Translations under genes and position numbers: made by a program
Part shown: in pieces, positions 1 through 64,000 of the stretch
How positions within the stretch are numbered: the first letter of the stretch is position 1
How the letters are laid out: each line of letters begins with the position of its first letter
From: an uncultured Actinomycetes bacterium
GTDB taxonomy: Bacteria; Actinomycetota; Geothermincolia; Fen-727; JACVIW01
Assembly: GCA_937127245.1 (NCBI GenBank)
Contig: CAKZLU010000032.1
Coordinates: 1 to 64,000, forward strand
Reading direction: 5' to 3'
Length of the DNA: 64,000 nucleotides
Notes under the pieces: generated by a model
The model's input: only the letters and a program-made list of their open reading frames with translations
What the model was told of the DNA's origin: nothing
Databases searched by the model: none

Positions 1-1
1 A

Positions 2-124
2 ACGGGGCGACCGTCAGGAAGCAGAAACCATAACACTTATGGAGCCGATTCTGTCCGGGAGGCCGTGACGCAACCCGGCGAGTTAGAAGTTTTGGCTAAA
101 GAATATGAGGAAAAAAATAAATAG
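2..124 (+). CDS. Possible 3' end of a truncated gene at the window edge
   Basis: Reading frame 2 is open from the window edge to a TAG at 122-124. It gives about 40 residues ending in a charged, helix-like tail (LAKEYEEKNK). The composition looks coding, but the overlapping frame 3 also stays open to a TGA at 66-68 and looks equally plausible, so the true frame cannot be settled. No family is recognisable. The gene, if real, began upstream of this window. Confidence 0.25.
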   Translation, partial: TGRPSGSRNHNTYGADSVREAVTQPGELEVLAKEYEEKNK

Positions 125-236
125 ACAAGGGTTGAACTCATCACTTAATGATCTGGTTTTAGCAAACGTGAGCTTAAGGAATCTCTCTTAGATGCTCATC
201 GACTTTACGCTTTGCATCTCTTAAAAAAGGAGTATT

Positions 237-350
237 ATGCAAACTCAGCTGTTTTTAAGTCCCCGCAAGCGTGAATTTTTTCAGAGTGAAAATCCGAAGC
301 AGGGGCGAAAGCGTTTCGTCTGGTTCGTTTTGAAGATAAAAAACACATAA
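237..350 (+). CDS. Possible small basic protein, 37 aa
   Basis: A short open frame starts with ATG at 237 and follows an AAGGAG Shine-Dalgarno site at 227-232, four bases before the start. It ends with TAA at 348-350. The product would be strongly basic, with several Lys/Arg clusters and a hydrophobic FVWFVLKI stretch near the C-terminus. I recognise no family. The good ribosome site is the only positive evidence, and a chance frame is quite possible. The rest of 125-368 shows nothing else. Confidence 0.25.
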   Translation: MQTQLFLSPRKREFFQSENPKQGRKRFVWFVLKIKNT

Positions 351-368
351 GTAAACGGGAGCGTTTCC

Positions 369-1055
369 TTATTCGGAAGGCTTATCTCCGCTTCGCCCGA
401 GCCTCAAGTTTGCGACCTCGAAGTACATGTCATAAAGATGCAAGCCTTTTGAGAGGGCGATTGTCTCGCCTGGTTTGACTCCATGCCCTATTTCGTCAGC
501 CATGAACTCTTTTAGCAGTTGGATTCCCGCAAGGTTGGAGGGGAAGCCTCCCCAGAGGTCCCAGGAGCGGAAGTAGAGGATGAAATGGAGCCTCTTCTCA
601 TCGGGATAGATTCTTGTGTCTATCTGTCTTAGGCAGGGGGGGTCGGTAAGGAATATGCTCCTCGGGTCGCAGACCGCCATGCAAGCCTGATTTGTCCCGA
701 ATCCCTCCTCCTTATACATTCTGATGACTTCGCCTATCTGGGGCTCGAGATACTGCCCGTAGGTGTAGTCCTCGCGTTCTGCTTTTGAGTAGGCGCAGAC
801 GAGTTTTTCAAGGTAGTTGTTGACGAAATCCATGTCAGTGGGCGGGGGGAGATTAGAGCCCTCCGGCATGGTGGGGATTAACGGGCGTACCTCTGGATGG
901 GTGATTCTTATCACAACAAACTCGAACTCGCGCCTCTTCTGTCCCTTGTAAGAGCCGCGATCGATCACGTATTCCCTGCCCTTTTCCATCACCTCATAAA
1001 GGCACTGAAACCAGGCATCAGGGATGTCGCGCGCTTCGATGAAGGTTATCTCCAA
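369..1055 (-). CDS. thyA: Thymidylate synthase, archaeal-like form
   Basis: Likely makes dTMP from dUMP using methylene-tetrahydrofolate in the cytoplasm. The 228-residue protein carries the thymidylate synthase core. The catalytic Cys141 lies in DPPCLRQID, where classical bacterial enzymes have Cys-His. It is followed by the phosphate and nucleotide-binding block FRSWDLWGGFPSNLAG (Arg163, Ser164, Asp166, Asn174) and by SKGLHLYD (His206, Tyr208). The length and the RSWDLWG block recall the shorter archaeal-type enzymes more than E. coli ThyA (264 aa). The start is TTG at 1053-1055, preceded by AGGGGTGG. It is monocistronic here. The family is fairly sure; the exact cofactor use is not. Confidence 0.75.
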   Translation of the reverse strand: MEITFIEARDIPDAWFQCLYEVMEKGREYVIDRGSYKGQKRREFEFVVIRITHPEVRPLIPTMPEGSNLPPPTDMDFVNNYLEKLVCAYSKAEREDYTYGQYLEPQIGEVIRMYKEEGFGTNQACMAVCDPRSIFLTDPPCLRQIDTRIYPDEKRLHFILYFRSWDLWGGFPSNLAGIQLLKEFMADEIGHGVKPGETIALSKGLHLYDMYFEVANLRLGRSGDKPSE

Positions 1056-1483
1056 GCCAAATCCACCCCTTGAAAATTCTTAGTTTCAAACACTTCTCGC
1101 AATAACTCTCAAGCGTTTCATGCTTCCGCCGAAAACCGAACCATATTTTGGGAGCGCCACGGTCAAACTAGTCAAAATACTTCTAAAGGAAACCGAACCT
1201 CAGAAAACCTTAAGCTTTAAGAACCCAAAAACTTTCTCTTATTCAACCGTCTGCGTCAATTGGATCGCGCGCAATCGCGCCTGCAATCACAATCATAAAG
1301 ACATTTTGACAATGGTCCGCCACCAATTATCCACCGCATCGGTCAAATGAGCACATACGAAACGATTCGATTGTTAACCGCACGCCTCATTATGCTCTAA
1401 TTGACCGCACAGAAATCTAGCCTCATCCAGACTCTATTTTTGCTTGCCCGAAGCTCCTCCCACTCGTTTCTTCCCGGGGTTTT
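1056..1483. other. Intergenic region with no recognisable feature
   Basis: This stretch separates two minus-strand genes. A 76-codon plus-strand frame at 1120-1350 has no ribosome site and an unnatural composition, so I do not call it. One DnaA-box-like word (TTATCCACC) near 1327 stands alone. I see no terminator, RNA gene or repeat. Confidence 0.4.
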
Positions 1484-2005
1484 CTACCAGGCATCCCAGT
1501 GCAGCATCTCATCGAGTTCCCTTCGCGGGCGCTCCTTCGGCATTTTTTCGGGGATTCCAAGCGGGGTCATTCCAACTATCCTGTACGGTTGGGGAACCCC
1601 CAGGACCTCTCGGACCTTTTCCTCGTCGAAAAGTCCGATGTAAACCGTTCCCAGTCCCGCCTCCGCTGCCTCAAGCATTATGTGGTCCAAAAGCAAGGAG
1701 GCGTCGGCGATGTAATACTCCTTGTCAACCTGCTTTCCCGATTTTCCGGGATCGCCGCATATGACAAGAAGAACGGGCGCCTGCGCGACCGCTCTTTGCG
1801 CGGGGTTTCCCTCAAGAATCTCTGAGACCTTCTCCCTTTTTTCTTTATCCTTCACAATGAGGATTTCCCATCCTTGCTGGTTCGCCCACGATGGCGCATA
1901 CCTTGCCACATCCAGGATTTCCTTCAAATGCTCATCAGAGATGGGCGTCTCCTGGTATTTTCTAACGCTTCTTCTTTTTCTTATCGCATCAACCGGCAAA
2001 CCCAT
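1484..2005 (-). CDS. Nitroreductase-family FMN oxidoreductase
   Basis: A flavin-dependent NAD(P)H oxidoreductase of the nitroreductase fold, about 173 aa, close to the usual 165-200. The N-terminal RKRRSVRKY block contacts the FMN phosphate. APSWANQQGWEILIV is the dimer/FMN segment, and AEAGLGTVYIGLFDE with the following GIPEKMPKERPRR match the C-terminal FMN-binding part. The physiological substrate cannot be read from sequence; nitro compounds, quinones or a cofactor are all possible. The start is uncertain: GTG at 2006-2008 and ATG at 2003-2005 sit very close to the AGGGGG site, and a TTG three codons further in (1997-1999) has better spacing. No operon partner is visible. Confidence 0.85.
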   Translation of the reverse strand: MGLPVDAIRKRRSVRKYQETPISDEHLKEILDVARYAPSWANQQGWEILIVKDKEKREKVSEILEGNPAQRAVAQAPVLLVICGDPGKSGKQVDKEYYIADASLLLDHIMLEAAEAGLGTVYIGLFDEEKVREVLGVPQPYRIVGMTPLGIPEKMPKERPRRELDEMLHWDAW

Positions 2006-2101
2006 CACCCCCTCTTATCCTTTTAACGCCTTTTGAAAGGAAGCCATCTGTTCAGGACAGCGAAATCACGCTCCGGATGTAGGATACACGATTTTCGCCC
2101 A

Positions 2102-2330
2102 GGATTTCACGCCCTTAATTTAAGAAGCCCCGTAAATGATGCGTAGCGACATGAACCCATATTGTTACCGAGGATTTCTCAACTTTCGCGGCACCAGTAG
2201 TTAGCGTCGCAATTTCCCAAGCATACTCATCTTTTATTCTCGGGGATTTCTCGACTTTCCCAGCACCGTGGAACGCCGCGCGGATATGTTCGCGACATGA
2301 ACCCATGTTGCCCTCGAAAATTTCTCGACC
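2102..2330. repeat. Degenerate tandem repeat, period about 70-74 bp
   Basis: The word GGATTTCTC or a close variant recurs at 2102, 2172, 2244 and 2320, so spacing is 70-76 bases. The exact 15-mer GCGACATGAACCCAT occurs at 2146 and 2292, two periods apart. The units after 2172 and 2244 also share an ACTTTC..GCACC tail. The array lies in an 850-base gene-free stretch (2009-2859) between the nitroreductase and the plus-strand gene at 2860. Copies are diverged, and no coding frame runs through them convincingly. Function is unknown. Confidence 0.55.
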
Positions 2331-2800
2331 CTGGTTTTCAACAGGAGCTGTCCGAGATGTCGCTTCCGGCCGGTCCCAGCGCCCGGTTTTCTCGCGGCGA
2401 CACGGTTATCACTTAAAAACCACCAACCAGATAAATTACTTGAGGTTGGGTATAAACTCGATGCTTCCATTATGAGATTAATTATTTGGGATACCATACC
2501 GAACGAATGGCTTGAATCCAAGAGGCAGCCGCGAAACCCTTTTGAGAACAGACCAGCCTACGGGGTCTTGACTTGAGAGAGAATTAGGATTCGGCACGTA
2601 TGTCCGGAAGCGCATTTTTCGCTAACGGATTAACATGAAAGTAGTCGCGCTATCGCTCTGGGTTCCCATCAGTGAAGGAAAAGCGGTATAAACAAAGTAA
2701 AATAAAACTGAAGGGGGCTTTTTACTTGAGCATGTCTTAAACTCATTTTAAAAGGGGATATTGGGTTATCGCTCATTATTTTGGGAGAGAGGGAAGTTAA

Positions 2801-2828
2801 TTGAGATTTTTCTGATCGTAATTATATT
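2801..2828 (+). promoter_or_regulatory. Candidate sigma-70-type promoter for the 2860 gene
   Basis: A -35-like TTGAGA (2801-2806) is separated by 16 bases from a -10-like TATATT (2823-2828). Transcription would begin near 2835, about 25 bases before the ATG at 2860, leaving room for the GGGGTAAGGA ribosome site. The assignment rests on consensus match and position only. Confidence 0.45.
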
Positions 2829-2859
2829 CGTTTAAGATTCTTGGTAATTGGGGTAAGGA

Positions 2860-3954
2860 ATGCACTTAAAAAGGTGTCCATCGTGCGGCGTGCCGAAAAG
2901 AATAGCGAGCCTCATCCGCTGGAATTCAAACGGTACGATAACTCAGTTTTTCAACCCAGAGTTTCGGGTGGTCATCCTTCCCTCGGGCTTTATAAGGGAT
3001 ATTTTCAATAACATTTCAACCCGCTTAGGGATATCGGTTGACCACATCGCAAGAGAGGCTCAGAAGAACGCAAGCAGAGCCGTTTTTGACACAATTTTTG
3101 ACAGGATGCCAGGCGCGCGAATCGCCTTCAGGTTTGATTTCATGAAACACCTCCAGGTGAAGTCCTTCCACCAGGTCGGCATGCTTTGCGGGCACTGCAG
3201 GTCTGATACAGTGGAATACATACCGGGGGTGCGGGGAATCGGCAGAATAAGAAACCCGTTTGACCTTGACCTGGTCGGGGCAAACGTCGCCGGCGCTTTC
3301 GAGGCGCTCGAACAGATTCCATACGAGTTTACTTGGGAGAAAGAAAGCGAGAACACCTACCTGATCTGCGTTGAGCCCTCGGGGAGCGCGGGCGATCTTT
3401 CCGAGCGGCTGAAAATCGACATGCCCGCGACCAAGCCGGGGATGGTGGAGCACGATAGGTGCACAAAATGCAGGGTTCCGAGGTGGATTTCCGACTTCAT
3501 ATGGAATGAAGATGAAGGCACAATAACCGGGCGCCGTTTCGGAGGGAGGGTCGTGCTGCTCGACGGATACATGCTGTTGACGGTTTTCAGGGAACTCGCA
3601 AAAGAACTGGGTGAGGATGCGGAAGAAATCGTAATAGGAGCGCAGAGAGCGTGGATGCTCTCTCACTTCGGTGAAGTGGGTCTTACAAAAAACCTAAGAT
3701 CGCTCGAAGGCAGAGAACTTGAGCGAGCGCTACTGGAAGCCCTGGGAATTCTTCCGGTGCTCGGTCACGGCAATCCAACGTTAGTGCGCGTCAAAGAAGG
3801 CAAGCTTCAGATTCATATTCACAATCCTTACGAAAAATACATTCTGGGTGGCACAGCCGCCGCGCTGTACGAGATCGCTTTCGGCAGGTCCGGGAAAGTG
3901 GTCATAAGCGAACCTTCAGCGGCGATTGTTTTCTACGAAGTTTTTCCAAAGTAG
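2860..3954 (+). CDS. Unknown protein built from two zinc-knuckle repeats
   Basis: I do not recognise this 364-residue protein. It consists of two diverged copies of one module. Each begins with a Cys-x2-Cys followed by a basic/aromatic patch (CPSCGVPKRIASLIRW at residues 6-21; CTKCRVPRWISDFIW at about 200), then a GTIT turn, a VV-L strand and a helix. Each ends with a similar segment (RNPFDLDLVGANVAGAFEAL against HNPYEKYILGGTAAALYEIA). The first copy has an extra CGHC pair near residue 110, which could complete a zinc site. No signal peptide or membrane segment is visible, so it is probably cytoplasmic. It stands alone with its own promoter-like sequence. A metal-binding or sensor role is only a guess. 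Confidence 0.7.
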   Translation: MHLKRCPSCGVPKRIASLIRWNSNGTITQFFNPEFRVVILPSGFIRDIFNNISTRLGISVDHIAREAQKNASRAVFDTIFDRMPGARIAFRFDFMKHLQVKSFHQVGMLCGHCRSDTVEYIPGVRGIGRIRNPFDLDLVGANVAGAFEALEQIPYEFTWEKESENTYLICVEPSGSAGDLSERLKIDMPATKPGMVEHDRCTKCRVPRWISDFIWNEDEGTITGRRFGGRVVLLDGYMLLTVFRELAKELGEDAEEIVIGAQRAWMLSHFGEVGLTKNLRSLEGRELERALLEALGILPVLGHGNPTLVRVKEGKLQIHIHNPYEKYILGGTAAALYEIAFGRSGKVVISEPSAAIVFYEVFPK

Positions 3955-4265
3955 CGTTCAAGCCGAGTTTTGCGCGGTGGATTCGGTTTCGCTTACGTCG
4001 ACAACATCAAGACCCCCAAGGCGGGCGGCGCACAACAGCCCCACTTCAGGATTAAAAGGCACACCTTTTCCCGGTGGTATTCCGTCCTTTTCCTTGCTTC
4101 ATACGGTTGTACGTCCAAGCGCGTGTGGAACCCTTTCGCAAACCGAGCTTGAGCGCCTTTTTGAAGCGAAAAATAATACCTAAAATTATTCATTTACGTT
4201 ATTATTAAACGGTAGAGTGGATATGCTATTCACAGGGATGGAAAAACCATGAGAACCCACCGGAG
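3955..4265. other. Intergenic region upstream of the L,D-transpeptidase gene
   Basis: About 310 bases without a convincing gene. Short open frames here lack ribosome sites. An AT-rich patch around 4170-4215 may hold the promoter of the downstream gene, but I cannot define a good -35/-10 pair. No terminator-like hairpin followed by a T run was seen after the stop at 3954. Confidence 0.35.
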
Positions 4266-6461
4266 GTGGACTTGTTGTTTTACGGGAGGTTTTCAGGAGA
4301 AAAAAGTGAAAGGGTAAGGAGGGTCGGTGGCTCGCTTGCAGCAACGCGCTCCAGACGCTCCGCAACCTGCGCCGCCCTTGTCTTATTCTTGATTTTAGTT
4401 CTCGCGGTGAAGGTGAGTGCGGTACCGCTTTCGATTGCAGCATCATCAAGAGGCGCAGCCCCGTATAACTTGAGCGTAGGCGAGCCTGACTCAAGTGACG
4501 GCACCTGTATTCTGCTAAGGTGGAATGTGGATTTGCCGCAAGACGTGGCGCGCTACAAGCTGTATCGCGCTGAGGGACAACCAAAATCATTTCGATGCGT
4601 TTATTCATCGCCGGTCAACATGCGTGGCGGCAATCTGATGGATTTCGTTGATGCGGGGCTGACCCCTGGGAATCGCTACTATTATTTCGTTGAGCATTTT
4701 GACGTAAACGGTGTTTCCATCGGGAAAACCAACACAGCCTCATTTGATCTTCCCGACAAAAATTCCTACAAGCCTTCAGCCTACAGGGGTAAGAGGATCG
4801 TCATATCAATAGCCGAGCAGAGGATATATTTCCTCGAGGACGAGGTTCTGGTGCGCTCCCATCTCTGTTCGACCGGTGTCGATTCGCACCCCACCCCTCT
4901 TGGTGTGTTCAAGGTCCTCTATCATCAGTATTTGCTCATCTCTGAGCGCTACGGTGGCGTCTACTGCTACTGGTGGATGGGATTTGCGCCTGATACGGGT
5001 ATGCACGCGATTCCCTACAACCCGAGGACAAAAACGTGGACTGGCGCGTCAATGCTTGGAAAAAAAGCCTCCCATGGATGTGTCAGACAGGCGGTTGCTG
5101 ACGCGGAATGGGCTTACAAGTGGGCTCCCGATGGCACGAGAATAGACATTATCCCTCAGGCTTTCATGCCACCCCAACCTCCTCCCGAGCCTCCGAAGAT
5201 CAAGGGCGGTCACGGTAGCAAGGGGATAAGCGGGCTTTCGAAAGACTGGTATTTTGCCGAAGGATATACGGGCGGGGATTTCAACACATTTATCCTGATC
5301 ATGAACCCGAACCACGAGGAGGCGGTGGTTGACGCTGAGTTTATGAGACCGGATGGATCCATAATCCTCTCGAGGTACCCGGTAAGACCGTTTTCGCGTT
5401 ACACCATCCATTTGAACAAGGTCTCGGGTCTTTCAGGCGTGGAAGTTTCCACGCACCTTCACAGCAACATACCGATCGCGGCTGAACGCGCGATGTACTT
5501 CGAGTATATGGGAAGAAAAGGAGGCAGCGCTTCATGCGGTGTTACAAGCCCTTCTCTCAAATGGTATCTGGCCGAGGGCTATACTGGTAGAGATTTTGAT
5601 GAGTACCTACTTTTCCAAAACCCAACCGGGCAGGAAGCGAGGGCGCGCGTGACATTCATGCTTAAAGACGGCACGAAGGTGAAAAAGGTTTTCACGATAA
5701 ATCTCAAGTCGAGGTTTACCCTTAAGGTGAACGACGTGCCGGAATTAGCAGGGAAGGACGTCTCCACGATGGTGGAGTCGAATGTCGGTGTTATTGTTGA
5801 GCGCGCGCAGTATTTCAAATACGCAGGCAAAGACGACGGCAACGCCTCTGTGGGGGTCAATGAGTTGTCGAGAACATGGTATCTGGCAGAGGGATACACT
5901 GCTGGGGAATTCGATGAGTACATCCTTATCCAGAATCCTTTAAACACTCCCGGTTTTGCAACCGTGAGCTTCATGAGAGAAGACGGCGAGGTCATTCAAG
6001 GACAGTACGAACTCCTTCCGTGCTCGAGGCTCACCATCCGCGTGGATGATATTCCGGGTCTTGAGTCCTGCGAGGTATCGGCGTTTGTCGAGTCAGATGT
6101 GGAAATTGTCTGCGAGCGGGCGATGTACTTCGAAAGTTACGGCAGACCAGGTGGAAGCGACGCTCCCGGCGTGAGCTCCCCGGCTGAGTACTGGTATCTT
6201 GCTGAGGGCTACACCGGCGGGGAGTTTGATACTTACATACTGATTTTAAATCCCAATGACCGGGAGGTTGATGTTGACGTAAATTATCTGCTTACAAACG
6301 GTGGGGTCAAAATCCAGAGGCATCAGGTTAAGCCCCACAGCCGCTACACGATTCACGTGGATGCGGTCGAGGGAATGGAAAACACTGAGTTTTCGACAGC
6401 TTTAACAGGAAGCTTGCCGGTCGTTTGCGAGCGGGCAATGTATTTCTCGATCGTTAAATAA
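4266..6461 (+). CDS. Secreted L,D-transpeptidase with FN3-like domain and four 105-aa repeats
   Basis: Probably cross-links or anchors to peptidoglycan outside the membrane. In order: a basic N-terminus and a hydrophobic signal/anchor segment (about residues 38-54); an FN3-like beta domain (about 70-158); a YkuD L,D-transpeptidase domain (about 170-300) whose SHGCVR motif supplies His270 and catalytic Cys272; a Pro-rich linker; then four tandem repeats. Each repeat opens with WY(L/F)AEGYT at Trp328, 433, 538 and 643, a strict 105-residue period. The repeats end in ERA(M/Q)YF strands and may bind wall polymer. The GTG at 4266 overlaps the GGAGG site; TTG at 4272 or 4275 has better spacing, so the real start is probably there. 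A single-gene unit. Confidence 0.85.
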   Translation: MDLLFYGRFSGEKSERVRRVGGSLAATRSRRSATCAALVLFLILVLAVKVSAVPLSIAASSRGAAPYNLSVGEPDSSDGTCILLRWNVDLPQDVARYKLYRAEGQPKSFRCVYSSPVNMRGGNLMDFVDAGLTPGNRYYYFVEHFDVNGVSIGKTNTASFDLPDKNSYKPSAYRGKRIVISIAEQRIYFLEDEVLVRSHLCSTGVDSHPTPLGVFKVLYHQYLLISERYGGVYCYWWMGFAPDTGMHAIPYNPRTKTWTGASMLGKKASHGCVRQAVADAEWAYKWAPDGTRIDIIPQAFMPPQPPPEPPKIKGGHGSKGISGLSKDWYFAEGYTGGDFNTFILIMNPNHEEAVVDAEFMRPDGSIILSRYPVRPFSRYTIHLNKVSGLSGVEVSTHLHSNIPIAAERAMYFEYMGRKGGSASCGVTSPSLKWYLAEGYTGRDFDEYLLFQNPTGQEARARVTFMLKDGTKVKKVFTINLKSRFTLKVNDVPELAGKDVSTMVESNVGVIVERAQYFKYAGKDDGNASVGVNELSRTWYLAEGYTAGEFDEYILIQNPLNTPGFATVSFMREDGEVIQGQYELLPCSRLTIRVDDIPGLESCEVSAFVESDVEIVCERAMYFESYGRPGGSDAPGVSSPAEYWYLAEGYTGGEFDTYILILNPNDREVDVDVNYLLTNGGVKIQRHQVKPHSRYTIHVDAVEGMENTEFSTALTGSLPVVCERAMYFSIVK

Positions 6462-6590
6462 GTGCGTTGGAGCGGAGAGCGCGCGGGGGCTTTTTCCCGT
6501 CAGCACCCTGTGGGAGAAAGCCTTCACGCAAAGGGCGCCGGGCATAAGGACCATGATAAAGCTTAAGACCTCAAGCCCCGCGGAGAAAAG

Positions 6591-7457
6591 ATGAAGGAAT
6601 CCCCGAAAAAGAAAGGGATTTTGTATTTGTGCGCGACTCCCATAGGGAACATGCGAGACATTACCCTTCGGGTTATTGATACTCTGGGCTCGGTTGATGC
6701 GGTTGCCTGTGAGGATACGCGACAGACCAGAAAGCTTTTTTCCGCCTACAAAATCTCAAAACCTCTTTTAAGTTACCGGGAAGCCAACAGCCAGAAAGCG
6801 GGCGCGAGGATAATCAGCATGCTTATGGAGGGCAGAAGTGTCGCGCTGGTCTCAGATGCCGGAATGCCCGGCGTTTCCGACCCTGGCGCGGATCTGGTGA
6901 AAAGATGCATCGAGCGGGACATCGAGGTGCGAGTTGTTCCCGGGGCAAACGCCGCGCTTGCCGCGCTTGTCTTGTCTGGTCTTCCGACCGACCGCTTCGC
7001 TTTCGAGGGTTTCCTTCCCAAAAAGGAGAGCGCGAGAGAGAAGTATCTGCGGGAAATCTCACGAGAAAAGCGAACGCTAATTTTCCATGAATCGCCGCTG
7101 CGCCTGGTGGCAACTCTTCGGGACATGCTCGAGGTGCTGGGTGACAGAAGGGTTGCTGTCGCCAAGGAACTGACCAAGAGGTTCGAGACCGTCTTGAGGG
7201 GAAGGATATCTGAGGTGATGGAAGAGTTAAAGGATTTGCCCGAAAAGGGCGAGTTTGTGATAGTTCTCGAGGGCAACCCCGCCGGTGAGCGGCAGCCTGA
7301 TATGTATAAAGAACTCGAAAAGGTTAAAAGGCTTTTATCTGAAGGGTATTCGTTGAGCGAGTCGGTAAAGATCGTTACGACCCTTGAAGAGGGGGTTCAA
7401 AAGAAGAGGCTCTATGATCTTGCGTTAAGGGAGATCAAGCCCCCCGAAGAGATTTAA
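6591..7457 (+). CDS. rsmI: 16S rRNA (cytidine-1402-2'-O)-methyltransferase RsmI
   Basis: Methylates the ribose of C1402 in the 16S rRNA decoding centre with S-adenosylmethionine. The 288-residue protein has the tetrapyrrole-methylase fold. ATPIGNMRDITLRV is the family signature at the N-terminus, followed by CEDTRQTRKL, the SDAGMPGVSDPG SAM-binding loop, and VPGANAALAALVLSGL. A basic C-terminal helical tail completes the usual length. The ATG at 6591 is preceded by GGAGAAAAG. The 3' end overlaps the convergent AbrB-like gene by 23 bases. Confidence 0.95.
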   Translation: MKESPKKKGILYLCATPIGNMRDITLRVIDTLGSVDAVACEDTRQTRKLFSAYKISKPLLSYREANSQKAGARIISMLMEGRSVALVSDAGMPGVSDPGADLVKRCIERDIEVRVVPGANAALAALVLSGLPTDRFAFEGFLPKKESAREKYLREISREKRTLIFHESPLRLVATLRDMLEVLGDRRVAVAKELTKRFETVLRGRISEVMEELKDLPEKGEFVIVLEGNPAGERQPDMYKELEKVKRLLSEGYSLSESVKIVTTLEEGVQKKRLYDLALREIKPPEEI

Positions 7458-7671
7458 TTGCTTTGAGGCATTCGGCGCACAAACCCTTTCCCATGTACGC
7501 GGAAGAAACTTTCTGGCTTCCGCAGAAGGTGCAGCTTGACTTGTGCGGCCTCATCGTGAGTTTTCCTCCGTCTATTTGTATGTCGAGCGGATCCCCGGGT
7601 TTCAGTCCGAGCATAATCCTGTAACCTTTAGGCACAACCACTCTTCCGAGGCTATCTATTCTCTTAATCAT
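7435..7671 (-). CDS. AbrB/SpoVT-type regulator with C-terminal zinc finger
   Basis: A small DNA-binding transition-state-type regulator. Residues 1-45 form a swapped-hairpin AbrB domain (RIDSLGRVVVPKGYRIMLGL, then a GDPLDIQIDGGKLTM strand pair). After a short linker, CTFCGS and CAECLK provide four cysteines spaced as a treble-clef or zinc-ribbon finger, giving 78 residues in all. ATG at 7669-7671 follows a GGAGAGGAAAA-type site. It lies 21 bases downstream of tldD on the same strand, so the two may be co-transcribed, and its last codons overlap rsmI tail to tail. Targets are unknown. Confidence 0.85.
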   Translation of the reverse strand: MIKRIDSLGRVVVPKGYRIMLGLKPGDPLDIQIDGGKLTMRPHKSSCTFCGSQKVSSAYMGKGLCAECLKAIKSLRGA

Positions 7672-7692
7672 TTTCCTCTCCTTTTATTCCTC

Positions 7693-9087
7693 CTAAGTTT
7701 CGGTACCGCCCACCGTGAGCTCGGCGATTCGAAGCGTGGGGCAGCCAGTCCCGACGGGAACTGACTGTCCGTCCTTTCCACAAGTGCCGATCTCCCATGA
7801 AAGATTGTTTCCCACGGCTTCCATCATCTCAAGCGTTCTGGGTCCGTTACCGATAAGCACCGCGCCTCTAACCGGGTAGCCCAATTCGCCTTTCTCAATA
7901 GTGTATCCTTCCATCACCGAAAATACATAGTCCCCGGTAACGGGATCGACCTGTCCACCGCCGAGTTTCCGCGCGAAAATCCCTTTTCTTGTTGAACTTA
8001 TAATCTCATCATGTGTAGCCGTACCGGCTTTTATGAAGGTGTTGCTCATTCGGGGAATCGGGACATGCTTGTAAGATTGCCTGCGTCCGTTACCGCTGCT
8101 TATCCTGCCGCTTCTCATCGCCTCATGTCTTCCAGAGAGAAAACCAACGAGCCTGCCGTTTTCTATAAGGATAGTTTCGCTTGATGGGGTGCCCTCATCG
8201 TCGAGAGAATATGAGCCCCACAGCCCGAAAATGGTGGGGTCGTCTGCGACTGTCACAAGGCTCGAGGCGACTTTCTGTCCTTCTTTTCCGGCGTACACGG
8301 AGGCGCCCTTCAGGACTTGGTCAAGTTCCATTCCGTGGCCGCAAGCCTCATGTATCAGGACACCGCCCGTCCCGGCGTTTACCACTACCGGCATGCGTCC
8401 TGCTGGCGATGGCTTGGCATCGAGCATCGTGAGTGCTCTTGTGGCGGCTTCCCGGGCAAGTCTTACTACATCTACGCTGTCGTAAAATGCCCTACCGAGA
8501 AGAGAGCCCGCCGTTTCCTGACCTGTTTGATTTTCTCCATCCCGGGAAGCGATAACTTGTATGACGAATCTTGTCCTTTCCACCGCGTCCCTTGTTATCT
8601 CCCCCAGGGAGTTGGCAATTAGAAAATGCTCGGTTGCCTCCGCGTGGACAACCGTTACCTGTTTGATTTCTTTCCCCTGAGAGCGCGCCTCTTCGTCGCA
8701 TTGGCGCAGTATTTCGACCACTTTGCGAGGGTCATGGTTTCCGGTGCCCGTTTCCTTGACGACCGGTGGTGTGACGCTGCTTGATTGTGGGCTTATCGCC
8801 ACGCTTCCGGTCGCGTATTTGAGTGCTTCGGAGACAGCGCTTGCTGCTTTTAACAGTTGTGCCCTCTCGAGTATGTCCGTGTGCGCGAATGCGGCCAGAT
8901 CGCCTTTCACCGCACGAACCCCCGCGCCGCAGTCGATCCCGCTTGAGATATCCTGAACTTTCCCCTCCTCAAAGCGGATCTGGGTGACGGTTCTGTACTG
9001 GCAGAAAACCTCGGCGAAATCCGCGCCGTGAGAAGCGGCCTCTTTAATCACTTCGGTTGCGATCTCTTCGTTAATAAATTCAATCAT
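7693..9087 (-). CDS. tldD: TldD-type metalloprotease
   Basis: Member of the TldD/PmbA family, which degrades small unfolded peptides or matures modified peptides inside a barrel-like dimer. The 464-residue protein has the N-terminal TldD domain and the zinc motif in GGVLIHEACGHGMELD: His246, Glu247 and His251 form HExxxH, which marks TldD rather than the PmbA partner. The C-terminal GGGQVDPVTGDYVFSV and CGKDGQSVPVGTG segments are typical. No pmbA gene is next to it, although the two proteins normally act together. The start MIEFINEE gives a normal family length. Confidence 0.9.
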   Translation of the reverse strand: MIEFINEEIATEVIKEAASHGADFAEVFCQYRTVTQIRFEEGKVQDISSGIDCGAGVRAVKGDLAAFAHTDILERAQLLKAASAVSEALKYATGSVAISPQSSSVTPPVVKETGTGNHDPRKVVEILRQCDEEARSQGKEIKQVTVVHAEATEHFLIANSLGEITRDAVERTRFVIQVIASRDGENQTGQETAGSLLGRAFYDSVDVVRLAREAATRALTMLDAKPSPAGRMPVVVNAGTGGVLIHEACGHGMELDQVLKGASVYAGKEGQKVASSLVTVADDPTIFGLWGSYSLDDEGTPSSETILIENGRLVGFLSGRHEAMRSGRISSGNGRRQSYKHVPIPRMSNTFIKAGTATHDEIISSTRKGIFARKLGGGQVDPVTGDYVFSVMEGYTIEKGELGYPVRGAVLIGNGPRTLEMMEAVGNNLSWEIGTCGKDGQSVPVGTGCPTLRIAELTVGGTET

Positions 9088-9356
9088 TCCATCACAGGTG
9101 TCAGGCTATAAGCGGTGTTAAACGAAACGTGATTTGATAACTGATATTTGAGGCTAATACAAACCGGAAAAAGGTGCAACCAGTATTTGGCAAAAAGCGT
9201 TCGCCTGCGCCAGAGGAGAGTGCGCTTAAAAAATTACGAAAGAGGGATTTTATCAGCCCTCGAATCCCGCATTTCCAAAGAGCCGGTCGTTAATTGTTCG
9301 CTTTCGGGTGGCCTTTATTACCACGTATCCTTGATTATCACGTTTGATTCTCTCAC

Positions 9357-9385
9357 TTGACACATTGAGCTTATGAAGTTATTAT
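9357..9385 (+). promoter_or_regulatory. trp operon promoter
   Basis: A perfect TTGACA at 9357-9362 is followed after exactly 17 bases by TATTAT at 9380-9385. Transcription should start around 9391-9394, which is at or only a few bases before the ATG of the leader peptide (9395). The promoter stands directly upstream of the whole trp gene set. No TrpR-like palindrome is evident. Confidence 0.75.
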
Positions 9386-9394
9386 CATCACACT

Positions 9395-9448
9395 ATGAAA
9401 AGTAAGCGCGCTCTGGTAAGACGATTTTTTTGGTGGGGCTCTCAATAG
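9395..9448 (+). CDS. trpL: trp leader peptide with tandem Trp codons
   Basis: A 17-residue open frame, MKSKRALVRRFFWWGSQ, ends with TAG at 9446-9448. Two adjacent Trp codons (9431-9436) are the classic sensor of charged tRNA-Trp in attenuation. There is no Shine-Dalgarno site, and the predicted transcript starts almost at the AUG, so translation is probably leaderless. Leaderless trp leader peptides are known in some actinobacteria and rhizobia. The downstream hairpins and the trpE start at 9614 make the role clear. Confidence 0.85.
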   Translation: MKSKRALVRRFFWWGSQ

Positions 9449-9532
9449 AGGGTCCTCGCCTTAGCGCGCTGATTTGACTTAAAGAAGCAAAAGGGCAGCG
9501 ACCCTCACAGGTTTGAGGGTCGCGGTTTTTTT
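9405..9532 (+). promoter_or_regulatory. trp attenuator with alternative RNA pairings
   Basis: AGCGCGCT at 9405-9412, inside the leader peptide, can pair with AGCGCGCT at 9463-9470. GAGGGTC at 9448-9454, covering the leader stop codon, can pair with GACCCTC at 9500-9506, which is the 5' arm of the terminator. A ribosome stalled on the Trp codons would leave 9448-9454 free to act as antiterminator. A ribosome at the stop codon would mask it and let the terminator form. This matches classical ribosome-mediated attenuation. Confidence 0.75.
9498..9532 (+). terminator. trp attenuator terminator hairpin 1
   Basis: GCGACCCTCA (9498-9507) and TGAGGGTCGC (9514-9523) form a perfect 10-bp stem with a 6-base loop, then GG and seven T residues. 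It lies between the leader peptide and trpE, so it must be conditional. Confidence 0.85.
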
Positions 9533-9533
9533 G

Positions 9534-9564
9534 AACCGCGACATAAGTCGCGGTTTTTCTTTTT
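9534..9564 (+). terminator. trp leader terminator hairpin 2
   Basis: AACCGCGAC (9534-9542) and GTCGCGGTT (9547-9555) form a perfect 9-bp stem with a 4-base ATAA loop, followed by a T-rich tail to 9564. Its 5' arm could instead pair with GTCGCGGTT at 9519-9527, which overlaps the 3' arm of hairpin 1. The two hairpins are therefore linked through a mutually exclusive third structure. Confidence 0.75.
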
Positions 9565-9613
9565 GGGTGTCTATTTGGCTTACGTTTGCGGTTCGTAAAA
9601 CGAGGGAAGCGTT

Positions 9614-11170
9614 ATGGGCAAGACGGCAAGGGATTATTTAAAGAGAGAGTTAAGCTGGGAATTTTTCTCAATCAGGTATGAGGATTTTCGCAAGCTTGCC
9701 GGTCTATATGATCAGGCAGTCATTTCGGCGGATTTCCCGTCCGATCTCGAGACGCCAGTTTCGGCATTCTTAAAGCTGCGGGGCGACTACCCCTGTTTCC
9801 TGCTTGAGAGCGCGGAACAGGGTGAGAGATGGGGAAGGTATTCGATTCTCGGTTTCGGGTCAACGGCGCCGGTCAAACTGGAGAAAGCCAGGTTGAATTA
9901 TGACGACGATCTTCAAATGTCCTCCACTTGCGCAAACCCAATTCGTGCGGTTTTCAAGCTCGCGCAGGGCACACGCGTTTTCGGATGCCGCAGGGACCTT
10001 CCTTTCACCGGCGGGGCGGTCGGTTATTTCGGGTTTGAAATTTTGAAGCACCTGGATAAATACAGGCTCGGCGAGCGTCGAAAATCAGCGAGCATTCCCG
10101 AGGCGATGTTTATCATTCCCGATAGATTCATAGTCTTTGACCACTTCCTCGGGAAAATGAGTTTGTGCGCGGTCGCGAAGCTTACGACAAGTGAAAAAGA
10201 CCTTGCGCGCGAATATGAAAAAGCCTGCGGGAAAATCCAAAACATGCTCAACGGGCTTGATTCGCACATCAGACGAGAGGGAATTGAAGACTTAAAAAAG
10301 CAAACCGAAGTTGGTGAGGAATCCCTTCAGAGCAACTTATCCAAGGGTGATTTCGAGGACATGGTATCGAAAGCAAAGCGAATGATACTCGATGGAGAGA
10401 TATTTCAGGTCGTGCTCTCCGTGAATTTCAAGACGTCATTTAGGAAAGACCCGTTCTCGATATATCGCGCTCTTAGAAGGGGAAATCCCTCCCCCTACAT
10501 GTTCTATCTCGAGTTTCCGGATCTTACTCTTGTTGGTTCCTCCCCTGAGCCCATGGTTACCAAAAGGGGTGATCGCGCGCTCATAAGACCGATTGCGGGC
10601 ACCAGACCGAGGGGGGCTGGCGCTGAGGAAGACCTCCTGCTTGAACAAGAACTGAAGTCTGATCCGAAGGAAAGAGCCGAGCACGTAATGCTTGTGGACC
10701 TTGCCCGCAACGACCTTTCGAGGGTGTGCCGTTCGGGAACGGTAAAGGTGACGAAACTCATGACTGTGGAGCGCTACTCTCACGTTATGCACCTTGTCAG
10801 CCAGGTGGAAGGCACTTTAAAACAAAACGTTGGTTGCTTTGAGCTTTTAAAGGCTTCTTTTCCCGCGGGGACGGTAAGCGGGGCGCCGAAGATAAGAGCC
10901 TGCCAGATCATAAGTGAACTTGAGCCCGAAGCGAGGGGACCGTATGCCGGAGCTGTGGGTTATTTGAGTTATTCGGGGGATATGGATTTATGCATCGCGA
11001 TCAGGATGGTTGCGCTCCATCAAAAAACCGCGATCGTTCAAGCGGGCGCCGGAATCGTTGCGGATTCTGTTCCGGAAAGGGAATGGGAAGAGGTGAGAAA
11101 CAAGGCTAAGGCGGTGCTCCGGGCGGTTTATTCCGCCAGGGGGAAGGAGGCAGGAAGTAATGAAGCCTAA
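9614..11170 (+). CDS. trpE: Anthranilate synthase component I
   Basis: Converts chorismate to anthranilate using ammonia delivered by TrpG; first step of tryptophan synthesis. The 518-residue protein has the N-terminal regulatory domain with the [15 protein letters not shown] block, where the Ser of LLES belongs to the tryptophan feedback site. It also has the chorismate-binding domain with [21 protein letters not shown] and the C-terminal [12 protein letters not shown] and [13 protein letters not shown] segments. The ATG at 9614 follows GAGGGAAG. First structural gene of the operon; its end overlaps trpG by 11 bases. Confidence 0.97.
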
Positions 11171-11771
11171 CGTTTTGCTCATTGACAACTACGATTCGTT
11201 CACCTACAACCTCGTGCACCTTTTGGAGGAACTCGGCTGCCTTGTTTCCACTTACAGGAATGATGAGGTATGTCTGGAGACGGTCTTGAGTATGGGAGCT
11301 ACGCACATAGTTATTTCTCCAGGTCCGGGAGGTCCTCAAAGCGCGGGCGTATGTCCTAACATCGTCTCGAGAATGGCCGGAGAAATCCCGATTCTCGGCG
11401 TTTGCCTCGGGCATCAGGTCATTGCTGATGTATTCGGAGCTCGTGTTGTCAGAGGACCAAGACCGGTTCACGGAAAGACATCCTGTATCCGCCACGATTC
11501 AAAAACGATTTTCCAGGGAATTGAAAATCCACTTAAGGTAATGCGCTACCACTCACTTGTTGTTGAGCCCTCAAGTATTCCCCCTTGTCTTGAGGTTTCG
11601 AGCATCACCGAAGACGGTGTTGTGATGAGCATAAGACACAGGTCATTTCCCGTTGAGGGGGTTCAGTTCCATCCAGAGTCGATTCTCACACAATCAGGGA
11701 GTCAGATTGTCTCGAATTTTCTGAGATTGTCTTCAATGGAAGGGGTCGAACATGGAATCGCGGGCGCTTGA
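11160..11771 (+). CDS. trpG: Anthranilate synthase glutamine amidotransferase
   Basis: Releases ammonia from glutamine for TrpE. Class I amidotransferase of 203 residues with the IDNYDSFTYNLVH start, the oxyanion segment SPGPGGPQSAG, the nucleophile Cys82 in GVCLGHQ and the His171/Glu173 pair in QFHPES. There is no fusion to trpE or trpD. ATG at 11160 follows AGGAGG and lies inside the end of trpE, and the gene overlaps trpD by 20 bases, which suggests translational coupling. Confidence 0.97.
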   Translation: MKPNVLLIDNYDSFTYNLVHLLEELGCLVSTYRNDEVCLETVLSMGATHIVISPGPGGPQSAGVCPNIVSRMAGEIPILGVCLGHQVIADVFGARVVRGPRPVHGKTSCIRHDSKTIFQGIENPLKVMRYHSLVVEPSSIPPCLEVSSITEDGVVMSIRHRSFPVEGVQFHPESILTQSGSQIVSNFLRLSSMEGVEHGIAGA

Positions 11772-12771
11772 GAGATTGGTTCAGGGCGAAGACCTGTCAA
11801 AAGACGAAGCGCGAAATCTCATGAAATCTATTCTGGATGGCAGGCTTGACGAGCCGGTCACCGCCTCCATTCTTACCGCGCTTAAGATGAAAGGCGAGAC
11901 CGCGGATGAGATTGTTGGTTTCGCCCAGGCGGTAAGGGATGCGCAAATAACCGTGAATCCCGGTGTTGCCCCGGTTGTTGACACTTGCGGCACAGGCGGG
12001 GATAGAAAGGGCACCTTCAACATATCCACGACGACCGCTTTCGTGGTGGCCGCCTGCGGAGTGTATGTGGCGAAGCACGGAAACAGAAGCGTTTCTTCCC
12101 TCTGCGGAAGCGCAGACCTCCTTGCCGAACTTGGAGTTGATATCGACATCGAACCGGACCGCGTGCGGGAGTGCATAAGGGAAACCGGAGTGGGTTTCCT
12201 TTTCGCACCGCGATTCAATCCTTCGCTCGGGAGGGTCATGCCCGTAAGGAGGGCGCTCGGCTTTCCCACGGTGTTCAACATCCTGGGACCGCTTGCCAAT
12301 CCCGCACGCGCGCAAGGGCAAGTTCTGGGCGTCAACAGGGCTGACCTTGTCCCGCTCATTGGTAAGGCGCTTTCCAGTCTGGGAGTGAAAAAAGCGTTCG
12401 TGGTTCACGGGTGTGACGGGATGGATGAGTTCACCATTACTTGCGAATCGATAATCTGCGAGGTGAGTGACGGCAAGACAAAGACCTACACACTTGCTCC
12501 CGAGGACATAGGAATTTCCCGCTATCGTGCTGATGAGCTTCAGGGTGGGGACGCGAGGACAAACGCGCTCATATTCATGGAAATACTGCAGGGAAAAGGC
12601 GGCGCAAGGATGGATGCTGTTGTGGCCAACGCCGCACTCGCGCTCGTCGCCTCAGGTATAGCGAAAACGCCGGGCGAGGGAGTCGAAATTGCTCGGCAGG
12701 CGATTATCTGTGGTGAGGCTTTGAATCGGTTTAAGTGCTTTGCGTCGTTCGCATCCGGGAGGTTCGATTGA
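11752..12771 (+). CDS. trpD: Anthranilate phosphoribosyltransferase
   Basis: Transfers phosphoribose from PRPP to anthranilate. The 339-residue protein has the helical N-terminal domain and the PRPP-binding DTCGTGGDRKGTFNIST motif, then KHGNRSVSS and the NILGPLANPA segment. It is a stand-alone protein of the usual length. The ATG at 11752 is preceded by GGAAGGGG within trpG. Its TGA overlaps the TTG start of trpC. Confidence 0.97.
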   Translation: MESRALERLVQGEDLSKDEARNLMKSILDGRLDEPVTASILTALKMKGETADEIVGFAQAVRDAQITVNPGVAPVVDTCGTGGDRKGTFNISTTTAFVVAACGVYVAKHGNRSVSSLCGSADLLAELGVDIDIEPDRVRECIRETGVGFLFAPRFNPSLGRVMPVRRALGFPTVFNILGPLANPARAQGQVLGVNRADLVPLIGKALSSLGVKKAFVVHGCDGMDEFTITCESIICEVSDGKTKTYTLAPEDIGISRYRADELQGGDARTNALIFMEILQGKGGARMDAVVANAALALVASGIAKTPGEGVEIARQAIICGEALNRFKCFASFASGRFD

Positions 12772-13616
12772 ATTTTCTTGACCGAATGATGGTGATTTCA
12801 AAGAGAGAAGCAGAGGAAAGGAAGAGAATGCTTCCGGTCGAGAATCTCGAGAGGCTAATTGATGATAGACCCGCTCCTCCGTCATTTGGCGCCGCTCTCT
12901 CCCGCAAGGGGGGAGTATTGAAGGTCATAGCCGAGGTGAAGAGAGCTTCCCCGTCTGCCGGGAGAATACGGGGCGAGGTCGACCCTTACTCTCTTGTTGA
13001 CGGGTACCGCAGGGCAGGCGCAGCCGCCGCCTCCATAATAACCTGCGGACGTTATTTTGAAGGGTCACTCGAAGACCTCAAAAGCGCGTCCAATGTGGAA
13101 GCGTTCCCAATCTTGCGAAAGGATTTCGTATCCAATCCCTACCAGGTTCTTGAGTCGAGAGCTTTCGGAGCGTCATCAGTTCTTCTGATCTCCGATGCCC
13201 TTGAGGAGAAAGAGTTAAAAAGACTTATAGCTTTGGCCCTAAGCATTGATCTTGAGCCTCTTGTTGAGGTGCACACATACGACGCATTGGCAAAAGCGCT
13301 GTTCTGCGGAGCGGAAATCATTGGCATTAACAACAGGGATTTGAAAACGCTCGAGGTGGACCTTTCCACGACCGAGAGGTTGATCCGGCACATTCCCGAA
13401 GGGTTCGCGGTCGTAAGCGAAAGCGGCATTAAAACATCTGATGATGCGCGGAGGATGGAGATGCTCGGCGTTGACGCTCTTCTGATAGGAGAGGCTCTCA
13501 TGAGAGCTGAAGACCCTGAAAGAGCGCTCTCTGATTTTATTTCTGAAATCATTTTGCGTTCCTGCGCGAATGCAGGCTCCCAGCCGGATTTAGTTGTACG
13601 GCGAAAGCCGAAATAA
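12768..13616 (+). CDS. trpC: Indole-3-glycerol phosphate synthase
   Basis: Closes the indole ring from carboxyphenylamino-deoxyribulose phosphate. TIM-barrel enzyme of 282 residues with EVKRASPSAG near the N-terminus, the catalytic Lys in PILRKDF, GINNRDLKT and VSESGIKTSDD. I place the start at TTG 12768 because GGGAGG lies at 12757-12762 and the start overlaps the trpD stop (TTGA). The frame is open further upstream, but those codons lie in trpD. The C-terminus has about 20 extra polar residues. Confidence 0.95.
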   Translation: MNFLDRMMVISKREAEERKRMLPVENLERLIDDRPAPPSFGAALSRKGGVLKVIAEVKRASPSAGRIRGEVDPYSLVDGYRRAGAAAASIITCGRYFEGSLEDLKSASNVEAFPILRKDFVSNPYQVLESRAFGASSVLLISDALEEKELKRLIALALSIDLEPLVEVHTYDALAKALFCGAEIIGINNRDLKTLEVDLSTTERLIRHIPEGFAVVSESGIKTSDDARRMEMLGVDALLIGEALMRAEDPERALSDFISEIILRSCANAGSQPDLVVRRKPK

Positions 13617-13635
13617 GCCTTAGGGGGTGATTCTA

Positions 13636-14262
13636 ATGTGGATCAAGATCTGCGGTATCACGAGGCTTTCAGACGCGGTTGCCGCTGCGCGATTCGGTGC
13701 GGACGCGATCGGGTTTATCTTTGCGGAAAGCCCCCGCAGGATTTCTCCCGAAGAGGCAAAGAAAATATCGCTTAAAGTGAAATCTGACATAGCTCGCGTG
13801 GGCGTTTTCGTAAATTCCCCGCTGCGGGAAGTGGAAAGAATAAAAGCGAAGTGCGGGCTTGACCTCGTACAGCTTCACGGGGAGGAAAGCGCCGATTACT
13901 GTTTGGCTTTGGGCGGGGAAATTATTAAGGCGGTTAAAGCCACCTCTTGGGAGGATATATTCAATATCCCCCCTTACCCTTGCAAAGCTCTTCTTCTCGA
14001 GAGAAAGGAAGCCCAAGTCGCGGAAAGCGACATACATTACTTCGACTGGAAACTGGTTAGATTCATGGGTTATGAAAAGCCGGTGATTGTGGCGGGAGGG
14101 CTTAATCCCGCAAATATTTCCAGGGTCATTAAAGAGGCAAGACCTTACGGCGTGGATGTTTCAAGCGGCATAGAGGAGCGTCCCGGCGTGAAGAGCCATG
14201 CCCTGATGTATGAGTTCATTGAGCGGGCAAGAAAGACGGAGTACGCCCTCACCGCGGGTTAG
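13636..14262 (+). CDS. trpF: Phosphoribosylanthranilate isomerase
   Basis: Isomerises phosphoribosylanthranilate by an Amadori rearrangement. The 208-residue TIM barrel starts WIKICGIT, with the general-base Cys, and carries GADAIGFIF, LVQLHGEE and the catalytic Asp in GVDVSSGIE. The usual Gly-rich stretch before the FDW motif is replaced by a more charged segment (ERKEAQVAESDIHYFDW). The ATG at 13636 has AGGGGG eight bases upstream and is preferred to GTG 13627. Confidence 0.95.
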   Translation: MWIKICGITRLSDAVAAARFGADAIGFIFAESPRRISPEEAKKISLKVKSDIARVGVFVNSPLREVERIKAKCGLDLVQLHGEESADYCLALGGEIIKAVKATSWEDIFNIPPYPCKALLLERKEAQVAESDIHYFDWKLVRFMGYEKPVIVAGGLNPANISRVIKEARPYGVDVSSGIEERPGVKSHALMYEFIERARKTEYALTAG

Positions 14263-14305
14263 GGGTCTTTGAGTGATGAGGTAATAGAGAAAGGAAGATT
14301 GATTT

Positions 14306-15568
14306 ATGGAGGAAGATTTAAATCCGTCGAACGGTATAAGCAGAAAGGCAGAAGCGCTTCTGTCGGTCCCGGACCGGGCGGGGTACTTCGGGGAGTACGG
14401 CGGTCGTTTTGTCCCCGAGCCGCTGATTCCCGCGCTCGAGGAACTCGAGGACGCTTTCATCGAAGCGTTTTCGGACTCAAGTTTTCGGGAGGAACTCACT
14501 AACGTTCTGAAGCGTTACGCCGGAAGACCAACGCCCCTTTATCTCGCGAAGAACGCCTCAGAGATTCTCGGCGGGGCAAGGATTTATTTGAAAAGAGAGG
14601 ACCTTTGTCATACCGGCTCGCACAAGGTCAATAACACGGTTGGTCAGTGTCTGTTAGCCAGAAGAATGGAAAAGGAGCGCGTCATCGCGGAAACCGGCGC
14701 CGGTCAGCACGGGGTTGCCTGCGCCACTGCCGCGGCTCTGACGGGTCTTCGCTGCGAGGTTTACATGGGGGAGATCGACATGGAGAGGCAGAGCGTTAAC
14801 GTCTCCAAAATGAGGCTGCTCGGCGCTAAGGTGGTACCGGTCTCATCCGGCAGTAGAACGCTTAAGGACGCGGTAAACGAGGCTTTCAGGGACTGGGTTA
14901 CTAACCTCAAAACAACTCACTATTGCCTAGGCTCAGCGGTGGGACCCCATCCTTTTCCGATGATTGTAAGGAGCCTGCAGTCAGTAATAGGCGAAGAGAC
15001 AATCCGGCAGTGCATGGAGCTCGAAGAAAGGCTTCCCGATATGATTGTCGCTTGCGTTGGCGGCGGGAGCAATTCCATAGGCATGTTTTATCCTTTCATC
15101 GGGCGAGGACCCAGACTCATCGGTGTTGAGGCGGGCGGCATCGGCATAGAACCTGGAATGCACTCAAGCACTCTTCGCAGTGGAGAAGTGGGGATTTTCC
15201 ACGGCATGAAAAGTTATGTGCTTCAGAATCCTGACGGACAGATTTGCACCACTCACTCCGTAAGCGCTGGCTTGGACTATCCCGGAGTCGGACCTGAGCA
15301 CGCATACCTTAAGAGAGAGGGACTCGCGCATTACACCAGCGTAAGAGACGAGGATGCCTTAAGCGCTGCTCTTTTCCTTTCGCGGGTTGAGGGCATAATT
15401 CCGGCTCTTGAAAGCGCGCACGCCCTTGCTTGGGCTTTTTCTCAAGCTGAGAAGATGGAGAAAGATGAGTACATTGTCGTCTGTTTGTCAGGCAGGGGAG
15501 ACAAGGACCTCGAGATAATAGAAAGACATTATCCAGGATTGGGGGGAGAGTGCTTGGGCGATGGGTAG
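14306..15568 (+). CDS. trpB: Tryptophan synthase beta subunit
   Basis: Condenses indole with serine using pyridoxal phosphate. The 420-residue protein is of the common TrpB1 type, about 20 residues longer than average at the N-terminus. PLP attaches to Lys107 in [21 protein letters not shown], the COMM-type segment around MGEIDMERQ, and the phosphate-binding GGGSNSIG are present. ATG 14306 follows AAGGAAG. The gene overlaps trpA by eight bases, as usual for an alpha/beta complex. Confidence 0.97.
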
Positions 15569-16349
15569 AATCCAGGAGATGTTCGGGGAACTTAAAGGCA
15601 AAAGGGCGGCGCTCATAACGTATTTTACCGCCTTTTATCCCGACGAAGAGCAAAGCTATAGGATTGCCATCGCCATGCTCGAGTGCGGTTCGGACGCGCT
15701 CGAAATAGGTATTCCCTTCTCCGATCCCATTCTCGATGGGAAGGTAATACAGCAAACTTCCTCCATAGCGCTCGAGCGCGGGGCAACTCTGGGCAAGGTC
15801 TTAAGGCTATGCGAGAGGATCAGGGAGCGAACCGAAAAGCCTTTGCTTCTCATGGGATACTGTAATCCTATATACCGGTACGGTACTGAGAGGTTTGCCT
15901 CCGATGCGCGGGAGTGCGGCGTTGACGGGATTCTTATTCCGGATCTGCCGATAGATGAAATAGAGCCTTGGAGGAGCGCGCTTTCTTCAAAGGGCATCAA
16001 CACCGTGACCTTCTGCTCGGTGAACGCGAATCCCTTACGAATAAGAAAAGCTTGCGATCTTTCGACCGGATTCATATATTGCTTATCGCTTCTCGGCACC
16101 ACCGGCGTGAGGGACGAGCTTTCAAAGGATGTTTTCCAGCTTGTGAGGATGGTTAAGTCCTGTTCCACGAAGCCCGTGGTTGTTGGAATCGGCATTTCAA
16201 ACGCCCAGCAGTGCGAGGCTGTGGGGGAAGTTGCCGATGGTGTCGTTGTGGGAAGCGCGCTGATGCAGGTTGTGATGCGTGGCGGCGACTACTTAAGCGA
16301 ACTTAAAGCGAAAGTGCGGAGTTTCGCGGAAGCCCTTGCCCGAAGATAG
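15561..16349 (+). CDS. trpA: Tryptophan synthase alpha subunit
   Basis: Cleaves indole-3-glycerol phosphate and channels indole to TrpB. The 262-residue TIM barrel has the catalytic Glu in [11 protein letters not shown] and the catalytic Asp in the following [22 protein letters not shown] and the phosphate-binding GIGISNAQQ complete the signature. The first motif reads [10 protein letters not shown] where most enzymes have YLTAGDPD or similar. Last gene of the operon, only 54 bases from the end of a convergent acyl-CoA dehydrogenase gene. Confidence 0.95.
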
Positions 16350-16403
16350 AGACAAACCCTCCTCTTGGCGGGCAATCTTATTTTTTGAGAAAGCGTCGAA
16401 TCT

Positions 16404-17549
16404 CTAACGGATACCCATCGTTCTGCTTATTATTTCCCTCATTATCTCGTCCGTGCCCCCGCCAATGGGCAATATGCGGATATCGCGATAGGCGCGTGCG
16501 ATGTCGTATTCCTCCATGTAGCCGTATCCCCCGTAGATCTGGAGACAGCGGTCAACGACTTCGGCGGCAACGCGGCAGCAGAAGAGTTTTGTCATCGCGA
16601 CTTCTTTAATGGGATTCTCGCCTCTGGCGTAAAGCTTTAGGGCGTGATAGACAAGCCTTCTTCCCGCTTCTATCTGGGTTGCCATATCAGCGAAATAATG
16701 GGCGATTACCTGAAAACTGATTATGCTTCTGCCGAAAGCCTTGCGTTCTTTCGCGTAGGCAATCGCTGCCTCCATAGAAATTTGCGCGGCTCCGATCGCG
16801 CCTAAAGCCATGGTGATGCGCTCCCAGGCGAACATCCCCATGATCTGATAAAACCCCCTGTTGAGTTCCCCGACCAGCGCGTCAGCTGGAACGCGCATGT
16901 CGGTAAAAGCGAGTTCTCCCGTGCTGGATGCCCGCCAGCCGAGCTTGTCGAGTCTTTTGGTCACGGAGAAACCGGGGTTGTCTGTGTCCACCACGAACAT
17001 GGAAATGCCGGCATGACCTTTATCGGGGTCAGTTTTGGCAGCAAGCACCATGAAATCGCAGCGCGCCCCGTTCGTGATGAAAGTCTTCGATCCGTTTATG
17101 ACCCACTCATCCCCGTCCCTGACCGCTTTAGTTTTTATTCCTGCGACATCGCTTCCGGCATCCGGCTCGGTTATGGCAAGGCAGCCAATCTTTTCACCTT
17201 TGATTCCGGGGACAAGATATTTTTGTTTCTGCTCTTCGGTTCCGTAAACAAGTATATGAGGCATCGCTAACGCTATATGCGCCCCGATATCAGCGGCAAC
17301 GCCGCCTGACCTGCAGCGGCACATCTCTTCGTGAAATATGGCTTCCGCCAACAGGTCGCCGCCACCACCATACTTCTCAGGGTAGCGCATACCCAGATAG
17401 CCAAGCTCACCCATCCGCAGGAAAACCTCGCGGGGGACTTCACCCGCCTCCTCCCACTCCTCGGCATGTGGGGCGAGTTCGTTTTCGATGAATTGCCTCA
17501 GTGTTTGCCTGAAAATCTCATGCTCCGGGGTGAAAAGATCGTCGCTCAT
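16404..17549 (-). CDS. Acyl-CoA dehydrogenase
   Basis: FAD-dependent alpha,beta-dehydrogenation of an acyl-CoA, passing electrons to ETF. The 381-residue protein has all three domains: helical N-terminus, central CLAITEPDAGSD and WVINGSKTFITN strands that hold FAD, and the C-terminal KERKAFGR and IYGGYGYMEEYDIARAYRD. The position of the medium-chain catalytic Glu (YEGT) is IGGGT here, so the base is probably Glu243 in AWERITMA, as in isovaleryl- and long-chain-type enzymes. No ETF genes are nearby. Chain specificity cannot be told. Confidence 0.92.
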   Translation of the reverse strand: MSDDLFTPEHEIFRQTLRQFIENELAPHAEEWEEAGEVPREVFLRMGELGYLGMRYPEKYGGGGDLLAEAIFHEEMCRCRSGGVAADIGAHIALAMPHILVYGTEEQKQKYLVPGIKGEKIGCLAITEPDAGSDVAGIKTKAVRDGDEWVINGSKTFITNGARCDFMVLAAKTDPDKGHAGISMFVVDTDNPGFSVTKRLDKLGWRASSTGELAFTDMRVPADALVGELNRGFYQIMGMFAWERITMALGAIGAAQISMEAAIAYAKERKAFGRSIISFQVIAHYFADMATQIEAGRRLVYHALKLYARGENPIKEVAMTKLFCCRVAAEVVDRCLQIYGGYGYMEEYDIARAYRDIRILPIGGGTDEIMREIISRTMGIR

Positions 17550-17652
17550 CCCTCCTCCTTGCTCAAGGGAAAATTACTCAAAAAGGGTTGGCAGGCCTTA
17601 TTAGAAAATATTGGCGGATACATTTTTGAACATATTAACCGGACTGCCCTTG

Positions 17653-17838
17653 TTACTCTTCTTCCTTTTCCTTTTTGTCAGTGCCAATCTCTTCATCTGC
17701 GATCTGCCGAATCGTTGAGACACTCTGGGATAGACGCTTAATGAGTTTGGGCAAAATGGCAGGGAAGAACAGCACAATGATTATGAGGATAATGATTACA
17801 AGTTCGAGCGGGCCGAGTCCAAGTATTGCGAAGCCCAT
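17653..17838 (-). CDS. TatA/TatB-like twin-arginine translocase protein
   Basis: A short single-span membrane protein with the Tat layout: LGLGPLELV at the N-terminus, a hydrophobic helix (IIILIIIVLFF), a Pro-containing hinge (PAILPKL), an amphipathic helix (IKRLSQSVSTIRQIADEE) and an acidic/basic tail. With the chosen ATG (17836-17838, GGAGGG close upstream) it has about 61 residues. Frames extending to ATG 17853 or GTG 17901 would add hydrophobic residues unusual for TatA. The usual FGP hinge is FFP here. No tatC lies nearby. It might replace TatA or TatB in a complex encoded elsewhere. Confidence 0.75.
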   Translation of the reverse strand: MGFAILGLGPLELVIIILIIIVLFFPAILPKLIKRLSQSVSTIRQIADEEIGTDKKEKEEE

Positions 17839-18386
17839 AAGCCCTCCATACATGTTGATAAAAACCTGAAAGACAGCGTGAGCAATCGGATTATATACCA
17901 CCTGAATCTAACAGCCAACTTGTATGAAATGCCCGTTTCGTTAAGGAGCCTCGAAGAAGAGCGCCACTCCCGGTTAATTCCGCAAGAAGGCAAAGATAAG
18001 AAAATAAGAATTATTGCCACCCTCAAGGAAGAGGTCCGGTTCATCAAGGTATTTCTCTTAATCATTTGGATATAATCTTTCAATATTGAAATAAAAGCGC
18101 ATAAGAACGGTCGCTTGAGAGTTTTTCTAACGATATTCCGATATTGTTTGCATTCAAGGCTTGTTCCGGGTGATAAAAGCGGAGTTTGAGCGCATGGTGA
18201 GACAAGGGTTAATTTCCGTTTTGTATGTTTTTTGATGTGATTCTATTAAAGTAATATACGCTTTTAAGCAACATGCGCGTGAGAAGCTCTGTAAAAAACG
18301 CATCTGTTAATGAAGATTTCTGGCTTTGAGGAAGGCCGGGCGCCCAGCGATAACGTCAAGTTGAAAAATTTCTGAAGGCGGAAGCA
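17839..18386. other. Intergenic region between divergent genes
   Basis: About 550 bases separating tatA-like (minus) from the DUF3068-like gene (plus). A weak promoter-like pair, TTGATG and TATACG 17 bases apart near 18230-18260, could serve the plus strand. A 95-codon minus-strand frame overlapping tatA has no coding character. No RNA gene or repeat was seen. Confidence 0.35.
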
Positions 18387-19583
18387 ATGGCCTATGAAAA
18401 GAGCTCGAGAGAACCGAGAGACATAGCGGGCACCATCCTTGCGGCTGTGGGTGCCACCTTCCTAATTTTCGGGCTACTGTGGTGGTCTTTTGGCATAAAG
18501 ACGCTTGTAAAGTTTCCAGCGCGGTTTGAAAGAAAGGTTAGTTTTGAGGGCAAATACACGCGTTTTTCGATGACTCACGGAATCCAGAAATTATCAGAAC
18601 CTCCAAAGGTAAGTTACGCCGGCGTGATTCGCTTTCGCTCGGAGGATGCTTCATACACGAAGAAAGCTGCCGTTGTGCTCGAATCGATCAAAGTCCAAGA
18701 CGCTCTCGGCGAGCCCGGGGTTCTCACTTCACTTGAAAGCAGGTATGTTTTCGACAGAATCGACGCGCGCGGGATAAAGAGCCGCCTTTCCACTTCCAAC
18801 GGGAAGGTTGTTGACAGGACCGGAGCGGTTTATCCGGTTTTTCCCGTCGGAACAAGGAAGGACAGTTACGAGGTTTTCTGTCCGGACACGGATTCATCCT
18901 TTCCCGCAAACTTCAAGGGCGAAAGCAAGAGATTCAATCTTGGGGTCTTTCTCTTTAAGGGGGGTTTCAAGGGAAGACCGCTTGTAGATTCGAGCCTTGA
19001 GGCGCGCCGGCTTCCGCGCTGGACCACCTTCGGCTCGCTAAAGAGGGAACTTGCAGGCGCCGGGGTACCGGTTGACGAAATGGTCAAAGCCGCCTACACC
19101 AGACTTACGGAGAAGGAAAAGGCAACGCTTGATTCCTTTTCCGATTCCATGAAAATAAGGCTCGATTACTTAGCGGATGTTGAGTGGGAAGCAGCGGTTG
19201 AGCCGGTTTCGGGGACTGTCGTGGAAGTCATCAAGAGCAGGATGAAGATCTACGTGAACCCTGACCCGAGCGCGCTGATGCCTCTTCTTCAAATATTTGC
19301 ATCAAGGTCGGATGACCCCATCGTTTCAAAGTACATGAGCCAGGTTGAGCAGCAGAATGTTTTAGAGCCGAAGAAGCTATGCGCGATTGAGGAGAAATGG
19401 ACTTCGGGTTCGGTTGAAAAAATTGTTAAAGAAGCGCATTCACGTAAGAATACAATAATCATTATCAAAAAATACGTGCTCTACGGGTCGATTCTTTTCG
19501 GTGCCGCGCTTTTGTTTGCGGGTTTCTTAATCAAAAGGGAAAAGCACCATCACCAGCTGCAGAAAGAGGAGATTAGCGCTTAA
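18387..19583 (+). CDS. Membrane-anchored DUF3068-like protein
   Basis: The 398-residue protein has a transmembrane segment near each end (about 14-36, ILAAVGATFLIFGLLWW, and about 360-382, VLYGSILFGAALLFAGF) and a large polar domain between, probably outside the cell. This two-anchor layout and the EPVSGTVVEV motif near residue 275 recall DUF3068/PorA-type proteins of actinobacteria; the match is by eye and not certain. The C-terminus is a short His-rich cytoplasmic tail (KHHHQ). ATG 18387 follows AAGGCGGA. The MMPL transporter gene begins 72 bases downstream, so they may form a functional pair. Confidence 0.55.
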   Translation: MAYEKSSREPRDIAGTILAAVGATFLIFGLLWWSFGIKTLVKFPARFERKVSFEGKYTRFSMTHGIQKLSEPPKVSYAGVIRFRSEDASYTKKAAVVLESIKVQDALGEPGVLTSLESRYVFDRIDARGIKSRLSTSNGKVVDRTGAVYPVFPVGTRKDSYEVFCPDTDSSFPANFKGESKRFNLGVFLFKGGFKGRPLVDSSLEARRLPRWTTFGSLKRELAGAGVPVDEMVKAAYTRLTEKEKATLDSFSDSMKIRLDYLADVEWEAAVEPVSGTVVEVIKSRMKIYVNPDPSALMPLLQIFASRSDDPIVSKYMSQVEQQNVLEPKKLCAIEEKWTSGSVEKIVKEAHSRKNTIIIIKKYVLYGSILFGAALLFAGFLIKREKHHHQLQKEEISA

Positions 19584-19655
19584 GATTGATTCATCGCGCT
19601 GTGGTTCGCGCGCTCTTAGACGTAAACACTTAATCTCTTAAACACGGAGGACCGG

Positions 19656-21995
19656 TTGTTAAGGGAAAGAGCACTGAAGTGGACAGGAAGTGCGGTTTAT
19701 CGCCACTATAAGGTGGTTCTTGCAGTCACGGCTGTACTGCTCGGGCTTGCCATCTTCTCCACGTTTGGTCTTGACATTTCCACAAGGTACGTAGATCTCC
19801 TACCCCAGGACCACCCGGCGGTGAAGAATTACTTCCGCGTCCTGAGCAAATTCGGGGGAACCGATTACCTGTTTGTCATTGTGGAGGGGCGAGACACCAA
19901 TCAGACGAAGCGCATGATTGATGAGGTTGCCGAAAGGCTCAGGAAAGAATCGGAACTAGAGTATATCCAGAGCCGCGCTGACATCAAAAGTTTCAGCAAA
20001 TACGGGCTTTTGTATCTTGACCTTAAAACCCTGAAAAAAATAGACACGTTTCTTTACGAAAGGAAATTCGAAGAGCTCACCCTTCTTGCTGCCTCTTTTC
20101 TCGCACTGAAGGAAGAAATCTCGAGGATGGCATCGGGCGGATTCAACGTAACCGAGGACGGCTACTTCATGGACGAGGAGGAAAAATTCGCATTCTTGAT
20201 AGCGAAGCCGACATTTTCCGCAGATGAGCTTGAGAAGACCATCCCCTTTGCAAAAAGGGTCAAAAAAATCGCGCTCGATGTGGAAAGGTCCAATCCGGGA
20301 AGCGATGTTTTGCTTGCGGGTAACTACATGTTTCAGTACGAGCAGAGGCGGGTTGTTAACGTTGACATTCTCGTTGTCGCACTTGCCGCGCTTGTAATAA
20401 TAATCATTATCCTCGCGATTGCGTTCCGAAGCGTGAGCACACCGTTTCTTTCGATGGGCGCTCTGGGTTGCGGTATTATTCTGACCCTGGGGCTTGCGCG
20501 CGTAATGGTCGGGCAGCTCAACACCCTTTCCTCGATCTTCGCAGCGGTCTTGATGGGAATCGGCATCGAGTACGGAATCGCCATAATCTCAAGATACGGG
20601 GAGGAAAGAGAGAAAGGATTTTCCGGTGAGCAAGCATTCGCAAACGCCCTCTCTATGACCGGTAAGGCGGTGCTAACGGGCGCCCTCACCACCGCCGTGG
20701 CTTTTTTCGCCATAAGTTTTTCGGATTTCCGCGCAATGAGAGACTTGGGTCTTGTGCTCGGCGTAGGGGTTTTATGCTCCCTTCTTGCCAATATCTTCCT
20801 TCTCCCCGCCCTGGTTGCTCTTAAAGAAAGAATAAGACCATACAAAAAGCGCAAGAGGGTGGGGGAATCGAGGGTGACCAGGAGACTTGGTATATCGGTC
20901 AGGAATCACTCGCTAATTTATCTAATCGCGGGGCTTGTTATCACAGTCGGACTTGGGGTAAGCGCGGCGTTCATTAAGTTCGAGAGCAACCTACGTAAAA
21001 TTGAGCCGAGCGGTCTGGAGGTTTACAGAGCAGAGGATGTGCTCGCGAAAAGGTTCGGGATCGGTCCGGAATACGTCATTGTCATCTCGAACAACGAGGC
21101 CGCCATGAGGGATGTCACCTCGAAAGCGCAGACTCTAAAAACGGTGCGCGGGGTTGAGTCGCTTGCCACTCTCATTCCTTCGGATCAAGAGGAAAAACTC
21201 TTCATCATGGCGCGAATAAAGAAGAGAATAGAGGAGATAGACCCTTCGTGGTTGGGATATGTTCCCCCTGAGATGCTCAGCATTTTCACCGAGATAGGTT
21301 CAGACATGCTAACTGAGAGCAAAATCCCTGGCGATGTTTTAAGGAAGTACAAGGCGCCGGATGGCACTTACGCTACTTATGTCTATCCCAAGAAAAACAT
21401 GTATGAAGAAAAGAATGTCACCGAGTTCCTCGAAGAGCTCGGGAAGATTTCACCGGAGGCGACTGGCTTCCCAGCGATTATCCAGGACATCCTCGAATCC
21501 ACGAGAAGAGGCTTAAACGAGACGACAATTTTGAGCGCGATTGCGGTTGTTTTGATGGTCATAATTGATTTCCAGAGGATTGTGCCCACGCTTCTTGCAT
21601 TCATGCCGCTCGTCCTAAGTCTTGTCTGGATGGTCGGAGCGATAAACTTGATAGGGATGAAGTTCAATATCATCAACATCGCCGTAACGCCCATAATCCT
21701 TGGAATCGGCGTTGACTACGGCGTATATATGCTGCACAGATACACCGAGGAACACGCCCAGCCTGGCGAGACGGTTCCCGATGTCCTTGCTTCAACGGGC
21801 CGGGCAATTCTCGTTTCGGGTCTTACGGTGATCGCCGCTTTCGCGGCTCTAACCCTTGCAAGATACCGCGGTCTTGCCAATTTGGGCGTTGCGTCAGTGA
21901 TCGGCATCAGCTTCGCCCTGATCTCGGCGATTACGCTTCTCCCGTCACTTTTGAATATCCTCGAGAAAAAGAGAAAGAAAAGGCGGGCCTTCTGA
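19656..21995 (+). CDS. MMPL/RND-family transporter (HAE3-like)
   Basis: A 779-residue integral membrane transporter with two similar halves, each having one helix, a large external loop and five clustered helices. The conserved TM4 and TM10 motifs are LMGIGIEYGIAIISRY and LGIGVDYGVYMLHRY; their acidic residues (Glu and Asp) are the expected proton-relay positions. It could export lipids or hopanoid-like molecules, as relatives do, or drugs. The start is TTG 19656 with GGAGG five bases upstream. No adaptor or outer-membrane gene is present, as expected for this type. Confidence 0.88.
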   Translation: MLRERALKWTGSAVYRHYKVVLAVTAVLLGLAIFSTFGLDISTRYVDLLPQDHPAVKNYFRVLSKFGGTDYLFVIVEGRDTNQTKRMIDEVAERLRKESELEYIQSRADIKSFSKYGLLYLDLKTLKKIDTFLYERKFEELTLLAASFLALKEEISRMASGGFNVTEDGYFMDEEEKFAFLIAKPTFSADELEKTIPFAKRVKKIALDVERSNPGSDVLLAGNYMFQYEQRRVVNVDILVVALAALVIIIIILAIAFRSVSTPFLSMGALGCGIILTLGLARVMVGQLNTLSSIFAAVLMGIGIEYGIAIISRYGEEREKGFSGEQAFANALSMTGKAVLTGALTTAVAFFAISFSDFRAMRDLGLVLGVGVLCSLLANIFLLPALVALKERIRPYKKRKRVGESRVTRRLGISVRNHSLIYLIAGLVITVGLGVSAAFIKFESNLRKIEPSGLEVYRAEDVLAKRFGIGPEYVIVISNNEAAMRDVTSKAQTLKTVRGVESLATLIPSDQEEKLFIMARIKKRIEEIDPSWLGYVPPEMLSIFTEIGSDMLTESKIPGDVLRKYKAPDGTYATYVYPKKNMYEEKNVTEFLEELGKISPEATGFPAIIQDILESTRRGLNETTILSAIAVVLMVIIDFQRIVPTLLAFMPLVLSLVWMVGAINLIGMKFNIINIAVTPIILGIGVDYGVYMLHRYTEEHAQPGETVPDVLASTGRAILVSGLTVIAAFAALTLARYRGLANLGVASVIGISFALISAITLLPSLLNILEKKRKKRRAF

Positions 21996-22044
21996 TCGCT
22001 CAGGCAGCGCTTTCGGCTCGCGCTGCGGTTCGGGGGAGTTCTCC

Positions 22045-22683
22045 TCAATTGAAAATGTTTTTTCGCTGAACCGTGTCGCCCTGGCGTTTTTCTTCCTTTT
22101 TTCGGTCGTGCATGGCCTCCGCGAATAGCACCATAGGAATCAAGAGAACAATAGTGGCGGTCAGCCTGAGCAGCGTGAACCTTATTCCCAAAAACTGTAT
22201 CTCCATAAGTTCCTGAGGAATTTTTATGCATGCCCAGGCGGAAAGGAAGGCCATTACCGTTGCGATGCGCGCGCCCTTTCTTAAAAGCATGGACGCGAGA
22301 GGAAAAGCGATATAGAGAGGTCCCGTTGGAAGTGTTCCGAGGAATATCCCGATAAGAATGCCAGAAATACCCGACCCTTGTCCCAGAAAGCGAACGACCG
22401 TTTCACGTTTGACCCATACGGTGAAAAGGCCCATGAGCACGAGGACCGAGGGCAGGACGGTTATCATCTCTTTGAAAAACATTGCTGACGATTTAACGAA
22501 TTTGCCGCGTTTTGGTGGAAACATCATGCTAAGGACAACCGCGGCCAGAATTGATCCGGCGAGAAGAGAGTAACCGGTCCTGACTTTAGCATTAACTTTT
22601 CTGAGCCACTGAAATGTTCGCTTTCGATTCTGAGCCTGAGCATTTTCAGCGTTAACGGAATTAGCCGCTTGTTCTTCAGACAT
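22045..22683 (-). CDS. Half-size permease (COG0701/YraQ-like), second copy
   Basis: A 212-residue membrane protein with a soluble N-terminus of about 35 residues and about four to five helices. The segment LGTLPTGPLYIAFPLASMLLRKGA matches, in arrangement, LGSVLFMPAIIAFPLASTLKSMGA of the gene just upstream, so the two are diverged copies of one half-permease. Full-length YraQ/ArsP-type permeases carry both halves in one chain; here they are separate. Start ATG 22681-22683 has GAGG six bases upstream; another ATG lies two codons earlier. It is the last gene of a padR-permease-permease unit. Substrate unknown. Confidence 0.7.
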   Translation of the reverse strand: MSEEQAANSVNAENAQAQNRKRTFQWLRKVNAKVRTGYSLLAGSILAAVVLSMMFPPKRGKFVKSSAMFFKEMITVLPSVLVLMGLFTVWVKRETVVRFLGQGSGISGILIGIFLGTLPTGPLYIAFPLASMLLRKGARIATVMAFLSAWACIKIPQELMEIQFLGIRFTLLRLTATIVLLIPMVLFAEAMHDRKKEEKRQGDTVQRKNIFN

Positions 22684-22695
22684 TTTCATCCTCTT

Positions 22696-23181
22696 TTATC
22701 CCAAGATCACACCGATAATAACCGCAATCACAATAGCCACGACGAAACTGAGTCCGTTGCGCAGGAAAGCGAAACGTTTGCCAAGTTCCTTTATCTCAAG
22801 AGGGAGAAAGACAAAGCCTATCATCGTTAACGTTGTTATGAATGCCGTGATTGCCATCGTGGAGGCGCCCATCGATTTGAGTGTACTTGCCAGAGGGAAA
22901 GCGATTATAGCGGGCATAAAGAGCACGGAGCCCAGCACGGCGGCTATCACCACACCGAGCAAGCCGCGCTCGCTCCCGATTAACGCGGCGACAGAGCGGT
23001 TCGGCAGAAAGCCGGTGATGATGCCGATTATTATTATCAAAGCGAGCACCTCAAGTCCTATTCGCTTTGCGGCATTGAATGCTACCTTGAGCGCAAGAAG
23101 CGTCTTTTCTCTGCTTTTCAAAAGGGAGAGCGCAAGGCATACGGCAACAATCGAATTGATGATTATCGCGGTTATTGACAT
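22696..23181 (-). CDS. Half-size permease (COG0701/YraQ-like), first copy
   Basis: A 161-residue, highly hydrophobic protein with about five membrane helices. Key segments are ALIIIIGIITGFL, the AFPLAS motif in the centre and a closing helix pair rich in Val and Ile. It lacks the soluble N-terminus of its neighbour. I start it at ATG 23179-23181, behind AAAAGGA, because this leaves one base after the padR stop; a longer frame would run into padR. The two permease genes are 12 bases apart and probably form a heterodimer. Confidence 0.72.
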   Translation of the reverse strand: MSITAIIINSIVAVCLALSLLKSREKTLLALKVAFNAAKRIGLEVLALIIIIGIITGFLPNRSVAALIGSERGLLGVVIAAVLGSVLFMPAIIAFPLASTLKSMGASTMAITAFITTLTMIGFVFLPLEIKELGKRFAFLRNGLSFVVAIVIAVIIGVILG

Positions 23182-23182
23182 C

Positions 23183-23602
23183 TTAAGTTTTCCTTTTCTC
23201 GCACAATCTGATGAAAGCCTCCAGAAGCTTGACCCTTTCTTTGAACGAGTCAACCCATAAGGAAAGCCTTTTCCTGCCTGCTGGCGTGATCGTATATACC
23301 CTTTTGGCCGGACCTTTCTCTCCGCCCTCCCATCTTGATCTTATGAATCCTGACTGCTCGAGCTCGCGTAGCGCTCTGTAAACAGCCGCGGAGTCTGGTT
23401 TAGGTCCTGGGAAGGGAAGATTGCCGATAGCATCAATTATTCTGTAACCGTGTGCGGGACCGAGAGTAAGCAAGTAAAGCACGCGTGGTTCTATGAATCT
23501 CTTTCTCGGACCCTCTCGGACAAACCACTCATAATCTCCCATGCCGCTTTCCGTTTTTCCCCTGTTTGAAGCCAAACCATTTACCTCCGCATCAGAATCC
23601 AT
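23183..23602 (-). CDS. PadR-family transcriptional regulator
   Basis: A winged-helix repressor-type regulator. The PadR core is YLLTLGPAHGYRIIDAIGNL, then AAVYRALRELEQSGFIRSRW (recognition helix) and the wing RVYTITPAGRKRLSLW, followed by a short dimerisation helix. The start is uncertain: ATG 23600-23602 has AAGGGA upstream, TTG further in has GGAGG, and the frame also opens to 23635. It is the first gene of a three-gene unit with two half-permeases, so it likely controls their export function in response to a ligand. Confidence 0.85.
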   Translation of the reverse strand: MDSDAEVNGLASNRGKTESGMGDYEWFVREGPRKRFIEPRVLYLLTLGPAHGYRIIDAIGNLPFPGPKPDSAAVYRALRELEQSGFIRSRWEGGEKGPAKRVYTITPAGRKRLSLWVDSFKERVKLLEAFIRLCEKRKT

Positions 23603-23713
23603 ACTTGAGTCCCTTAAGGGATTCCGCGCTCCCATCCCATACCTTTGGGGGCTCTGCGGGCAAAAGACTCAACCCCGCTCTATTCCGCACTATTGTAAAA
23701 TTAAATCTATATG

Positions 23714-23731
23714 TCATTTACATATAAATGA
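23714..23731. promoter_or_regulatory. Candidate PadR operator
   Basis: TCATTTACATATAAATGA is a perfect inverted repeat with 7-base arms and a 4-base centre. It lies about 110 bases upstream of the padR start in AT-rich DNA that could also hold the promoter. PadR proteins usually bind such AT-rich palindromes near their own genes. No experimental support. Confidence 0.5.
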
Positions 23732-23836
23732 TAAATGCATTTGGTAGTTACGTCAAGGGTTTATGTGAAGTTTGATAAGCGATACTTATCCTGCAAGGCA
23801 GGTAATTTACGCTATTGCCCAACCTTCCTGCGCCTC

Positions 23837-23959
23837 TGGAAACCTGATGGAAAAACCGACTCTTAAAACGGGTCAGGCGAGCTCCTCCGGAGGCTCCGCT
23901 TCCGATCCCGGTTGCTGGAAACCTAAAAGAAAAAACCCCGACTCTTCAAACGGGTCAGG
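23837..23959. repeat. Duplicated terminator-like element
   Basis: Two copies of one element lie 78-82 bases apart. Both begin with CTGGAAACCT (23837 and 23915), continue through an A run, and contain CCGACTCTTNAAACGGGTCA (23856 and 23938), identical but for one base. The second copy forms the stronger terminator on the minus strand. Confidence 0.65.
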
Positions 23960-23964
23960 GTTTT
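23928..23964 (-). terminator. Rho-independent terminator of the DUF2892-like gene
   Basis: Read on the minus strand, AAAACCCTGACCC pairs with TCGGGGTTTT across a short loop, with one mismatch, and is followed by TTTTTTCTTTT. It lies 38 bases downstream of the minus-strand gene ending at 24002. A similar but weaker copy lies at 23851-23877. Confidence 0.7.
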
Positions 23965-24001
23965 CAGCCTGGCTGGTTCTTTCAGGTGGAACTTTTAGTT
24001 G

Positions 24002-24274
24002 CTATTCGGCGGTTTCGGGATAATGCCTCAAGAAAGCTCTCTTCGTCGGGCGGCGAAAGATTGCCCTGAGCGAACACCATCTCATCAAGCCTTCGATTGC
24101 CACAAAAACACCCGCGATTGTCATGGCCATGGATTTTGTGGTGTCGTCTTTCATGTTACGGGCTGCCATAACAAGGCCGATCCCTAACGCGATCCTCCAG
24201 AGCATCCCCAGAGGACCCACGTTTTTCCAGAAGAATTTCCACTTCGGCTTTTCCTCTTTCTTCTTGCGTCCCAT
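24002..24274 (-). CDS. Small DUF2892-like membrane protein
   Basis: A 90-residue protein with a basic cytoplasmic N-terminus (GRKKKEEKPKWKFFWK) and two helices, LWRIALGIGLVMAARN and SMAMTIAGVFVAIEGLMRWCS. The RIALG start of helix 1 and the GLMRWCSLRAIF end of helix 2 resemble the DUF2892 (YgaP C-terminal) pattern. Start ATG 24272-24274 follows AAGGGGGC; the longer upstream frame has no ribosome site. It has its own terminator. Function unknown. Confidence 0.6.
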   Translation of the reverse strand: MGRKKKEEKPKWKFFWKNVGPLGMLWRIALGIGLVMAARNMKDDTTKSMAMTIAGVFVAIEGLMRWCSLRAIFRRPTKRAFLRHYPETAE

Positions 24275-24838
24275 TTTTGCCCCCTTTGTTCCCTCTTCTT
24301 CCCTGCTATATGATTTTATAGTATTTAACCAACCCACTTCCAGATGAGGGCCCATATATTCCCTGTAAGCGCGAGAGAAAGGACTCTTTCTTTCTGCGCT
24401 TCATATTGAATGGCGGATTTCTTGATGGCGGCTTAAAGCGGTGAGGTTAAAGGTTAAAACCCATAGTGGATATCCGCAAGGCCAAGGGGAATAATGCTCT
24501 TTAAGTGCGGGAACCTGCTTTCAGTAAAGGCGCAAGATGGGTTCTGCTTATTTTACCTGACGATTGTTAGCGGAAGGATGGCATGCTTTCGTAAGCGGTG
24601 TGTGGGTTTGCATCCGAAAGGGTGAGGGCTGTCTACCGGATGAAATTAAGCGTTTAGAAAGAGTATAAGGGAAGGCGCCTATGATAGAATGTGCTACCGA
24701 TGCTTCATTAGCGCCGTTCGGTTGTGTAATCCTCGAACAAGCCGGTAGGGTGCTCGGGATTAAGGGCATATAACCAGCTCTTCCGATGATAATTTTTTCT
24801 GATTGCTGGGTCGTGAAATCGTGAACTCTGGAGGTGAA
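24275..24838. other. Intergenic region with one imperfect hairpin
   Basis: About 560 bases between divergently read genes. Near 24368-24400, AAGCGC and GCGCTT flank a second complementary pair (AGAAAG and CTTTCT), giving an imperfect two-part stem, with no T run. No convincing gene; a 73-codon minus-strand frame at 24548-24769 has no ribosome site and a random composition. Confidence 0.35.
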
Positions 24839-27322
24839 ATGGCGGGATTGAAAGATTTTATCAAGTGGTTTTACAGAAGACCCCTCGTAATGCTTGCGAT
24901 TGTTGCCGTCATATCGATAGTAGCCGTCTTGGGAATTACGCGAACCACCAGGGAGTTCGGCTACGAATCCATGCTCCCGAAGAGCGCTGAATCCGTTCGC
25001 GCTTTGAAAGAGGCTGAAAAGCTCTTCGGCGGAACCGCCGAAGAGCAGATACTTCTTGAGCTTTCCGGAGACCTCAACGGAAAATTCTTAAGAAAACTTG
25101 CCACGTATCCCGAACACCTTATGTCCAAAAAGAACATCTACGGACCTTTCATAAGGGATGTCACAACCCCTCTTGATCAGATGTCATACATACCCAAAGG
25201 CTTCTTGCCCTCAGTCAATGGGGCGTCTGAAATCATGCCCGGTCAAAAGGCCCCATCTGACGATTCTTTGCAGTCGGGGCAACCTTCCACCATTGCTTAC
25301 AACGCGGGGATTTCTCTTTCCTCTGCAGCTAGGCATTTGAGCGATGAGGAACTCGTTGAGCAGGTTAAGATGAATCTTCAAATGACGGGCAACCAGGGTA
25401 ATTCCATGTCATCCGGAATGCAGGCAACGGTCACGCCGGATGGAAAGCTTTTTCTCATAATGGCAAGCTTAAACACGAAAACGGACCCTCAGAGGCAGAT
25501 GGGTCTCGCCGATGTTTTCGTGAACGACGCCACGCGATATTTCAGTGTATTAAGCGGAGTGAAGATATATATCGGCGGTCCAGCCACAATGAGCAGCGAC
25601 TCAAACAAGAGAACCATGAAGGATACGAGAATCCTTTTTATGCTCGCGTTTCTTTTTATACTTTTCGTTCTGTTCGTTACCTTCGGAGGTCTGTCAGACG
25701 TCCTTTTTACGCTCGGAGTTGTACTCATCGCGGTTCTCTGGGTGATGGGGCTTGGAGGCTGGCTTGGTTTCCCCTTCACCTATCAGAGCACCGCCATCAT
25801 GCCGCTGATGCTTGGAATAAACATCGCATACGCTATTCACGTGCTTTCCAGGTACTACGAGGAAAGGAGGAGGGGACTCGACCCTGATTCCGCCTCCCTA
25901 AAGTCTGTCAGGACGGTTGGCGTCGCGGTGTTTCTGACGGCGATGACCACCGCGTTCGGCTTTGCCTCCTTCGGGATCTCAAACATGCCACCCATAAGGC
26001 AGTTTGGCGTTTTGTGCGTCTCGGGCGTAGTCTTCAGTTTTATTCTTGCGGAAACGCTTCTTCCCGCACTATTGCTCATACGCGACAGAAGGGAGAAAGC
26101 GCGGTTAAAGATGGAGAGGAAGATCCTGAAGCGTCAGGCGAAGGATAGAGAGGGGTTAGCGGATCGAGTTCTGGCTCGAATATCCATTCTCGCCGAACAC
26201 CACCGAAAAACAGTTTTCGCGCTGACGCTTGTGACCATTCTCTGCTGCGGAATCCTCGCAACGCGGATAACCACAGAGGCTGATTTTGAGAGGATGATGC
26301 CGAAAGACATGCCTTCCCTTGTGGCAATGAAGAAAATAAACGATTATTTCGGCGGTCAGTCAATAGCGTACACTCTTGTCAGGGGAGATGTTCTTGAGCC
26401 TGCCAGTCTCCGGGCGATGCTCGAGTACGAAAACGAGGTGAGCTCCTATCGCGGAACTACCCAAGAAGGGATGAGGATTTTTGAGAGAAACAAAATCATG
26501 AGCGTCGCCGACCTTCTTGTGCGCGCTACAGGAAAGGTTCCAGAGCGGAGAAGTGATGTAGAGTTGGCGTTGGAGCAGATGAAAAACGGCATGATGGGTC
26601 AAGCGGTCTCCAAACTCATAAGCGAAGACGGCAAGGTCGCTATCATATCCATGAGGGTGGCTCGGGGCTCACAGGATGAAATGAAAGAAATAACCGAAGT
26701 TTTAAGACGGAAGGATTCGATTCTCAAAGGTCTGACGGTTTTGCATGGCGGAATGCCGGTTCTTATGACCGATCTACTTGGAAATCTCGTTCCCACCCAG
26801 GCAAAAACCGCTCTGCTCGCGCTGCTTTTGTGCACCCTTCTTGTATCCATTATCTTCAAATCTGTTTTCTTCGGTCTCGCTGCAGCGAGCCTTGTTTTCC
26901 TGGGAATCTCGCTTGAGCTTGCGGCGCTTTCGATACTGCGGTGGCCGCTTGATTTCATGACGGTGATGGTATCTTCAATGATTATTGGCGCGGGGATTGA
27001 TTTCGGTATTCACATAACGCATCGCTTCAGAGAGGAATGGCGGAACGGCGCGGTGGACGTTGACAGCGCCCTTCGCTCGACGGTCGTGAATGTTGGGCGG
27101 GCTCTTCTCGCCGCCGCGGCGACAACCGCCGGAGCGTTCGGCATCATCGCGATTTCCGATATCAGTTACTTAAGGCGCTTCGGGGGAATCACCGCTCTGG
27201 CGCTCCTGTTCGCGCTTCTTGCCGCGCTCTTTGTTCTTCCATCGATTTTGGGTTTCCGCGCTGAAAGGGTCCGGGAAAGGCGCGAACAGCGTGAGACTGG
27301 AGAAGAAGGTCTTTCCGGTTAG
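24839..27322 (+). CDS. Second MMPL/RND-family transporter
   Basis: An 827-residue two-half membrane transporter. Each half has an initial helix, a long external loop (first loop about residues 45-265) and five helices. The TM10 motif IIGAGIDFGIHITHRF keeps the acidic residue, but the TM4 counterpart LGINIAYAIHVLSRYY has Ala in its place. A basic cytoplasmic stretch (about 415-445) joins the halves. Start ATG 24839 follows GGAGGTG; an in-frame codon at 24803 is less likely. It differs clearly from the MMPL protein at 19656 and is probably not redundant. Substrate unknown. Confidence 0.87.
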   Translation: MAGLKDFIKWFYRRPLVMLAIVAVISIVAVLGITRTTREFGYESMLPKSAESVRALKEAEKLFGGTAEEQILLELSGDLNGKFLRKLATYPEHLMSKKNIYGPFIRDVTTPLDQMSYIPKGFLPSVNGASEIMPGQKAPSDDSLQSGQPSTIAYNAGISLSSAARHLSDEELVEQVKMNLQMTGNQGNSMSSGMQATVTPDGKLFLIMASLNTKTDPQRQMGLADVFVNDATRYFSVLSGVKIYIGGPATMSSDSNKRTMKDTRILFMLAFLFILFVLFVTFGGLSDVLFTLGVVLIAVLWVMGLGGWLGFPFTYQSTAIMPLMLGINIAYAIHVLSRYYEERRRGLDPDSASLKSVRTVGVAVFLTAMTTAFGFASFGISNMPPIRQFGVLCVSGVVFSFILAETLLPALLLIRDRREKARLKMERKILKRQAKDREGLADRVLARISILAEHHRKTVFALTLVTILCCGILATRITTEADFERMMPKDMPSLVAMKKINDYFGGQSIAYTLVRGDVLEPASLRAMLEYENEVSSYRGTTQEGMRIFERNKIMSVADLLVRATGKVPERRSDVELALEQMKNGMMGQAVSKLISEDGKVAIISMRVARGSQDEMKEITEVLRRKDSILKGLTVLHGGMPVLMTDLLGNLVPTQAKTALLALLLCTLLVSIIFKSVFFGLAAASLVFLGISLELAALSILRWPLDFMTVMVSSMIIGAGIDFGIHITHRFREEWRNGAVDVDSALRSTVVNVGRALLAAAATTAGAFGIIAISDISYLRRFGGITALALLFALLAALFVLPSILGFRAERVRERREQRETGEEGLSG

Positions 27323-27395
27323 AAGCGGAGCATCGCGGGTTTACTCAAATTTTCGTGAGTGGAAAATGTCCCTGAAAGTGTTCCGGATAGGGACC

Positions 27396-27420
27396 AAAGC
27401 TCTTTTAACGGGGCTTTTAT
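27396..27420 (+). terminator. Possible terminator after the second MMPL gene
   Basis: AAAGCTC (27396-27402) pairs with GGGCTTT (27411-27417) around an 8-base loop, with one G-T pair, followed by TTAT. It lies between convergent genes ending at 27322 and 27448. The stem is short, so this is tentative. Confidence 0.4.
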
Positions 27421-27447
27421 CAAGTCTTTTTTCGGCCGGGAAAACCT

Positions 27448-28632
27448 TTATATGAGAAGCTCAATATCAGTAATCGGGTATGAGATACAAGGGTGGATGT
27501 AGGACATCATCAGATCAGAAGCCCTCATTTTAACCCACGGGGGAACGAAGACTTTTCCGGAGACCAATTTCGCGCGGCAGAAACCGCATTCGCCTGATCT
27601 ACAGAGGTTATTAATCTTAAGCCTGTTTCTCTCAAGTGAGTTTAAGAGTGGCTCGTGCGGCGAAGCCTGGAGCGAGATCGGGCTGTTTTCCTTACCGGTG
27701 AAGGTTACCCGCACTTTAAACGCCTCTTTCGGGTTTATATCGGGTGGATAGCCCGCAACCTGAGTGATATCCGCAGGCGGTCCGGCAAGTTCTATTTTCA
27801 CTCTTCTTGACGGCACGCCCAGTTTGTCAAGTTCAGAGCCGCACAGATGGTGCATCGCGATAGGACCGCACACATAAAAAGTCTTTCCCGAGAGGTCTCC
27901 CACGGTTTCTGATATCGTGTTTGAATCGAGAAACCCGCAGTAGCCGGTGTAGCCCTCGGGTGGCTCGCTTATGACTATGTGCATCTTAAACCAGTCTTCC
28001 TGGCACGCGGTTTCTGAGAGCTCCTCCTCGAAGATCATGTCATCGGGTGTTCTGTTTCCGTAAAGTAGGTGAACGTCAATCCCGGGATTCTTCTCGCGCA
28101 GTTCGCGTATCATGCTGATAAACGGCGTGATCCCGCTTCCCCCCGCAAGGAACACGAGGCTTTTGGTGTCTGTGAGGGGTTCGTAATGAAATGAGCCAGC
28201 CGGACCTGATATTTCGAACTCATCACCCACACCAACATTTTCGCAGAGGTACCTGGAGACAAAACCATCTGGCATGAAGCGAACGGTTATGTCGAAGTAG
28301 CCTGTATTTGTTGGAGGCGATGAGATGCTGTATGGTCTTGCGGTTTGAACCCCGTTTATCTCGAGTTTCAAGCTTATGTACTGCCCTGCTCTGAAGGGCG
28401 GAAGGTATCCGTTGACCGGCATAAGCCTAAATGTCTTAGTGCTTGAAGTCTCCTCGATTATTTTCGATACCTTCACCCGTATGCTTTCGGGGTGGATTTT
28501 TTCTATGATGTCTGATCCGAGCGAATAATCGAGTTCCGGTATCGTGGATGTGGGTTGCCTTAAAGCAAGCTTGCCAATGAGCGCCCCGAGCTCAAGCATG
28601 TTTTTTGTCGATTTGATTATCCCTTTGAACAT
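27448..28632 (-). CDS. Ferredoxin-NAD(P)H reductase with C-terminal 2Fe-2S domain
   Basis: A 394-residue electron-transfer protein. After about 50 N-terminal residues comes an FNR-type FAD domain with RPYSISSPP, then a nucleotide-binding domain with GGSGITPFISMIREL and the CGP motif. It ends in a plant-type ferredoxin domain with cysteines in NNLCRSGECGFCRAKL and a distant YIHPCIS. This order is that of oxygenase or demethylase reductases. It should pass electrons from NAD(P)H to a partner, possibly the flavoprotein encoded just upstream in the same direction (gap 63 bases). ATG is preceded by GAAAGGA. Confidence 0.9.
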   Translation of the reverse strand: MFKGIIKSTKNMLELGALIGKLALRQPTSTIPELDYSLGSDIIEKIHPESIRVKVSKIIEETSSTKTFRLMPVNGYLPPFRAGQYISLKLEINGVQTARPYSISSPPTNTGYFDITVRFMPDGFVSRYLCENVGVGDEFEISGPAGSFHYEPLTDTKSLVFLAGGSGITPFISMIRELREKNPGIDVHLLYGNRTPDDMIFEEELSETACQEDWFKMHIVISEPPEGYTGYCGFLDSNTISETVGDLSGKTFYVCGPIAMHHLCGSELDKLGVPSRRVKIELAGPPADITQVAGYPPDINPKEAFKVRVTFTGKENSPISLQASPHEPLLNSLERNRLKINNLCRSGECGFCRAKLVSGKVFVPPWVKMRASDLMMSYIHPCISYPITDIELLI

Positions 28633-28695
28633 TCTTAATCCTTTCTCTTCCTGGAAACCTCAATACCGGGTCTGACAGGCATGCTTCGGGAGGTT

Positions 28696-30204
28696 TCAGC
28701 CCGAGCGTTTCGAGTCTTTTAAAACTTCCCTGAACGCAAGTGCACCCGAAGACATGGCCGCCTCAAATCCTCCCCCTGGTCTCACCCAGGCGCTGCCGAA
28801 GTAGAGCCCTTTAAAGGGTCCTCTGTTTGAGAGTTTGAACACTGGACTGCCCAGCAAGCTGTAATCGAAGCCGACAATCGAGCCGTAAGGGTTGCTGCTG
28901 TATCTTATGTTTGTGAGCGGGGTGGAAACTTCAATTACCTCTATGTGTTCTTTAAGGCCCACAACTACCTCCTCGGCGGCATCGAGCATTTCGCGGGCCA
29001 TCCTGTTTTTCTCATCAAAGTACTTATCTGGTGGAATACGCATCCACGGAAGGCCATCAACAACCGCGGTTATCACCAGAACGCAAGTCCCGGGGGGTGA
29101 GAATTCGGGATCGGCGTGGTTGTAATTTGTTATCACCCAGTATTTCTGTCTTCCGATCTTGAAGGTGCAGCGATAGTGTTCGTCCTGGTCGTAACCGTCG
29201 TTTATAAAAAGCTCATGACCGCTTAAGCCGAGTTGTGTGGCAGGGCAGTCCATGCCCATGTAAATGTTGAAGGTCGAAAGGGAATGCCTCTGCTTGCATA
29301 GGGAATCCAGATATTTCCCAGGAACGTTTTCAGTGCCGATAAGCTCAAGGCATGTCGTGACCGGGTTCACGTTGCATATCACGTAGTCTGCCAGGTACTC
29401 ATCGCCTTGTTCCGTCACCACACCCCTGACTTTCATGTCGTCAATCAGTATCTTTTTGACCCCGTTGTTAAGATGTACCCTGCCGCCAGCTTCTCTGATC
29501 GACTCCACAAAGGCATCGGCAAGTGCCTGAGATGTTCCCTTTATGTGATGCGGACCGTGTTGTATGTAGGAAGCGTTGGCGATCGCAAACAGGGTGAACG
29601 AAAGAAGGGAAGGTGGAAGTCCGTAGTATCCCCAAATGTCGCAAAAAAGCGCCTTAAGTTTGGGGTCTGTTATTTCCCTTGACAGCGCTTTTTCAACCGT
29701 CAGACCGATAGTCCCGAGAAGGTTTGTAGCTTTCGCCGGTATTTGGATGAAATCGGTTATTTTCTCACTTGAGGCGACAAACTCGAATTCTTTGAAGATA
29801 TTTCTCATCCAGTTCAAAAGTGCCTTTATCCCCTTCCTCTCACCGGGGAACTGTTTTGCGTAAGCCTCCTCGGCCTGTTCCCATCCGTGTGGGATGGTTA
29901 CCCGGAAATCAGGAAACACCGATGAGTAGAAATCGGCTATTGGCAGAAACGTGAGTTTATCCGCGACCCCACAGCCCTCGAGAAGGCGGTAACAACTTCC
30001 TCTGTTCTGAGGTGGTCCCAGACCTGATAGTTCATGCAGGGAAGTTTCGAACTCAAATCTCCCCCGCACGAAACTGCAGGCATAACCTCCAGGCGTCGTA
30101 TTTTTCTCAAAAAGATCGACAGAAAAGCCGTTTCTTGCAAGAAGAGCCGCCGCAGTTAGACCACCCAGACCTGCGCCCACGACAACCGCCCGTTTTTCTT
30201 TCAT
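28696..30204 (-). CDS. Phytoene desaturase/retinol saturase-like flavoprotein
   Basis: A 502-residue FAD amine-oxidase-fold protein. It opens with the dinucleotide-binding VVVGAGLGGLTAAALLARNG and EKNTTPGGYACSF, then a helical substrate region, and closes with the typical GLYFGSAWVRPGGGFEAAMSSG. This is the CrtI/RetSat-like group that adds or removes double bonds in isoprenoids and similar lipids. No carotenoid genes are nearby, so the substrate is open. A GGGAGGGG ribosome site precedes the ATG at 30204. The reductase gene downstream probably supplies electrons. Confidence 0.85.
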   Translation of the reverse strand: MKEKRAVVVGAGLGGLTAAALLARNGFSVDLFEKNTTPGGYACSFVRGRFEFETSLHELSGLGPPQNRGSCYRLLEGCGVADKLTFLPIADFYSSVFPDFRVTIPHGWEQAEEAYAKQFPGERKGIKALLNWMRNIFKEFEFVASSEKITDFIQIPAKATNLLGTIGLTVEKALSREITDPKLKALFCDIWGYYGLPPSLLSFTLFAIANASYIQHGPHHIKGTSQALADAFVESIREAGGRVHLNNGVKKILIDDMKVRGVVTEQGDEYLADYVICNVNPVTTCLELIGTENVPGKYLDSLCKQRHSLSTFNIYMGMDCPATQLGLSGHELFINDGYDQDEHYRCTFKIGRQKYWVITNYNHADPEFSPPGTCVLVITAVVDGLPWMRIPPDKYFDEKNRMAREMLDAAEEVVVGLKEHIEVIEVSTPLTNIRYSSNPYGSIVGFDYSLLGSPVFKLSNRGPFKGLYFGSAWVRPGGGFEAAMSSGALAFREVLKDSKRSG

Positions 30205-30230
30205 TTCCCCTCCCTTTCCCCGTAAACAGG

Positions 30231-30252
30231 CCGCTCGAGCTTTTTCGAGCGG
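30231..30252 (-). promoter_or_regulatory. Perfect hairpin in the leader of the flavoprotein gene
   Basis: CCGCTCGA (30231-30238) and TCGAGCGG (30245-30252) make a perfect 8-bp stem with a 6-base loop, about 27 bases before the ATG of the flavoprotein gene. There is no T run in minus-strand orientation, so it is not a simple terminator. It could influence translation or protect mRNA between the small frame at 30259-30342 and the main gene. Confidence 0.4.
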
Positions 30253-30258
30253 ACCTTG

Positions 30259-30342
30259 TTAGCACCAGGCGTCTTTAGTAAGGCTCGGGAAATATCTCAC
30301 GCCATGCAAGTCGCCCAGGTCTTCCTCAAAAGATTTACTCAT
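30259..30342 (-). CDS. Possible 27-aa peptide upstream of the flavoprotein
   Basis: An ATG at 30340-30342 opens a frame of 27 residues ending at a TAA (30259-30261). The peptide is acidic in its first half (SFEEDLGDLHG) and ends in SLTKDAWC, with a C-terminal Cys. The composition looks coding, and it lies on the strand of the flavoprotein gene, 54 bases upstream. The ribosome site is weak (GGGATGA). It may be a small protein, a leader peptide or a gene remnant. Confidence 0.35.
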   Translation of the reverse strand: MSKSFEEDLGDLHGVRYFPSLTKDAWC

Positions 30343-30510
30343 AAGTTCATCCCACGCGCAAGACAAATAGAGATGGAATTTTTACCCCTAAGGTTTTGAA
30401 GATGTTATGTGTATCTATTCTCGCATCTAAGATAGAGTTGCGTTGCGGTCTTTCAAGCGGTTTCGCTTCAGTAAGGAAAGGTTTTTTCGATTTCCAAGGG
30501 GACAGTCCCG

Positions 30511-31995
30511 ATGAAAGATTTTTTCATGTCAGCAAAAAGAACCCTTGTAGCCTGCGCGGTGTGTTTTCTTCTCCTTTCGATCGCGGTATACGGATGCGGT
30601 TTTTCAAAAGAGAATAGAGATCAAGAGAAGCGAATGCGAAAGAACGTTGGGGATTACGGTGCGGTAAAAGGTTCCACGTAATATGTTTCTCCTGAGGGGA
30701 ACGACCAAAATCCTGGCACATGCTTAAAACCATGGAGAACGGTAGGATTCGGTTCGAAGAGGTTAAAGCCGGGCGATTCCCTTATCATCAGGGCGGGGAA
30801 GTATGTTCTGGATAAATACTACGAGGACATGGTCACCCCGCGGTCCGGCACGCCCGAAAAGTGGATAACAATCAAGGGTGAGAGAAAGGCGGGAGTGGTT
30901 CTTGCCGGCAGGGGGAATCTTCTTTCCGCGATTGATTTGAGCGCGTCCGGATATGTGCGAATTGAAAACCTCGAGATAACAAGCGACGGCGGCGCGCCTT
31001 TCAGGGACGGCGTTGAGATCGTAAGCGAGAAGAGAACGGTCAAATCTGTTGTCCTGAAAAACCTTTATATCCACCATATCGACGAGATATCGGTAAACAT
31101 AGGCGACGTAGAGGGATTGGCCATTGAGGACTGCCGTTTTGAGCACTGCGGTTTTGGCGGGATTGGAGGACCGAAAGGAGGAAGGGGAGGAGTAAGACAT
31201 TTGAAGGTGAAAGGCTCAAGGCTTTCTTACAGCGGTCATTACTACAGGGGAAAAAGAGGCCCGTCACCGTATGATCGCCCTGACGGCTTCGGTATAGAGG
31301 AAAGCGCTGGTCCCGTTGAGATAGAGAGAACAGTCTCCGAACACAACAGGGGGGACGGCATCGATTCGAAAGCCTCAAACACTTATATTTACGAATGCTT
31401 AGTCGCGAACAATTCTTGCGATGGGGTGAAGCTGTGGGGAGGGGGAAGCAGGCTTGAGAATACTCTGATATACGGCACCGGGGATGGCACAGGGGGTGCC
31501 TCGCCCTGGGCGGGTCTCGTGATAGAGACACGGGAAAGCGGCGCTACTTTTAAGGTGGTGAATGTAACGATATCAGACAACCCCGAGAGGAAAGCGTATC
31601 CTCTTTACGTGCAGTACGGGGAAAAAGCGAAAGTGAATCTGGATTTCAAAAACAACATAGTTTACGGGGGATACGCTCCCGCCTATTTCGGCGACTCAGT
31701 CAGGCTTGTATGCGAGCATTGTCTTTTTTGCATGAAAAGACAAGAAGCTCAGGTGCGCGCAAGAGGGAGGGATTACTCCGCGAAGGCTATAAGGTCAGGG
31801 TATTTGGGAAAGGGAAATAAGGTTTCGAATCCTCTTTTCGTGAAAGGCGCGTGGGGAACAGAAGGGGATTATCATCTTAGGAAGGGAAGCCCTGCAATTG
31901 ACTCCGGTTCAGACAAAGGGGTTCCCCTCATTGACCTTGACGGTGGCAAAAGGCCCAGAGGCAAGCGATGGGATATTGGAGCTTATGAGTATTGA
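30511..31995 (+). pseudogene. Secreted parallel beta-helix lipoprotein gene interrupted by an in-frame TAA
   Basis: One frame of 494 codons runs from ATG 30511 (AAGGGGA upstream) to 31995, broken only by TAA at 30679-30681 (codon 57). Before the stop lies a lipoprotein signal (hydrophobic FLLLSIAV, then YGC). Directly after it comes YVSPEGNDQNPGT, the conserved opening of right-handed beta-helix polysaccharide lyase-like proteins, usually YYVSP. The TAA thus replaces one Tyr codon by a single base. The rest shows repeated helix rungs (about residues 100-410) and the usual ending (DLDGGKRPRGKRWDIGAYEY). An internal ATG at 30829 could only give a truncated, unexported product. Nonsense mutation, sequencing error and read-through are all possible. 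Confidence 0.8.
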
Positions 31996-32025
31996 GCGTT
32001 CGCGTTTGTGTGCAGATGTCTTCCC

Positions 32026-33033
32026 TTAAGTTCCGAGAATCTTTTTTGCAGCCTCGTAAATGGAATCAACCGAGGGAAGCGCCCTGTCCTCGAGGTGTCT
32101 GGCATACGGGATTACTCCCGTGTTTCCCACTCGAGTGAAAGCCCCGCGGTATCCCGATTCGGAAAGCACCGCCGCTATCTCCCCAGACAGGCCGAAAGAA
32201 AGATAGTCCTCATCAACGACCACCACCCGCCCTGTCCTGGAAGCCTCAAGTATGGATTCCTTGTCGAGCGGGGTCGCTGTTCTCAAATCCAGCACGCAGG
32301 ATGAGGCGTCCTCTCTTTCGAGCGCTTTTGAAGCCTCAAGGCATCGGTGGACGCTCACGCCTATGCTTATGAACGTGATATCAGAGCCTTCCCGTAAAAA
32401 TGAGGCTTTTCCTATTGCCACGTTTTTAGGCGGTATTTCAATCTCTCCGGAAGCTCCGCTTTCGGGAATGTCAAACGCGACGTTTTTTCTTCCCCCAGCT
32501 CCAAGGTAGTCAAGCCAGTATTCGGAAAGCAGTTTGTGCTCAAGATAAACCACGGGGTCTTCCGCATTGAGCGCGGAGAGCATGAGTCCGGCGGCGTCCG
32601 GCGGATTTGACGGCACCACGACTGATATTCCGGGAACGCTCGAAATCAAGCCCCACAGACACTGCTCGTGCTGACCGGCATCACCGTAGCCGCCCCCGCA
32701 CGAACATCTTATTACCACCGGCACGTTCCATTTTCCCCCGGAAAAAGCCTTAACTTTGGATGCTTGATTCAAGAGCGCGTCGAAGGCGACGGCTATGAAA
32801 TCGACAAGCATTATCTCCACGATCGGCTTTAACCCCGCCATCGCGACGCCAACCGCGGCGCCAAGAAAAGCGGATTCGCTTATCGGCGCGGGAATAATTC
32901 TTTCCGGTCCGAATCTGGCGTAAAGATTGTTTCTTAAAAGATGCACGTCTTCGCCGAATATGATGATTCTTTCATCCTCTGCCATAGCGTGCTCTATGGC
33001 TTTTTCTATCGCCGTCGCGAAACTTACCCTCAA
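32026..33033 (-). CDS. 2-oxoacid dehydrogenase E1 component, beta subunit
   Basis: Transketolase-like beta subunit (335 aa) of a thiamine-diphosphate dehydrogenase. The pattern includes IIIFGEDVHLL, RIIPAPISESAFLGAAVGVAMAG, QASKVKAFSGGKWNVPVVIR, GQHEQCLWGL and the C-terminal transketolase domain with LDLRTATPLDKESI. It works with the alpha subunit encoded just upstream (gap 109 bases). The start is TTG 33031-33033 behind GAGGGGG. No E2 acyltransferase or E3 gene is adjacent. The substrate could be pyruvate, a branched-chain oxoacid or acetoin. Confidence 0.92.
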   Translation of the reverse strand: MRVSFATAIEKAIEHAMAEDERIIIFGEDVHLLRNNLYARFGPERIIPAPISESAFLGAAVGVAMAGLKPIVEIMLVDFIAVAFDALLNQASKVKAFSGGKWNVPVVIRCSCGGGYGDAGQHEQCLWGLISSVPGISVVVPSNPPDAAGLMLSALNAEDPVVYLEHKLLSEYWLDYLGAGGRKNVAFDIPESGASGEIEIPPKNVAIGKASFLREGSDITFISIGVSVHRCLEASKALEREDASSCVLDLRTATPLDKESILEASRTGRVVVVDEDYLSFGLSGEIAAVLSESGYRGAFTRVGNTGVIPYARHLEDRALPSVDSIYEAAKKILGT

Positions 33034-33142
33034 ATCTGACCCCCTCGGTTTTGACTTTTATCTTGCCACTGACCCGATTGAGTCCGCTGGGTTTGAAGAG
33101 TTCGAAATACGTTGAAATCTTTGCATCCATACGGCTTTATCG

Positions 33143-34183
33143 CTAACGTTTCAGACCAGCGACCTCAAGCGATGTTCTTACCGCTTTCTCTATTTCCTCA
33201 AAGACCTCCCTTTCGATCTCCAGGCGCTTTTCTTCTAGTATGAGGTTTTTCGAAATAAAAAGTGGGTCCTTAAAGTTTTTCAGCTTGTCGGCGCCGGCAA
33301 GCGCTATCGCTTTGCTGATGCAAAAAAGCGCTCTGGCCCTGGCGCCAGACGGTGCTCCGGGTTTTGCAATCGCCGAACGGATGAGCGGTGGCGTGATGGT
33401 TTTTACCTGTTCGAGCGGCTCTTCAAATATTCTGAAAAGCGGGTCCCCGAGAAAATGACCGTCAATCCTCGAGCATCTCGCGAGCACGAACGAGGGTCCC
33501 CTGCCCTCGCGCGCCCTCTCGATAGCGCGCTTTGCGGTTTTGCAAACGTCATCAACTCTTAAGCCGTTAACTTTCCAGGCGGGCATATCATAAGCCCTTG
33601 CGCGCTTGGTGAGACAGCCCGCGGTGACATTTTTGGACCTTGTGGTAATCGCCCAACGGTTATCTTTGCAAACGAAGATTACAGGCAGCTTCCATACCCG
33701 GGCAAGGTTCAGCGACTCAAGCACCATTCCCTGGTTCATCGCCCCTTCGCCGAAAAAGCACACAGCAACTTTTCCCTGTCGAAGATGCTTGTTCGCGAGC
33801 GCGAATCCCAGCGCGAGCGGAGCGGAGGAGCCGACGATTCCGGAGGATGCGGCAAGAAAATCCCTGGAGAACAGGTGCATGTGCCCGCCCCAGCCGGAGC
33901 AAAGACCTTTTTCAGACCCGATCAGCTCAAGGATTATGGGTTCAAGCGGCAGGCCGCGGCAGACGAGAGGGGGCGTGGAGCGGTGATCCAGGGCAATCGC
34001 GTCGCCGTCCTCAAGGTGAGCGGCAAATCCTGCCGCAATCGCCTCTTCGCCTGTTCCGAGGTGCAGCTCTCCTGAGATCAGACCTCTTCTCCACAGCGAG
34101 GCAAGCGCCTCCTCGAATCTTCTTGCCCTTACCATCTGGCGGTAGAGGTATTCTGGCTGCACCTCTTTGCGTTCGCCCTGCAT
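33143..34183 (-). CDS. 2-oxoacid dehydrogenase E1 component, alpha subunit
   Basis: Thiamine-diphosphate-binding subunit of 346 aa. GELHLGTGEEAIAAGFAA, DHRSTPPLVCRG, GHMHLFSRDF and the cofactor motif FFGEGAMNQG ending in CKDNRWA are all present; the usual GDG is GEG. The C-terminal third carries an unusual extension with EEKRLEIEREVFEEIEKAV, which may replace contacts to an E2 core. I start it at ATG 34181-34183 (AAGGTG upstream), since a longer frame reads into intergenic repeats. Together with the beta subunit it forms an alpha2beta2 E1. Confidence 0.9.
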   Translation of the reverse strand: MQGERKEVQPEYLYRQMVRARRFEEALASLWRRGLISGELHLGTGEEAIAAGFAAHLEDGDAIALDHRSTPPLVCRGLPLEPIILELIGSEKGLCSGWGGHMHLFSRDFLAASSGIVGSSAPLALGFALANKHLRQGKVAVCFFGEGAMNQGMVLESLNLARVWKLPVIFVCKDNRWAITTRSKNVTAGCLTKRARAYDMPAWKVNGLRVDDVCKTAKRAIERAREGRGPSFVLARCSRIDGHFLGDPLFRIFEEPLEQVKTITPPLIRSAIAKPGAPSGARARALFCISKAIALAGADKLKNFKDPLFISKNLILEEKRLEIEREVFEEIEKAVRTSLEVAGLKR

Positions 34184-34276
34184 ATGATCACCTTTGCTTA
34201 TTGTCTTGACGGAAGAAAGGTAGCAAAATCTTTGTGCCATGTGCAAACTCATGTGTAAAAAGAATACTAAACCGAG

Positions 34277-34362
34277 CCTTCCGCCCACAAGTAGAATCAT
34301 AGTACCTAACAAGATTCATACACGAACGTCCGGAGAACCTTCCGCCCACAAGTAGAATCATA
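34277..34362. repeat. Exact 25-bp direct repeat, period 61 bp
   Basis: Two identical 25-base copies (34277-34301 and 34338-34362) begin CCTTCCGCCC and end AGAATCATA. They are separated by 36 unique bases, giving a 61-base period. They lie in the divergent promoter region between the E1 alpha gene and the DMT transporter gene. On the minus strand each copy begins with TATGAT, which looks like a -10 box. They may be paired regulator sites or remains of a dispersed repeat. Confidence 0.75.
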
Positions 34363-34489
34363 ATTTGGTATAAGTTCGTCTTATCCAAATTTGATATCAT
34401 TTCGATTGTTCAAGAGTCGCTTTTTTGTTTAAAGCCAAACGTTTAAAAAATTATTCACCAAGGTAGTTGATGCTTGGAATGGGGGAGCG

Positions 34490-35389
34490 GTGAAGACTAC
34501 CGCAGCGGTGTTCTGCGCGATATTCGCGGCGATTTTCTTCAACGTTGCGGGTTTCTTACAAAAGAAAGCGGTTGACAAGCTACCGAGGGTCGGATTAAAA
34601 CCCTCATGGACCGTTTTCAAGGCATTCATAACGAACAAGCCCTGGATAATCTCGTACCTTGTGAGCGTCATTGGCGGCGGCTTTTACGCGGTCGCGGTTG
34701 CGCTTGCCCCGATTTCGATTGTTCAGCCGATAGTCAGCGCGGGAGTTGCACTTCTTGTGTATCTCGCCGTCAGGAATCTTGGCGAAAGGCTGCGATTTTC
34801 CGATTTCTTCGCTATCGGGTGCACGGTGCTGGGAGTGGGGATGATCGGAATAAGCGTTTCCGAAGGCGTATCATCGCCCAAGCCCTATGACGCCGTCATA
34901 CTTTGGGTGTTTGCGGGTACCGTGTTTTTCCTAGCGTGCGCGATTCCCTTTGTTTTCGGTAAAAGCGGGACGAGACAAGGGACTATTCTCGCGGTTTCCA
35001 CGGGGCTTTTGTTCGGTCTTGCGGCGGTCTTCTCCCGACTGTTACTTGTTGATTGGTCCAATCAGTGGAAGGAAAAGGGAATATTGGTAATTTTCTCGAG
35101 CGTATTTCTTATTGCGCTCGCGGTCGCGAACATACTGGGGATTGTTATCATGCAGGCGGCGTTCCAGAGGGGGCTTGCTTCGATCGTGGGTCCGGTCGTC
35201 GGAGGCTTAAACCAGGCCGTCCCCATTCTGGCGGGAATGCTTGTTTTAAGAGAGCCCCTTCCGAAAAGCGTTTACTTGTCCGCTTTAAGAATCCTCGCTT
35301 TCTTCCTCATTCTCGGCGCTACGATTTTTCTATCCCGGCGCGCCGAGGAGTTTCCGATCAAGAGGATTGCCGAGGAATCGGGCGAGTAA
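34490..35389 (+). CDS. DMT-superfamily membrane transporter
   Basis: A 299-residue protein with about nine or ten membrane helices in two similar halves (first beginning TTAAVFCAIFAAIFFNVAGF, second GTILAVSTGLLFGLAAVFS). The conserved AVALAPISIVQPIVSAGVAL and QAAFQRGLASIVGPVVGGLNQ segments suit EamA or NIPA-like members of the drug/metabolite transporter superfamily. GTG 34490 directly follows GGGGGAG. It is transcribed away from the E1 genes. Substrate unknown. Confidence 0.82.
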   Translation: MKTTAAVFCAIFAAIFFNVAGFLQKKAVDKLPRVGLKPSWTVFKAFITNKPWIISYLVSVIGGGFYAVAVALAPISIVQPIVSAGVALLVYLAVRNLGERLRFSDFFAIGCTVLGVGMIGISVSEGVSSPKPYDAVILWVFAGTVFFLACAIPFVFGKSGTRQGTILAVSTGLLFGLAAVFSRLLLVDWSNQWKEKGILVIFSSVFLIALAVANILGIVIMQAAFQRGLASIVGPVVGGLNQAVPILAGMLVLREPLPKSVYLSALRILAFFLILGATIFLSRRAEEFPIKRIAEESGE

Positions 35390-35505
35390 GAGGTCTGGGT
35401 TTCAAAGCAAAAAACACTTTGTTTGAGGACGGGCCTTTAAGTTAGAATTTGCGGTATGAAGAATCACGATTGTTCATCTCTGTGTTTTCTTCGGGGGATT
35501 GACTG

Positions 35506-36444
35506 TTGAGCAAAATCGGTGCTTTCGCGCGAAGATGGGCCTTCTCTGCGGTAATGTTTGTGGCAAGGGTCGTTATCCTAAACAGATTTCACCCGAAAAT
35601 AGGCGCATATTTTAAGAATATTGAGTATCTCCCCGGCGGGGGTAAATGGCGCTCACTTGATATTGCCATCCCTCCTTACAATCCACCATATCCCATTTTG
35701 GTTTTCATACATGGCGGCGGTTTTTTTTCAGGGGATAAGAAATTGCTAACGAGGGTTTGCAAATGCTATGCCCGGGAGGGCTTCCTGGTTTTCAACCTCA
35801 ATTACAGGCTTGCCCCGGAATTTGTTTTTCCAGCGCAGTTCGAGGACACTCATCTTGCGGTTAGGTGGGTTTACGAAAACGCGGAGAGGTTCGGGGGGGA
35901 CCCGGAGAGGATCTTTCTTGGTGGTGAATCTGCGGGAGCGTCTCTTTCCGCTCTATATGCTGCCGCATCTATCCATCCTAAGGTCGAGAAAGAAATCTTG
36001 GGTGGGGAAACCATAAAGCGGGATTCGATAAAGGGACTTCTTCTCTTCTACGGCGTGTATGATTTCGAGACTGTTCTGGAGACAGGATTTCCTGATATCT
36101 ACTTCATAACGCACATAATCATGGGCGAGGACGAAGAGCTCTACAAAGAAAGAGCCGCGCTCGCCTCGCCGCTGAGGCTTGTCGATAAGAATTATCCTCC
36201 CTGTTTTGTGTGTTCGAGCGAAAGGGATTACCTTCATCCGGAATCCGTGAGGTTCGCTCGCGCGCTCGGGTCGCACGGTGTGGAATGCGAAACCCTTTTC
36301 TTCGACCTCGAGAGGTATCCTCACGCTTACCACGGTTTCATTCCCGCGTTTTTCTTTGAGTGTACCAGGATGGCAATGGAAAGAAGCGCAAATTTCATGC
36401 GCAGGCAGGCTGGGATTGAGTCCTTTAAGCCACGGAAGGCGTGA
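35506..36444 (+). CDS. Alpha/beta-hydrolase esterase (HSL-like)
   Basis: A 312-residue carboxylesterase of the hormone-sensitive-lipase type. HGGGFFSGDKK provides the oxyanion hole, Ser142 in GGESAGAS is the nucleophile, and Asp241 (SERDYLHPES) and His276 (PHAYHGF) complete the triad. About 25 mildly hydrophobic N-terminal residues (AFSAVMFVARVVIL) may bind the membrane. The start is TTG 35506 behind GGGGGA. It ends two bases from the convergent zinc-ribbon gene. Substrate likely a short acyl ester. Confidence 0.9.
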   Translation: MSKIGAFARRWAFSAVMFVARVVILNRFHPKIGAYFKNIEYLPGGGKWRSLDIAIPPYNPPYPILVFIHGGGFFSGDKKLLTRVCKCYAREGFLVFNLNYRLAPEFVFPAQFEDTHLAVRWVYENAERFGGDPERIFLGGESAGASLSALYAAASIHPKVEKEILGGETIKRDSIKGLLLFYGVYDFETVLETGFPDIYFITHIIMGEDEELYKERAALASPLRLVDKNYPPCFVCSSERDYLHPESVRFARALGSHGVECETLFFDLERYPHAYHGFIPAFFFECTRMAMERSANFMRRQAGIESFKPRKA

Positions 36445-36446
36445 AT

Positions 36447-37388
36447 CTAAATTTTCTTCGTTTTCTTAATCTTTTCCGCTTCTTTTTTGAAAGCTTGCGC
36501 TTTCTTGCTTGATGCGGCCATTTGAGCTATGAACCCGGCAATCTCGTCCTCTATCAATTTCCTGTTTAGGCGCACTTTGGCTTCCGCCGCGGCGAGGATC
36601 TCTGTTATTCTTACCATTAGTTTCTTTGCCGTCTGGATGGTTTTAGAGGACCACTCAATTTGGTTTATTCGAGCGCGCGCGTAGGATTTGTAGTGTTTTA
36701 GGTCTTTGAGTCTTAATACTTGCCCGTAAATCTCCTTACCGCGATCGAGGTCTTGTAAAAGTTCGTCTATCTTTTTTTGAATGCTTTCACTGTAAGATTT
36801 GAACTCGTCGCTCGACTTGATCGCGCCGCTGAGTAACGCGTTCAGGGCGGCGTTTATTTGATCGCGAATGTTCTCCGCCTCGGTCTTGGAGTAGTCGAGC
36901 ATCTGATCGCCGCTCACCGTTATCCTGGCTGCTTCTCTTTTGCTTGCATCCTTTATGTATCTGTATATGAAGAATCCTCCGGCGGCGCAGCCGAGAATAA
37001 CGAGAACAAGCCCGAATATGAGAAAAAGACGTTTCCAGCGCGCTCCGGGTTGTTTCTCGGGTGCGCTTACGTCTTGTTTTCCGGTGATATGTTCTGCGGC
37101 AACCGGGGAAACCGCTACCTCTTGCCTGCCAGCCTTTACAACCTTTTCTTTCTCCTTTTCTTCGCAAGAATCTGTCTTTACGAAACGGTCTTCCGCTGAT
37201 TCAAGCGGAGCTTCGGATCTACCAAGTTCCTTAATCGCTTCGGTTAAATCTTCCGTTTCCGTCTGTTCAGACTCTTTTGGGACTTGTGTTTCCATATGTA
37301 AGGATGCGCTTTGGGGAAGTGAAGCGCCGCAGGATGCGCAGAAAAGAGAGCCCTCCTTAATCACTGCGCCACATTTATCGCATATCAT
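36447..37388 (-). CDS. Zinc-ribbon membrane protein with external coiled coil
   Basis: A 313-residue protein of unknown function. It opens with a four-Cys zinc ribbon (CDKCGAVIKEGSLFCASCG). Next comes an acidic linker of about 95 residues, one membrane helix (about 119-142, FLIFGLVLVILGCAAGGFFIY) and a C-terminal half that is nearly all charged helix, probably a coiled coil outside the cell. Such zinc_ribbon-plus-anchor proteins are common in Gram-positive lineages. No enzyme motif is present. ATG 37386-37388 fits the ribbon start exactly. Confidence 0.8.
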   Translation of the reverse strand: MICDKCGAVIKEGSLFCASCGASLPQSASLHMETQVPKESEQTETEDLTEAIKELGRSEAPLESAEDRFVKTDSCEEKEKEKVVKAGRQEVAVSPVAAEHITGKQDVSAPEKQPGARWKRLFLIFGLVLVILGCAAGGFFIYRYIKDASKREAARITVSGDQMLDYSKTEAENIRDQINAALNALLSGAIKSSDEFKSYSESIQKKIDELLQDLDRGKEIYGQVLRLKDLKHYKSYARARINQIEWSSKTIQTAKKLMVRITEILAAAEAKVRLNRKLIEDEIAGFIAQMAASSKKAQAFKKEAEKIKKTKKI

Positions 37389-37519
37389 TTAACACACTGC
37401 TCCTTTTATCTCCCCGGTTGCTCAAAGCCTGTTTCTTGGAAGCAACGACTCATTATATAACGTCCGATAACTATGGCGCCGGGTTTTGGCGCAGGTCAAA
37501 TCCATTTGGAAGAAATATC

Positions 37520-38257
37520 TTACGGTCTGTTTCCGTGCATGAGCTTATCCAAATCCTTCCCCTCGTAAAGCGAGACAACAATCCTTCTTATGCGGGCGGC
37601 GATCCTGTCAAGGAGGTCCTTGGATATGGTCTCCTCGTAAAACGCAGAGAGGTCAACCGGCAGTCCGATTCTACAGGTTACATCCCGGTAGGTTATCAGG
37701 CGCAGACCCTGCCCAACTTTGGGGTGCCTTACGAAAGGTCTTATGAAAAGAGATGGAATCGTGGGGAATTCCTTTTCGATTCTGGGTACTATCGCGACGG
37801 GAAGCACAGGGACCCTGCTTTGCAGGGCTACTTTTACGAACCCTGTTTTGAACTCCGAAATCCTTGACGCTTCACCGATTCTCATAAAGGACTCAATTCC
37901 TTCGGGAAAGATACAAACCACTTCCCCGTTAGAGAGGATCTCGCTTGCCCTATCTTGGCTTCTGTCGCCTTCCTCGCCGCCGTATATGTGGATTGGAAAG
38001 AAGCCCGCAAGTTCAAATATTTTGCGCGTGCCGGGCACAAGGTAGAGGTGCGAGCCCGCCCCGAAGTTTATGAAACGTTCAATCGAGCAACCGAGCACGA
38101 AAGGGTCAAGATAACACCTGTGGTTTGCCACAACGAGAACGCCCCCTTCATCCGGCACGTTCTCTTTTCCCTCGACTTTAAGGTGGAGGCGGAACGAAAA
38201 AAGCGGACCGAGGAAAAACCGCAAAGACTCGTAAAAAAGCATGCTTTTGAGTTCCAT
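37520..38257 (-). CDS. 1-acyl-glycerol-3-phosphate acyltransferase (PlsC-like)
   Basis: Adds an acyl chain to lysophosphatidate or a similar lipid at the inner membrane. The 245-residue protein has the HX4D catalytic motif in ANHRCYLDPFVLG, the phosphate-binding block around SIERFINFGAGSHL, and FPEGIESFMRIGEA. The family is clear; the precise acceptor is not. An AAGGAG site precedes the ATG at 38257. No neighbouring lipid genes. Confidence 0.88.
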   Translation of the reverse strand: MELKSMLFYESLRFFLGPLFSFRLHLKVEGKENVPDEGGVLVVANHRCYLDPFVLGCSIERFINFGAGSHLYLVPGTRKIFELAGFFPIHIYGGEEGDRSQDRASEILSNGEVVCIFPEGIESFMRIGEASRISEFKTGFVKVALQSRVPVLPVAIVPRIEKEFPTIPSLFIRPFVRHPKVGQGLRLITYRDVTCRIGLPVDLSAFYEETISKDLLDRIAARIRRIVVSLYEGKDLDKLMHGNRP

Positions 38258-38500
38258 ATTGATCCGCTCCTTTTGTTGCCTCTTGCTTCGATTATAAGTA
38301 AATGAATGATTTTTTTCCGCAGGGAATGCGCAATTCCTCTCTTAAGTCATTGGAGTTTTGCGGCCCGGACGCATACGGCAGGATTGCTAGCGGAAATCTC
38401 GCTTTGAACGTTTGTCAAATTTGGGAGCTGAAAGGCGCTACGTTCTCAAATCAGGCATTCATCAAAGAGAAGATGAGCAGGTGAGCATCTCGTCCCAACT

Positions 38501-38590
38501 TTTAAGTTCACGCGCACGAATAAGCGGCGAACCCGGTTTGACCAAACGAACAGCAAAGAGCTTTAAGTCCACGCGCGCGAAGAAACGGCT
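38501..38590. repeat. Degenerate 29-bp direct repeat, period 61 bp
   Basis: TTTAAGTTCACGCGCACGAA at 38501 recurs as TTTAAGTCCACGCGCGCGAA at 38562, with similarity continuing through AAGCGGC/AAACGGC. The period is 61 bases. It lies in a gene-free stretch (38258-38709) between two minus-strand genes, where I see no real gene; short plus-strand frames there lack ribosome sites. Confidence 0.55.
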
Positions 38591-38709
38591 GTTTCGCTTA
38601 AGCCTTGTTTTCACCCGCTCAATTCATAGAGCGATTTCCCTTGCGAATTTTTTTCCGGTGATTAAGTTGTTGAAGATCGCTTAACCTGACAGCGCGGGCA
38701 TATGAATCT

Positions 38710-39486
38710 CTACTTTGATTTGCCCCCCGTGCTCGATGGTTTTGACGGGGCAGGGGTCACGGTTACGTTGATGGTGTGTCTCTTTTCGAAACTTGAGGTC
38801 TCCCCCGGTCCCCGGTATTCGAGAACAAGTGACGTGTTGCCTTGATTGACGGCAAGGAATTTCCAGTTCTGTTTTGCGGGTGCGCCAACAGCCTCGCCGG
38901 GCGTGACATCACTGCTTAAGGGTTTAAAGGTATTTTCATCCGGCTTCTTTGCGAGAACCCAGGAAAACCCGGCGGCTGGTTCGGTATCCACTGTGAGGTC
39001 AAATTCTTGACCCGCTACGACCGTAATCGCGCTTGTTATCTGTCTGTCAGCCTGCGTGACGTTGGCTGTGAGCATATATCTTTTGGCGGGTGGCTTATCT
39101 TTCTCCCAGCCTCTGGTGTACTCAAGCATTACCGTGGTGGATCCTGGACCAACAGCGAGAAAACGAAATATTTCCTGACCCGGAGCCCCTAGTTTTTTCT
39201 CGCCCGAGGGCGCGATAAAACCGCTTCCGGTGAGTTTCACCACGTTCTCATCTGGTGCCTGAACCGTATTCCACTTATAGCCAGTAGTTGGATTCGATTC
39301 GAGAAAGACCTCGAAGTATTGACCAGTTTCAGCAGCGATGGTCTCCCTTAGCTCCTCCGTTGTTGTTTCTTTCTTTGTTGGTTTTTCACTTTTCTTCCTG
39401 CAGCCTGAAACAGGAGATAACAAAAGCAAGGAAACTATTGCGGCGGTCACGGCAAGCGTTAAAATTCGAACTTGTCGAGGTCCCAT
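38710..39486 (-). CDS. Lipoprotein with two chagasin-type protease-inhibitor domains
   Basis: A 258-residue surface lipoprotein. Signal helix, then SPVSGC with lipidated Cys29, then a Lys/Thr-rich tether. Two I42 (chagasin) domains follow. The first has all three inhibitory loops: NPTTGY (65-70), GAPGQ (about 100) and RGWE (125-128). The second keeps GFSW (173-176), GAPAKQ (201) and RGPGE (225), so its loops are altered. I42 proteins block papain-like cysteine proteases by wedging these loops into the active site. AAAGGAG precedes the ATG. No matching protease gene is nearby. Confidence 0.85.
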   Translation of the reverse strand: MGPRQVRILTLAVTAAIVSLLLLSPVSGCRKKSEKPTKKETTTEELRETIAAETGQYFEVFLESNPTTGYKWNTVQAPDENVVKLTGSGFIAPSGEKKLGAPGQEIFRFLAVGPGSTTVMLEYTRGWEKDKPPAKRYMLTANVTQADRQITSAITVVAGQEFDLTVDTEPAAGFSWVLAKKPDENTFKPLSSDVTPGEAVGAPAKQNWKFLAVNQGNTSLVLEYRGPGETSSFEKRHTINVTVTPAPSKPSSTGGKSK

Positions 39487-39943
39487 GATCTTGCTCCTTT
39501 CGGGCTATTTAAGATTTTTCGCATATCTCGTAGAGAACATTTAGTCATCATTTGCGAAAAAATTCAACACTCTTCAACACCATGAAGCTGACCTGCGAAA
39601 GGTAAGACTTAATGTCGAAAGCGATACCATCATTTGAATAGGTTTTCTCAACTTAAGAGACCGGCGCGAAGGTCATGCTTTTGACGTCACTTTATGGGAA
39701 GACAAGCAGTGTGATGCTATTGGAAGCGCAAAAGATTCCCGCGCCTTTTATGGGTAATGATACGCTCTTAAGTTCCTGCGTCTGTGGTCCTGGTCTATAT
39801 TAAAAATGGATAAGTACTTTCAAGGTGCTTAACCGGATGAAAGCGCAAACGTTTGGTGCGCTTTTTGCGACCTTGCGGGGGTCATGCCCTGCTTTACCGA
39901 GTTTTGCGCTCTTGGAAAGGTCCACTCATCAAAAAAGGTCTGC
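39487..39943. other. Intergenic region, one short palindromic stem
   Basis: About 457 bases between two minus-strand genes. AAAGCGC (39840-39846) and GCGCTTT (39858-39864) form a short stem followed on the plus strand by TTTG; it has no plus-strand gene to terminate. Nothing else is recognisable. Confidence 0.3.
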
Positions 39944-41113
39944 TCATCCCACGACGTCAACATATTCAGCCATGATCCAAGGTAGGGTTATGATCCATCC
40001 CGCAATTGACTCGTAGGTGTAGCTTCCGGCTATGTCCCCGTAAACAATTACCATGCTGTCCTCAACCGCGGGAGTTGAGCCTTCAAGCGTCACGTAAATA
40101 GTGTCATCCCAGATATCGTAACCCTTGTGGGTGATGTTAACCCTGAGCATCGTGATCCCACTTGATTCCATAGCCTGAGCCACCTTCCCCTTATAGTAAC
40201 AACGCGTCCCTATGTAAGCATCAGCGTTCTTTTCAAGCACTTTATAGGGAGGACCCGGCGGGCAGGATGCCTTGTACATCTGGGGGGTGACCACACCCGT
40301 TACCCTTATCTCTTTTGAGATTAGTTCACCGTTTTCGTCGGTGGCGATAAATGAAAGCGTGTTTTCCCCTTCATTTATTGTGACGGGGTGGTGAAACTCA
40401 CCGGTACCTTGTAGGATTTCCACCGGTACACCATTTAAATCTAGCGAGCAGGTTTGAAGCGCTCTGCCTGAGACAGTATATTTTCCCGCAGTCATCTGCT
40501 GCCCTTCAACCAAATTTTCAATTGAGATGAGTTCCTCAAATGACACCTCTTCTTCAAAGGGCTCCAGCTCGGTCTGTGTACTCATTTCTGATGTTTCTTC
40601 CGAGACCGTTTCCTCCTTGGGCGTTTTTTCTTTTAGGTTGTAATAAAGAAAGACGGAGAATGCGCTTAACAAAACGAAGGAAATAAAAAGCACGACCAAA
40701 ACCTTTTTGATTTTGCTCATATTTGACCCTGCCACTTTTTGAATAACATTCTTTTTGCCTGATCGAGCGCGCCCGATCGGCATGCCGGTGCGTTCAAGCG
40801 GAGCGTAAGATGTCTTCTCTTTATCGGTTGCCGCGGCGCCAGGTGGTTTGCCCGGGGGTGTTGGCGTAATAATTTTCGTGTTATTCACTTCTTCCTTTGC
40901 ATCTTTAATATCTTCAGTTTCAAGCTCCAAGTCTCTGTCTGAAAGCAGAAAATATTTTTTCGCTCTTGCCGAGAAGGTTAGGTACTTATATTCGGGCCGC
41001 TGGGGATGAGGGCCTACTTTCTCGATGATTACGATTTCTCCCTCCTTGAATAGCAGCGCTCCACCCGCGTATATATCCCTTTTTATGTAACAAGTGCTCC
41101 CAGGCTCGATCAT
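39944..41113 (-). CDS. Unknown membrane-anchored protein with Ig-like external domain
   Basis: Not assigned to a family as a whole. The 389 residues split into a cytoplasmic N-terminal beta domain (about 1-62, SH3-like, with IIEKVGPHP), a Pro/Lys-rich linker and one membrane helix (about 136-158, VLVVLFISFVLLSAFSVFLYY). Outside come an acidic spacer, a Glucodextranase_B/PKD-like Ig domain (about 205-280, with LNGVPVEI and INEGENTLSFIATDENG) and a C-terminal OB-like domain (about 285-389, with YIGTRCYYKGKV and VYGDIAGSY). It may sense or bind something at the surface. The start is ATG 41111-41113, behind AAGGAGG. Confidence 0.75.
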   Translation of the reverse strand: MIEPGSTCYIKRDIYAGGALLFKEGEIVIIEKVGPHPQRPEYKYLTFSARAKKYFLLSDRDLELETEDIKDAKEEVNNTKIITPTPPGKPPGAAATDKEKTSYAPLERTGMPIGRARSGKKNVIQKVAGSNMSKIKKVLVVLFISFVLLSAFSVFLYYNLKEKTPKEETVSEETSEMSTQTELEPFEEEVSFEELISIENLVEGQQMTAGKYTVSGRALQTCSLDLNGVPVEILQGTGEFHHPVTINEGENTLSFIATDENGELISKEIRVTGVVTPQMYKASCPPGPPYKVLEKNADAYIGTRCYYKGKVAQAMESSGITMLRVNITHKGYDIWDDTIYVTLEGSTPAVEDSMVIVYGDIAGSYTYESIAGWIITLPWIMAEYVDVVG

Positions 41114-41414
41114 TTTGACCTCCTTGAATTGCCACTGAAGCTTGTAGGTTGAGTTTAAGATAGGGGTGTGACATTTTCGCTTTTGAGCGGAAAGTGAGAT
41201 TCATAAACATGGGTTCAAGCCGCTGAATCGGTTTCTTATAATAACTTTTTTAACCGGATTGTTTTGAGAAAAGCTTTCTTGAAAGAGATAAGACTTGTTT
41301 GCAGGTTTCACGGTGGCCTTTTGTTTATGGAGATTATGATGAAGAATCTTATGAGGAGGAATAAGGCTTAGGCACAAGAGCAGGCGGAAAACTTGGAGAT
41401 TTCTACTCTTTCCC
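41114..41414. other. Intergenic region without recognisable gene
   Basis: About 300 bases between two minus-strand genes. AT-rich patches near 41235-41260 could contain the promoter of the downstream gene, but no clean -35/-10 pair is evident. No terminator with a T run after the PIG-L gene was seen. Confidence 0.3.
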
Positions 41415-42341
41415 TCAACCAGAGAGCACTTTAAGGACTGCCTCTCTGAAATCTTCGAAGGTAATCCCAAGCGTGTATTTCATGGGGAAACTTTCATAGT
41501 AGAGGTCTCCTGGGTGAGGCGGCTTCAAATAATCCCATGAAGGCTTCTTTCTGTAGGGTTCTTTAGGCTCGAAAAGGCGCGGACCGCCAAATATCAAAGC
41601 GGGCAGCACCGTTCCCCAGAACTGACTTCTGTAGGTCAAAAACGCCCGCAGTTTTAGAAAAACCTCGCACCGCGTCATGTGTGTGTATAGCGTGGGGGTT
41701 TTCGCCGGGATGAACTGGTTGAACGCGACTATCAAAGCGTTGTATTTGTTGTATAAGGGCGCCTCAAATATCTTCGGGGGACGCTTCATTTTCATCGCAG
41801 CGTTAACCGCCGCGAAATGCGCGAAGTCATGGTCAGGGTGTCCGCCTTCGTAGGCGGGAACGAAGAGGGCGCGGGGGTTTATCTTGCGCATCAAGGCGGC
41901 AAGGCGGTCCGCGATTTCTTTTGCGTGGTATATCGATTTCCCATCGGGGTAGTTCCAGAAGATAAGGGAATCTTCTCTTATGCCAATAAGCCCAAGCGCT
42001 TTTCTTGATTCATCTCTTCTTACCTCCGGGGGCGCGGATGCACCTCCATCGGTTATCCAAAGAATCTTTATTTTCTTTCCGCTTTCTGCAAGCCTTTTCA
42101 TCATCGCGAAGTAGGCTATTTCATCATCTTGATGGGCAAAAACGAACATGTGGGAGGCGCGGTAGGAAGATGGGCTGGCTCCGTAAGTCGGGATGTGAGC
42201 GGATTTTGAGTCTGGCCGGCACGGCCCGGAGGCGAGCGCGGCGCAAACTTGCGCGAACGTGAACAGAACTGCAACGGTAACGGATATTGCGTAACGCGTG
42301 AGATTTCCTTTAATTGTCTTAAAGATGGTGATGTTGGACAT
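41415..42341 (-). CDS. Secreted PIG-L-family N-deacetylase
   Basis: A zinc hydrolase removing acetyl groups from N-acetylglucosamine-type sugars. After an N-terminal signal segment (AISVTVAVLFTFAQVCAALASG) the 308-residue protein has the zinc motif AHQDDE (His70, Asp73; normally AHPDDE) and GGHPDHD (His171). The C-terminal part beyond about residue 230 is longer than in mycothiol-type MshB and rich in aromatic residues. Export suggests action on cell-wall or extracellular glycans rather than on mycothiol precursors. Monocistronic. Confidence 0.85.
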   Translation of the reverse strand: MSNITIFKTIKGNLTRYAISVTVAVLFTFAQVCAALASGPCRPDSKSAHIPTYGASPSSYRASHMFVFAHQDDEIAYFAMMKRLAESGKKIKILWITDGGASAPPEVRRDESRKALGLIGIREDSLIFWNYPDGKSIYHAKEIADRLAALMRKINPRALFVPAYEGGHPDHDFAHFAAVNAAMKMKRPPKIFEAPLYNKYNALIVAFNQFIPAKTPTLYTHMTRCEVFLKLRAFLTYRSQFWGTVLPALIFGGPRLFEPKEPYRKKPSWDYLKPPHPGDLYYESFPMKYTLGITFEDFREAVLKVLSG

Positions 42342-42518
42342 CTTTGCCCCTGCCCGCGTCGAGGAAAACGGTTCTTAAAATCAAGTTACCAGCGTACGCT
42401 ATGGAAGTCAACGAAAGGCAAAGACCGCGGTTGACGGGGAATTTTTTTGCTCGGTTGGACTGGAGCAAAAAATGGCGAAATTGGTGGAAAGAGCATTTGA
42501 ATTCACACGGGCATTAAT

Positions 42519-42626
42519 TTGCGGGATTTTTCCTTTGGCGTGTGGCCAGGTGAATTTGCTAAAAAGAAATTAATCGAAGCTCTCTCCATCAAGGAGATCC
42601 TTGCCGGCAAAATCGAACGCGACTGA
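42519..42626 (+). CDS. Possible 35-aa small protein or gene remnant
   Basis: A frame from TTG 42519 to TGA 42624-42626 encodes a peptide with a well-formed amphipathic ending (FAKKKLIEALSIKEILAGK). Its composition looks like the C-terminus of a real protein, but the frame is closed by a stop shortly upstream and there is no ribosome site. It may be the remains of a decayed gene. The rest of 42342-42672 shows nothing. Confidence 0.25.
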   Translation: MRDFSFGVWPGEFAKKKLIEALSIKEILAGKIERD

Positions 42627-42672
42627 TCCGGCTGAAGAAAAACTCCCCAAAAAAATCCATATTTGAGGCGTT

Positions 42673-44580
42673 CTAAATCCCGAGCTTTTCTCTCCTGGAT
42701 TCGATGTGCTCAAGCATCTTTTCAGCTGCTTTAGAGGCGTCTTTTTCAAGGCTCAGCACACCGCCCGTTATCCCTGGAAGGTCCTCTGTAAGCAGCTTCA
42801 CCAGATTCGGCGCCCCGGTCACGCTCGGCACCGGATTAACGTAGGTATAGAGCCCGAGGGCGAGGGCGAAGAGCGCGTCTATCGTTGCTTTCTGCTCCAT
42901 GTATTCTGGGGCCGCCGCCACTACCGGAAGGTCGTAAATCGGGACATCTCCGAGCGCGGTTGAAAGGGAGGCGAGAAGGTCGGCAAGCCTTCCTGTATCA
43001 GTGCAGGTGCCGTAACTCAAAACCGGGGGTATTCCCAGGCTTTCGCATACCTCTTTCAGGCTTTCCCCCGCGAGCGATATGCTCGAAAGGCTGCAAAGAC
43101 CACAGACTTGCATGGCGGCATTTCCGCATCCCATGGAAAGAATGAGCACGTCCCTTGCTATGAGTTCTTTTGCGACAGCCACGCTATGGACATCCTGCCC
43201 GGTATCGCGCAGAGTCGTACACGAGACAAGACCTGCGACCCCTCTTATTTTCCCGCTTTTGATCGCCTCGATGAGAGGGTCGAGCGTGCCCCCGAGAGCC
43301 TCAATTATGCTTTCGCTCGAAAACCCGACGATGGCTTCCCCAAGCGGGTATCCGGTCGCCGGTTGAACCCTTAATTTGCGGTCCTTGAAGTTTTCTATCG
43401 CCATGTCGAGCAAATCGGCTGCCTGTTTGGATGCCCTTTCAGGATGGTAGTTGATCCTGTCGGTGACTCCCTCGAAAGCAACAAGGTCGCTTACCGGAAC
43501 GAGCCTGAAAACAAAATTTTCGGCGTAAATCGGATCAATCGGCATGGAACAGTTCATGTCGCACGCGAAGAGATCAACGCAGCCTGAAGACAGCACCGCC
43601 TCCTGCATGATCCAGTTTCCTGTAAAGCCCCACAGGACTTCGTCCATCGCCCATCTCTGAATGATTTCCTGACCAGTTTCTATGTTGGCGATAATCCTAA
43701 GACCCTTCGCGCCGGCTGCACGGGCTTTCTCCTGCCAGGAGGGGTCTTTGGCAAGGTCAATGAGCGCGAAGCCCAGGAAAGGTTCATGTCCGTTTGGAAG
43801 GACGTTCACGTAATCGGGGTCCAAAACCCCTAAATCGACGCGCATCTTGTGCGGGCGAGGGGTACCAAATAATATGTCCTGGCAGTATTCGTTTACGATC
43901 TGGCTTTGGTAAGCCATGGCGATACCGAGTCTCAGGGCTTTCAGGGCGAGGCTCTGGTAAAACCCATCAACGTTCGTGAGGCACGAACTTGCCGCCCTCA
44001 TCATCTCCGGATAGATCCCACCAGGGAATATGTCAAGTCTTTTCCAGGTGTCTTTTCGTTCCGGGGTCGCGAGCGCCTCCACGATCGAACTCGGCTCATC
44101 TGTGTCTTTTGAGAACTCTTTCTCAAGGAAGTCGCACAGGGCAAGTGCCGAATCTTTCGGGGATTGCCGAGCGGCAAGACACAATCGCTCGGAAAACCAT
44201 TTCAACTTCTCGGGCTCTCTTAAAGAGAAAGGGGTCTTGCCTTCCGCTGTTGCCCTTAAGGTCTTTATGGTCTGGCTCGTATGGTACTGGTAGGTTGACG
44301 CGCCCATGACGTTTCGAAGAAGCATCATTCTCATAGCCATTCCGTCAGCCGTGATGCCGCATACGCCCCTCTTGTCCTTTTCCGCATCCGCTCGGCAAGG
44401 TCCGTTGGAGCAGAGGTCGCATCTTGTTCCCGCCATGCAGAACGGACACCTTCTGTCTGCATCACCGCCCATCCCCTGCGCCTCGTAACGGTCCCAGACG
44501 TTCGTTATTTGCTTCGGCTTTATTCTCTGGGCATATGCTTTGCGGACTGACTCGTGATAGGAGATTCTCATCTCTTCCAT
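42673..44580 (-). CDS. cooS: Anaerobic Ni-Fe carbon monoxide dehydrogenase catalytic subunit
   Basis: Interconverts CO and CO2 at a Ni-Fe-S C-cluster. The 635-residue protein has N-terminal cysteines Cys45-x2-Cys48 (D-cluster position) and Cys54, Cys57, Cys62, Cys74 (B-cluster, in RCDLCSNGPC and RGVCG). Further C-cluster-type segments are CDMNCSMP, VSCTT, SMGCGNAAMQVCG and YGTCTDTGRLADL, and the conserved Lys in MEQKAT matches the catalytic lysine region. The His-rich channel segment is reduced (YQYHTSQT). I start at ATG 44578-44580, eight bases after AAGGAG; the GTG nine bases earlier overlaps that site. No cooC, cooF or acetyl-CoA synthase genes are adjacent. Confidence 0.9.
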   Translation of the reverse strand: MEEMRISYHESVRKAYAQRIKPKQITNVWDRYEAQGMGGDADRRCPFCMAGTRCDLCSNGPCRADAEKDKRGVCGITADGMAMRMMLLRNVMGASTYQYHTSQTIKTLRATAEGKTPFSLREPEKLKWFSERLCLAARQSPKDSALALCDFLEKEFSKDTDEPSSIVEALATPERKDTWKRLDIFPGGIYPEMMRAASSCLTNVDGFYQSLALKALRLGIAMAYQSQIVNEYCQDILFGTPRPHKMRVDLGVLDPDYVNVLPNGHEPFLGFALIDLAKDPSWQEKARAAGAKGLRIIANIETGQEIIQRWAMDEVLWGFTGNWIMQEAVLSSGCVDLFACDMNCSMPIDPIYAENFVFRLVPVSDLVAFEGVTDRINYHPERASKQAADLLDMAIENFKDRKLRVQPATGYPLGEAIVGFSSESIIEALGGTLDPLIEAIKSGKIRGVAGLVSCTTLRDTGQDVHSVAVAKELIARDVLILSMGCGNAAMQVCGLCSLSSISLAGESLKEVCESLGIPPVLSYGTCTDTGRLADLLASLSTALGDVPIYDLPVVAAAPEYMEQKATIDALFALALGLYTYVNPVPSVTGAPNLVKLLTEDLPGITGGVLSLEKDASKAAEKMLEHIESRREKLGI

Positions 44581-44826
44581 CGGTACCACTCCTTTTGTTT
44601 TAAGTGCGGCGGGATAGTGTCTGATTGTATACCTGTGATGGCGAACGGTCTATGATTCAAATCAATGCTTGAGTCCGGTGAGAAAATTAATTTCCATGAT
44701 TCTTACCCCTTTCTTGGCTGCCAGGCTCATGAGGGGTTTTCTTTGCCATGCATAATTATCTTGGGTGATAATCTAAGCGTGGGTGGAACTTGAATCTAAG
44801 AAGAGAGAGCGGACAGGAGGTAAGTG

Positions 44827-45585
44827 ATGGAGTATGAGACCCTTTTATATGAAGTGGAGGGGGAGACCGGCATTCTGACCCTCAACCGTCCCGAGATCGT
44901 GAACGCCATTGACTATACGATGCTTACAGAGCTCAATGATTTCTGGACCCAACGGCAGACGGACGAAAGTGTGAGGGTGCTCATCGTAAGGGGCGCTGGC
45001 GAGAAGGGATTCTGCTCCGGTCTTGACCTCAAAGCGGCAATGGATATTCCCGGAGGGATGTCGGCTTACAACATTTATAATTCGCAGCGGGCTTTCTCAA
45101 ACGTGATAAGGCTCATGCGCTACTGCCCTCAGCCGATAATCGCCGCTGTTCACGGACCTGCGATGGGGGCCGGTTTGTCGATGGCACTCGCTTCGGATGT
45201 CAGGCTTGCAAGCGAGGATGCATTCTTCTGCGCCCAGTACATTAACATCGGAACGGGCGGGGCGGATATGGGCTCGAGTTTTTTCCTTCCGAAAATCGTG
45301 GGCTGGGGCAAGGCGGCGGAGATGTGCCTTACAGGCGACCGCGTTTATGCGGATGAAGCTTACAGAATAGGGCTTGTGAATCATATATATTCACGCGAAG
45401 ATTTGCTTCCAAAGGCTAAAGCAATGGCCGCCAATATGTGTTCCAAAAACAGGCTCGGTCTGAAACTCACGAAGGACGCCTTCAACGCAGCGCTCAACGG
45501 GCTTAGTCTTGAGGACGCTAACCGTATGGAAGATAGAAACCAGGCGTTCATAATTACGGGCGGCATTTTGGAGGCAAAGCCGTAG
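44827..45585 (+). CDS. Crotonase-fold protein lacking the hydratase glutamates
   Basis: A 252-residue enoyl-CoA hydratase/isomerase-family protein. It has LTLNRPEIVNAID, the oxyanion-hole region GFCSGLDLKA, HGPAMGAGLSMALASD and LTGDRVYADEAYRIGLVN. The two catalytic Glu positions of true hydratases (GGGCELA and QPE) are Ser in GAGLSMA and Tyr in CAQYINIG, so simple hydration is unlikely. It resembles the subgroup with GADMGSSFFLPKIVG. The C-terminus is short, ending ILEAKP without the usual final helix. ATG 44827 has AGGAGG six bases upstream. It probably joins the acyl-CoA genes that follow. Confidence 0.85.
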   Translation: MEYETLLYEVEGETGILTLNRPEIVNAIDYTMLTELNDFWTQRQTDESVRVLIVRGAGEKGFCSGLDLKAAMDIPGGMSAYNIYNSQRAFSNVIRLMRYCPQPIIAAVHGPAMGAGLSMALASDVRLASEDAFFCAQYINIGTGGADMGSSFFLPKIVGWGKAAEMCLTGDRVYADEAYRIGLVNHIYSREDLLPKAKAMAANMCSKNRLGLKLTKDAFNAALNGLSLEDANRMEDRNQAFIITGGILEAKP

Positions 45586-45709
45586 GACCCGGCGGTCACT
45601 GGTGACAAATTTATTAAGTTAGCCGGGGTAATAATGCTTGGGGAATCGCATAGCTTATAGGCTGCTGGAAGTCACTTGTCCTTATGGCGTTGGGGCTGTG
45701 GGTGATTTG

Positions 45710-46876
45710 ATGACGGGCGAGGAAAGGATTGATACTGTGCTCCGGGGCGGGATACCCGACAGGGTTCCCGTGGTACCGCTTGTTTACTACTTCGCAGCGG
45801 AGGTCGCGGGAGTGCCGAACGAGGTCTTTCTGAAAGACGTGAGGGTTTTCCAAAATGCGCTTGATATTTGTTTCGAGCAAGCTGGGCCGTGGGACGCAAT
45901 ATATACTCTTCCTTTTACCTTCGATGCTCCTCGATACGACATGACATGGGGGGCAGGTCTTGGTATGAAGCCGGGGATTGCTCTCGGTGGCGATGCTTTC
46001 AGTAAAGTGCTCGAGGCGACCGAATCTGAGTATCTGATGAATGAGGACGATTACCAAAAAATACTCTCCTATCGTTTTTACACCCCCTTACACCCATTGC
46101 TTCGTTTCATGGTTGAACTCATTTCACGCTACAAGAACAAGCCGCAGGGCGCACGGGTTTGGGTCAATGATTTTATGCGGGGAGGCGTAAGGCTCGGGAT
46201 TAGGTGGATAAGAGAACTAAAGCGGTGGGACAAGCGCGGCGTGGGGTTCTTTTCGAGTTTCAGCCTCGAGGCGCCTTTCGACACTTTCAGCATGGCTCGA
46301 GGACTTGTGGGTTTCTCGATCGATCTTCGCCGCCGCCCGGATGAAATAGCGGAAGCCTCGCTGAGACTCGGGAAGAGTCTTGCCCGCATTGCGCTTCTTG
46401 CCTGCCGAGCAACGGGCACGAACCGGTTTCTACTCCTTCTTCACCGCTCCTCGAATGATTTCATATCCCCCGATCAGTTTGAACGGTACGCATATTCTTC
46501 AATAAGATATATCGCGGATTACCTCACCAAAAAGGGCATCTACTTTGGAATGCACAACGACGGGAACTGGGACCGAAGCCTCGAGATACTCTCAGACCTC
46601 CCGGAGAACTGTTTTTTCCAGTTCGATGGAAGAACGGATATTTTCAGGGCAAGAAGAATCCTCGGTGATAGATTTACTATCATGGGCGACGTTCCGGCTA
46701 CAATGCTTGCTTTTGGCGAATCCCATGAGGTAAGGCGATATTGTACGCGCCTGATTGAAGAAGTGGGCGCAAACGCTCGCTTCATCCTTTCCTCCGGGTG
46801 CGAGGTGCCACAGAACGCGAGACTCGAGAACGTGCAAGCGATGGTGAAGACGGCTCTCAAACATAGATACAATTGA
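45710..46876 (+). CDS. UroD-family (MtaA-like) protein with altered zinc motif
   Basis: A 388-residue TIM-barrel protein of the uroporphyrinogen decarboxylase/methylcobamide methyltransferase family. The family opening GEERIDTVLRGGIPDRVPVVP and the ending SSGCEVPQNARLENVQAMV are clear. In methyltransferases zinc is held by His-x-Cys and a late Cys; here the first motif is MHNDGN, with Asp for Cys, while the late Cys (SSGC) is kept. A different metal geometry or a non-methyltransferase function is possible. ATG 45710 agrees with the family start; the frame opens earlier at 45638. Confidence 0.82.
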   Translation: MTGEERIDTVLRGGIPDRVPVVPLVYYFAAEVAGVPNEVFLKDVRVFQNALDICFEQAGPWDAIYTLPFTFDAPRYDMTWGAGLGMKPGIALGGDAFSKVLEATESEYLMNEDDYQKILSYRFYTPLHPLLRFMVELISRYKNKPQGARVWVNDFMRGGVRLGIRWIRELKRWDKRGVGFFSSFSLEAPFDTFSMARGLVGFSIDLRRRPDEIAEASLRLGKSLARIALLACRATGTNRFLLLLHRSSNDFISPDQFERYAYSSIRYIADYLTKKGIYFGMHNDGNWDRSLEILSDLPENCFFQFDGRTDIFRARRILGDRFTIMGDVPATMLAFGESHEVRRYCTRLIEEVGANARFILSSGCEVPQNARLENVQAMVKTALKHRYN

Positions 46877-47170
46877 CTGGATAAATTGACCGGACACTTT
46901 CAAGATTGCGGAGGGAAAAGCGTTTGGCCACGTTCTCGTCTTTTCAGGATATTTAATTTAATGAATAAGTAGAACTATTAGAATAAAGACCCATCCGAAG
47001 AAAGAAGGAGGTTAGAAACAGGAGGTTTGACACCCTGTAAGTTTTGCCTTTCGCGATAAGCAAAATGAGCACCGGCAAAGATAAGATTATTCAGGTAGAA
47101 TGGGCGCGCGGTTTTTAGAGGGACACGCTCAAATGGTGTTCTGCAGGGATAACGCAGGGGGAAGATTGCC

Positions 47171-48643
47171 ATGGAAATCCCGAGCGGCGAAATCAGATTG
47201 GCAGGAGAAAGAATTCTCAGTGAGTTTCCAATGCTCGAGCACTTCAATCGCTCAAATTCGAAGGCTTTTGAGAACATCGCGAAAACGGTAAAAGCATGTG
47301 CCGACTATGGACGCAGGCACATTTTACCTGTGGCTCTCAGACTCGATGAGAAATTGAAAGATGAGCATGATTATTTTCCATGGGAGCTTGTGCGAGCCGC
47401 TCTCCCTTACCGGCTTTTGTCCCTGATAATCCCGAAGATTGTCGGCGGCCAGGGGGGTCTTGCGGTTCTTTTTTCCCTTGCGATGGAGGAACTGTGTGCG
47501 TACTGCCCAGGGGTTGGAAACATAATCGGCGCGCATGCTCTGGGTATAGCACCGCTATTAGTGTGCGGTTCTATTACTTACTGGGAGAAAATCCTACGGG
47601 AGATAGTCTGTGAGGAGAAGAAAGGGAATCCGGTGCTTATGGCTGCTGCTGTCACGGAGCCTTCCGCCGGGACGGATGTGGAGGAGCCAAATTTTTTGAA
47701 GACCGCAAGGCTTACCATGAGCGCGAAAAAGGTTAAGGGCGGCTATGTGTTAAACGGTAGAAAGTGCTTCATATCAAACGGTTCGGTGGCAAAATACATT
47801 GTGCTCTGCTCCGCGACGGACAAATCCCGTCCGCTTGAAACCTGGACGACCTTCATCATTCAAAAGGGCATGGACGGCTTTACGGTGCCCCGCGTGGAGA
47901 TAAAGATGGGTCAACGCGTCTGTCCCGCGGCTGAGCTTTCATTCGAGGATTGCTTCGTTCCTGAGGAAAATGTTCTCTCGTTTGAGGGTACCGGAATGCA
48001 GCCGGGAACCCTTCTTCTGCTTGCGGCCTCGCGCGCTCCGGTCGGCGCCATCGCCACCGGAATAGCCAGGGGAGCATACGAATGGTTTTTGAGATGGGCA
48101 AACAAGTCAAGAAATGGGGTTAAGCCCGCTTCCCGGCAGAGGGTCCAGATGGCTCTTGCGGAAATGAAAACGAGGATACAGGTCTCCCGCTGGACATACC
48201 TGAATGCGGCGATGAGTTTTGACTCCTCCATGGGGCGCGCGATGTCAAGCACCCTACTTCGCTCGCTCGGGCTAATTCCCGATTCCATAAGAACAAGCGA
48301 AATCTACCTGAATCTTTTCAATTCACGCCTGGGCAAACGAGTAAGCGGGAGCATTCTTTCCTTGTACGCCAGAGAGGATGAAATAACCCGCGCACTGGCG
48401 TTCGCCTCCCTGGCGAAAGCGGTTGGCGGGGATACAGCCATGCATGTTACGTCTCTTGCTCTGGAGCAGCTCGGGTCTGATATTTGCGAGGAGCGCCTCT
48501 GGATCGAGAAGGCTTTCAGGGACGCGAAGCTAACCCAGATTTATGAGGGGACGAATCAATTAAACATGCTCACTTTATTCGCCGCGGAGATCGGAAAAAA
48601 CTTGAGGGTGGAGATGGGTAAATTAAAAGAGCGGCACGTATAA
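47171..48643 (+). CDS. Acyl-CoA dehydrogenase, catalytic subunit
   Basis: A 490-residue acyl-CoA dehydrogenase, about 100 residues longer than usual. The central AAAVTEPSAGTDVEEP and YVLNGRKCFISNG strands bind FAD. The C-terminal KLTQIYEGTNQLNMLTLF contains the catalytic Glu of medium-chain-type enzymes. Extra length lies in the N-terminal helices and around residues 300-400. ATG 47171 follows GGGGGAAG. The next gene, 22 bases downstream, encodes a second, probably non-catalytic subunit, as in heteromeric acyl-CoA dehydrogenases of mycobacterial steroid pathways. Confidence 0.9.
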   Translation: MEIPSGEIRLAGERILSEFPMLEHFNRSNSKAFENIAKTVKACADYGRRHILPVALRLDEKLKDEHDYFPWELVRAALPYRLLSLIIPKIVGGQGGLAVLFSLAMEELCAYCPGVGNIIGAHALGIAPLLVCGSITYWEKILREIVCEEKKGNPVLMAAAVTEPSAGTDVEEPNFLKTARLTMSAKKVKGGYVLNGRKCFISNGSVAKYIVLCSATDKSRPLETWTTFIIQKGMDGFTVPRVEIKMGQRVCPAAELSFEDCFVPEENVLSFEGTGMQPGTLLLLAASRAPVGAIATGIARGAYEWFLRWANKSRNGVKPASRQRVQMALAEMKTRIQVSRWTYLNAAMSFDSSMGRAMSSTLLRSLGLIPDSIRTSEIYLNLFNSRLGKRVSGSILSLYAREDEITRALAFASLAKAVGGDTAMHVTSLALEQLGSDICEERLWIEKAFRDAKLTQIYEGTNQLNMLTLFAAEIGKNLRVEMGKLKERHV

Positions 48644-48665
48644 ACGCGAGAAAGGGTGAAGACGT

Positions 48666-49766
48666 ATGGGTTTGGGAGATGAGCTTTTGACCGAAGAAGA
48701 AAGAGCGATTCTTGAGACCGTTTCACAGTTTCGGAAAAAGGAACTTGAGAATGTTGCTTTGGAGATTGACGAAACCCCGGAGCCTGAAAAGATTTCAGAC
48801 CTGTTCAAAAGCGCAGCGTCAATCGGTATGTGCTCCTGCCTGTCGTGTGCGTCCGGTGGAGCGAGTGCGGGTCTCAGTGAGCTGACGCTCGGTTTAAGGG
48901 AAATCGCGTATGCCTCGCCCGGTTTTGCGGTATTGATTCTTTCCCACAATGTGGCTCTTCTTGCGTTGGAGCATACTAGCAAGGACGCTGACCTCGGGGC
49001 TTTCGGGCGCGGCGAGAAGAGAGCGGCTTTCGCTGCCTCCATTCTTAAGGGTGAAGGTACGCTTGAGGCGGGGATCGTGCCGGGGGGTTGGAATGCTGAT
49101 GTAATAGTGTTTCATGTTTTCGATGACGCTTTCGTTTATCCCGTGGAGAAAACGGATGCCCGCCTCAAGCTCGAGAAGATTGAAAATCCTTTAGGCTTCA
49201 GGGCATCTCTTCCGGCGCGCGCCTGGCTTTCTGTCGCGCAACATGTTGAGGGGGGAACGGAAATTTCGAGTGAGTTCTCGGAGACGCTCCAGTGCGCGCT
49301 TCTTCTGGGACTTGCTTCTGTGGCGAGTGGAATTACAAGGCGCGCCCTTGATGTTTCCCATTCGTATGCCAAGGAGCGCTACCAGGGTGGTGATTACATT
49401 ATAGGGCATGAACAGATGAGAATTTATTTGGCGGAGATGGCGCTCGGTATCCAGATTTCAGATGCGGCGATTCAGCACGCAAAAGATGTCTGGATGAAGA
49501 GGGGGCAGGCACTTTCTGCGTGCAAAGCGGCAAAGTGCGCCGCTTCCCGGTTTGCGATGAGCTCGGCGCTTAACGGTGTTCAGATACATGGCGGATACGG
49601 TTACATGCGCGATTACGGCACGGAGAGGCTGATGAGGGAGGCAAAGTACTGTCAATCTTATCCCAAGGCTGAGCAGGAGGAATTGCTTGATATTGTGGGA
49701 ATTTTCCCGGAAAGGGTCGCATCCCAGCGGGCTGCGGGCAGGGACCTGTGCAAGGGAGGCTTTTGA
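48666..49766 (+). CDS. Acyl-CoA dehydrogenase-like subunit without catalytic Glu
   Basis: A 366-residue partner protein with the acyl-CoA dehydrogenase fold. The C-terminal domain is well kept (SHSYAKERYQGGDYIIGHEQM, QIHGGYGYMRDYGTERLMREAKYCQ), but the YEGT segment with the catalytic Glu is replaced by SYPKAEQEE. The middle beta domain is shortened and lacks the TEPxAGSD signature. This points to a structural half of a heterotetramer with the preceding gene. ATG 48666 follows AAAGGG. Confidence 0.85.
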   Translation: MGLGDELLTEEERAILETVSQFRKKELENVALEIDETPEPEKISDLFKSAASIGMCSCLSCASGGASAGLSELTLGLREIAYASPGFAVLILSHNVALLALEHTSKDADLGAFGRGEKRAAFAASILKGEGTLEAGIVPGGWNADVIVFHVFDDAFVYPVEKTDARLKLEKIENPLGFRASLPARAWLSVAQHVEGGTEISSEFSETLQCALLLGLASVASGITRRALDVSHSYAKERYQGGDYIIGHEQMRIYLAEMALGIQISDAAIQHAKDVWMKRGQALSACKAAKCAASRFAMSSALNGVQIHGGYGYMRDYGTERLMREAKYCQSYPKAEQEELLDIVGIFPERVASQRAAGRDLCKGGF

Positions 49767-49859
49767 GCGAAATATGGATTTCAGGAATGGAATGGACCTT
49801 CCGCGCTCTTAAGCCCGTTACACGGGTGAAAGTGAATAAGGCATAACGGAGAGGGGGAA

Positions 49860-50702
49860 ATGGAATTTAACGGCAAAGTTGTTGTCATAACCGGAGCGGG
49901 AAGCGGAATTGGCAGAGCGTTAGCCCTTGAACTGGCTTCAAGGGGAGCCAGCCTTGCCCTTTGCGATATAGAGGGCGAAGGGTTAAGGACTCTTGCTGAG
50001 GAAACTGGACGAAACGGAAAAGAACTCTTTACTCGCGTGGTGGATGTGTCCAAAGCGTGGCAGGTTGAAGAGTTTGCCGGCGAGGTTTTGAAAGCTTTCG
50101 GGCGCGTTGACATTCTTGTCAACTGCGCCGGTGTTGGCATGGGCGGCTTCTTCGAGACCCTTACGCTCGAGGACCTTGAATGGATCATAAACGCTAACAT
50201 TTGGGGCGTCTTGCACTGCTGCCATTATTTTTACCCTAAGATGATTGAACAGAATGGAACGAGTTACATTGTGAACGTTTCAAGTGGGGCTTCTCTCGTG
50301 CCTCTGCCCATAATGAGCGCTTATTGCGCAACGAAGTCTGCGGTTGTCTCTTTTTCGGAAGTTTTAAGAGAGGAGGCTGCAGCGCGCGGGGTGCGGGTCG
50401 CGGCGGTTTGTCCCGGCGTGGTGGCGACGAATATCATCGAGCACGGCAGGATCAGGTCAAAAGGTAAGTCTTCAAAAGACGGGGATTTCGCGCAGAAAGT
50501 TGACGAATTTTTTAAGAAGCGTGGAATGCCTCCGGAGCGGGTGGCAAAAGCGATATTGAAAGGGATTGAGAAAAACAGGGCAATCATCAAGGTTGGTCGA
50601 GAGGTTTACCTTGGGGATTTCGTTTACAGATTAAGCAGAGGGTTTTACCGGTTTTTGTTGAGGCACTCGGTGCGTATCGCCGGGTTGCTCCAGAGAGGGT
50701 AA
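49860..50702 (+). CDS. Short-chain dehydrogenase/reductase
   Basis: A 280-residue NAD(P)-dependent SDR. ITGAGSGIGRALALELASRG is the dinucleotide motif, VNCAG the structural motif, and Ser (VNVSSGAS) with Tyr-x3-Lys (YCATK) the catalytic centre. Asp in CDIEGEG after the second strand favours NAD(H). A basic, aromatic C-terminal tail (VYRLSRGFYRFLLRH) may touch the membrane. GAGGGGGA precedes the ATG. It follows the acyl-CoA dehydrogenase pair by 93 bases and could oxidise a hydroxyacyl intermediate. Confidence 0.9.
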   Translation: MEFNGKVVVITGAGSGIGRALALELASRGASLALCDIEGEGLRTLAEETGRNGKELFTRVVDVSKAWQVEEFAGEVLKAFGRVDILVNCAGVGMGGFFETLTLEDLEWIINANIWGVLHCCHYFYPKMIEQNGTSYIVNVSSGASLVPLPIMSAYCATKSAVVSFSEVLREEAAARGVRVAAVCPGVVATNIIEHGRIRSKGKSSKDGDFAQKVDEFFKKRGMPPERVAKAILKGIEKNRAIIKVGREVYLGDFVYRLSRGFYRFLLRHSVRIAGLLQRG

Positions 50703-50798
50703 CGAGCAGATAGGCGCAGATAGGTAACACGTAATGGAGATCACGGATAGGAAGCTGGCAGGACTGCGTCAACGCTTAATCTTCAGGCCCATCGAGTA

Positions 50799-52097
50799 TC
50801 AAATGAACCATCCGGGTCTTTCGCCGCAAACCTCCAGCATGAACTCATAAAGCCAGCCACTAACCTCCGGTTCGATGTAGAAAATCGGATACAGCAGATT
50901 CTGACCGGGCTTAATGACGCCTTGTTTCAAGGCGATATCATACATCTCGCATTGGGGAAAGATTCTGATTCCAACCGTAACCCTCACGGCGTCTGGCTCA
51001 AGAGAGTCCATGAGTTCTATGCTTTCTTTCACGCTATTTTCCGTTTCTCCCGGTCCGCCCAGAAGAAGGAAGCAGTTTACCCGCATGCCGGAGGATTTCG
51101 CGTCCCTCACTGCCCTGACCACTTGTGATTTTGAAAAGCCTTTTCGGAGGCGCTCCAACATGTATTCACTTCCAGACTCATTTCCAATGCTTACCGATAC
51201 GCACCCTGCCTTTGCCATAGCTTCGGATAGTCTCTTTTCGTGAAAGCAGGGGTTGATGTTCGCGAGCCATCGTATTTTTAATTTTCTTTTCGCGATTTCC
51301 GCACATATGCGGTGCGTGTATTCACCCGGGAAATTGAACAGGGAGTCGGTGAACGCGGCGAACATGACACCGTGGTCTTTTTCGAGCGATTCCAGTTCAT
51401 CGGCTACTGATTCTGGATCCCTCAGTCTCATTTGTTTTCCCTCGATGAGGGGAGATGAGCAGTAGATGCATTTCATGTGACAGCCTCTTCGCGACTGGAT
51501 GTTCGCCATAAATGCCGGTTCCTCGAAGGGCGCGGATCTATACCTCAACGCGTCCGGGCAATCGCGTGCTGGAGCGCCAAGCGACTGGATATCATGCCTG
51601 TGACATGGTGGATTGACTCTCGCTATTTTCTCATTCCTGAAAGCCACACCCGCCAGGGAAAGCGGCTCGCCCCCTTCCTTAATGCAGTCAAGGAGGGCGA
51701 CAAACGCTTTCTCGCCGTCGCCCACGATGCCGAGCTTTATGTCGAAGCGTTCAAGGCATTCGAGAGGGAAAATCGAAAATCCAGAGCCACCAAGCACCAC
51801 GGGAGAGTCGGTGGTTTGCTTTACCGTGCGGATAATCGCATCAACCTCTTCAACATAGAAAACGGTGGAGTGCATTTCCTGATTGTCTATGTTTCTCACC
51901 GAGACCCCAATAACGTCTGGTTTGAAATCTTTGATTTCTCCTTCAATGTCCTCAAGCGGGGATTGGCTAAACATCAGGTCAAGGCAGCGAATGGCATGAC
52001 CCGCCTTTCTGGCTGCGGAAGCGACGTAGGCAAGGCCGAGAGGGTAAGGTATTATGTTTTCCACGCTTCTGTTTTCGCTTATGAGAAGAATTCGCAT
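50799..52097 (-). CDS. B12-binding radical SAM protein
   Basis: A 432-residue radical S-adenosylmethionine enzyme. The N-terminal 130 residues form a cobalamin-binding-like Rossmann domain (IPYPLGLAYVASAARKAGH, PDVIGVSVRN, VVLGGSGFS). The 4Fe-4S motif is RGCHMKCIYCSS (Cys-x3-Cys-x2-Cys), followed by the barrel with ESGSEYMLERLRKGFS and LLGGPGETENSV. Homologs methylate or rearrange unreactive carbons, for example in lipids. It is read opposite to the SDR gene and stands alone. GAGGTG precedes the ATG. Confidence 0.9.
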   Translation of the reverse strand: MRILLISENRSVENIIPYPLGLAYVASAARKAGHAIRCLDLMFSQSPLEDIEGEIKDFKPDVIGVSVRNIDNQEMHSTVFYVEEVDAIIRTVKQTTDSPVVLGGSGFSIFPLECLERFDIKLGIVGDGEKAFVALLDCIKEGGEPLSLAGVAFRNEKIARVNPPCHRHDIQSLGAPARDCPDALRYRSAPFEEPAFMANIQSRRGCHMKCIYCSSPLIEGKQMRLRDPESVADELESLEKDHGVMFAAFTDSLFNFPGEYTHRICAEIAKRKLKIRWLANINPCFHEKRLSEAMAKAGCVSVSIGNESGSEYMLERLRKGFSKSQVVRAVRDAKSSGMRVNCFLLLGGPGETENSVKESIELMDSLEPDAVRVTVGIRIFPQCEMYDIALKQGVIKPGQNLLYPIFYIEPEVSGWLYEFMLEVCGERPGWFI

Positions 52098-52390
52098 ATC
52101 TTTAGCACCTCGCGCTTGTCGTCAAATGAATAGCCCAAGGTCAAGAATGTCTGATGGGGCACGCGTATTTACCTTCGCACGCATAATTTTTTCTTCTTAA
52201 GACACCGAATTTTTTATTTCCGTTCCCCCACTTCTCGTTGATTATAAGTCTAAGTTTAGCTTCGTATGTAGTTTTAAACGGTTGCTCTTACCTGATTTCA
52301 AAACTCTTGTGGAGAGAACGGTCAAAACAATGTATCCTATCTTCGGTTAAAAGGTTTAAGGTGACTCATTACGGAAGGGTGGTGGTGTAA

Positions 52391-52969
52391 GTGTCTGAGA
52401 TAAGTGATGACATAACAGTTGAGGAGTATTTTGAAAAAGTGGTGCCGGACGTTTTTTCCGAGCAGCTGGGAAAGGTAATGCTCGAAGGCATGGAGGGAAC
52501 TGAGTTCACGCTGCAGTTTGATATACAGGGAGAGGTCTTAAAGACTTACAGCGTTATCGTAAGGGATGCCAAAACCCTCGAGGTAAAACAGGGCCCTATT
52601 GAAAAGCCCATCATCAGGCTTGAAATCTCCGAAGATACATGGAGACAGGCAGTTACAGGCAAGATTCCGGGGGCGGTTGAAATGTTCACTGACCTCGGAA
52701 GACTTTCAACGCGCTCCCGTTACGAGCAACTCAAATCCATTTCAGGAACTCTCCTTTTAGACCTTTCCAGGACGGAGGGCGAAAATGTCTCGTTAAAGAT
52801 TGTTTTCAACGGCGCCGATTCACCAACCGCTATATTCATGACCTCTCTTGATGACTGGAAACAGATAAGCACGGGAGAACTGTCGGGAGTTACCGCTTTT
52901 ATGACTAACAGATTGAAGATCGATGGAGACATGGGATTTGCCATGAATCTCGGGACTTTGGTGAGTTAA
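52391..52969 (+). CDS. SCP2-like sterol/lipid carrier protein
   Basis: A 192-residue soluble protein with the SCP2 fold. The C-terminal half ends TAFMTNRLKIDGDMGFAMNLG, the conserved SCP2 signature for a hydrophobic tunnel. The N-terminal half (TLQFDIQGEVLKTY, ITGKIPGAVEMFTD-like) has the same strand and helix order and may be a second, diverged SCP2 unit. It probably binds acyl-CoA or another lipid. GTG 52391 follows GGAAGGGTGG. The neighbouring acyl-CoA genes suit such a carrier. Confidence 0.75.
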   Translation: MSEISDDITVEEYFEKVVPDVFSEQLGKVMLEGMEGTEFTLQFDIQGEVLKTYSVIVRDAKTLEVKQGPIEKPIIRLEISEDTWRQAVTGKIPGAVEMFTDLGRLSTRSRYEQLKSISGTLLLDLSRTEGENVSLKIVFNGADSPTAIFMTSLDDWKQISTGELSGVTAFMTNRLKIDGDMGFAMNLGTLVS

Positions 52970-53112
52970 GCAATTGTTTTCTTGTCCTTAGGACTTGCGG
53001 ACGGAACGTCAATCAGAAGCGGTGCAAGCGTATTCTCCGAGTGCGTTTTATCCGGTTTGCCGTTTCCGGTCGAAAGTATTGGACCGGGTGCCCTGAAAGG
53101 GAGTGATCGAAG

Positions 53113-54324
53113 ATGATGGTGCATATTGATTTCAGGAAGCGAATCGAGAAATTCCAGGCGCTTGTTGAGAAAGAAGGAATCGATGTGCTCATCGGCACAA
53201 AGTTAAAGACTATAACCCACCTTTCGGGCGGCTTTGTTCCGTGGAGGAGCTGCGTGGTCGTTCCGGCCAGAAGCGAGATTCAGTTGATCACGTCCGCTCT
53301 TGACGCGGCAAGACTTAAAGAGGAGAGCTGGCTGGATAACGTTGTGGCCTATGGTGCTCTTCCGGGAATGCAGTTCATCGAAATGATCTCGGCGAGAGTA
53401 AGAGAACTGGGTTGTGAGAAAGGGGTTATCGGTATCGAGAGCGGGACATCCAACTATCTGCCCGATGGTTTCATCACCCTCTACGAATATGAGATGCTCA
53501 AGGAGCAGTTCCCCGAAGCCCAGTTCGTGAACGCTGTTTCCCTTATGGACCGCTTCACGCTCGTCAAGGAACCCGAAGAGATAAAACTCATGAGGCAGGC
53601 GACCGCGATCTGTGACGCCGCCCACGAAGAGGTAAGGGAGTTTTTAAGGGTGGGCGTTACCGAGAAGCAGATCGCTGGAATAGCGGAAGCGGTCATGAGA
53701 GAACTTGGCAGCGAGTTCGCCTGGACATTCACCGGCGGTCAGGAGATTGCGTCCGGTTACAGGACTTGGTGGTTCTGGGGAGGCTGCACTCCAGCCACCG
53801 ATAAAATCGTGCAGTGCGGGGATCCCATCATGATAGACCTTCACGGAATGTACTGGCTCATGCTCGGTGATGTCGCTCACAACGCGATAATGGGACAGCC
53901 GACCCCCGATCAGGAGGAAGTTATCGAGGCTTATGTCGCTACATGCTATAAGGTTATCGAGGAGATGAAACCGGGGAAGATGCTCGGTGAGGTCGCCAGA
54001 AACGTAAACGCTTTCGTTCAGGAAAACGGGTGGACCGAGTGGGTCCTGCCCGGTTTTGGTCACGGTATCGGGCACTTCGGTCACGAATGGTATCCGTGTG
54101 TCGCCGAGGCTGAGTCTCCGGGAAATAACGAGCCAGACTACGTTCTCGAACCGGGTTATATACAGATGGTGGCGGTCGTTTGCAACCGACCGGGAGTGGC
54201 CGGTTTCAGGCTTGAAAGGCCGCTGCTTATCACAGAGGATGGAAATGAACTGCTATCCAAACTCCCGATTGAACCGTGGATAATAGATTGCGGCGTCCCA
54301 TGCGAAAAGTGGGAGATTGAATGA
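53113..54324 (+). CDS. M24-family Xaa-Pro peptidase-like protein
   Basis: A 403-residue pita-bread-fold protein with a creatinase-type N-terminal domain (residues 5-155) and an M24 catalytic domain. Metal-binding candidates are the two Asp 11 residues apart in MIDLHGMYWLMLGDVAHN, the His in GHGIGHFGHE, and Glu in VLEPGYIQM and RPLLITEDGNE. The ligand set seems complete, so peptidase activity on Xaa-Pro bonds is likely, but some relatives act on C-N bonds of small molecules. The rhamnulokinase-like gene starts 150 bases downstream. Confidence 0.87.
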   Translation: MMVHIDFRKRIEKFQALVEKEGIDVLIGTKLKTITHLSGGFVPWRSCVVVPARSEIQLITSALDAARLKEESWLDNVVAYGALPGMQFIEMISARVRELGCEKGVIGIESGTSNYLPDGFITLYEYEMLKEQFPEAQFVNAVSLMDRFTLVKEPEEIKLMRQATAICDAAHEEVREFLRVGVTEKQIAGIAEAVMRELGSEFAWTFTGGQEIASGYRTWWFWGGCTPATDKIVQCGDPIMIDLHGMYWLMLGDVAHNAIMGQPTPDQEEVIEAYVATCYKVIEEMKPGKMLGEVARNVNAFVQENGWTEWVLPGFGHGIGHFGHEWYPCVAEAESPGNNEPDYVLEPGYIQMVAVVCNRPGVAGFRLERPLLITEDGNELLSKLPIEPWIIDCGVPCEKWEIE

Positions 54325-54477
54325 TTCATGACTGTGACTTATGCCTCTCGAAGACAATCCTGTGTACTGTTGGAAGCCGTTTTGAGGGATTTTCTCGTTT
54401 TTGATTCACGGTGAAGGTTGCGGTGGCTAAAGATTCCAATGCATATTAATTTACGTTTTTGTTGACCGTGAGCGCGC

Positions 54478-55989
54478 ATGAGAAACCGGGGCATGTCTGC
54501 TGGCGTTGATAGCAATGTGTTTGTGGGGATAGACCTTGGTGCCGAAAGCCTGAGGGTGTTTACCGGTTTCCTCGGCGATAAAACGCTAAGGATCGATGAG
54601 GTTTTTCGTCATCCCAACAGTCCCGTTGAGATGGGGGGAGTTCTCCACTGGGATGTCGAAACCATGTTCGAAAGGATAAAAGAAGCCCTCCTTATGATCT
54701 CAAAAAAGGGGTTTGCCCCGAGGACAATCGGCATTGATACCTGGGGTGTGGATTTCGGGCTTTTCGATGCCATTGGCAAACTGGTTGAGAAACCTTTCTG
54801 CTACAGGGATGAGCGAAACCAGCTGGCAATGGATGAGTTCCTTAAGGTCTTTCCCAGAGAGAGACTCTATGATCTAACGGGAATACAGATAATGCCCTTT
54901 AACAGCGTGTTCCAGATGTACGCGTGCTCGAAATGGAATCCCGATTTCCTAAGCCAAGCGGAAGATTTGCTTTTCATGCCTGACATATTCAACTATTTCC
55001 TCACCGGACGGAAGGCAACAGAGTTCACTTTCGCCACAACTTCCCAATTGTACAATCCCAAAAAGGCAACCTGGGAGGATGAAATTTTGAGCGCTTTAGG
55101 GATATCGAGGAAGATTTTTCAGGAAATCATTCCTCCCGCGACCGTGATTGGAGGGATTGGACCTTCCTGTGATAGGGAGCTGGATTTGGGGGACGTCCGG
55201 GTTGTCGCGGTCGCGAGCCATGATACTGCCTCGGCTGTCGCCGCCGTTCCCGCTTCCGGAGAATCCTGGGCCTATATAAGTTCGGGGACTTGGTCACTTA
55301 TGGGTATAGAACTTGATAAGCCCTGTATCAGCGAAGTGTCTCTGAAACACAATTTCACCAATGAAGGGGGAATGGGAGGAAGATTCAGGTTCCTTAAAAA
55401 CATCTGCGGGCTTTGGCTGTTGAGGAGATGCAGGGATGAATGGTTGCGGGAGGGAAAAGGATTTTCTTACGACGACATCATCGAAATGGCGAAAATCTCA
55501 AAGCCTTTCCTTTCACTTATCAACCCTGACGACCCGAGGTTTTACAATCCTTATTCCATGACAGGGGCAATAGGCGATTTCTGTCGCGAAACGGGGCAGG
55601 ACGTTCCGGACTCTCCCGGTCAGTACGTGAGGGTGATTCTCGAAAGCCTCGCTTTGAAGTACAGATACGTACTCGAAGAGATTGACAGTATCTTTCCCGG
55701 AAAGGTAAGAAGAGTTCACATAGTGGGAGGTGGGGGGAAAAACCGTCTCCTTAATCAGTTCACAGCGGACGCCACCGGGCTTGAGGTTCTTTCAGGTCCG
55801 TATGAGGCGACAGTTGTGGGAAATATCATGGCGCAGGCAGTCTCTGTCGGTCTTGTGGATGACTTAGAGGAAATGCGCGCCGTTGTCGGGCGCTCTTTTC
55901 CGGTTGAGAAATACAGGCCCTTAGATGTATCCGCATGGGACAGAGCCTTCGAGAGATTCAAAAAATTCAGCGTTTATGAGAGGAGATAA
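54478..55989 (+). CDS. FGGY kinase, rhamnulokinase-like
   Basis: A 503-residue carbohydrate kinase. FVGIDLGAESLRVFTG is the first phosphate loop, LHWDVETMFERIKEAL and IGIDTWGVDFGL match RhaB-type enzymes, and MPFNSVFQMYA lies near the sugar site. SSGTWSLMG and VGGGGKNRLLNQFTAD form the ATP-binding second domain. L-rhamnulose or a related deoxyketose is the most likely substrate. No rhamnose isomerase or aldolase gene is close, which is unusual. ATG 54478 has a poor ribosome site; ATG 54493 is an alternative. Confidence 0.85.
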   Translation: MRNRGMSAGVDSNVFVGIDLGAESLRVFTGFLGDKTLRIDEVFRHPNSPVEMGGVLHWDVETMFERIKEALLMISKKGFAPRTIGIDTWGVDFGLFDAIGKLVEKPFCYRDERNQLAMDEFLKVFPRERLYDLTGIQIMPFNSVFQMYACSKWNPDFLSQAEDLLFMPDIFNYFLTGRKATEFTFATTSQLYNPKKATWEDEILSALGISRKIFQEIIPPATVIGGIGPSCDRELDLGDVRVVAVASHDTASAVAAVPASGESWAYISSGTWSLMGIELDKPCISEVSLKHNFTNEGGMGGRFRFLKNICGLWLLRRCRDEWLREGKGFSYDDIIEMAKISKPFLSLINPDDPRFYNPYSMTGAIGDFCRETGQDVPDSPGQYVRVILESLALKYRYVLEEIDSIFPGKVRRVHIVGGGGKNRLLNQFTADATGLEVLSGPYEATVVGNIMAQAVSVGLVDDLEEMRAVVGRSFPVEKYRPLDVSAWDRAFERFKKFSVYERR

Positions 55990-56021
55990 AGGTTGCCTGA
56001 CTTGAGGGGGAACGCGAAGGT

Positions 56022-56888
56022 TTATGTCCCGAGTGAATCTTCCACCATCCTGAAGTTCAAAAGTTCGCTGTAGCAAAGCATCGAGTATCCCGCGCTCTTC
56101 TTTGTTTCTTTCTTGGTCCAGGCTGTAATCACCTTAAGTCCCATCATGCCCGCCATGAGCCAGACATAGGCGGTGAAACTTGCCGGCCCATCGACGAGAA
56201 TTGCCTCAAAACCGCGTTCACTCAGATCAAACAGCCTGTCTTTTACTTCCTCGAGAATTTCTTCCTCCGTCATCTGTGAGATCTCTTCTTGCGACGGCGC
56301 GAGCGGTTCAGGGGATATTCTGAAACCCAGTTCGAGCCAGTCCCTGGAAAGGTCCGACTGGTCGTTCTGAGTGAAGTTCGCAAGCTTAATGATCCTGCGC
56401 CATATCTTTGTGGTACCGCCTCGCCTCCAGATGAGGAAATTGCCGGTGACGCTGTACTCGTGAGGGGAGCCGTGACCCGGATATATGAAATCGAAATCTT
56501 CCAAAGAGGGCTCGATGATTGTCAGGGGTTCGCCAGGAACATCGCCTCTTTCTAGTTCAGCGGCGAGGAAATCAGGAATATCCTTGTGCCGGAGGGTGGT
56601 CCAGTTGCCTCGCATGAACGCGGTTCTCTTGCCTCGCTTTTCCCTTACCTTCTCAACCATCAGACTTGGTATGTCAGCTTCCCTGATCTCGCTTTTTATC
56701 CTGTCCCAGGTGTCGAAGTGATTGATTGTGTATTCCTCTTCTGTGCTGTGGTCGTAAACGGTAATCACGTATCCGCCTATTGATGGGTCGAGTTTAATGT
56801 CAACCACCTCAACCATGGGGTCCTCTTCCTGTATCTGTCGAGCAAGGTTCTCGGCGTCTTCCCTGAACATCGCTTCGTTTTTGTTCAT
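56022..56888 (-). CDS. Unknown 288-aa protein with Rossmann-like C-terminus
   Basis: I recognise no family. The first 90 residues are acidic with an alpha/beta pattern (EVVDIKLDPSIGGYVITVYD). The middle holds many Trp and Arg (GNWTTLRHKDIP, FLIWRRGGTTKIWRRI). The last 75 residues (ILEEVKDRLFDLSERGFEAI, VDGPASFTAYVWLMAGMMGL, KVITAW) look like a Rossmann-type strand-helix-strand, somewhat like the ligand-binding half of CARF-type sensors; this is only a resemblance. ATG follows GGAGG. It is convergent with the rhamnulokinase-like gene and isolated. Confidence 0.7.
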   Translation of the reverse strand: MNKNEAMFREDAENLARQIQEEDPMVEVVDIKLDPSIGGYVITVYDHSTEEEYTINHFDTWDRIKSEIREADIPSLMVEKVREKRGKRTAFMRGNWTTLRHKDIPDFLAAELERGDVPGEPLTIIEPSLEDFDFIYPGHGSPHEYSVTGNFLIWRRGGTTKIWRRIIKLANFTQNDQSDLSRDWLELGFRISPEPLAPSQEEISQMTEEEILEEVKDRLFDLSERGFEAILVDGPASFTAYVWLMAGMMGLKVITAWTKKETKKSAGYSMLCYSELLNFRMVEDSLGT

Positions 56889-57125
56889 GTTTCCTCCGGG
56901 CGTTCAACTTGGTGGAACCCGAATCCACGAGATTATTCACTGGTTTTATACCTATTATATATAGAAAAAGGAAGTTTAACATTACTTGAAAGAGTTATCC
57001 TCACCATCATTAAAGTCTTAACAGTTCTGGCGCAGTTCACGAAAAAATAGCTCTAAAATCTGTCCCACTTTCAGAAGCGCACAACCCTATTCATAACGTA
57101 TCTTCGGGATAGTCTTTCACACTTC

Positions 57126-57277
57126 AATGTCTTCCACCCGTGCGTGGCTTTTACAAACACTTTTTGCTTCTTCCCACGGCTCAAGGAATATCTTCCGCCC
57201 TAACGCGGCTTTGACTTCTCGGGGAACAATGGTGGCAAAAGGAATCTGGATGTTTTCCACCCGGCGTAGATTGATAA
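57126..57277. repeat. Degenerate short repeat, three copies, period 61-62 bp
   Basis: AATGTCTTCCACCCGTGCGT at 57126, AATATCTTCCGCCCTAACGC at 57187 and GATGTTTTCCACCCGGCGTA at 57249 are related. In copies 1 and 2 the similarity continues through GGCTTT. CCAC/GTGG in copy 1 becomes CCGC/GCGG in copy 2, so a small inverted repeat is kept by paired changes. They lie in a 500-base gene-free stretch (56889-57391), whose remainder shows only an AT-rich TATATATAG near 56957. Confidence 0.5.
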
Positions 57278-57391
57278 TGTGAGAGGTAGCGTTTGTGTTT
57301 TCGTTACACCAAATAGAATTCGCGATATGCTATAGGAGTCTTAAGAGATTGAATATTTCAAAGGTTTGATAATAGAGGGAGGCGTTAAGTA

Positions 57392-58609
57392 ATGAAAGTG
57401 ACAGTTTTGGGGGGATGCGGGACCGTTGGTGAAGTTGCCGCGCGCACGGTGGCTTCCACCGGTCATTTCGATGAGGTTGTGGTCGCGGACTACAGATATG
57501 ACCTTGCCTGCGAACTTGCCAAGGCAATCGACAGGCAGGGCGTCAGAGCCGCCGATTTTGACGCCTCCGATCCGGAATCCATCAAAGAGGTAATTGAGGG
57601 ATCGCAAGTGGTGGTGAACTGCGTTGGTCCATTTTATCGTCATGGGCCAACGGTTTTGAAAGCCGTCATAGAGGCGGGGATAGATTATGTGGATGTGTGC
57701 GACGACCTTGATGCCACCGAGCAAATGCTTTTGCTCGATAAAGGGGCAAGCCAGGCGGGGGTGTCCGCCCTCATCGGGATGGGCAACTCCCCGGGTCTTG
57801 CCAATGTCCTTGTGAGTTTCAGCGCGGAAAGCATGCTCACCGAACTTGAAAGCGTTGACATTTTCCACATACACGGAGGCGAGCCGGATGAGGGTCCGGC
57901 GGTCATCAAGCATAGAATTCACGCGATGACAACTGACATACCGCTTTTCATCGACGGGGAATTCATAAACGTGAGGATGCTTGAGGAAACCGGCATGGAG
58001 CACGTTGAGGAAGTTGAGTTCAAGGGCGTTGGCAGATACCCCGTCTATCCTTATCCTCATCCCGAGACTATAACCATCCCGAGATATTTCCCGGGTATTA
58101 AGAGAGTAACGAACAAAGGCTTTGTGCTGCCCCCGGAGTATTTCAAGATGATAATGGACGCTGTCAGGCTTGGTATATGCACAGACGAGAAGATTTTGGT
58201 GGGGGACCAAAAGGTCGCTGCTTTGGATTTTGCGATCTCCTTTATTCTCTCAAGAAGACCGGCGCTCCTAGAGGCGGCTGGGCTCACTGAACCGATGGGC
58301 TGCCTGAGAATTCAGATTGGCGGGAAAAAAGACGGGGAAGACCACCGCTATATCTTCTCGATGTATTCAACACAGGCCGGCGCGGGTGAAGGCACGGGGA
58401 TTCCCGCCGCGCTGGGAGCCATGCTCATTGCCGAGGGAAAGATCGACAGAAAAGGGGTCTTTCCGCCGGAAGCTGCCATCCGACCGACTGAGCTTCTCGA
58501 ACTTGCTTCGCGCGTGATAAAGGGCGCTGGAATGGGCGCGAAACTCCCCATGGATATTGAGCATGTGCTACCAGACGGAACGGTGGAGATGGTCGATTTC
58601 AAAATCTAA
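57392..58609 (+). CDS. Saccharopine dehydrogenase-like NAD(P)-binding protein
   Basis: A 405-residue oxidoreductase of the saccharopine-dehydrogenase/carboxynorspermidine-synthase type. VTVLGGCGTVGEVAARTVAS is the nucleotide-binding start, VVNCVGPFYRHG follows strand 4, and DYVDVCDDLDAT with GMGNSPGLANVL are typical. The C-terminal catalytic region includes HIHGGEPDEGPAVIKH and a glycine-rich STQAGAGEGTG. The true substrate is unknown; no lysine or polyamine genes are near. AGGGAGG lies upstream of ATG 57392. The FGGY kinase gene begins 93 bases downstream and may be co-transcribed. Confidence 0.85.
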   Translation: MKVTVLGGCGTVGEVAARTVASTGHFDEVVVADYRYDLACELAKAIDRQGVRAADFDASDPESIKEVIEGSQVVVNCVGPFYRHGPTVLKAVIEAGIDYVDVCDDLDATEQMLLLDKGASQAGVSALIGMGNSPGLANVLVSFSAESMLTELESVDIFHIHGGEPDEGPAVIKHRIHAMTTDIPLFIDGEFINVRMLEETGMEHVEEVEFKGVGRYPVYPYPHPETITIPRYFPGIKRVTNKGFVLPPEYFKMIMDAVRLGICTDEKILVGDQKVAALDFAISFILSRRPALLEAAGLTEPMGCLRIQIGGKKDGEDHRYIFSMYSTQAGAGEGTGIPAALGAMLIAEGKIDRKGVFPPEAAIRPTELLELASRVIKGAGMGAKLPMDIEHVLPDGTVEMVDFKI

Positions 58610-58702
58610 AAAAGAGCGGATTTTAAGTTTTTGCCGCAATGCTTCCCGACAAATTGGTTTTATGCAAAAGAGCGATACTGAAGGTTTAGTTGCCGCGCGG
58701 TT

Positions 58703-60283
58703 ATGGAGTTTGATCAAGGAATGGAAAAAGAGCGCTTCTTTATCGGACATGATGTCGGAACGGGCGGGACCAAATCTGTTATCGTTTCCGGTTCAGGTGA
58801 AATTCTGGCTTCGAGTTTCCACCCTTACGAGACTCTGTATCCATCGAGAGCCTTCGCTGAGCAGGACCCGCTGGATTGGTGGCATGCCGTATGCGTGAAC
58901 ACGACGCGCATGATGGATGAGTCTCGAATTGACGCGGCGAAAATCTCCGCGGTGGGATTCGCCGGACAAATGATAACAATTCTTCCCGTTGATGCTAAAG
59001 GCGAGCATTTGATGAATGCTATAACATGGCTCGACTCCAGGGCGGATGAACAGGCTGAAAGAATGATAAGAAGGCTCGGGGGAGAAAGCGTGATCCGCGC
59101 GCTCGCCGGCGCTCTTCCCTCAGGGAAGGACATAGTCTGCAAGCTTCAATGGCTTAAAGAAAAAAAGCCTGATATTTTCGCCAAAGCAAAATATGTCCTG
59201 GATTCCACAGCCTGGCTTGTTTTTCGCGCGACAGGAAATTTCGTGTTTGATGAGACAGCCGCATCGGGCACGGGCTTATTCGATATTAAAAAGCGCCAGT
59301 GGAATGCGCTACTTTCGCGGATGACCTCTTTCCCTGTTGATAAATTTCCTCCGGTCAGAAAATGCACTGATACTGCCGGATTTCTGAATGATGACGCGGC
59401 TTTACAGATGGGTCTTCGCTCCGGCATTCCGGTGATCGCCGGCATGTCTGATATTCCCGCTGCGGCGACTGGCTCCGGCGCTTTAGAGGATGGGGATGCT
59501 CACTTCTATCTCGGGACTTCAAGCTGGCTTTGCGTATCATCTTCAAAGCCCGCAAATATCGGGAGACATGGGATGGTCTCGATAGCCTCGCCAGACCCTT
59601 CAATGTTTATGATACTCGGCGAGTCTGAGACGGCGGGTATGTGTATCGAATGGTTCTTAAGAAAACTGTGCCTGCCGGATCGAGGTTACGGTTCGACTCT
59701 TCCCGCGGATATCTATGAAGAACTTGATAGGATGGTCGATGAAGCCGAGCCGGGTGCGAAAGGAGTTATTTTCACCCCTTGGCTTTTCGGGGAGCGGTCT
59801 CCGGTGACGGATACCCGGGTTCGCGCCTCATTCATTGGCCTTTCCTTTGAGCACACGGCAAAACACATGCTCCGCGCGATTTACGAGGGTGTGGCCTTCA
59901 ACTTGAGGTGGATGATTGAGGCTGCCGAAAAGAAAGGCTTCAAAATTGAAGCTTTAAGGGCAATCGGCGGAGGCGCGAAAAGTGACGTATGGCTGAAGAT
60001 AGTGGCCGATGTCACAAAAAAGAGAATAGAGGCGGTATCGAATCCTCAGGACGCAGGTGCGGTTGGAGTGGCGCTCGCGGCCGCTGCGGGGGTGGGAGCG
60101 TTTTCCGTTTATTCACAGATAAAGAAAGCGGTACGGGTGAGAAGCTTCCTCGAACCTGATAGTTCGTTGTTTTCGCTTTTTGATAATCTTTACGAAGGAT
60201 TCAAAATGATATACCCGGCGCTCTCAAAGGTTTGCGGGGCGCTGAGTTCTCAAAACAAAAAGATCGAGCGGTTCGGCGAATGA
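58703..60283 (+). CDS. FGGY kinase, xylulokinase-like
   Basis: A 526-residue carbohydrate kinase. FIGHDVGTGGTKSVIVSG is the N-terminal phosphate loop, and VGFAGQM, NAITWLDSRADEQAE and GMSDIPAAATGSG follow the xylulokinase-like order. YLGTSSWLCVSS and RAIGGGAKSDVWLKIVADV are the ATP-binding elements. The sugar specificity cannot be read. Its TGA overlaps the ATG of the DUF1638 gene (ATGA), which ties this kinase to the corrinoid methyltransferase genes that follow. The ATG at 58703 has no strong ribosome site. Confidence 0.88.
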   Translation: MEFDQGMEKERFFIGHDVGTGGTKSVIVSGSGEILASSFHPYETLYPSRAFAEQDPLDWWHAVCVNTTRMMDESRIDAAKISAVGFAGQMITILPVDAKGEHLMNAITWLDSRADEQAERMIRRLGGESVIRALAGALPSGKDIVCKLQWLKEKKPDIFAKAKYVLDSTAWLVFRATGNFVFDETAASGTGLFDIKKRQWNALLSRMTSFPVDKFPPVRKCTDTAGFLNDDAALQMGLRSGIPVIAGMSDIPAAATGSGALEDGDAHFYLGTSSWLCVSSSKPANIGRHGMVSIASPDPSMFMILGESETAGMCIEWFLRKLCLPDRGYGSTLPADIYEELDRMVDEAEPGAKGVIFTPWLFGERSPVTDTRVRASFIGLSFEHTAKHMLRAIYEGVAFNLRWMIEAAEKKGFKIEALRAIGGGAKSDVWLKIVADVTKKRIEAVSNPQDAGAVGVALAAAAGVGAFSVYSQIKKAVRVRSFLEPDSSLFSLFDNLYEGFKMIYPALSKVCGALSSQNKKIERFGE

Positions 60284-60912
60284 GAATAATTGCCTGCGCA
60301 ACAGTTGCCGAAGAGTTAATTCATATGGGGTTTCCCCAAGAACATATGAAGGTGCTGGATTTTGCCCTTCATGTGGAACCACAGAAGCTTCGGCAGAGGT
60401 TGCAGGAGGAGATAGATAACACAGAAGGGGATTGCGACATAATACTCGGTTACGGGAAGTGCTCGAACGCGCTTGAAGGGCTAAGTTCACGTACTCACAA
60501 GCTTATTGTTCCGAGAGTCGAGGATTGCATTGCTATATTCCTCGGCTCTCAGGAGGAATACCTCCGGGTGCAGCGCGAGGAACCTGGTACTTACTACCTC
60601 ACGAAGGGATGGGTAATCGCTCAGGGGAATGCGCTCGAGGAGTATTCAAGAATTTTGGAAAAGTACGGTGAGTACCGTGCCAGGAGGGTCGTGGGAGCGA
60701 TTTTCGCGAATTACAAAAGGATCGTCCTTATAAACACCGGCAACTATGAGCTTGATGAGAGCCGTCGGTTTGCCTCGGAGATGGCGGCTTTCTTGGGGCT
60801 TGCTCTCGAGGAGATTGAAGGATCCAGGCGCCTTTTGAAAAAAATGATAAAAGGCCAATGGGACGATGAGTTTATTTTAGTGGATAAGGGGTTGCCCGTA
60901 AGTTTCTATTGA
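60280..60912 (+). CDS. DUF1638 protein
   Basis: A 210-residue protein of the DUF1638 family, often encoded beside corrinoid methyltransferases; its biochemical role is not established. It begins MRIIACATVAEEL, has DIILGYGKCSNALEGL and VPRVEDCIAIFLGSQEEY, then YYLTKGWV, and ends in an acidic tail. Cysteines in ACAT, GKCSN and EDCIA may bind a metal. The ATG lies within the stop of the kinase gene, a clear sign of translational coupling. The UroD-type methyltransferase gene follows after 123 bases. Confidence 0.8.
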   Translation: MRIIACATVAEELIHMGFPQEHMKVLDFALHVEPQKLRQRLQEEIDNTEGDCDIILGYGKCSNALEGLSSRTHKLIVPRVEDCIAIFLGSQEEYLRVQREEPGTYYLTKGWVIAQGNALEEYSRILEKYGEYRARRVVGAIFANYKRIVLINTGNYELDESRRFASEMAAFLGLALEEIEGSRRLLKKMIKGQWDDEFILVDKGLPVSFY

Positions 60913-61035
60913 TTGATCGAAAGAAGCCCCGACGTCGCCTTCTGGGGTTTATGCGTTTCGTTGTGATTACTTAAGGCTTGTTTTTCCCCATCTCTATTTG
61001 ACATAAATTAAGCTTGAAGGAACTGGAGGGATACC

Positions 61036-62211
61036 ATGGACTCTAAATTGAAAAGGGTTGTTGACGCGCTTGAATTAAGGGTTCCCGATCGTGTTCCGGT
61101 GATGGACGTGATGGAAGAGTACTCCAATATATACGCAATCCTGGGTAAAAAGCCCCTCCCTCTGGGCGCGCTTTTCTCCAATCCCTACGCGCGAAAGATT
61201 ATTGATCGCGTCGCTAACCTGGTAAACCGCTCAGGATTGATGAATAGGGAGATGGACCGTTTCTCATACGACAGGACGGCGGCTTCGGTGAAAATGGGAT
61301 ATGACGCAACCTGGGTCATGCACGTTCCGATATGGAAGTTTTCGGACTCACGGACCGCGACTGACATTTACGGTCGGTACTATGAAGTGGTTTTCGATAA
61401 GAAGGGGAACTTAAGCACGCCCATGTATAAAGGTGGGTTGATAAAAAGTCCGGACGATTGGAAGGCCTGGGACAAAAGCGACCTCTTTAAGTTCCCGGAA
61501 AGGACTAACAAGGCTTTCAAAAGAATACAGAAGGATTTCGGCGACAAAATATTTGTCTTCGCCGGTTTCCTGTTCGGGCTTTTCGAAAATTCTTGGCAGC
61601 CTCTCGGTTTTGAGAGGTTCGCTGTCGCAATAAGAGCGGAAAAGCAGTTTCTAAAGCGGGTGATTAAGTTCTACGAGGATCACTTTTGCATGATGCTCGA
61701 AGCCTGGGCTGACGCGGACGTGCCCGGCGCCATATACACCGACGATCAAGCGTTCCGATCAGGCACGATGATCAGTCCCAAAATCCACAAGGAACTCTAT
61801 ACCGAATCCTTCCAGCGAATCACGGAGACGGCGCACAAACTCGGCATGAAAATCGTCGTTCACTCATGCGGGAACGTTTATCCGCTACTCGAATGGTTTG
61901 CCGAATGCGGGTTTGACGGTGTTCACGCTTTGGAACCCACGGCTGGAATTGAACTTGGAAAAGTGAAAGAGATGGTTGGTGACCGACTATGTATTGTAGG
62001 AAACATTGACATAACCCATATCCTTGTTGATGCCTCGCGGGATGAGGTATTCGAGGCGGTGAAGCAAAGCATCAAAGCCGCAGGTGAGGGCGGCGGTTAT
62101 ATTCTTGCTCCAACGAACAGCCATGAGGATATGTCTATTGACAGGCTGAGATGGATGCTTGAGGCTGTGGAAGAATACGGCTACTACCCTCTGAAAATCC
62201 AGTCACTTTAA
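61036..62211 (+). CDS. UroD-family corrinoid methyltransferase-like protein
   Basis: A 391-residue TIM barrel of the uroporphyrinogen decarboxylase/MtaA superfamily. It opens with ALELRVPDRVPVMD and has a zinc-type motif in VVHSCGNVYPLL (His-x-Cys). FDGVHALEPTAGIELGKVKE and VGNIDITHILVDAS are conserved barrel segments. The late zinc ligand region reads LAPTNSHEDMS, without the third Cys of classical MtaA. It is followed 68 bases later by a corrinoid protein, so methyl transfer to or from cobalamin is likely; the methyl donor is unknown. AACTGGAGGG precedes the ATG. Confidence 0.88.
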   Translation: MDSKLKRVVDALELRVPDRVPVMDVMEEYSNIYAILGKKPLPLGALFSNPYARKIIDRVANLVNRSGLMNREMDRFSYDRTAASVKMGYDATWVMHVPIWKFSDSRTATDIYGRYYEVVFDKKGNLSTPMYKGGLIKSPDDWKAWDKSDLFKFPERTNKAFKRIQKDFGDKIFVFAGFLFGLFENSWQPLGFERFAVAIRAEKQFLKRVIKFYEDHFCMMLEAWADADVPGAIYTDDQAFRSGTMISPKIHKELYTESFQRITETAHKLGMKIVVHSCGNVYPLLEWFAECGFDGVHALEPTAGIELGKVKEMVGDRLCIVGNIDITHILVDASRDEVFEAVKQSIKAAGEGGGYILAPTNSHEDMSIDRLRWMLEAVEEYGYYPLKIQSL

Positions 62212-62279
62212 CGGAGTGTTGGGGACGTTTTAAAACGAAATGACGCTTAAGCGTTGTACTTGTCTGAGAGGGGGTTGAA

Positions 62280-62915
62280 ATGGGGGATTACACGGAAAAA
62301 ATAGAGAAGGCTGTGTCAGACCTTGAGCTCGAGAGCATCTCAGGTCTTATCGGCGAGGCGCTCGAGGGGGGCGTTGACCCTCTTGAGATTCTGCGGGGTA
62401 TGTCGGCGGGCATGACAAAGGTGGGTGAGCTCTTTGAGCGTGGCGAATACTTTCTTGCTGACCTTGTTCTCGCCGGTGAGGTTATGAAGGAAGGGGTAAA
62501 GGTTTTGGAGCCGCACTTGAAGCCGGAGAGTATGGGCGCGAAGGGAACGGTGGTCATCTGCACCGTGAAGGGCGATATACACGACATCGGCAAGAATCTC
62601 GTAGGCACCATGCTTTCGAGCGCTGGTTTCAAAGTAATTGATCTTGGCGTTGATGTTCACGAGGACAGGATTGTTGATGCGGTCAGAGAACACGATGCAA
62701 GGGGCATCGGTTTGTCTGCACTGCTGACCTCGATGGTTGACTCCATCGGTGACGTGGTGAAAGCTCTGGAGCGTGCTGAGTTGAGGGATAAGGTAAAGAT
62801 CGCGATTGGAGGGGCATGCACCACGGAGGAACTGGCGAGACGAATGAGAGTTGACGCGCTTGGACGCGAAGCTGTCGAAGCGGTAAAAATCTTTGAAAGC
62901 TTCATGGCTTCGTGA
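62280..62915 (+). CDS. Methyltransferase corrinoid protein
   Basis: Carries the cobalamin that shuttles a methyl group between two methyltransferases. The 211-residue protein has the helical N-terminal cap (GMTKVGELFERGEYFLADLV) and the B12-binding Rossmann domain with GDIHDIGKN, where His is the lower axial cobalt ligand. LGVDVHEDRI, GLSALLTSM and IGGACTTEELARRM complete the fold. Length and motifs match MtaC/MtbC-type proteins. GAGGGGG lies upstream of the ATG. Its partner is surely the preceding UroD-type protein; the second methyltransferase is not in this window next to it. Confidence 0.95.
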   Translation: MGDYTEKIEKAVSDLELESISGLIGEALEGGVDPLEILRGMSAGMTKVGELFERGEYFLADLVLAGEVMKEGVKVLEPHLKPESMGAKGTVVICTVKGDIHDIGKNLVGTMLSSAGFKVIDLGVDVHEDRIVDAVREHDARGIGLSALLTSMVDSIGDVVKALERAELRDKVKIAIGGACTTEELARRMRVDALGREAVEAVKIFESFMAS

Positions 62916-63061
62916 GGTTGTTTTCCTCTTATGTTAAAGGAATATTTCTCCTTATTTCATTTAGCGCCTCCACTGGGCAGAGCTTAAAGATAACAAAAGC
63001 CTTAATGGAAGAGTACGCGCACATGAGGAGATACTTGTGAAATTCTAAATTGATTCTAAAT

Positions 63062-63580
63062 TTATTCTTCCTTTCCACCCTTCCTCAGGCGTGAGAGAAT
63101 GGGACCGTCCTCTGTCCAGCAGACGCAACTGTTAAACAACCCGAGCTCCCTCATGCCTATTTCCATCACCTTCCTAACGGCTTCGTTTTCTATGGAGTAT
63201 TCGGGAAAGTGCTTCCGCATATACGCTCCCCTGCCCTGGACGCTCACGTTTCCCATGTTGACCACAAGAGATGCAAGATGAGTGCAACCCGCGCTCGAGC
63301 CGACGGCCTGTCGCACCATTTCCGTGAATCCCGGTTTTATCGTGGCACCGTTTAACTGCTCGATTGATTTAAGACCGAGATGACACTCTTTTAGGGGTAT
63401 TGTGGGCATTGCTCCAATTATATCTTTGATTTTTCCGTCGAACACCGAGACGACCATCTCGGCCTCGATCTCATGGAGCGTTTCTCCCTCACGGATGTCC
63501 TTGAGTTTTCCCTTTACCAAGAGGTCAGAATCGCCTGTTTCCTCAACCTCTATTTCTATGCTTCTTTTGAACAAACTCAT
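63062..63580 (-). CDS. DUF2889 protein
   Basis: A 172-residue protein with the DUF2889 pattern: an N-terminal two-sheet half (RSIEIEVEETGDSDLLVKGK, DIREGETLHEIEAEM) and a helical half with the family mark SSAGCTHLASLVV. Cysteines in KECH, GCTH and SCVC could bind a metal. The family has no proven function but often occurs near CoA or aromatic catabolism genes. GGAGGG precedes the ATG at 63580. It is convergent with the corrinoid gene. Confidence 0.75.
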   Translation of the reverse strand: MSLFKRSIEIEVEETGDSDLLVKGKLKDIREGETLHEIEAEMVVSVFDGKIKDIIGAMPTIPLKECHLGLKSIEQLNGATIKPGFTEMVRQAVGSSAGCTHLASLVVNMGNVSVQGRGAYMRKHFPEYSIENEAVRKVMEIGMRELGLFNSCVCWTEDGPILSRLRKGGKEE

Positions 63581-63963
63581 GGTGATACGACCCTCCTGCT
63601 CATGTTTCTTGCCTGCTTCTTTTACACAAATAGATTCTACATAACCCTCGGTCTCAAGCGTTAGACTTACTTCCTGGCTGTGGAAAGCCAGTGAAATGGA
63701 AAGGGTCTGTCTAAAGGTGAAACTGAGCGGGTCGAGTGGGCAACGATGGAGTAAACGGCGGGGTCAATCCATCTTTGGACATGCTTTATGCGACATAAGA
63801 AGCGAAAGCTTATCGGATGCAAGGAGCAAAGTAATCTTTCAATTGTGTTGATAAAATAGCGATTATTAGCCAGTAAGTTCAATTTTGTTGAAATTAAGAG
63901 AGGCTAACCGGTTCGTTTGTCAGGCTTTACCTGAAACCAGAATGCAAGACGGGAGGAGAAAAG
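63581..63963. other. Intergenic region before the last, partial gene
   Basis: About 380 bases between divergent genes. It must hold the promoters of both, but no clear -35/-10 pair stands out. Small frames here have no ribosome site. No repeat or hairpin of note. Confidence 0.3.
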
Positions 63964-64000
63964 ATGGAGGAAGTGAATTTCAAAAGGGATGGTAACGTAG
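63964..64000 (+). CDS. Start of a gene cut by the window edge
   Basis: ATG 63964 follows a strong GGGAGGAG site six bases upstream and opens MEEVNFKRDGNV before the window ends. The opening resembles the first strand of crotonase-family proteins (FxRDGNVAxITL), but twelve residues cannot prove this. Confidence 0.6.
   Translation, partial: MEEVNFKRDGNV

Follow-up and report, generated by a model that had tools for sequence, protein, structure and literature searches.

A predicted leaderless tryptophan attenuator with two tandem hairpins upstream of trpEGDCFBA in an uncultured class of bacteria

Background

Leaderless trp attenuators are already known, for example trpL1 of Streptomyces and trpL of Sinorhizobium. 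Streptomyces lividans, a member of the Actinomycetota, has two leaderless trp leaders, trpL1 and trpL2, and its trpL1/trpE region resembles the locus studied here in having a leaderless peptide with adjacent Trp codons (MFAHSTRNWWWTAHPAAH) and, ahead of trpE, a pair of hairpins and a U-rich stretch (PMC8079986). In contrast to our locus, the S. lividans trpE is monocistronic, and the published description, on which the comparison is based, includes no relay between the hairpins (PMC8079986). According to the accessible part of the paper on Sinorhizobium meliloti trpLE(G), the RNA there has its 5' end at the trpL ATG, consecutive Trp codons are present as in our locus, and Trp-dependent attenuation has been demonstrated; S. 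meliloti differs in being an alphaproteobacterium and in that the RNA and the peptide also act in trans, and that part of the paper describes no second linked hairpin (PMC7298713).

Seliverstov et al. (2005) predicted trp attenuators in Corynebacterium and Streptomyces that share with the present leader a double or triple UGG, an antiterminator near the stop codon and a GC-rich terminator (PMC1262725). One of them lies upstream of trpB2A in C. diphtheriae, much as a trpB2 leader is found in the genome studied here, whereas the predicted attenuators belong to other classes of the phylum and are built on a gGCC-rGCy-GGCC triple instead of the GAGGG/CCCUC type (PMC1262725). Attenuator leader peptides without a ribosome-binding site are also reported for the ilvBNC leader of C. 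glutamicum (Morbach et al. 2000, in PMC4046766) and for mycobacterial polycysteine leaders (Canestrari et al. 2020, in PMC13236596). As outlined in those two later papers, these leaders differ from ours in the amino acids concerned and in architecture.

The pairing scheme of the his leader, reportedly set out by Johnston et al. in 1980, has six segments, with A:B, C:D and E:F formed in the OFF state and B:C and D:E in the ON state. The E+F terminator and region C have been described for the E. coli leader (PMC10065794). As modelled, the present locus shares this six-segment logic with the E. coli and Salmonella his leaders: in addition to a third hairpin (5:6), it can form an alternative helix, 4:5, whose coupling to 2:3 is predicted from complementarity and fold energies. 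The his leader differs in sensing His, in having a Shine-Dalgarno sequence and in that only E:F is a terminator, whereas here both 3:4 and 5:6 are followed by U-tracts and the leader appears to be leaderless. A limited search of the open-access literature found no leaderless trp leader combined with a six-segment scheme.

Results and discussion

The trp operon and its leader

The window, by which we mean the whole 64-kb stretch of DNA that was analyzed, carries a complete trpEGDCFBA operon running in one direction (9614..16349, forward strand, as are all features of the locus given below). Its open reading frames were assigned by Pfam and NCBIfam matches for trpE (9614-11170) and trpB (14306-15568), by Pfam for trpG (11160-11771), trpD (11752-12771), trpF (13627-14262) and trpA (15561-16349), and from sequence and place for trpC (ending at 13616). 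Elsewhere in the window, positions 4266-6461 encode a YkuD L,D-transpeptidase and, after it, roughly four WYLAEGYTGGxFDTYILIxNP-type repeats, which match DUF5719 weakly.

Direct reading places a promoter at 9357..9385, with the -35 box TTGACA at 9357-9362, a 17-nt spacer and the -10 box TATTAT at 9380-9385. The original prediction had called this promoter perfect; its position, its 17-nt spacing and its -35 box stand, while the promoter as a whole matches 11 of 12 consensus bases, the -35 box alone being perfect. A TTGACA-17-TATNAT pattern occurs nowhere else in the 64 kb on either strand (chance expectation 0.01). The leader frame at 9395..9448, from the ATG at 9395-9397 to the UAG stop codon at 9446-9448, encodes 17 residues (MKSKRALVRRFFWWGSQ), and the two adjacent Trp codons that had been ascribed to it are indeed there, at 9431-9436. 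We consider it very likely that this leader is a cis-acting, tryptophan-sensing, ribosome-mediated transcription attenuator of trpEGDCFBA with a leaderless leader peptide.

Pairing segments and the first terminator

Folding of the 146-nt leader is 5.2 SD more stable than that of its dinucleotide shuffles. In the minimum-energy fold, an outer helix A:A' spans 9400..9475 (9400-9403 and 9405-9412 with 9463-9470 and 9472-9475); in 17 of 25 species its pairing beats that of shuffled sequences (z < -1.5). Within it, segment 1 (9435..9443), which takes in part of the second Trp codon and the codons that follow, pairs with segment 2 around the stop codon, and 85% of the alignment cells of this helix 1 are paired. 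Segment 2 (GAGGGTCC..., 9448..9456) has two possible partners, segment 1 in the OFF state and segment 3 in the ON state. The proposal that a GAGGGTC over the leader stop codon can pair with the 5' arm of a 10-bp terminator is borne out by the letters: GAGGGTC (9448-9454), whose first base is the third base of the stop codon, is the complement of GACCCTC (9500-9506) in segment 3 (9498..9507), the 5' arm of terminator 1, whose 10-bp stem (9498-9507/9514-9523) is completed by segment 4 (9514..9532), comprising the 3' arm (9514-9523), GG and a T7 tract that runs to 9532. The device is larger than first outlined. Segments 2, 3 and 4 had been named, and segment 1, the outer helix and hairpin 2 had been missed; the end coordinate 9532 is too short, with a second hairpin and its U-tract lying beyond it at 9533-9558.

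Pairs were counted in an alignment of 19 species, where the OFF structure (1:2, 3:4, 5:6) is paired in 92.7% of cells, falls to 36-44% when the structure is slid, and shows 27 cells with two-sided changes compared with 9.5 in shuffles. We also folded the RNA up to arm 4 in 24 species with a ribosome masked either on the Trp codons or at the stop codon. With the mask on the Trp codons, 2:3 is predicted in all 24 species (8-15 bp; 8 bp in the window), and with the mask at the stop codon the upstream partners of arm 3 are fewer or none in every species. The folds in 24 species and the counts in 19 thus predict mutually exclusive 1:2, 2:3 and 3:4 pairings, with 2:3 favoured when a ribosome occupies the Trp codons, and the modelled pairing geometry is that of a classical attenuator. 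Conservation among the sequences compared gives good support to the Trp codons and to the pairing centred on the stop codon.

Conservation across the class and a decayed copy

Among 31 genomes of the class, 25 (window included) have this trpE, and in all 25 it is preceded by a TTGAC-type promoter, a leader ORF with WW or WWW and downstream pairing segments, so that both the layout and the adjacent Trp codons (two or three of them) that the original prediction had expected in related genomes are present throughout. TrpE identity to the window is about 48-55% among class members, and the shared layout is therefore not a matter of recently shared sequence. In other families of the phylum, 81 regions upstream of trpE-like genes gave no convincing WW leader (two of these regions, at contig ends, were only ~200 nt long); a GC-rich ORF in L076 was taken as chance. 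A covariance model of the leader, searched in 296 genomes, finds class members only, aside from one weak match in G240 that was rejected, having no WW leader. The phylum is taken to be Actinomycetota because WhiB turned up in 32 of the 60 phylum members searched, and the class would be a deep-branching lineage within it; the five class members in that sample lacked WhiB.

Loss of the Trp codons or pairing segments in close relatives, which had been named as evidence against the device, was seen only in the congener G001, whose trp operon has itself decayed. In this genome, the one congener examined, a relic of the operon lies between tldD and an acyl-CoA dehydrogenase gene (L242, G001:C19). 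Only fragments of trpE, trpG, trpD and trpA are left, and trpC, trpF and trpB were not found in the stretch between the two flanking genes. The attenuator is still recognizable (blastn to window positions 9449-9564, 73%), and the relic leader has a frame opening at ATG without adjacent Trp codons, while the trpB2 leader of the same genome has kept its WW. This single case fits the idea that selection acts on the leader while the operon works.

A second hairpin and a proposed relay

Hairpin 2 consists of segment 5 (9533..9542), the 5' arm, and segment 6 (9547..9558), which comprises the 3' arm (9547-9555) and a U-tract. It was found in 24 of 25 species (G019 lacks it), and several f5 species have weak U-tracts at both hairpins. 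Positions 9534-9542 of segment 5 are also complementary to segment 4, the 4:5 helix of 9519-9527 with 9534-9542 being matched at 9 of 9 positions. As modelled, the six segments probably form a relay, with 1:2, 3:4 and 5:6 in the OFF state and 2:3 and 4:5 in the ON state.

The elements themselves, their conservation and the complementarity of their arms can be read directly from the sequences, whereas leaderless initiation, leader translation, Trp sensing, termination at both sites and the relay are inferred in what follows. When Trp-tRNA is ample, the ribosome would reach the stop codon and cover segment 2, or would depart so that 1:2 forms; 3:4 would then form and RNA polymerase would halt at terminator 1 or, having read through it, at terminator 2 (5:6). 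When Trp-tRNA is scarce, the ribosome would stall on the Trp codons and mask segment 1, segment 2 would capture segment 3, and segment 4, freed by 2:3, would capture the emerging segment 5, such that terminator 2 would be disarmed too. Since the decision at terminator 1 precedes the synthesis of arm 5, arm 5 would act only on terminator 2 and on locking of the ON state.

The mean 4:5 energy is -20.3 kcal/mol within species, compared with -16.4 kcal/mol between species and -18.6 kcal/mol when partners are permuted within clades, and 2 of 5000 within-clade permutations were as low as the observed value. Elsewhere in 435 kb of the same genome, 1 of 84 terminators matches arm 4 as strongly. With a stalled ribosome and the RNA present through arm 5, the lowest-energy fold combines 2:3 and 4:5 in 19 of 24 species; in three more this combination is at most 0.9 kcal/mol above the minimum, and G005 and G025 are the exceptions. 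In 18 of 24 species a different fold, in most cases 3:4, has the advantage until arm 5 emerges. Once the full-length RNA with its entire hairpin 2 is considered, the OFF fold usually has the lower energy, and the ON state must therefore be kinetically trapped, as in other attenuators. Estimates of the ON-to-OFF barrier do show trapping; they change little with arm 5 and for this reason have no bearing on the relay.

One possible alternative, which we rate as clearly less probable than the relay while taking it seriously, is a classical four-segment leaderless Trp attenuator in which hairpin 2, a duplicate of hairpin 1, serves only as a fail-safe terminator, with 4:5 complementarity as a by-product. 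Arms 3 and 5, like arms 4 and 6, carry a nearly invariant CCG/CGG core. In the trpE leaders 3:6 is complementary too (24 of 5000 permutations), 4:5 is not consistently stronger than 3:6, and the column counts of the two helices are similar, largely because the CCG/CGG cores hardly vary. The 3:6 complementarity and the similar counts keep duplication a live rival for these leaders. Against it, an independent second terminator would halt transcription even in starvation, and the leaders of a second trp gene point the other way.

Leaders of trpB2, trpF and other loci

The covariance model places an attenuator in the window's own genome at L240 (G000:C41) 1436-1556, upstream of trpB2, a stand-alone gene for a TrpB-like protein (TIGR01415, 671 bits). 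Such trpB2 leaders are present in eight members of the order (L240, L241, L243, L245-L248, L250), namely G000 (the window's genome), G001, G005, G006 and G010, as well as G008, G009 and G012, where they lie on contig ends or short pieces with the start of the same TrpB-like protein visible. All of them encode WW or WWW, and their ATG follows closely on a -10-like box. Their hairpin 2 (ACCCGGUCGCGGACCGGGU type) is not copied from hairpin 1, yet 4:5 (8-11 bp) is kept in all eight and is stronger than 3:6 in all eight, which speaks against duplication as the source of the complementarity. In G005, G006 and G010, moreover, hairpin 1 has no U-tract, so that 2:3 could reach a terminator only by way of 4:5 and trpB2 regulation there would need the relay.

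A third leader (MKMISGTHGFYFWSSL) in G005 precedes an orphan trpF by about 120 nt (L244, G005:C11, 3131-3290, minus strand), with an ATG 6 nt past the -10 box and two tandem hairpins. We give an even chance to the broader reading that this is a class-wide leaderless Trp attenuator, whose two tandem hairpins are both disarmed by a single stalled ribosome through a strand-exchange relay (2:3, then 4:5), and that it is common to a small regulon of the trp operon, trpB2 and orphan trpF in one genome.

Several other sequences were noted in these searches. Between the attenuator and trpF, at L244 3041-3120 (minus strand), there is an inverted repeat (GGGGTCAGACCATTTTCGTTCC / GGAACGAAAATGGTCTGACCCC), and similar motifs (CTGACCCC) occur upstream of several trpE leaders of the class; the repeat may be a mobile element present in several copies. 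Other families of the class have trpB2 leaders of a different type, WWWRxRRGGxCPP (L262-L267, L269-L272, L274-L277, L279), some with a Shine-Dalgarno-like stretch before the start, and the same genomes of these families seem to use both leaderless and Shine-Dalgarno-led Trp leaders. A WW leader (MKSGKAVRAISRVLWWPL) lies on the reverse strand at L249 (G003:C86) 1206-1335, and L251 (G003:C161) holds a second leader-like copy without Trp codons; no trp gene was seen downstream of either on the sequence pieces examined.

Transcription start and leader translation

The distance from the -10 box to the transcription start is 7 +/- 1 in C. glutamicum (PMC3896937). From the usual distance of ~7 nt, the start region is predicted at 9390..9395, and the transcript would begin 0-3 nt ahead of the leader AUG; promoter position likewise predicts a 5' UTR of 0-5 nt for all 25 trpE leaders. 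Direct reading of TATTATCATCACACT finds no Shine-Dalgarno sequence ahead of the AUG, in agreement with the earlier claim that the leader has no ribosome site, and the leader is probably read as a leaderless mRNA. In a genome-wide search for TTGACA/TANNAT promoters 4-10 nt before an ATG there were three matches including the trp leader, the other two being without Trp codons.

It is also conceivable that Trp attenuation is ribosome-mediated with a start farther upstream and a leader translated in another way, a reading in keeping with the ~270 nt before 9357 being non-coding on this strand. We regard this as improbable, since a near-consensus promoter ends 9 nt before the ATG, with no room for a Shine-Dalgarno sequence between the -10 box and the ATG, and since the ATG lies 6-10 nt past the better -10 hexamer in 25 of 25 leaders (G005, G018 and G024 read by hand), a spacing that is kept in divergent species while the sequence changes. 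T-box or TRAP-like mechanisms govern trp genes in other bacteria, and control of this kind with an incidental short ORF is highly improbable here, given adjacent Trp codons in every one of the 25 leaders, pairing centred on the leader stop codon and the lack of any match to Rfam families (T-box, Trp_leader and others) in the window at gathering thresholds.

Conclusions

The predicted attenuator adds an uncultured class to the few known cases of leaderless trp attenuation, with a promoter placed on the leader AUG and kept there across strong divergence. If the relay is true, one translation event would govern two serial terminators, in trp instead of his, a proposal that can be tested directly on those trpB2 leaders whose hairpin 1 is not followed by a U-tract. 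In G001, the decayed copy next to the trp remnants offers a natural experiment on the forces that preserve such an element.
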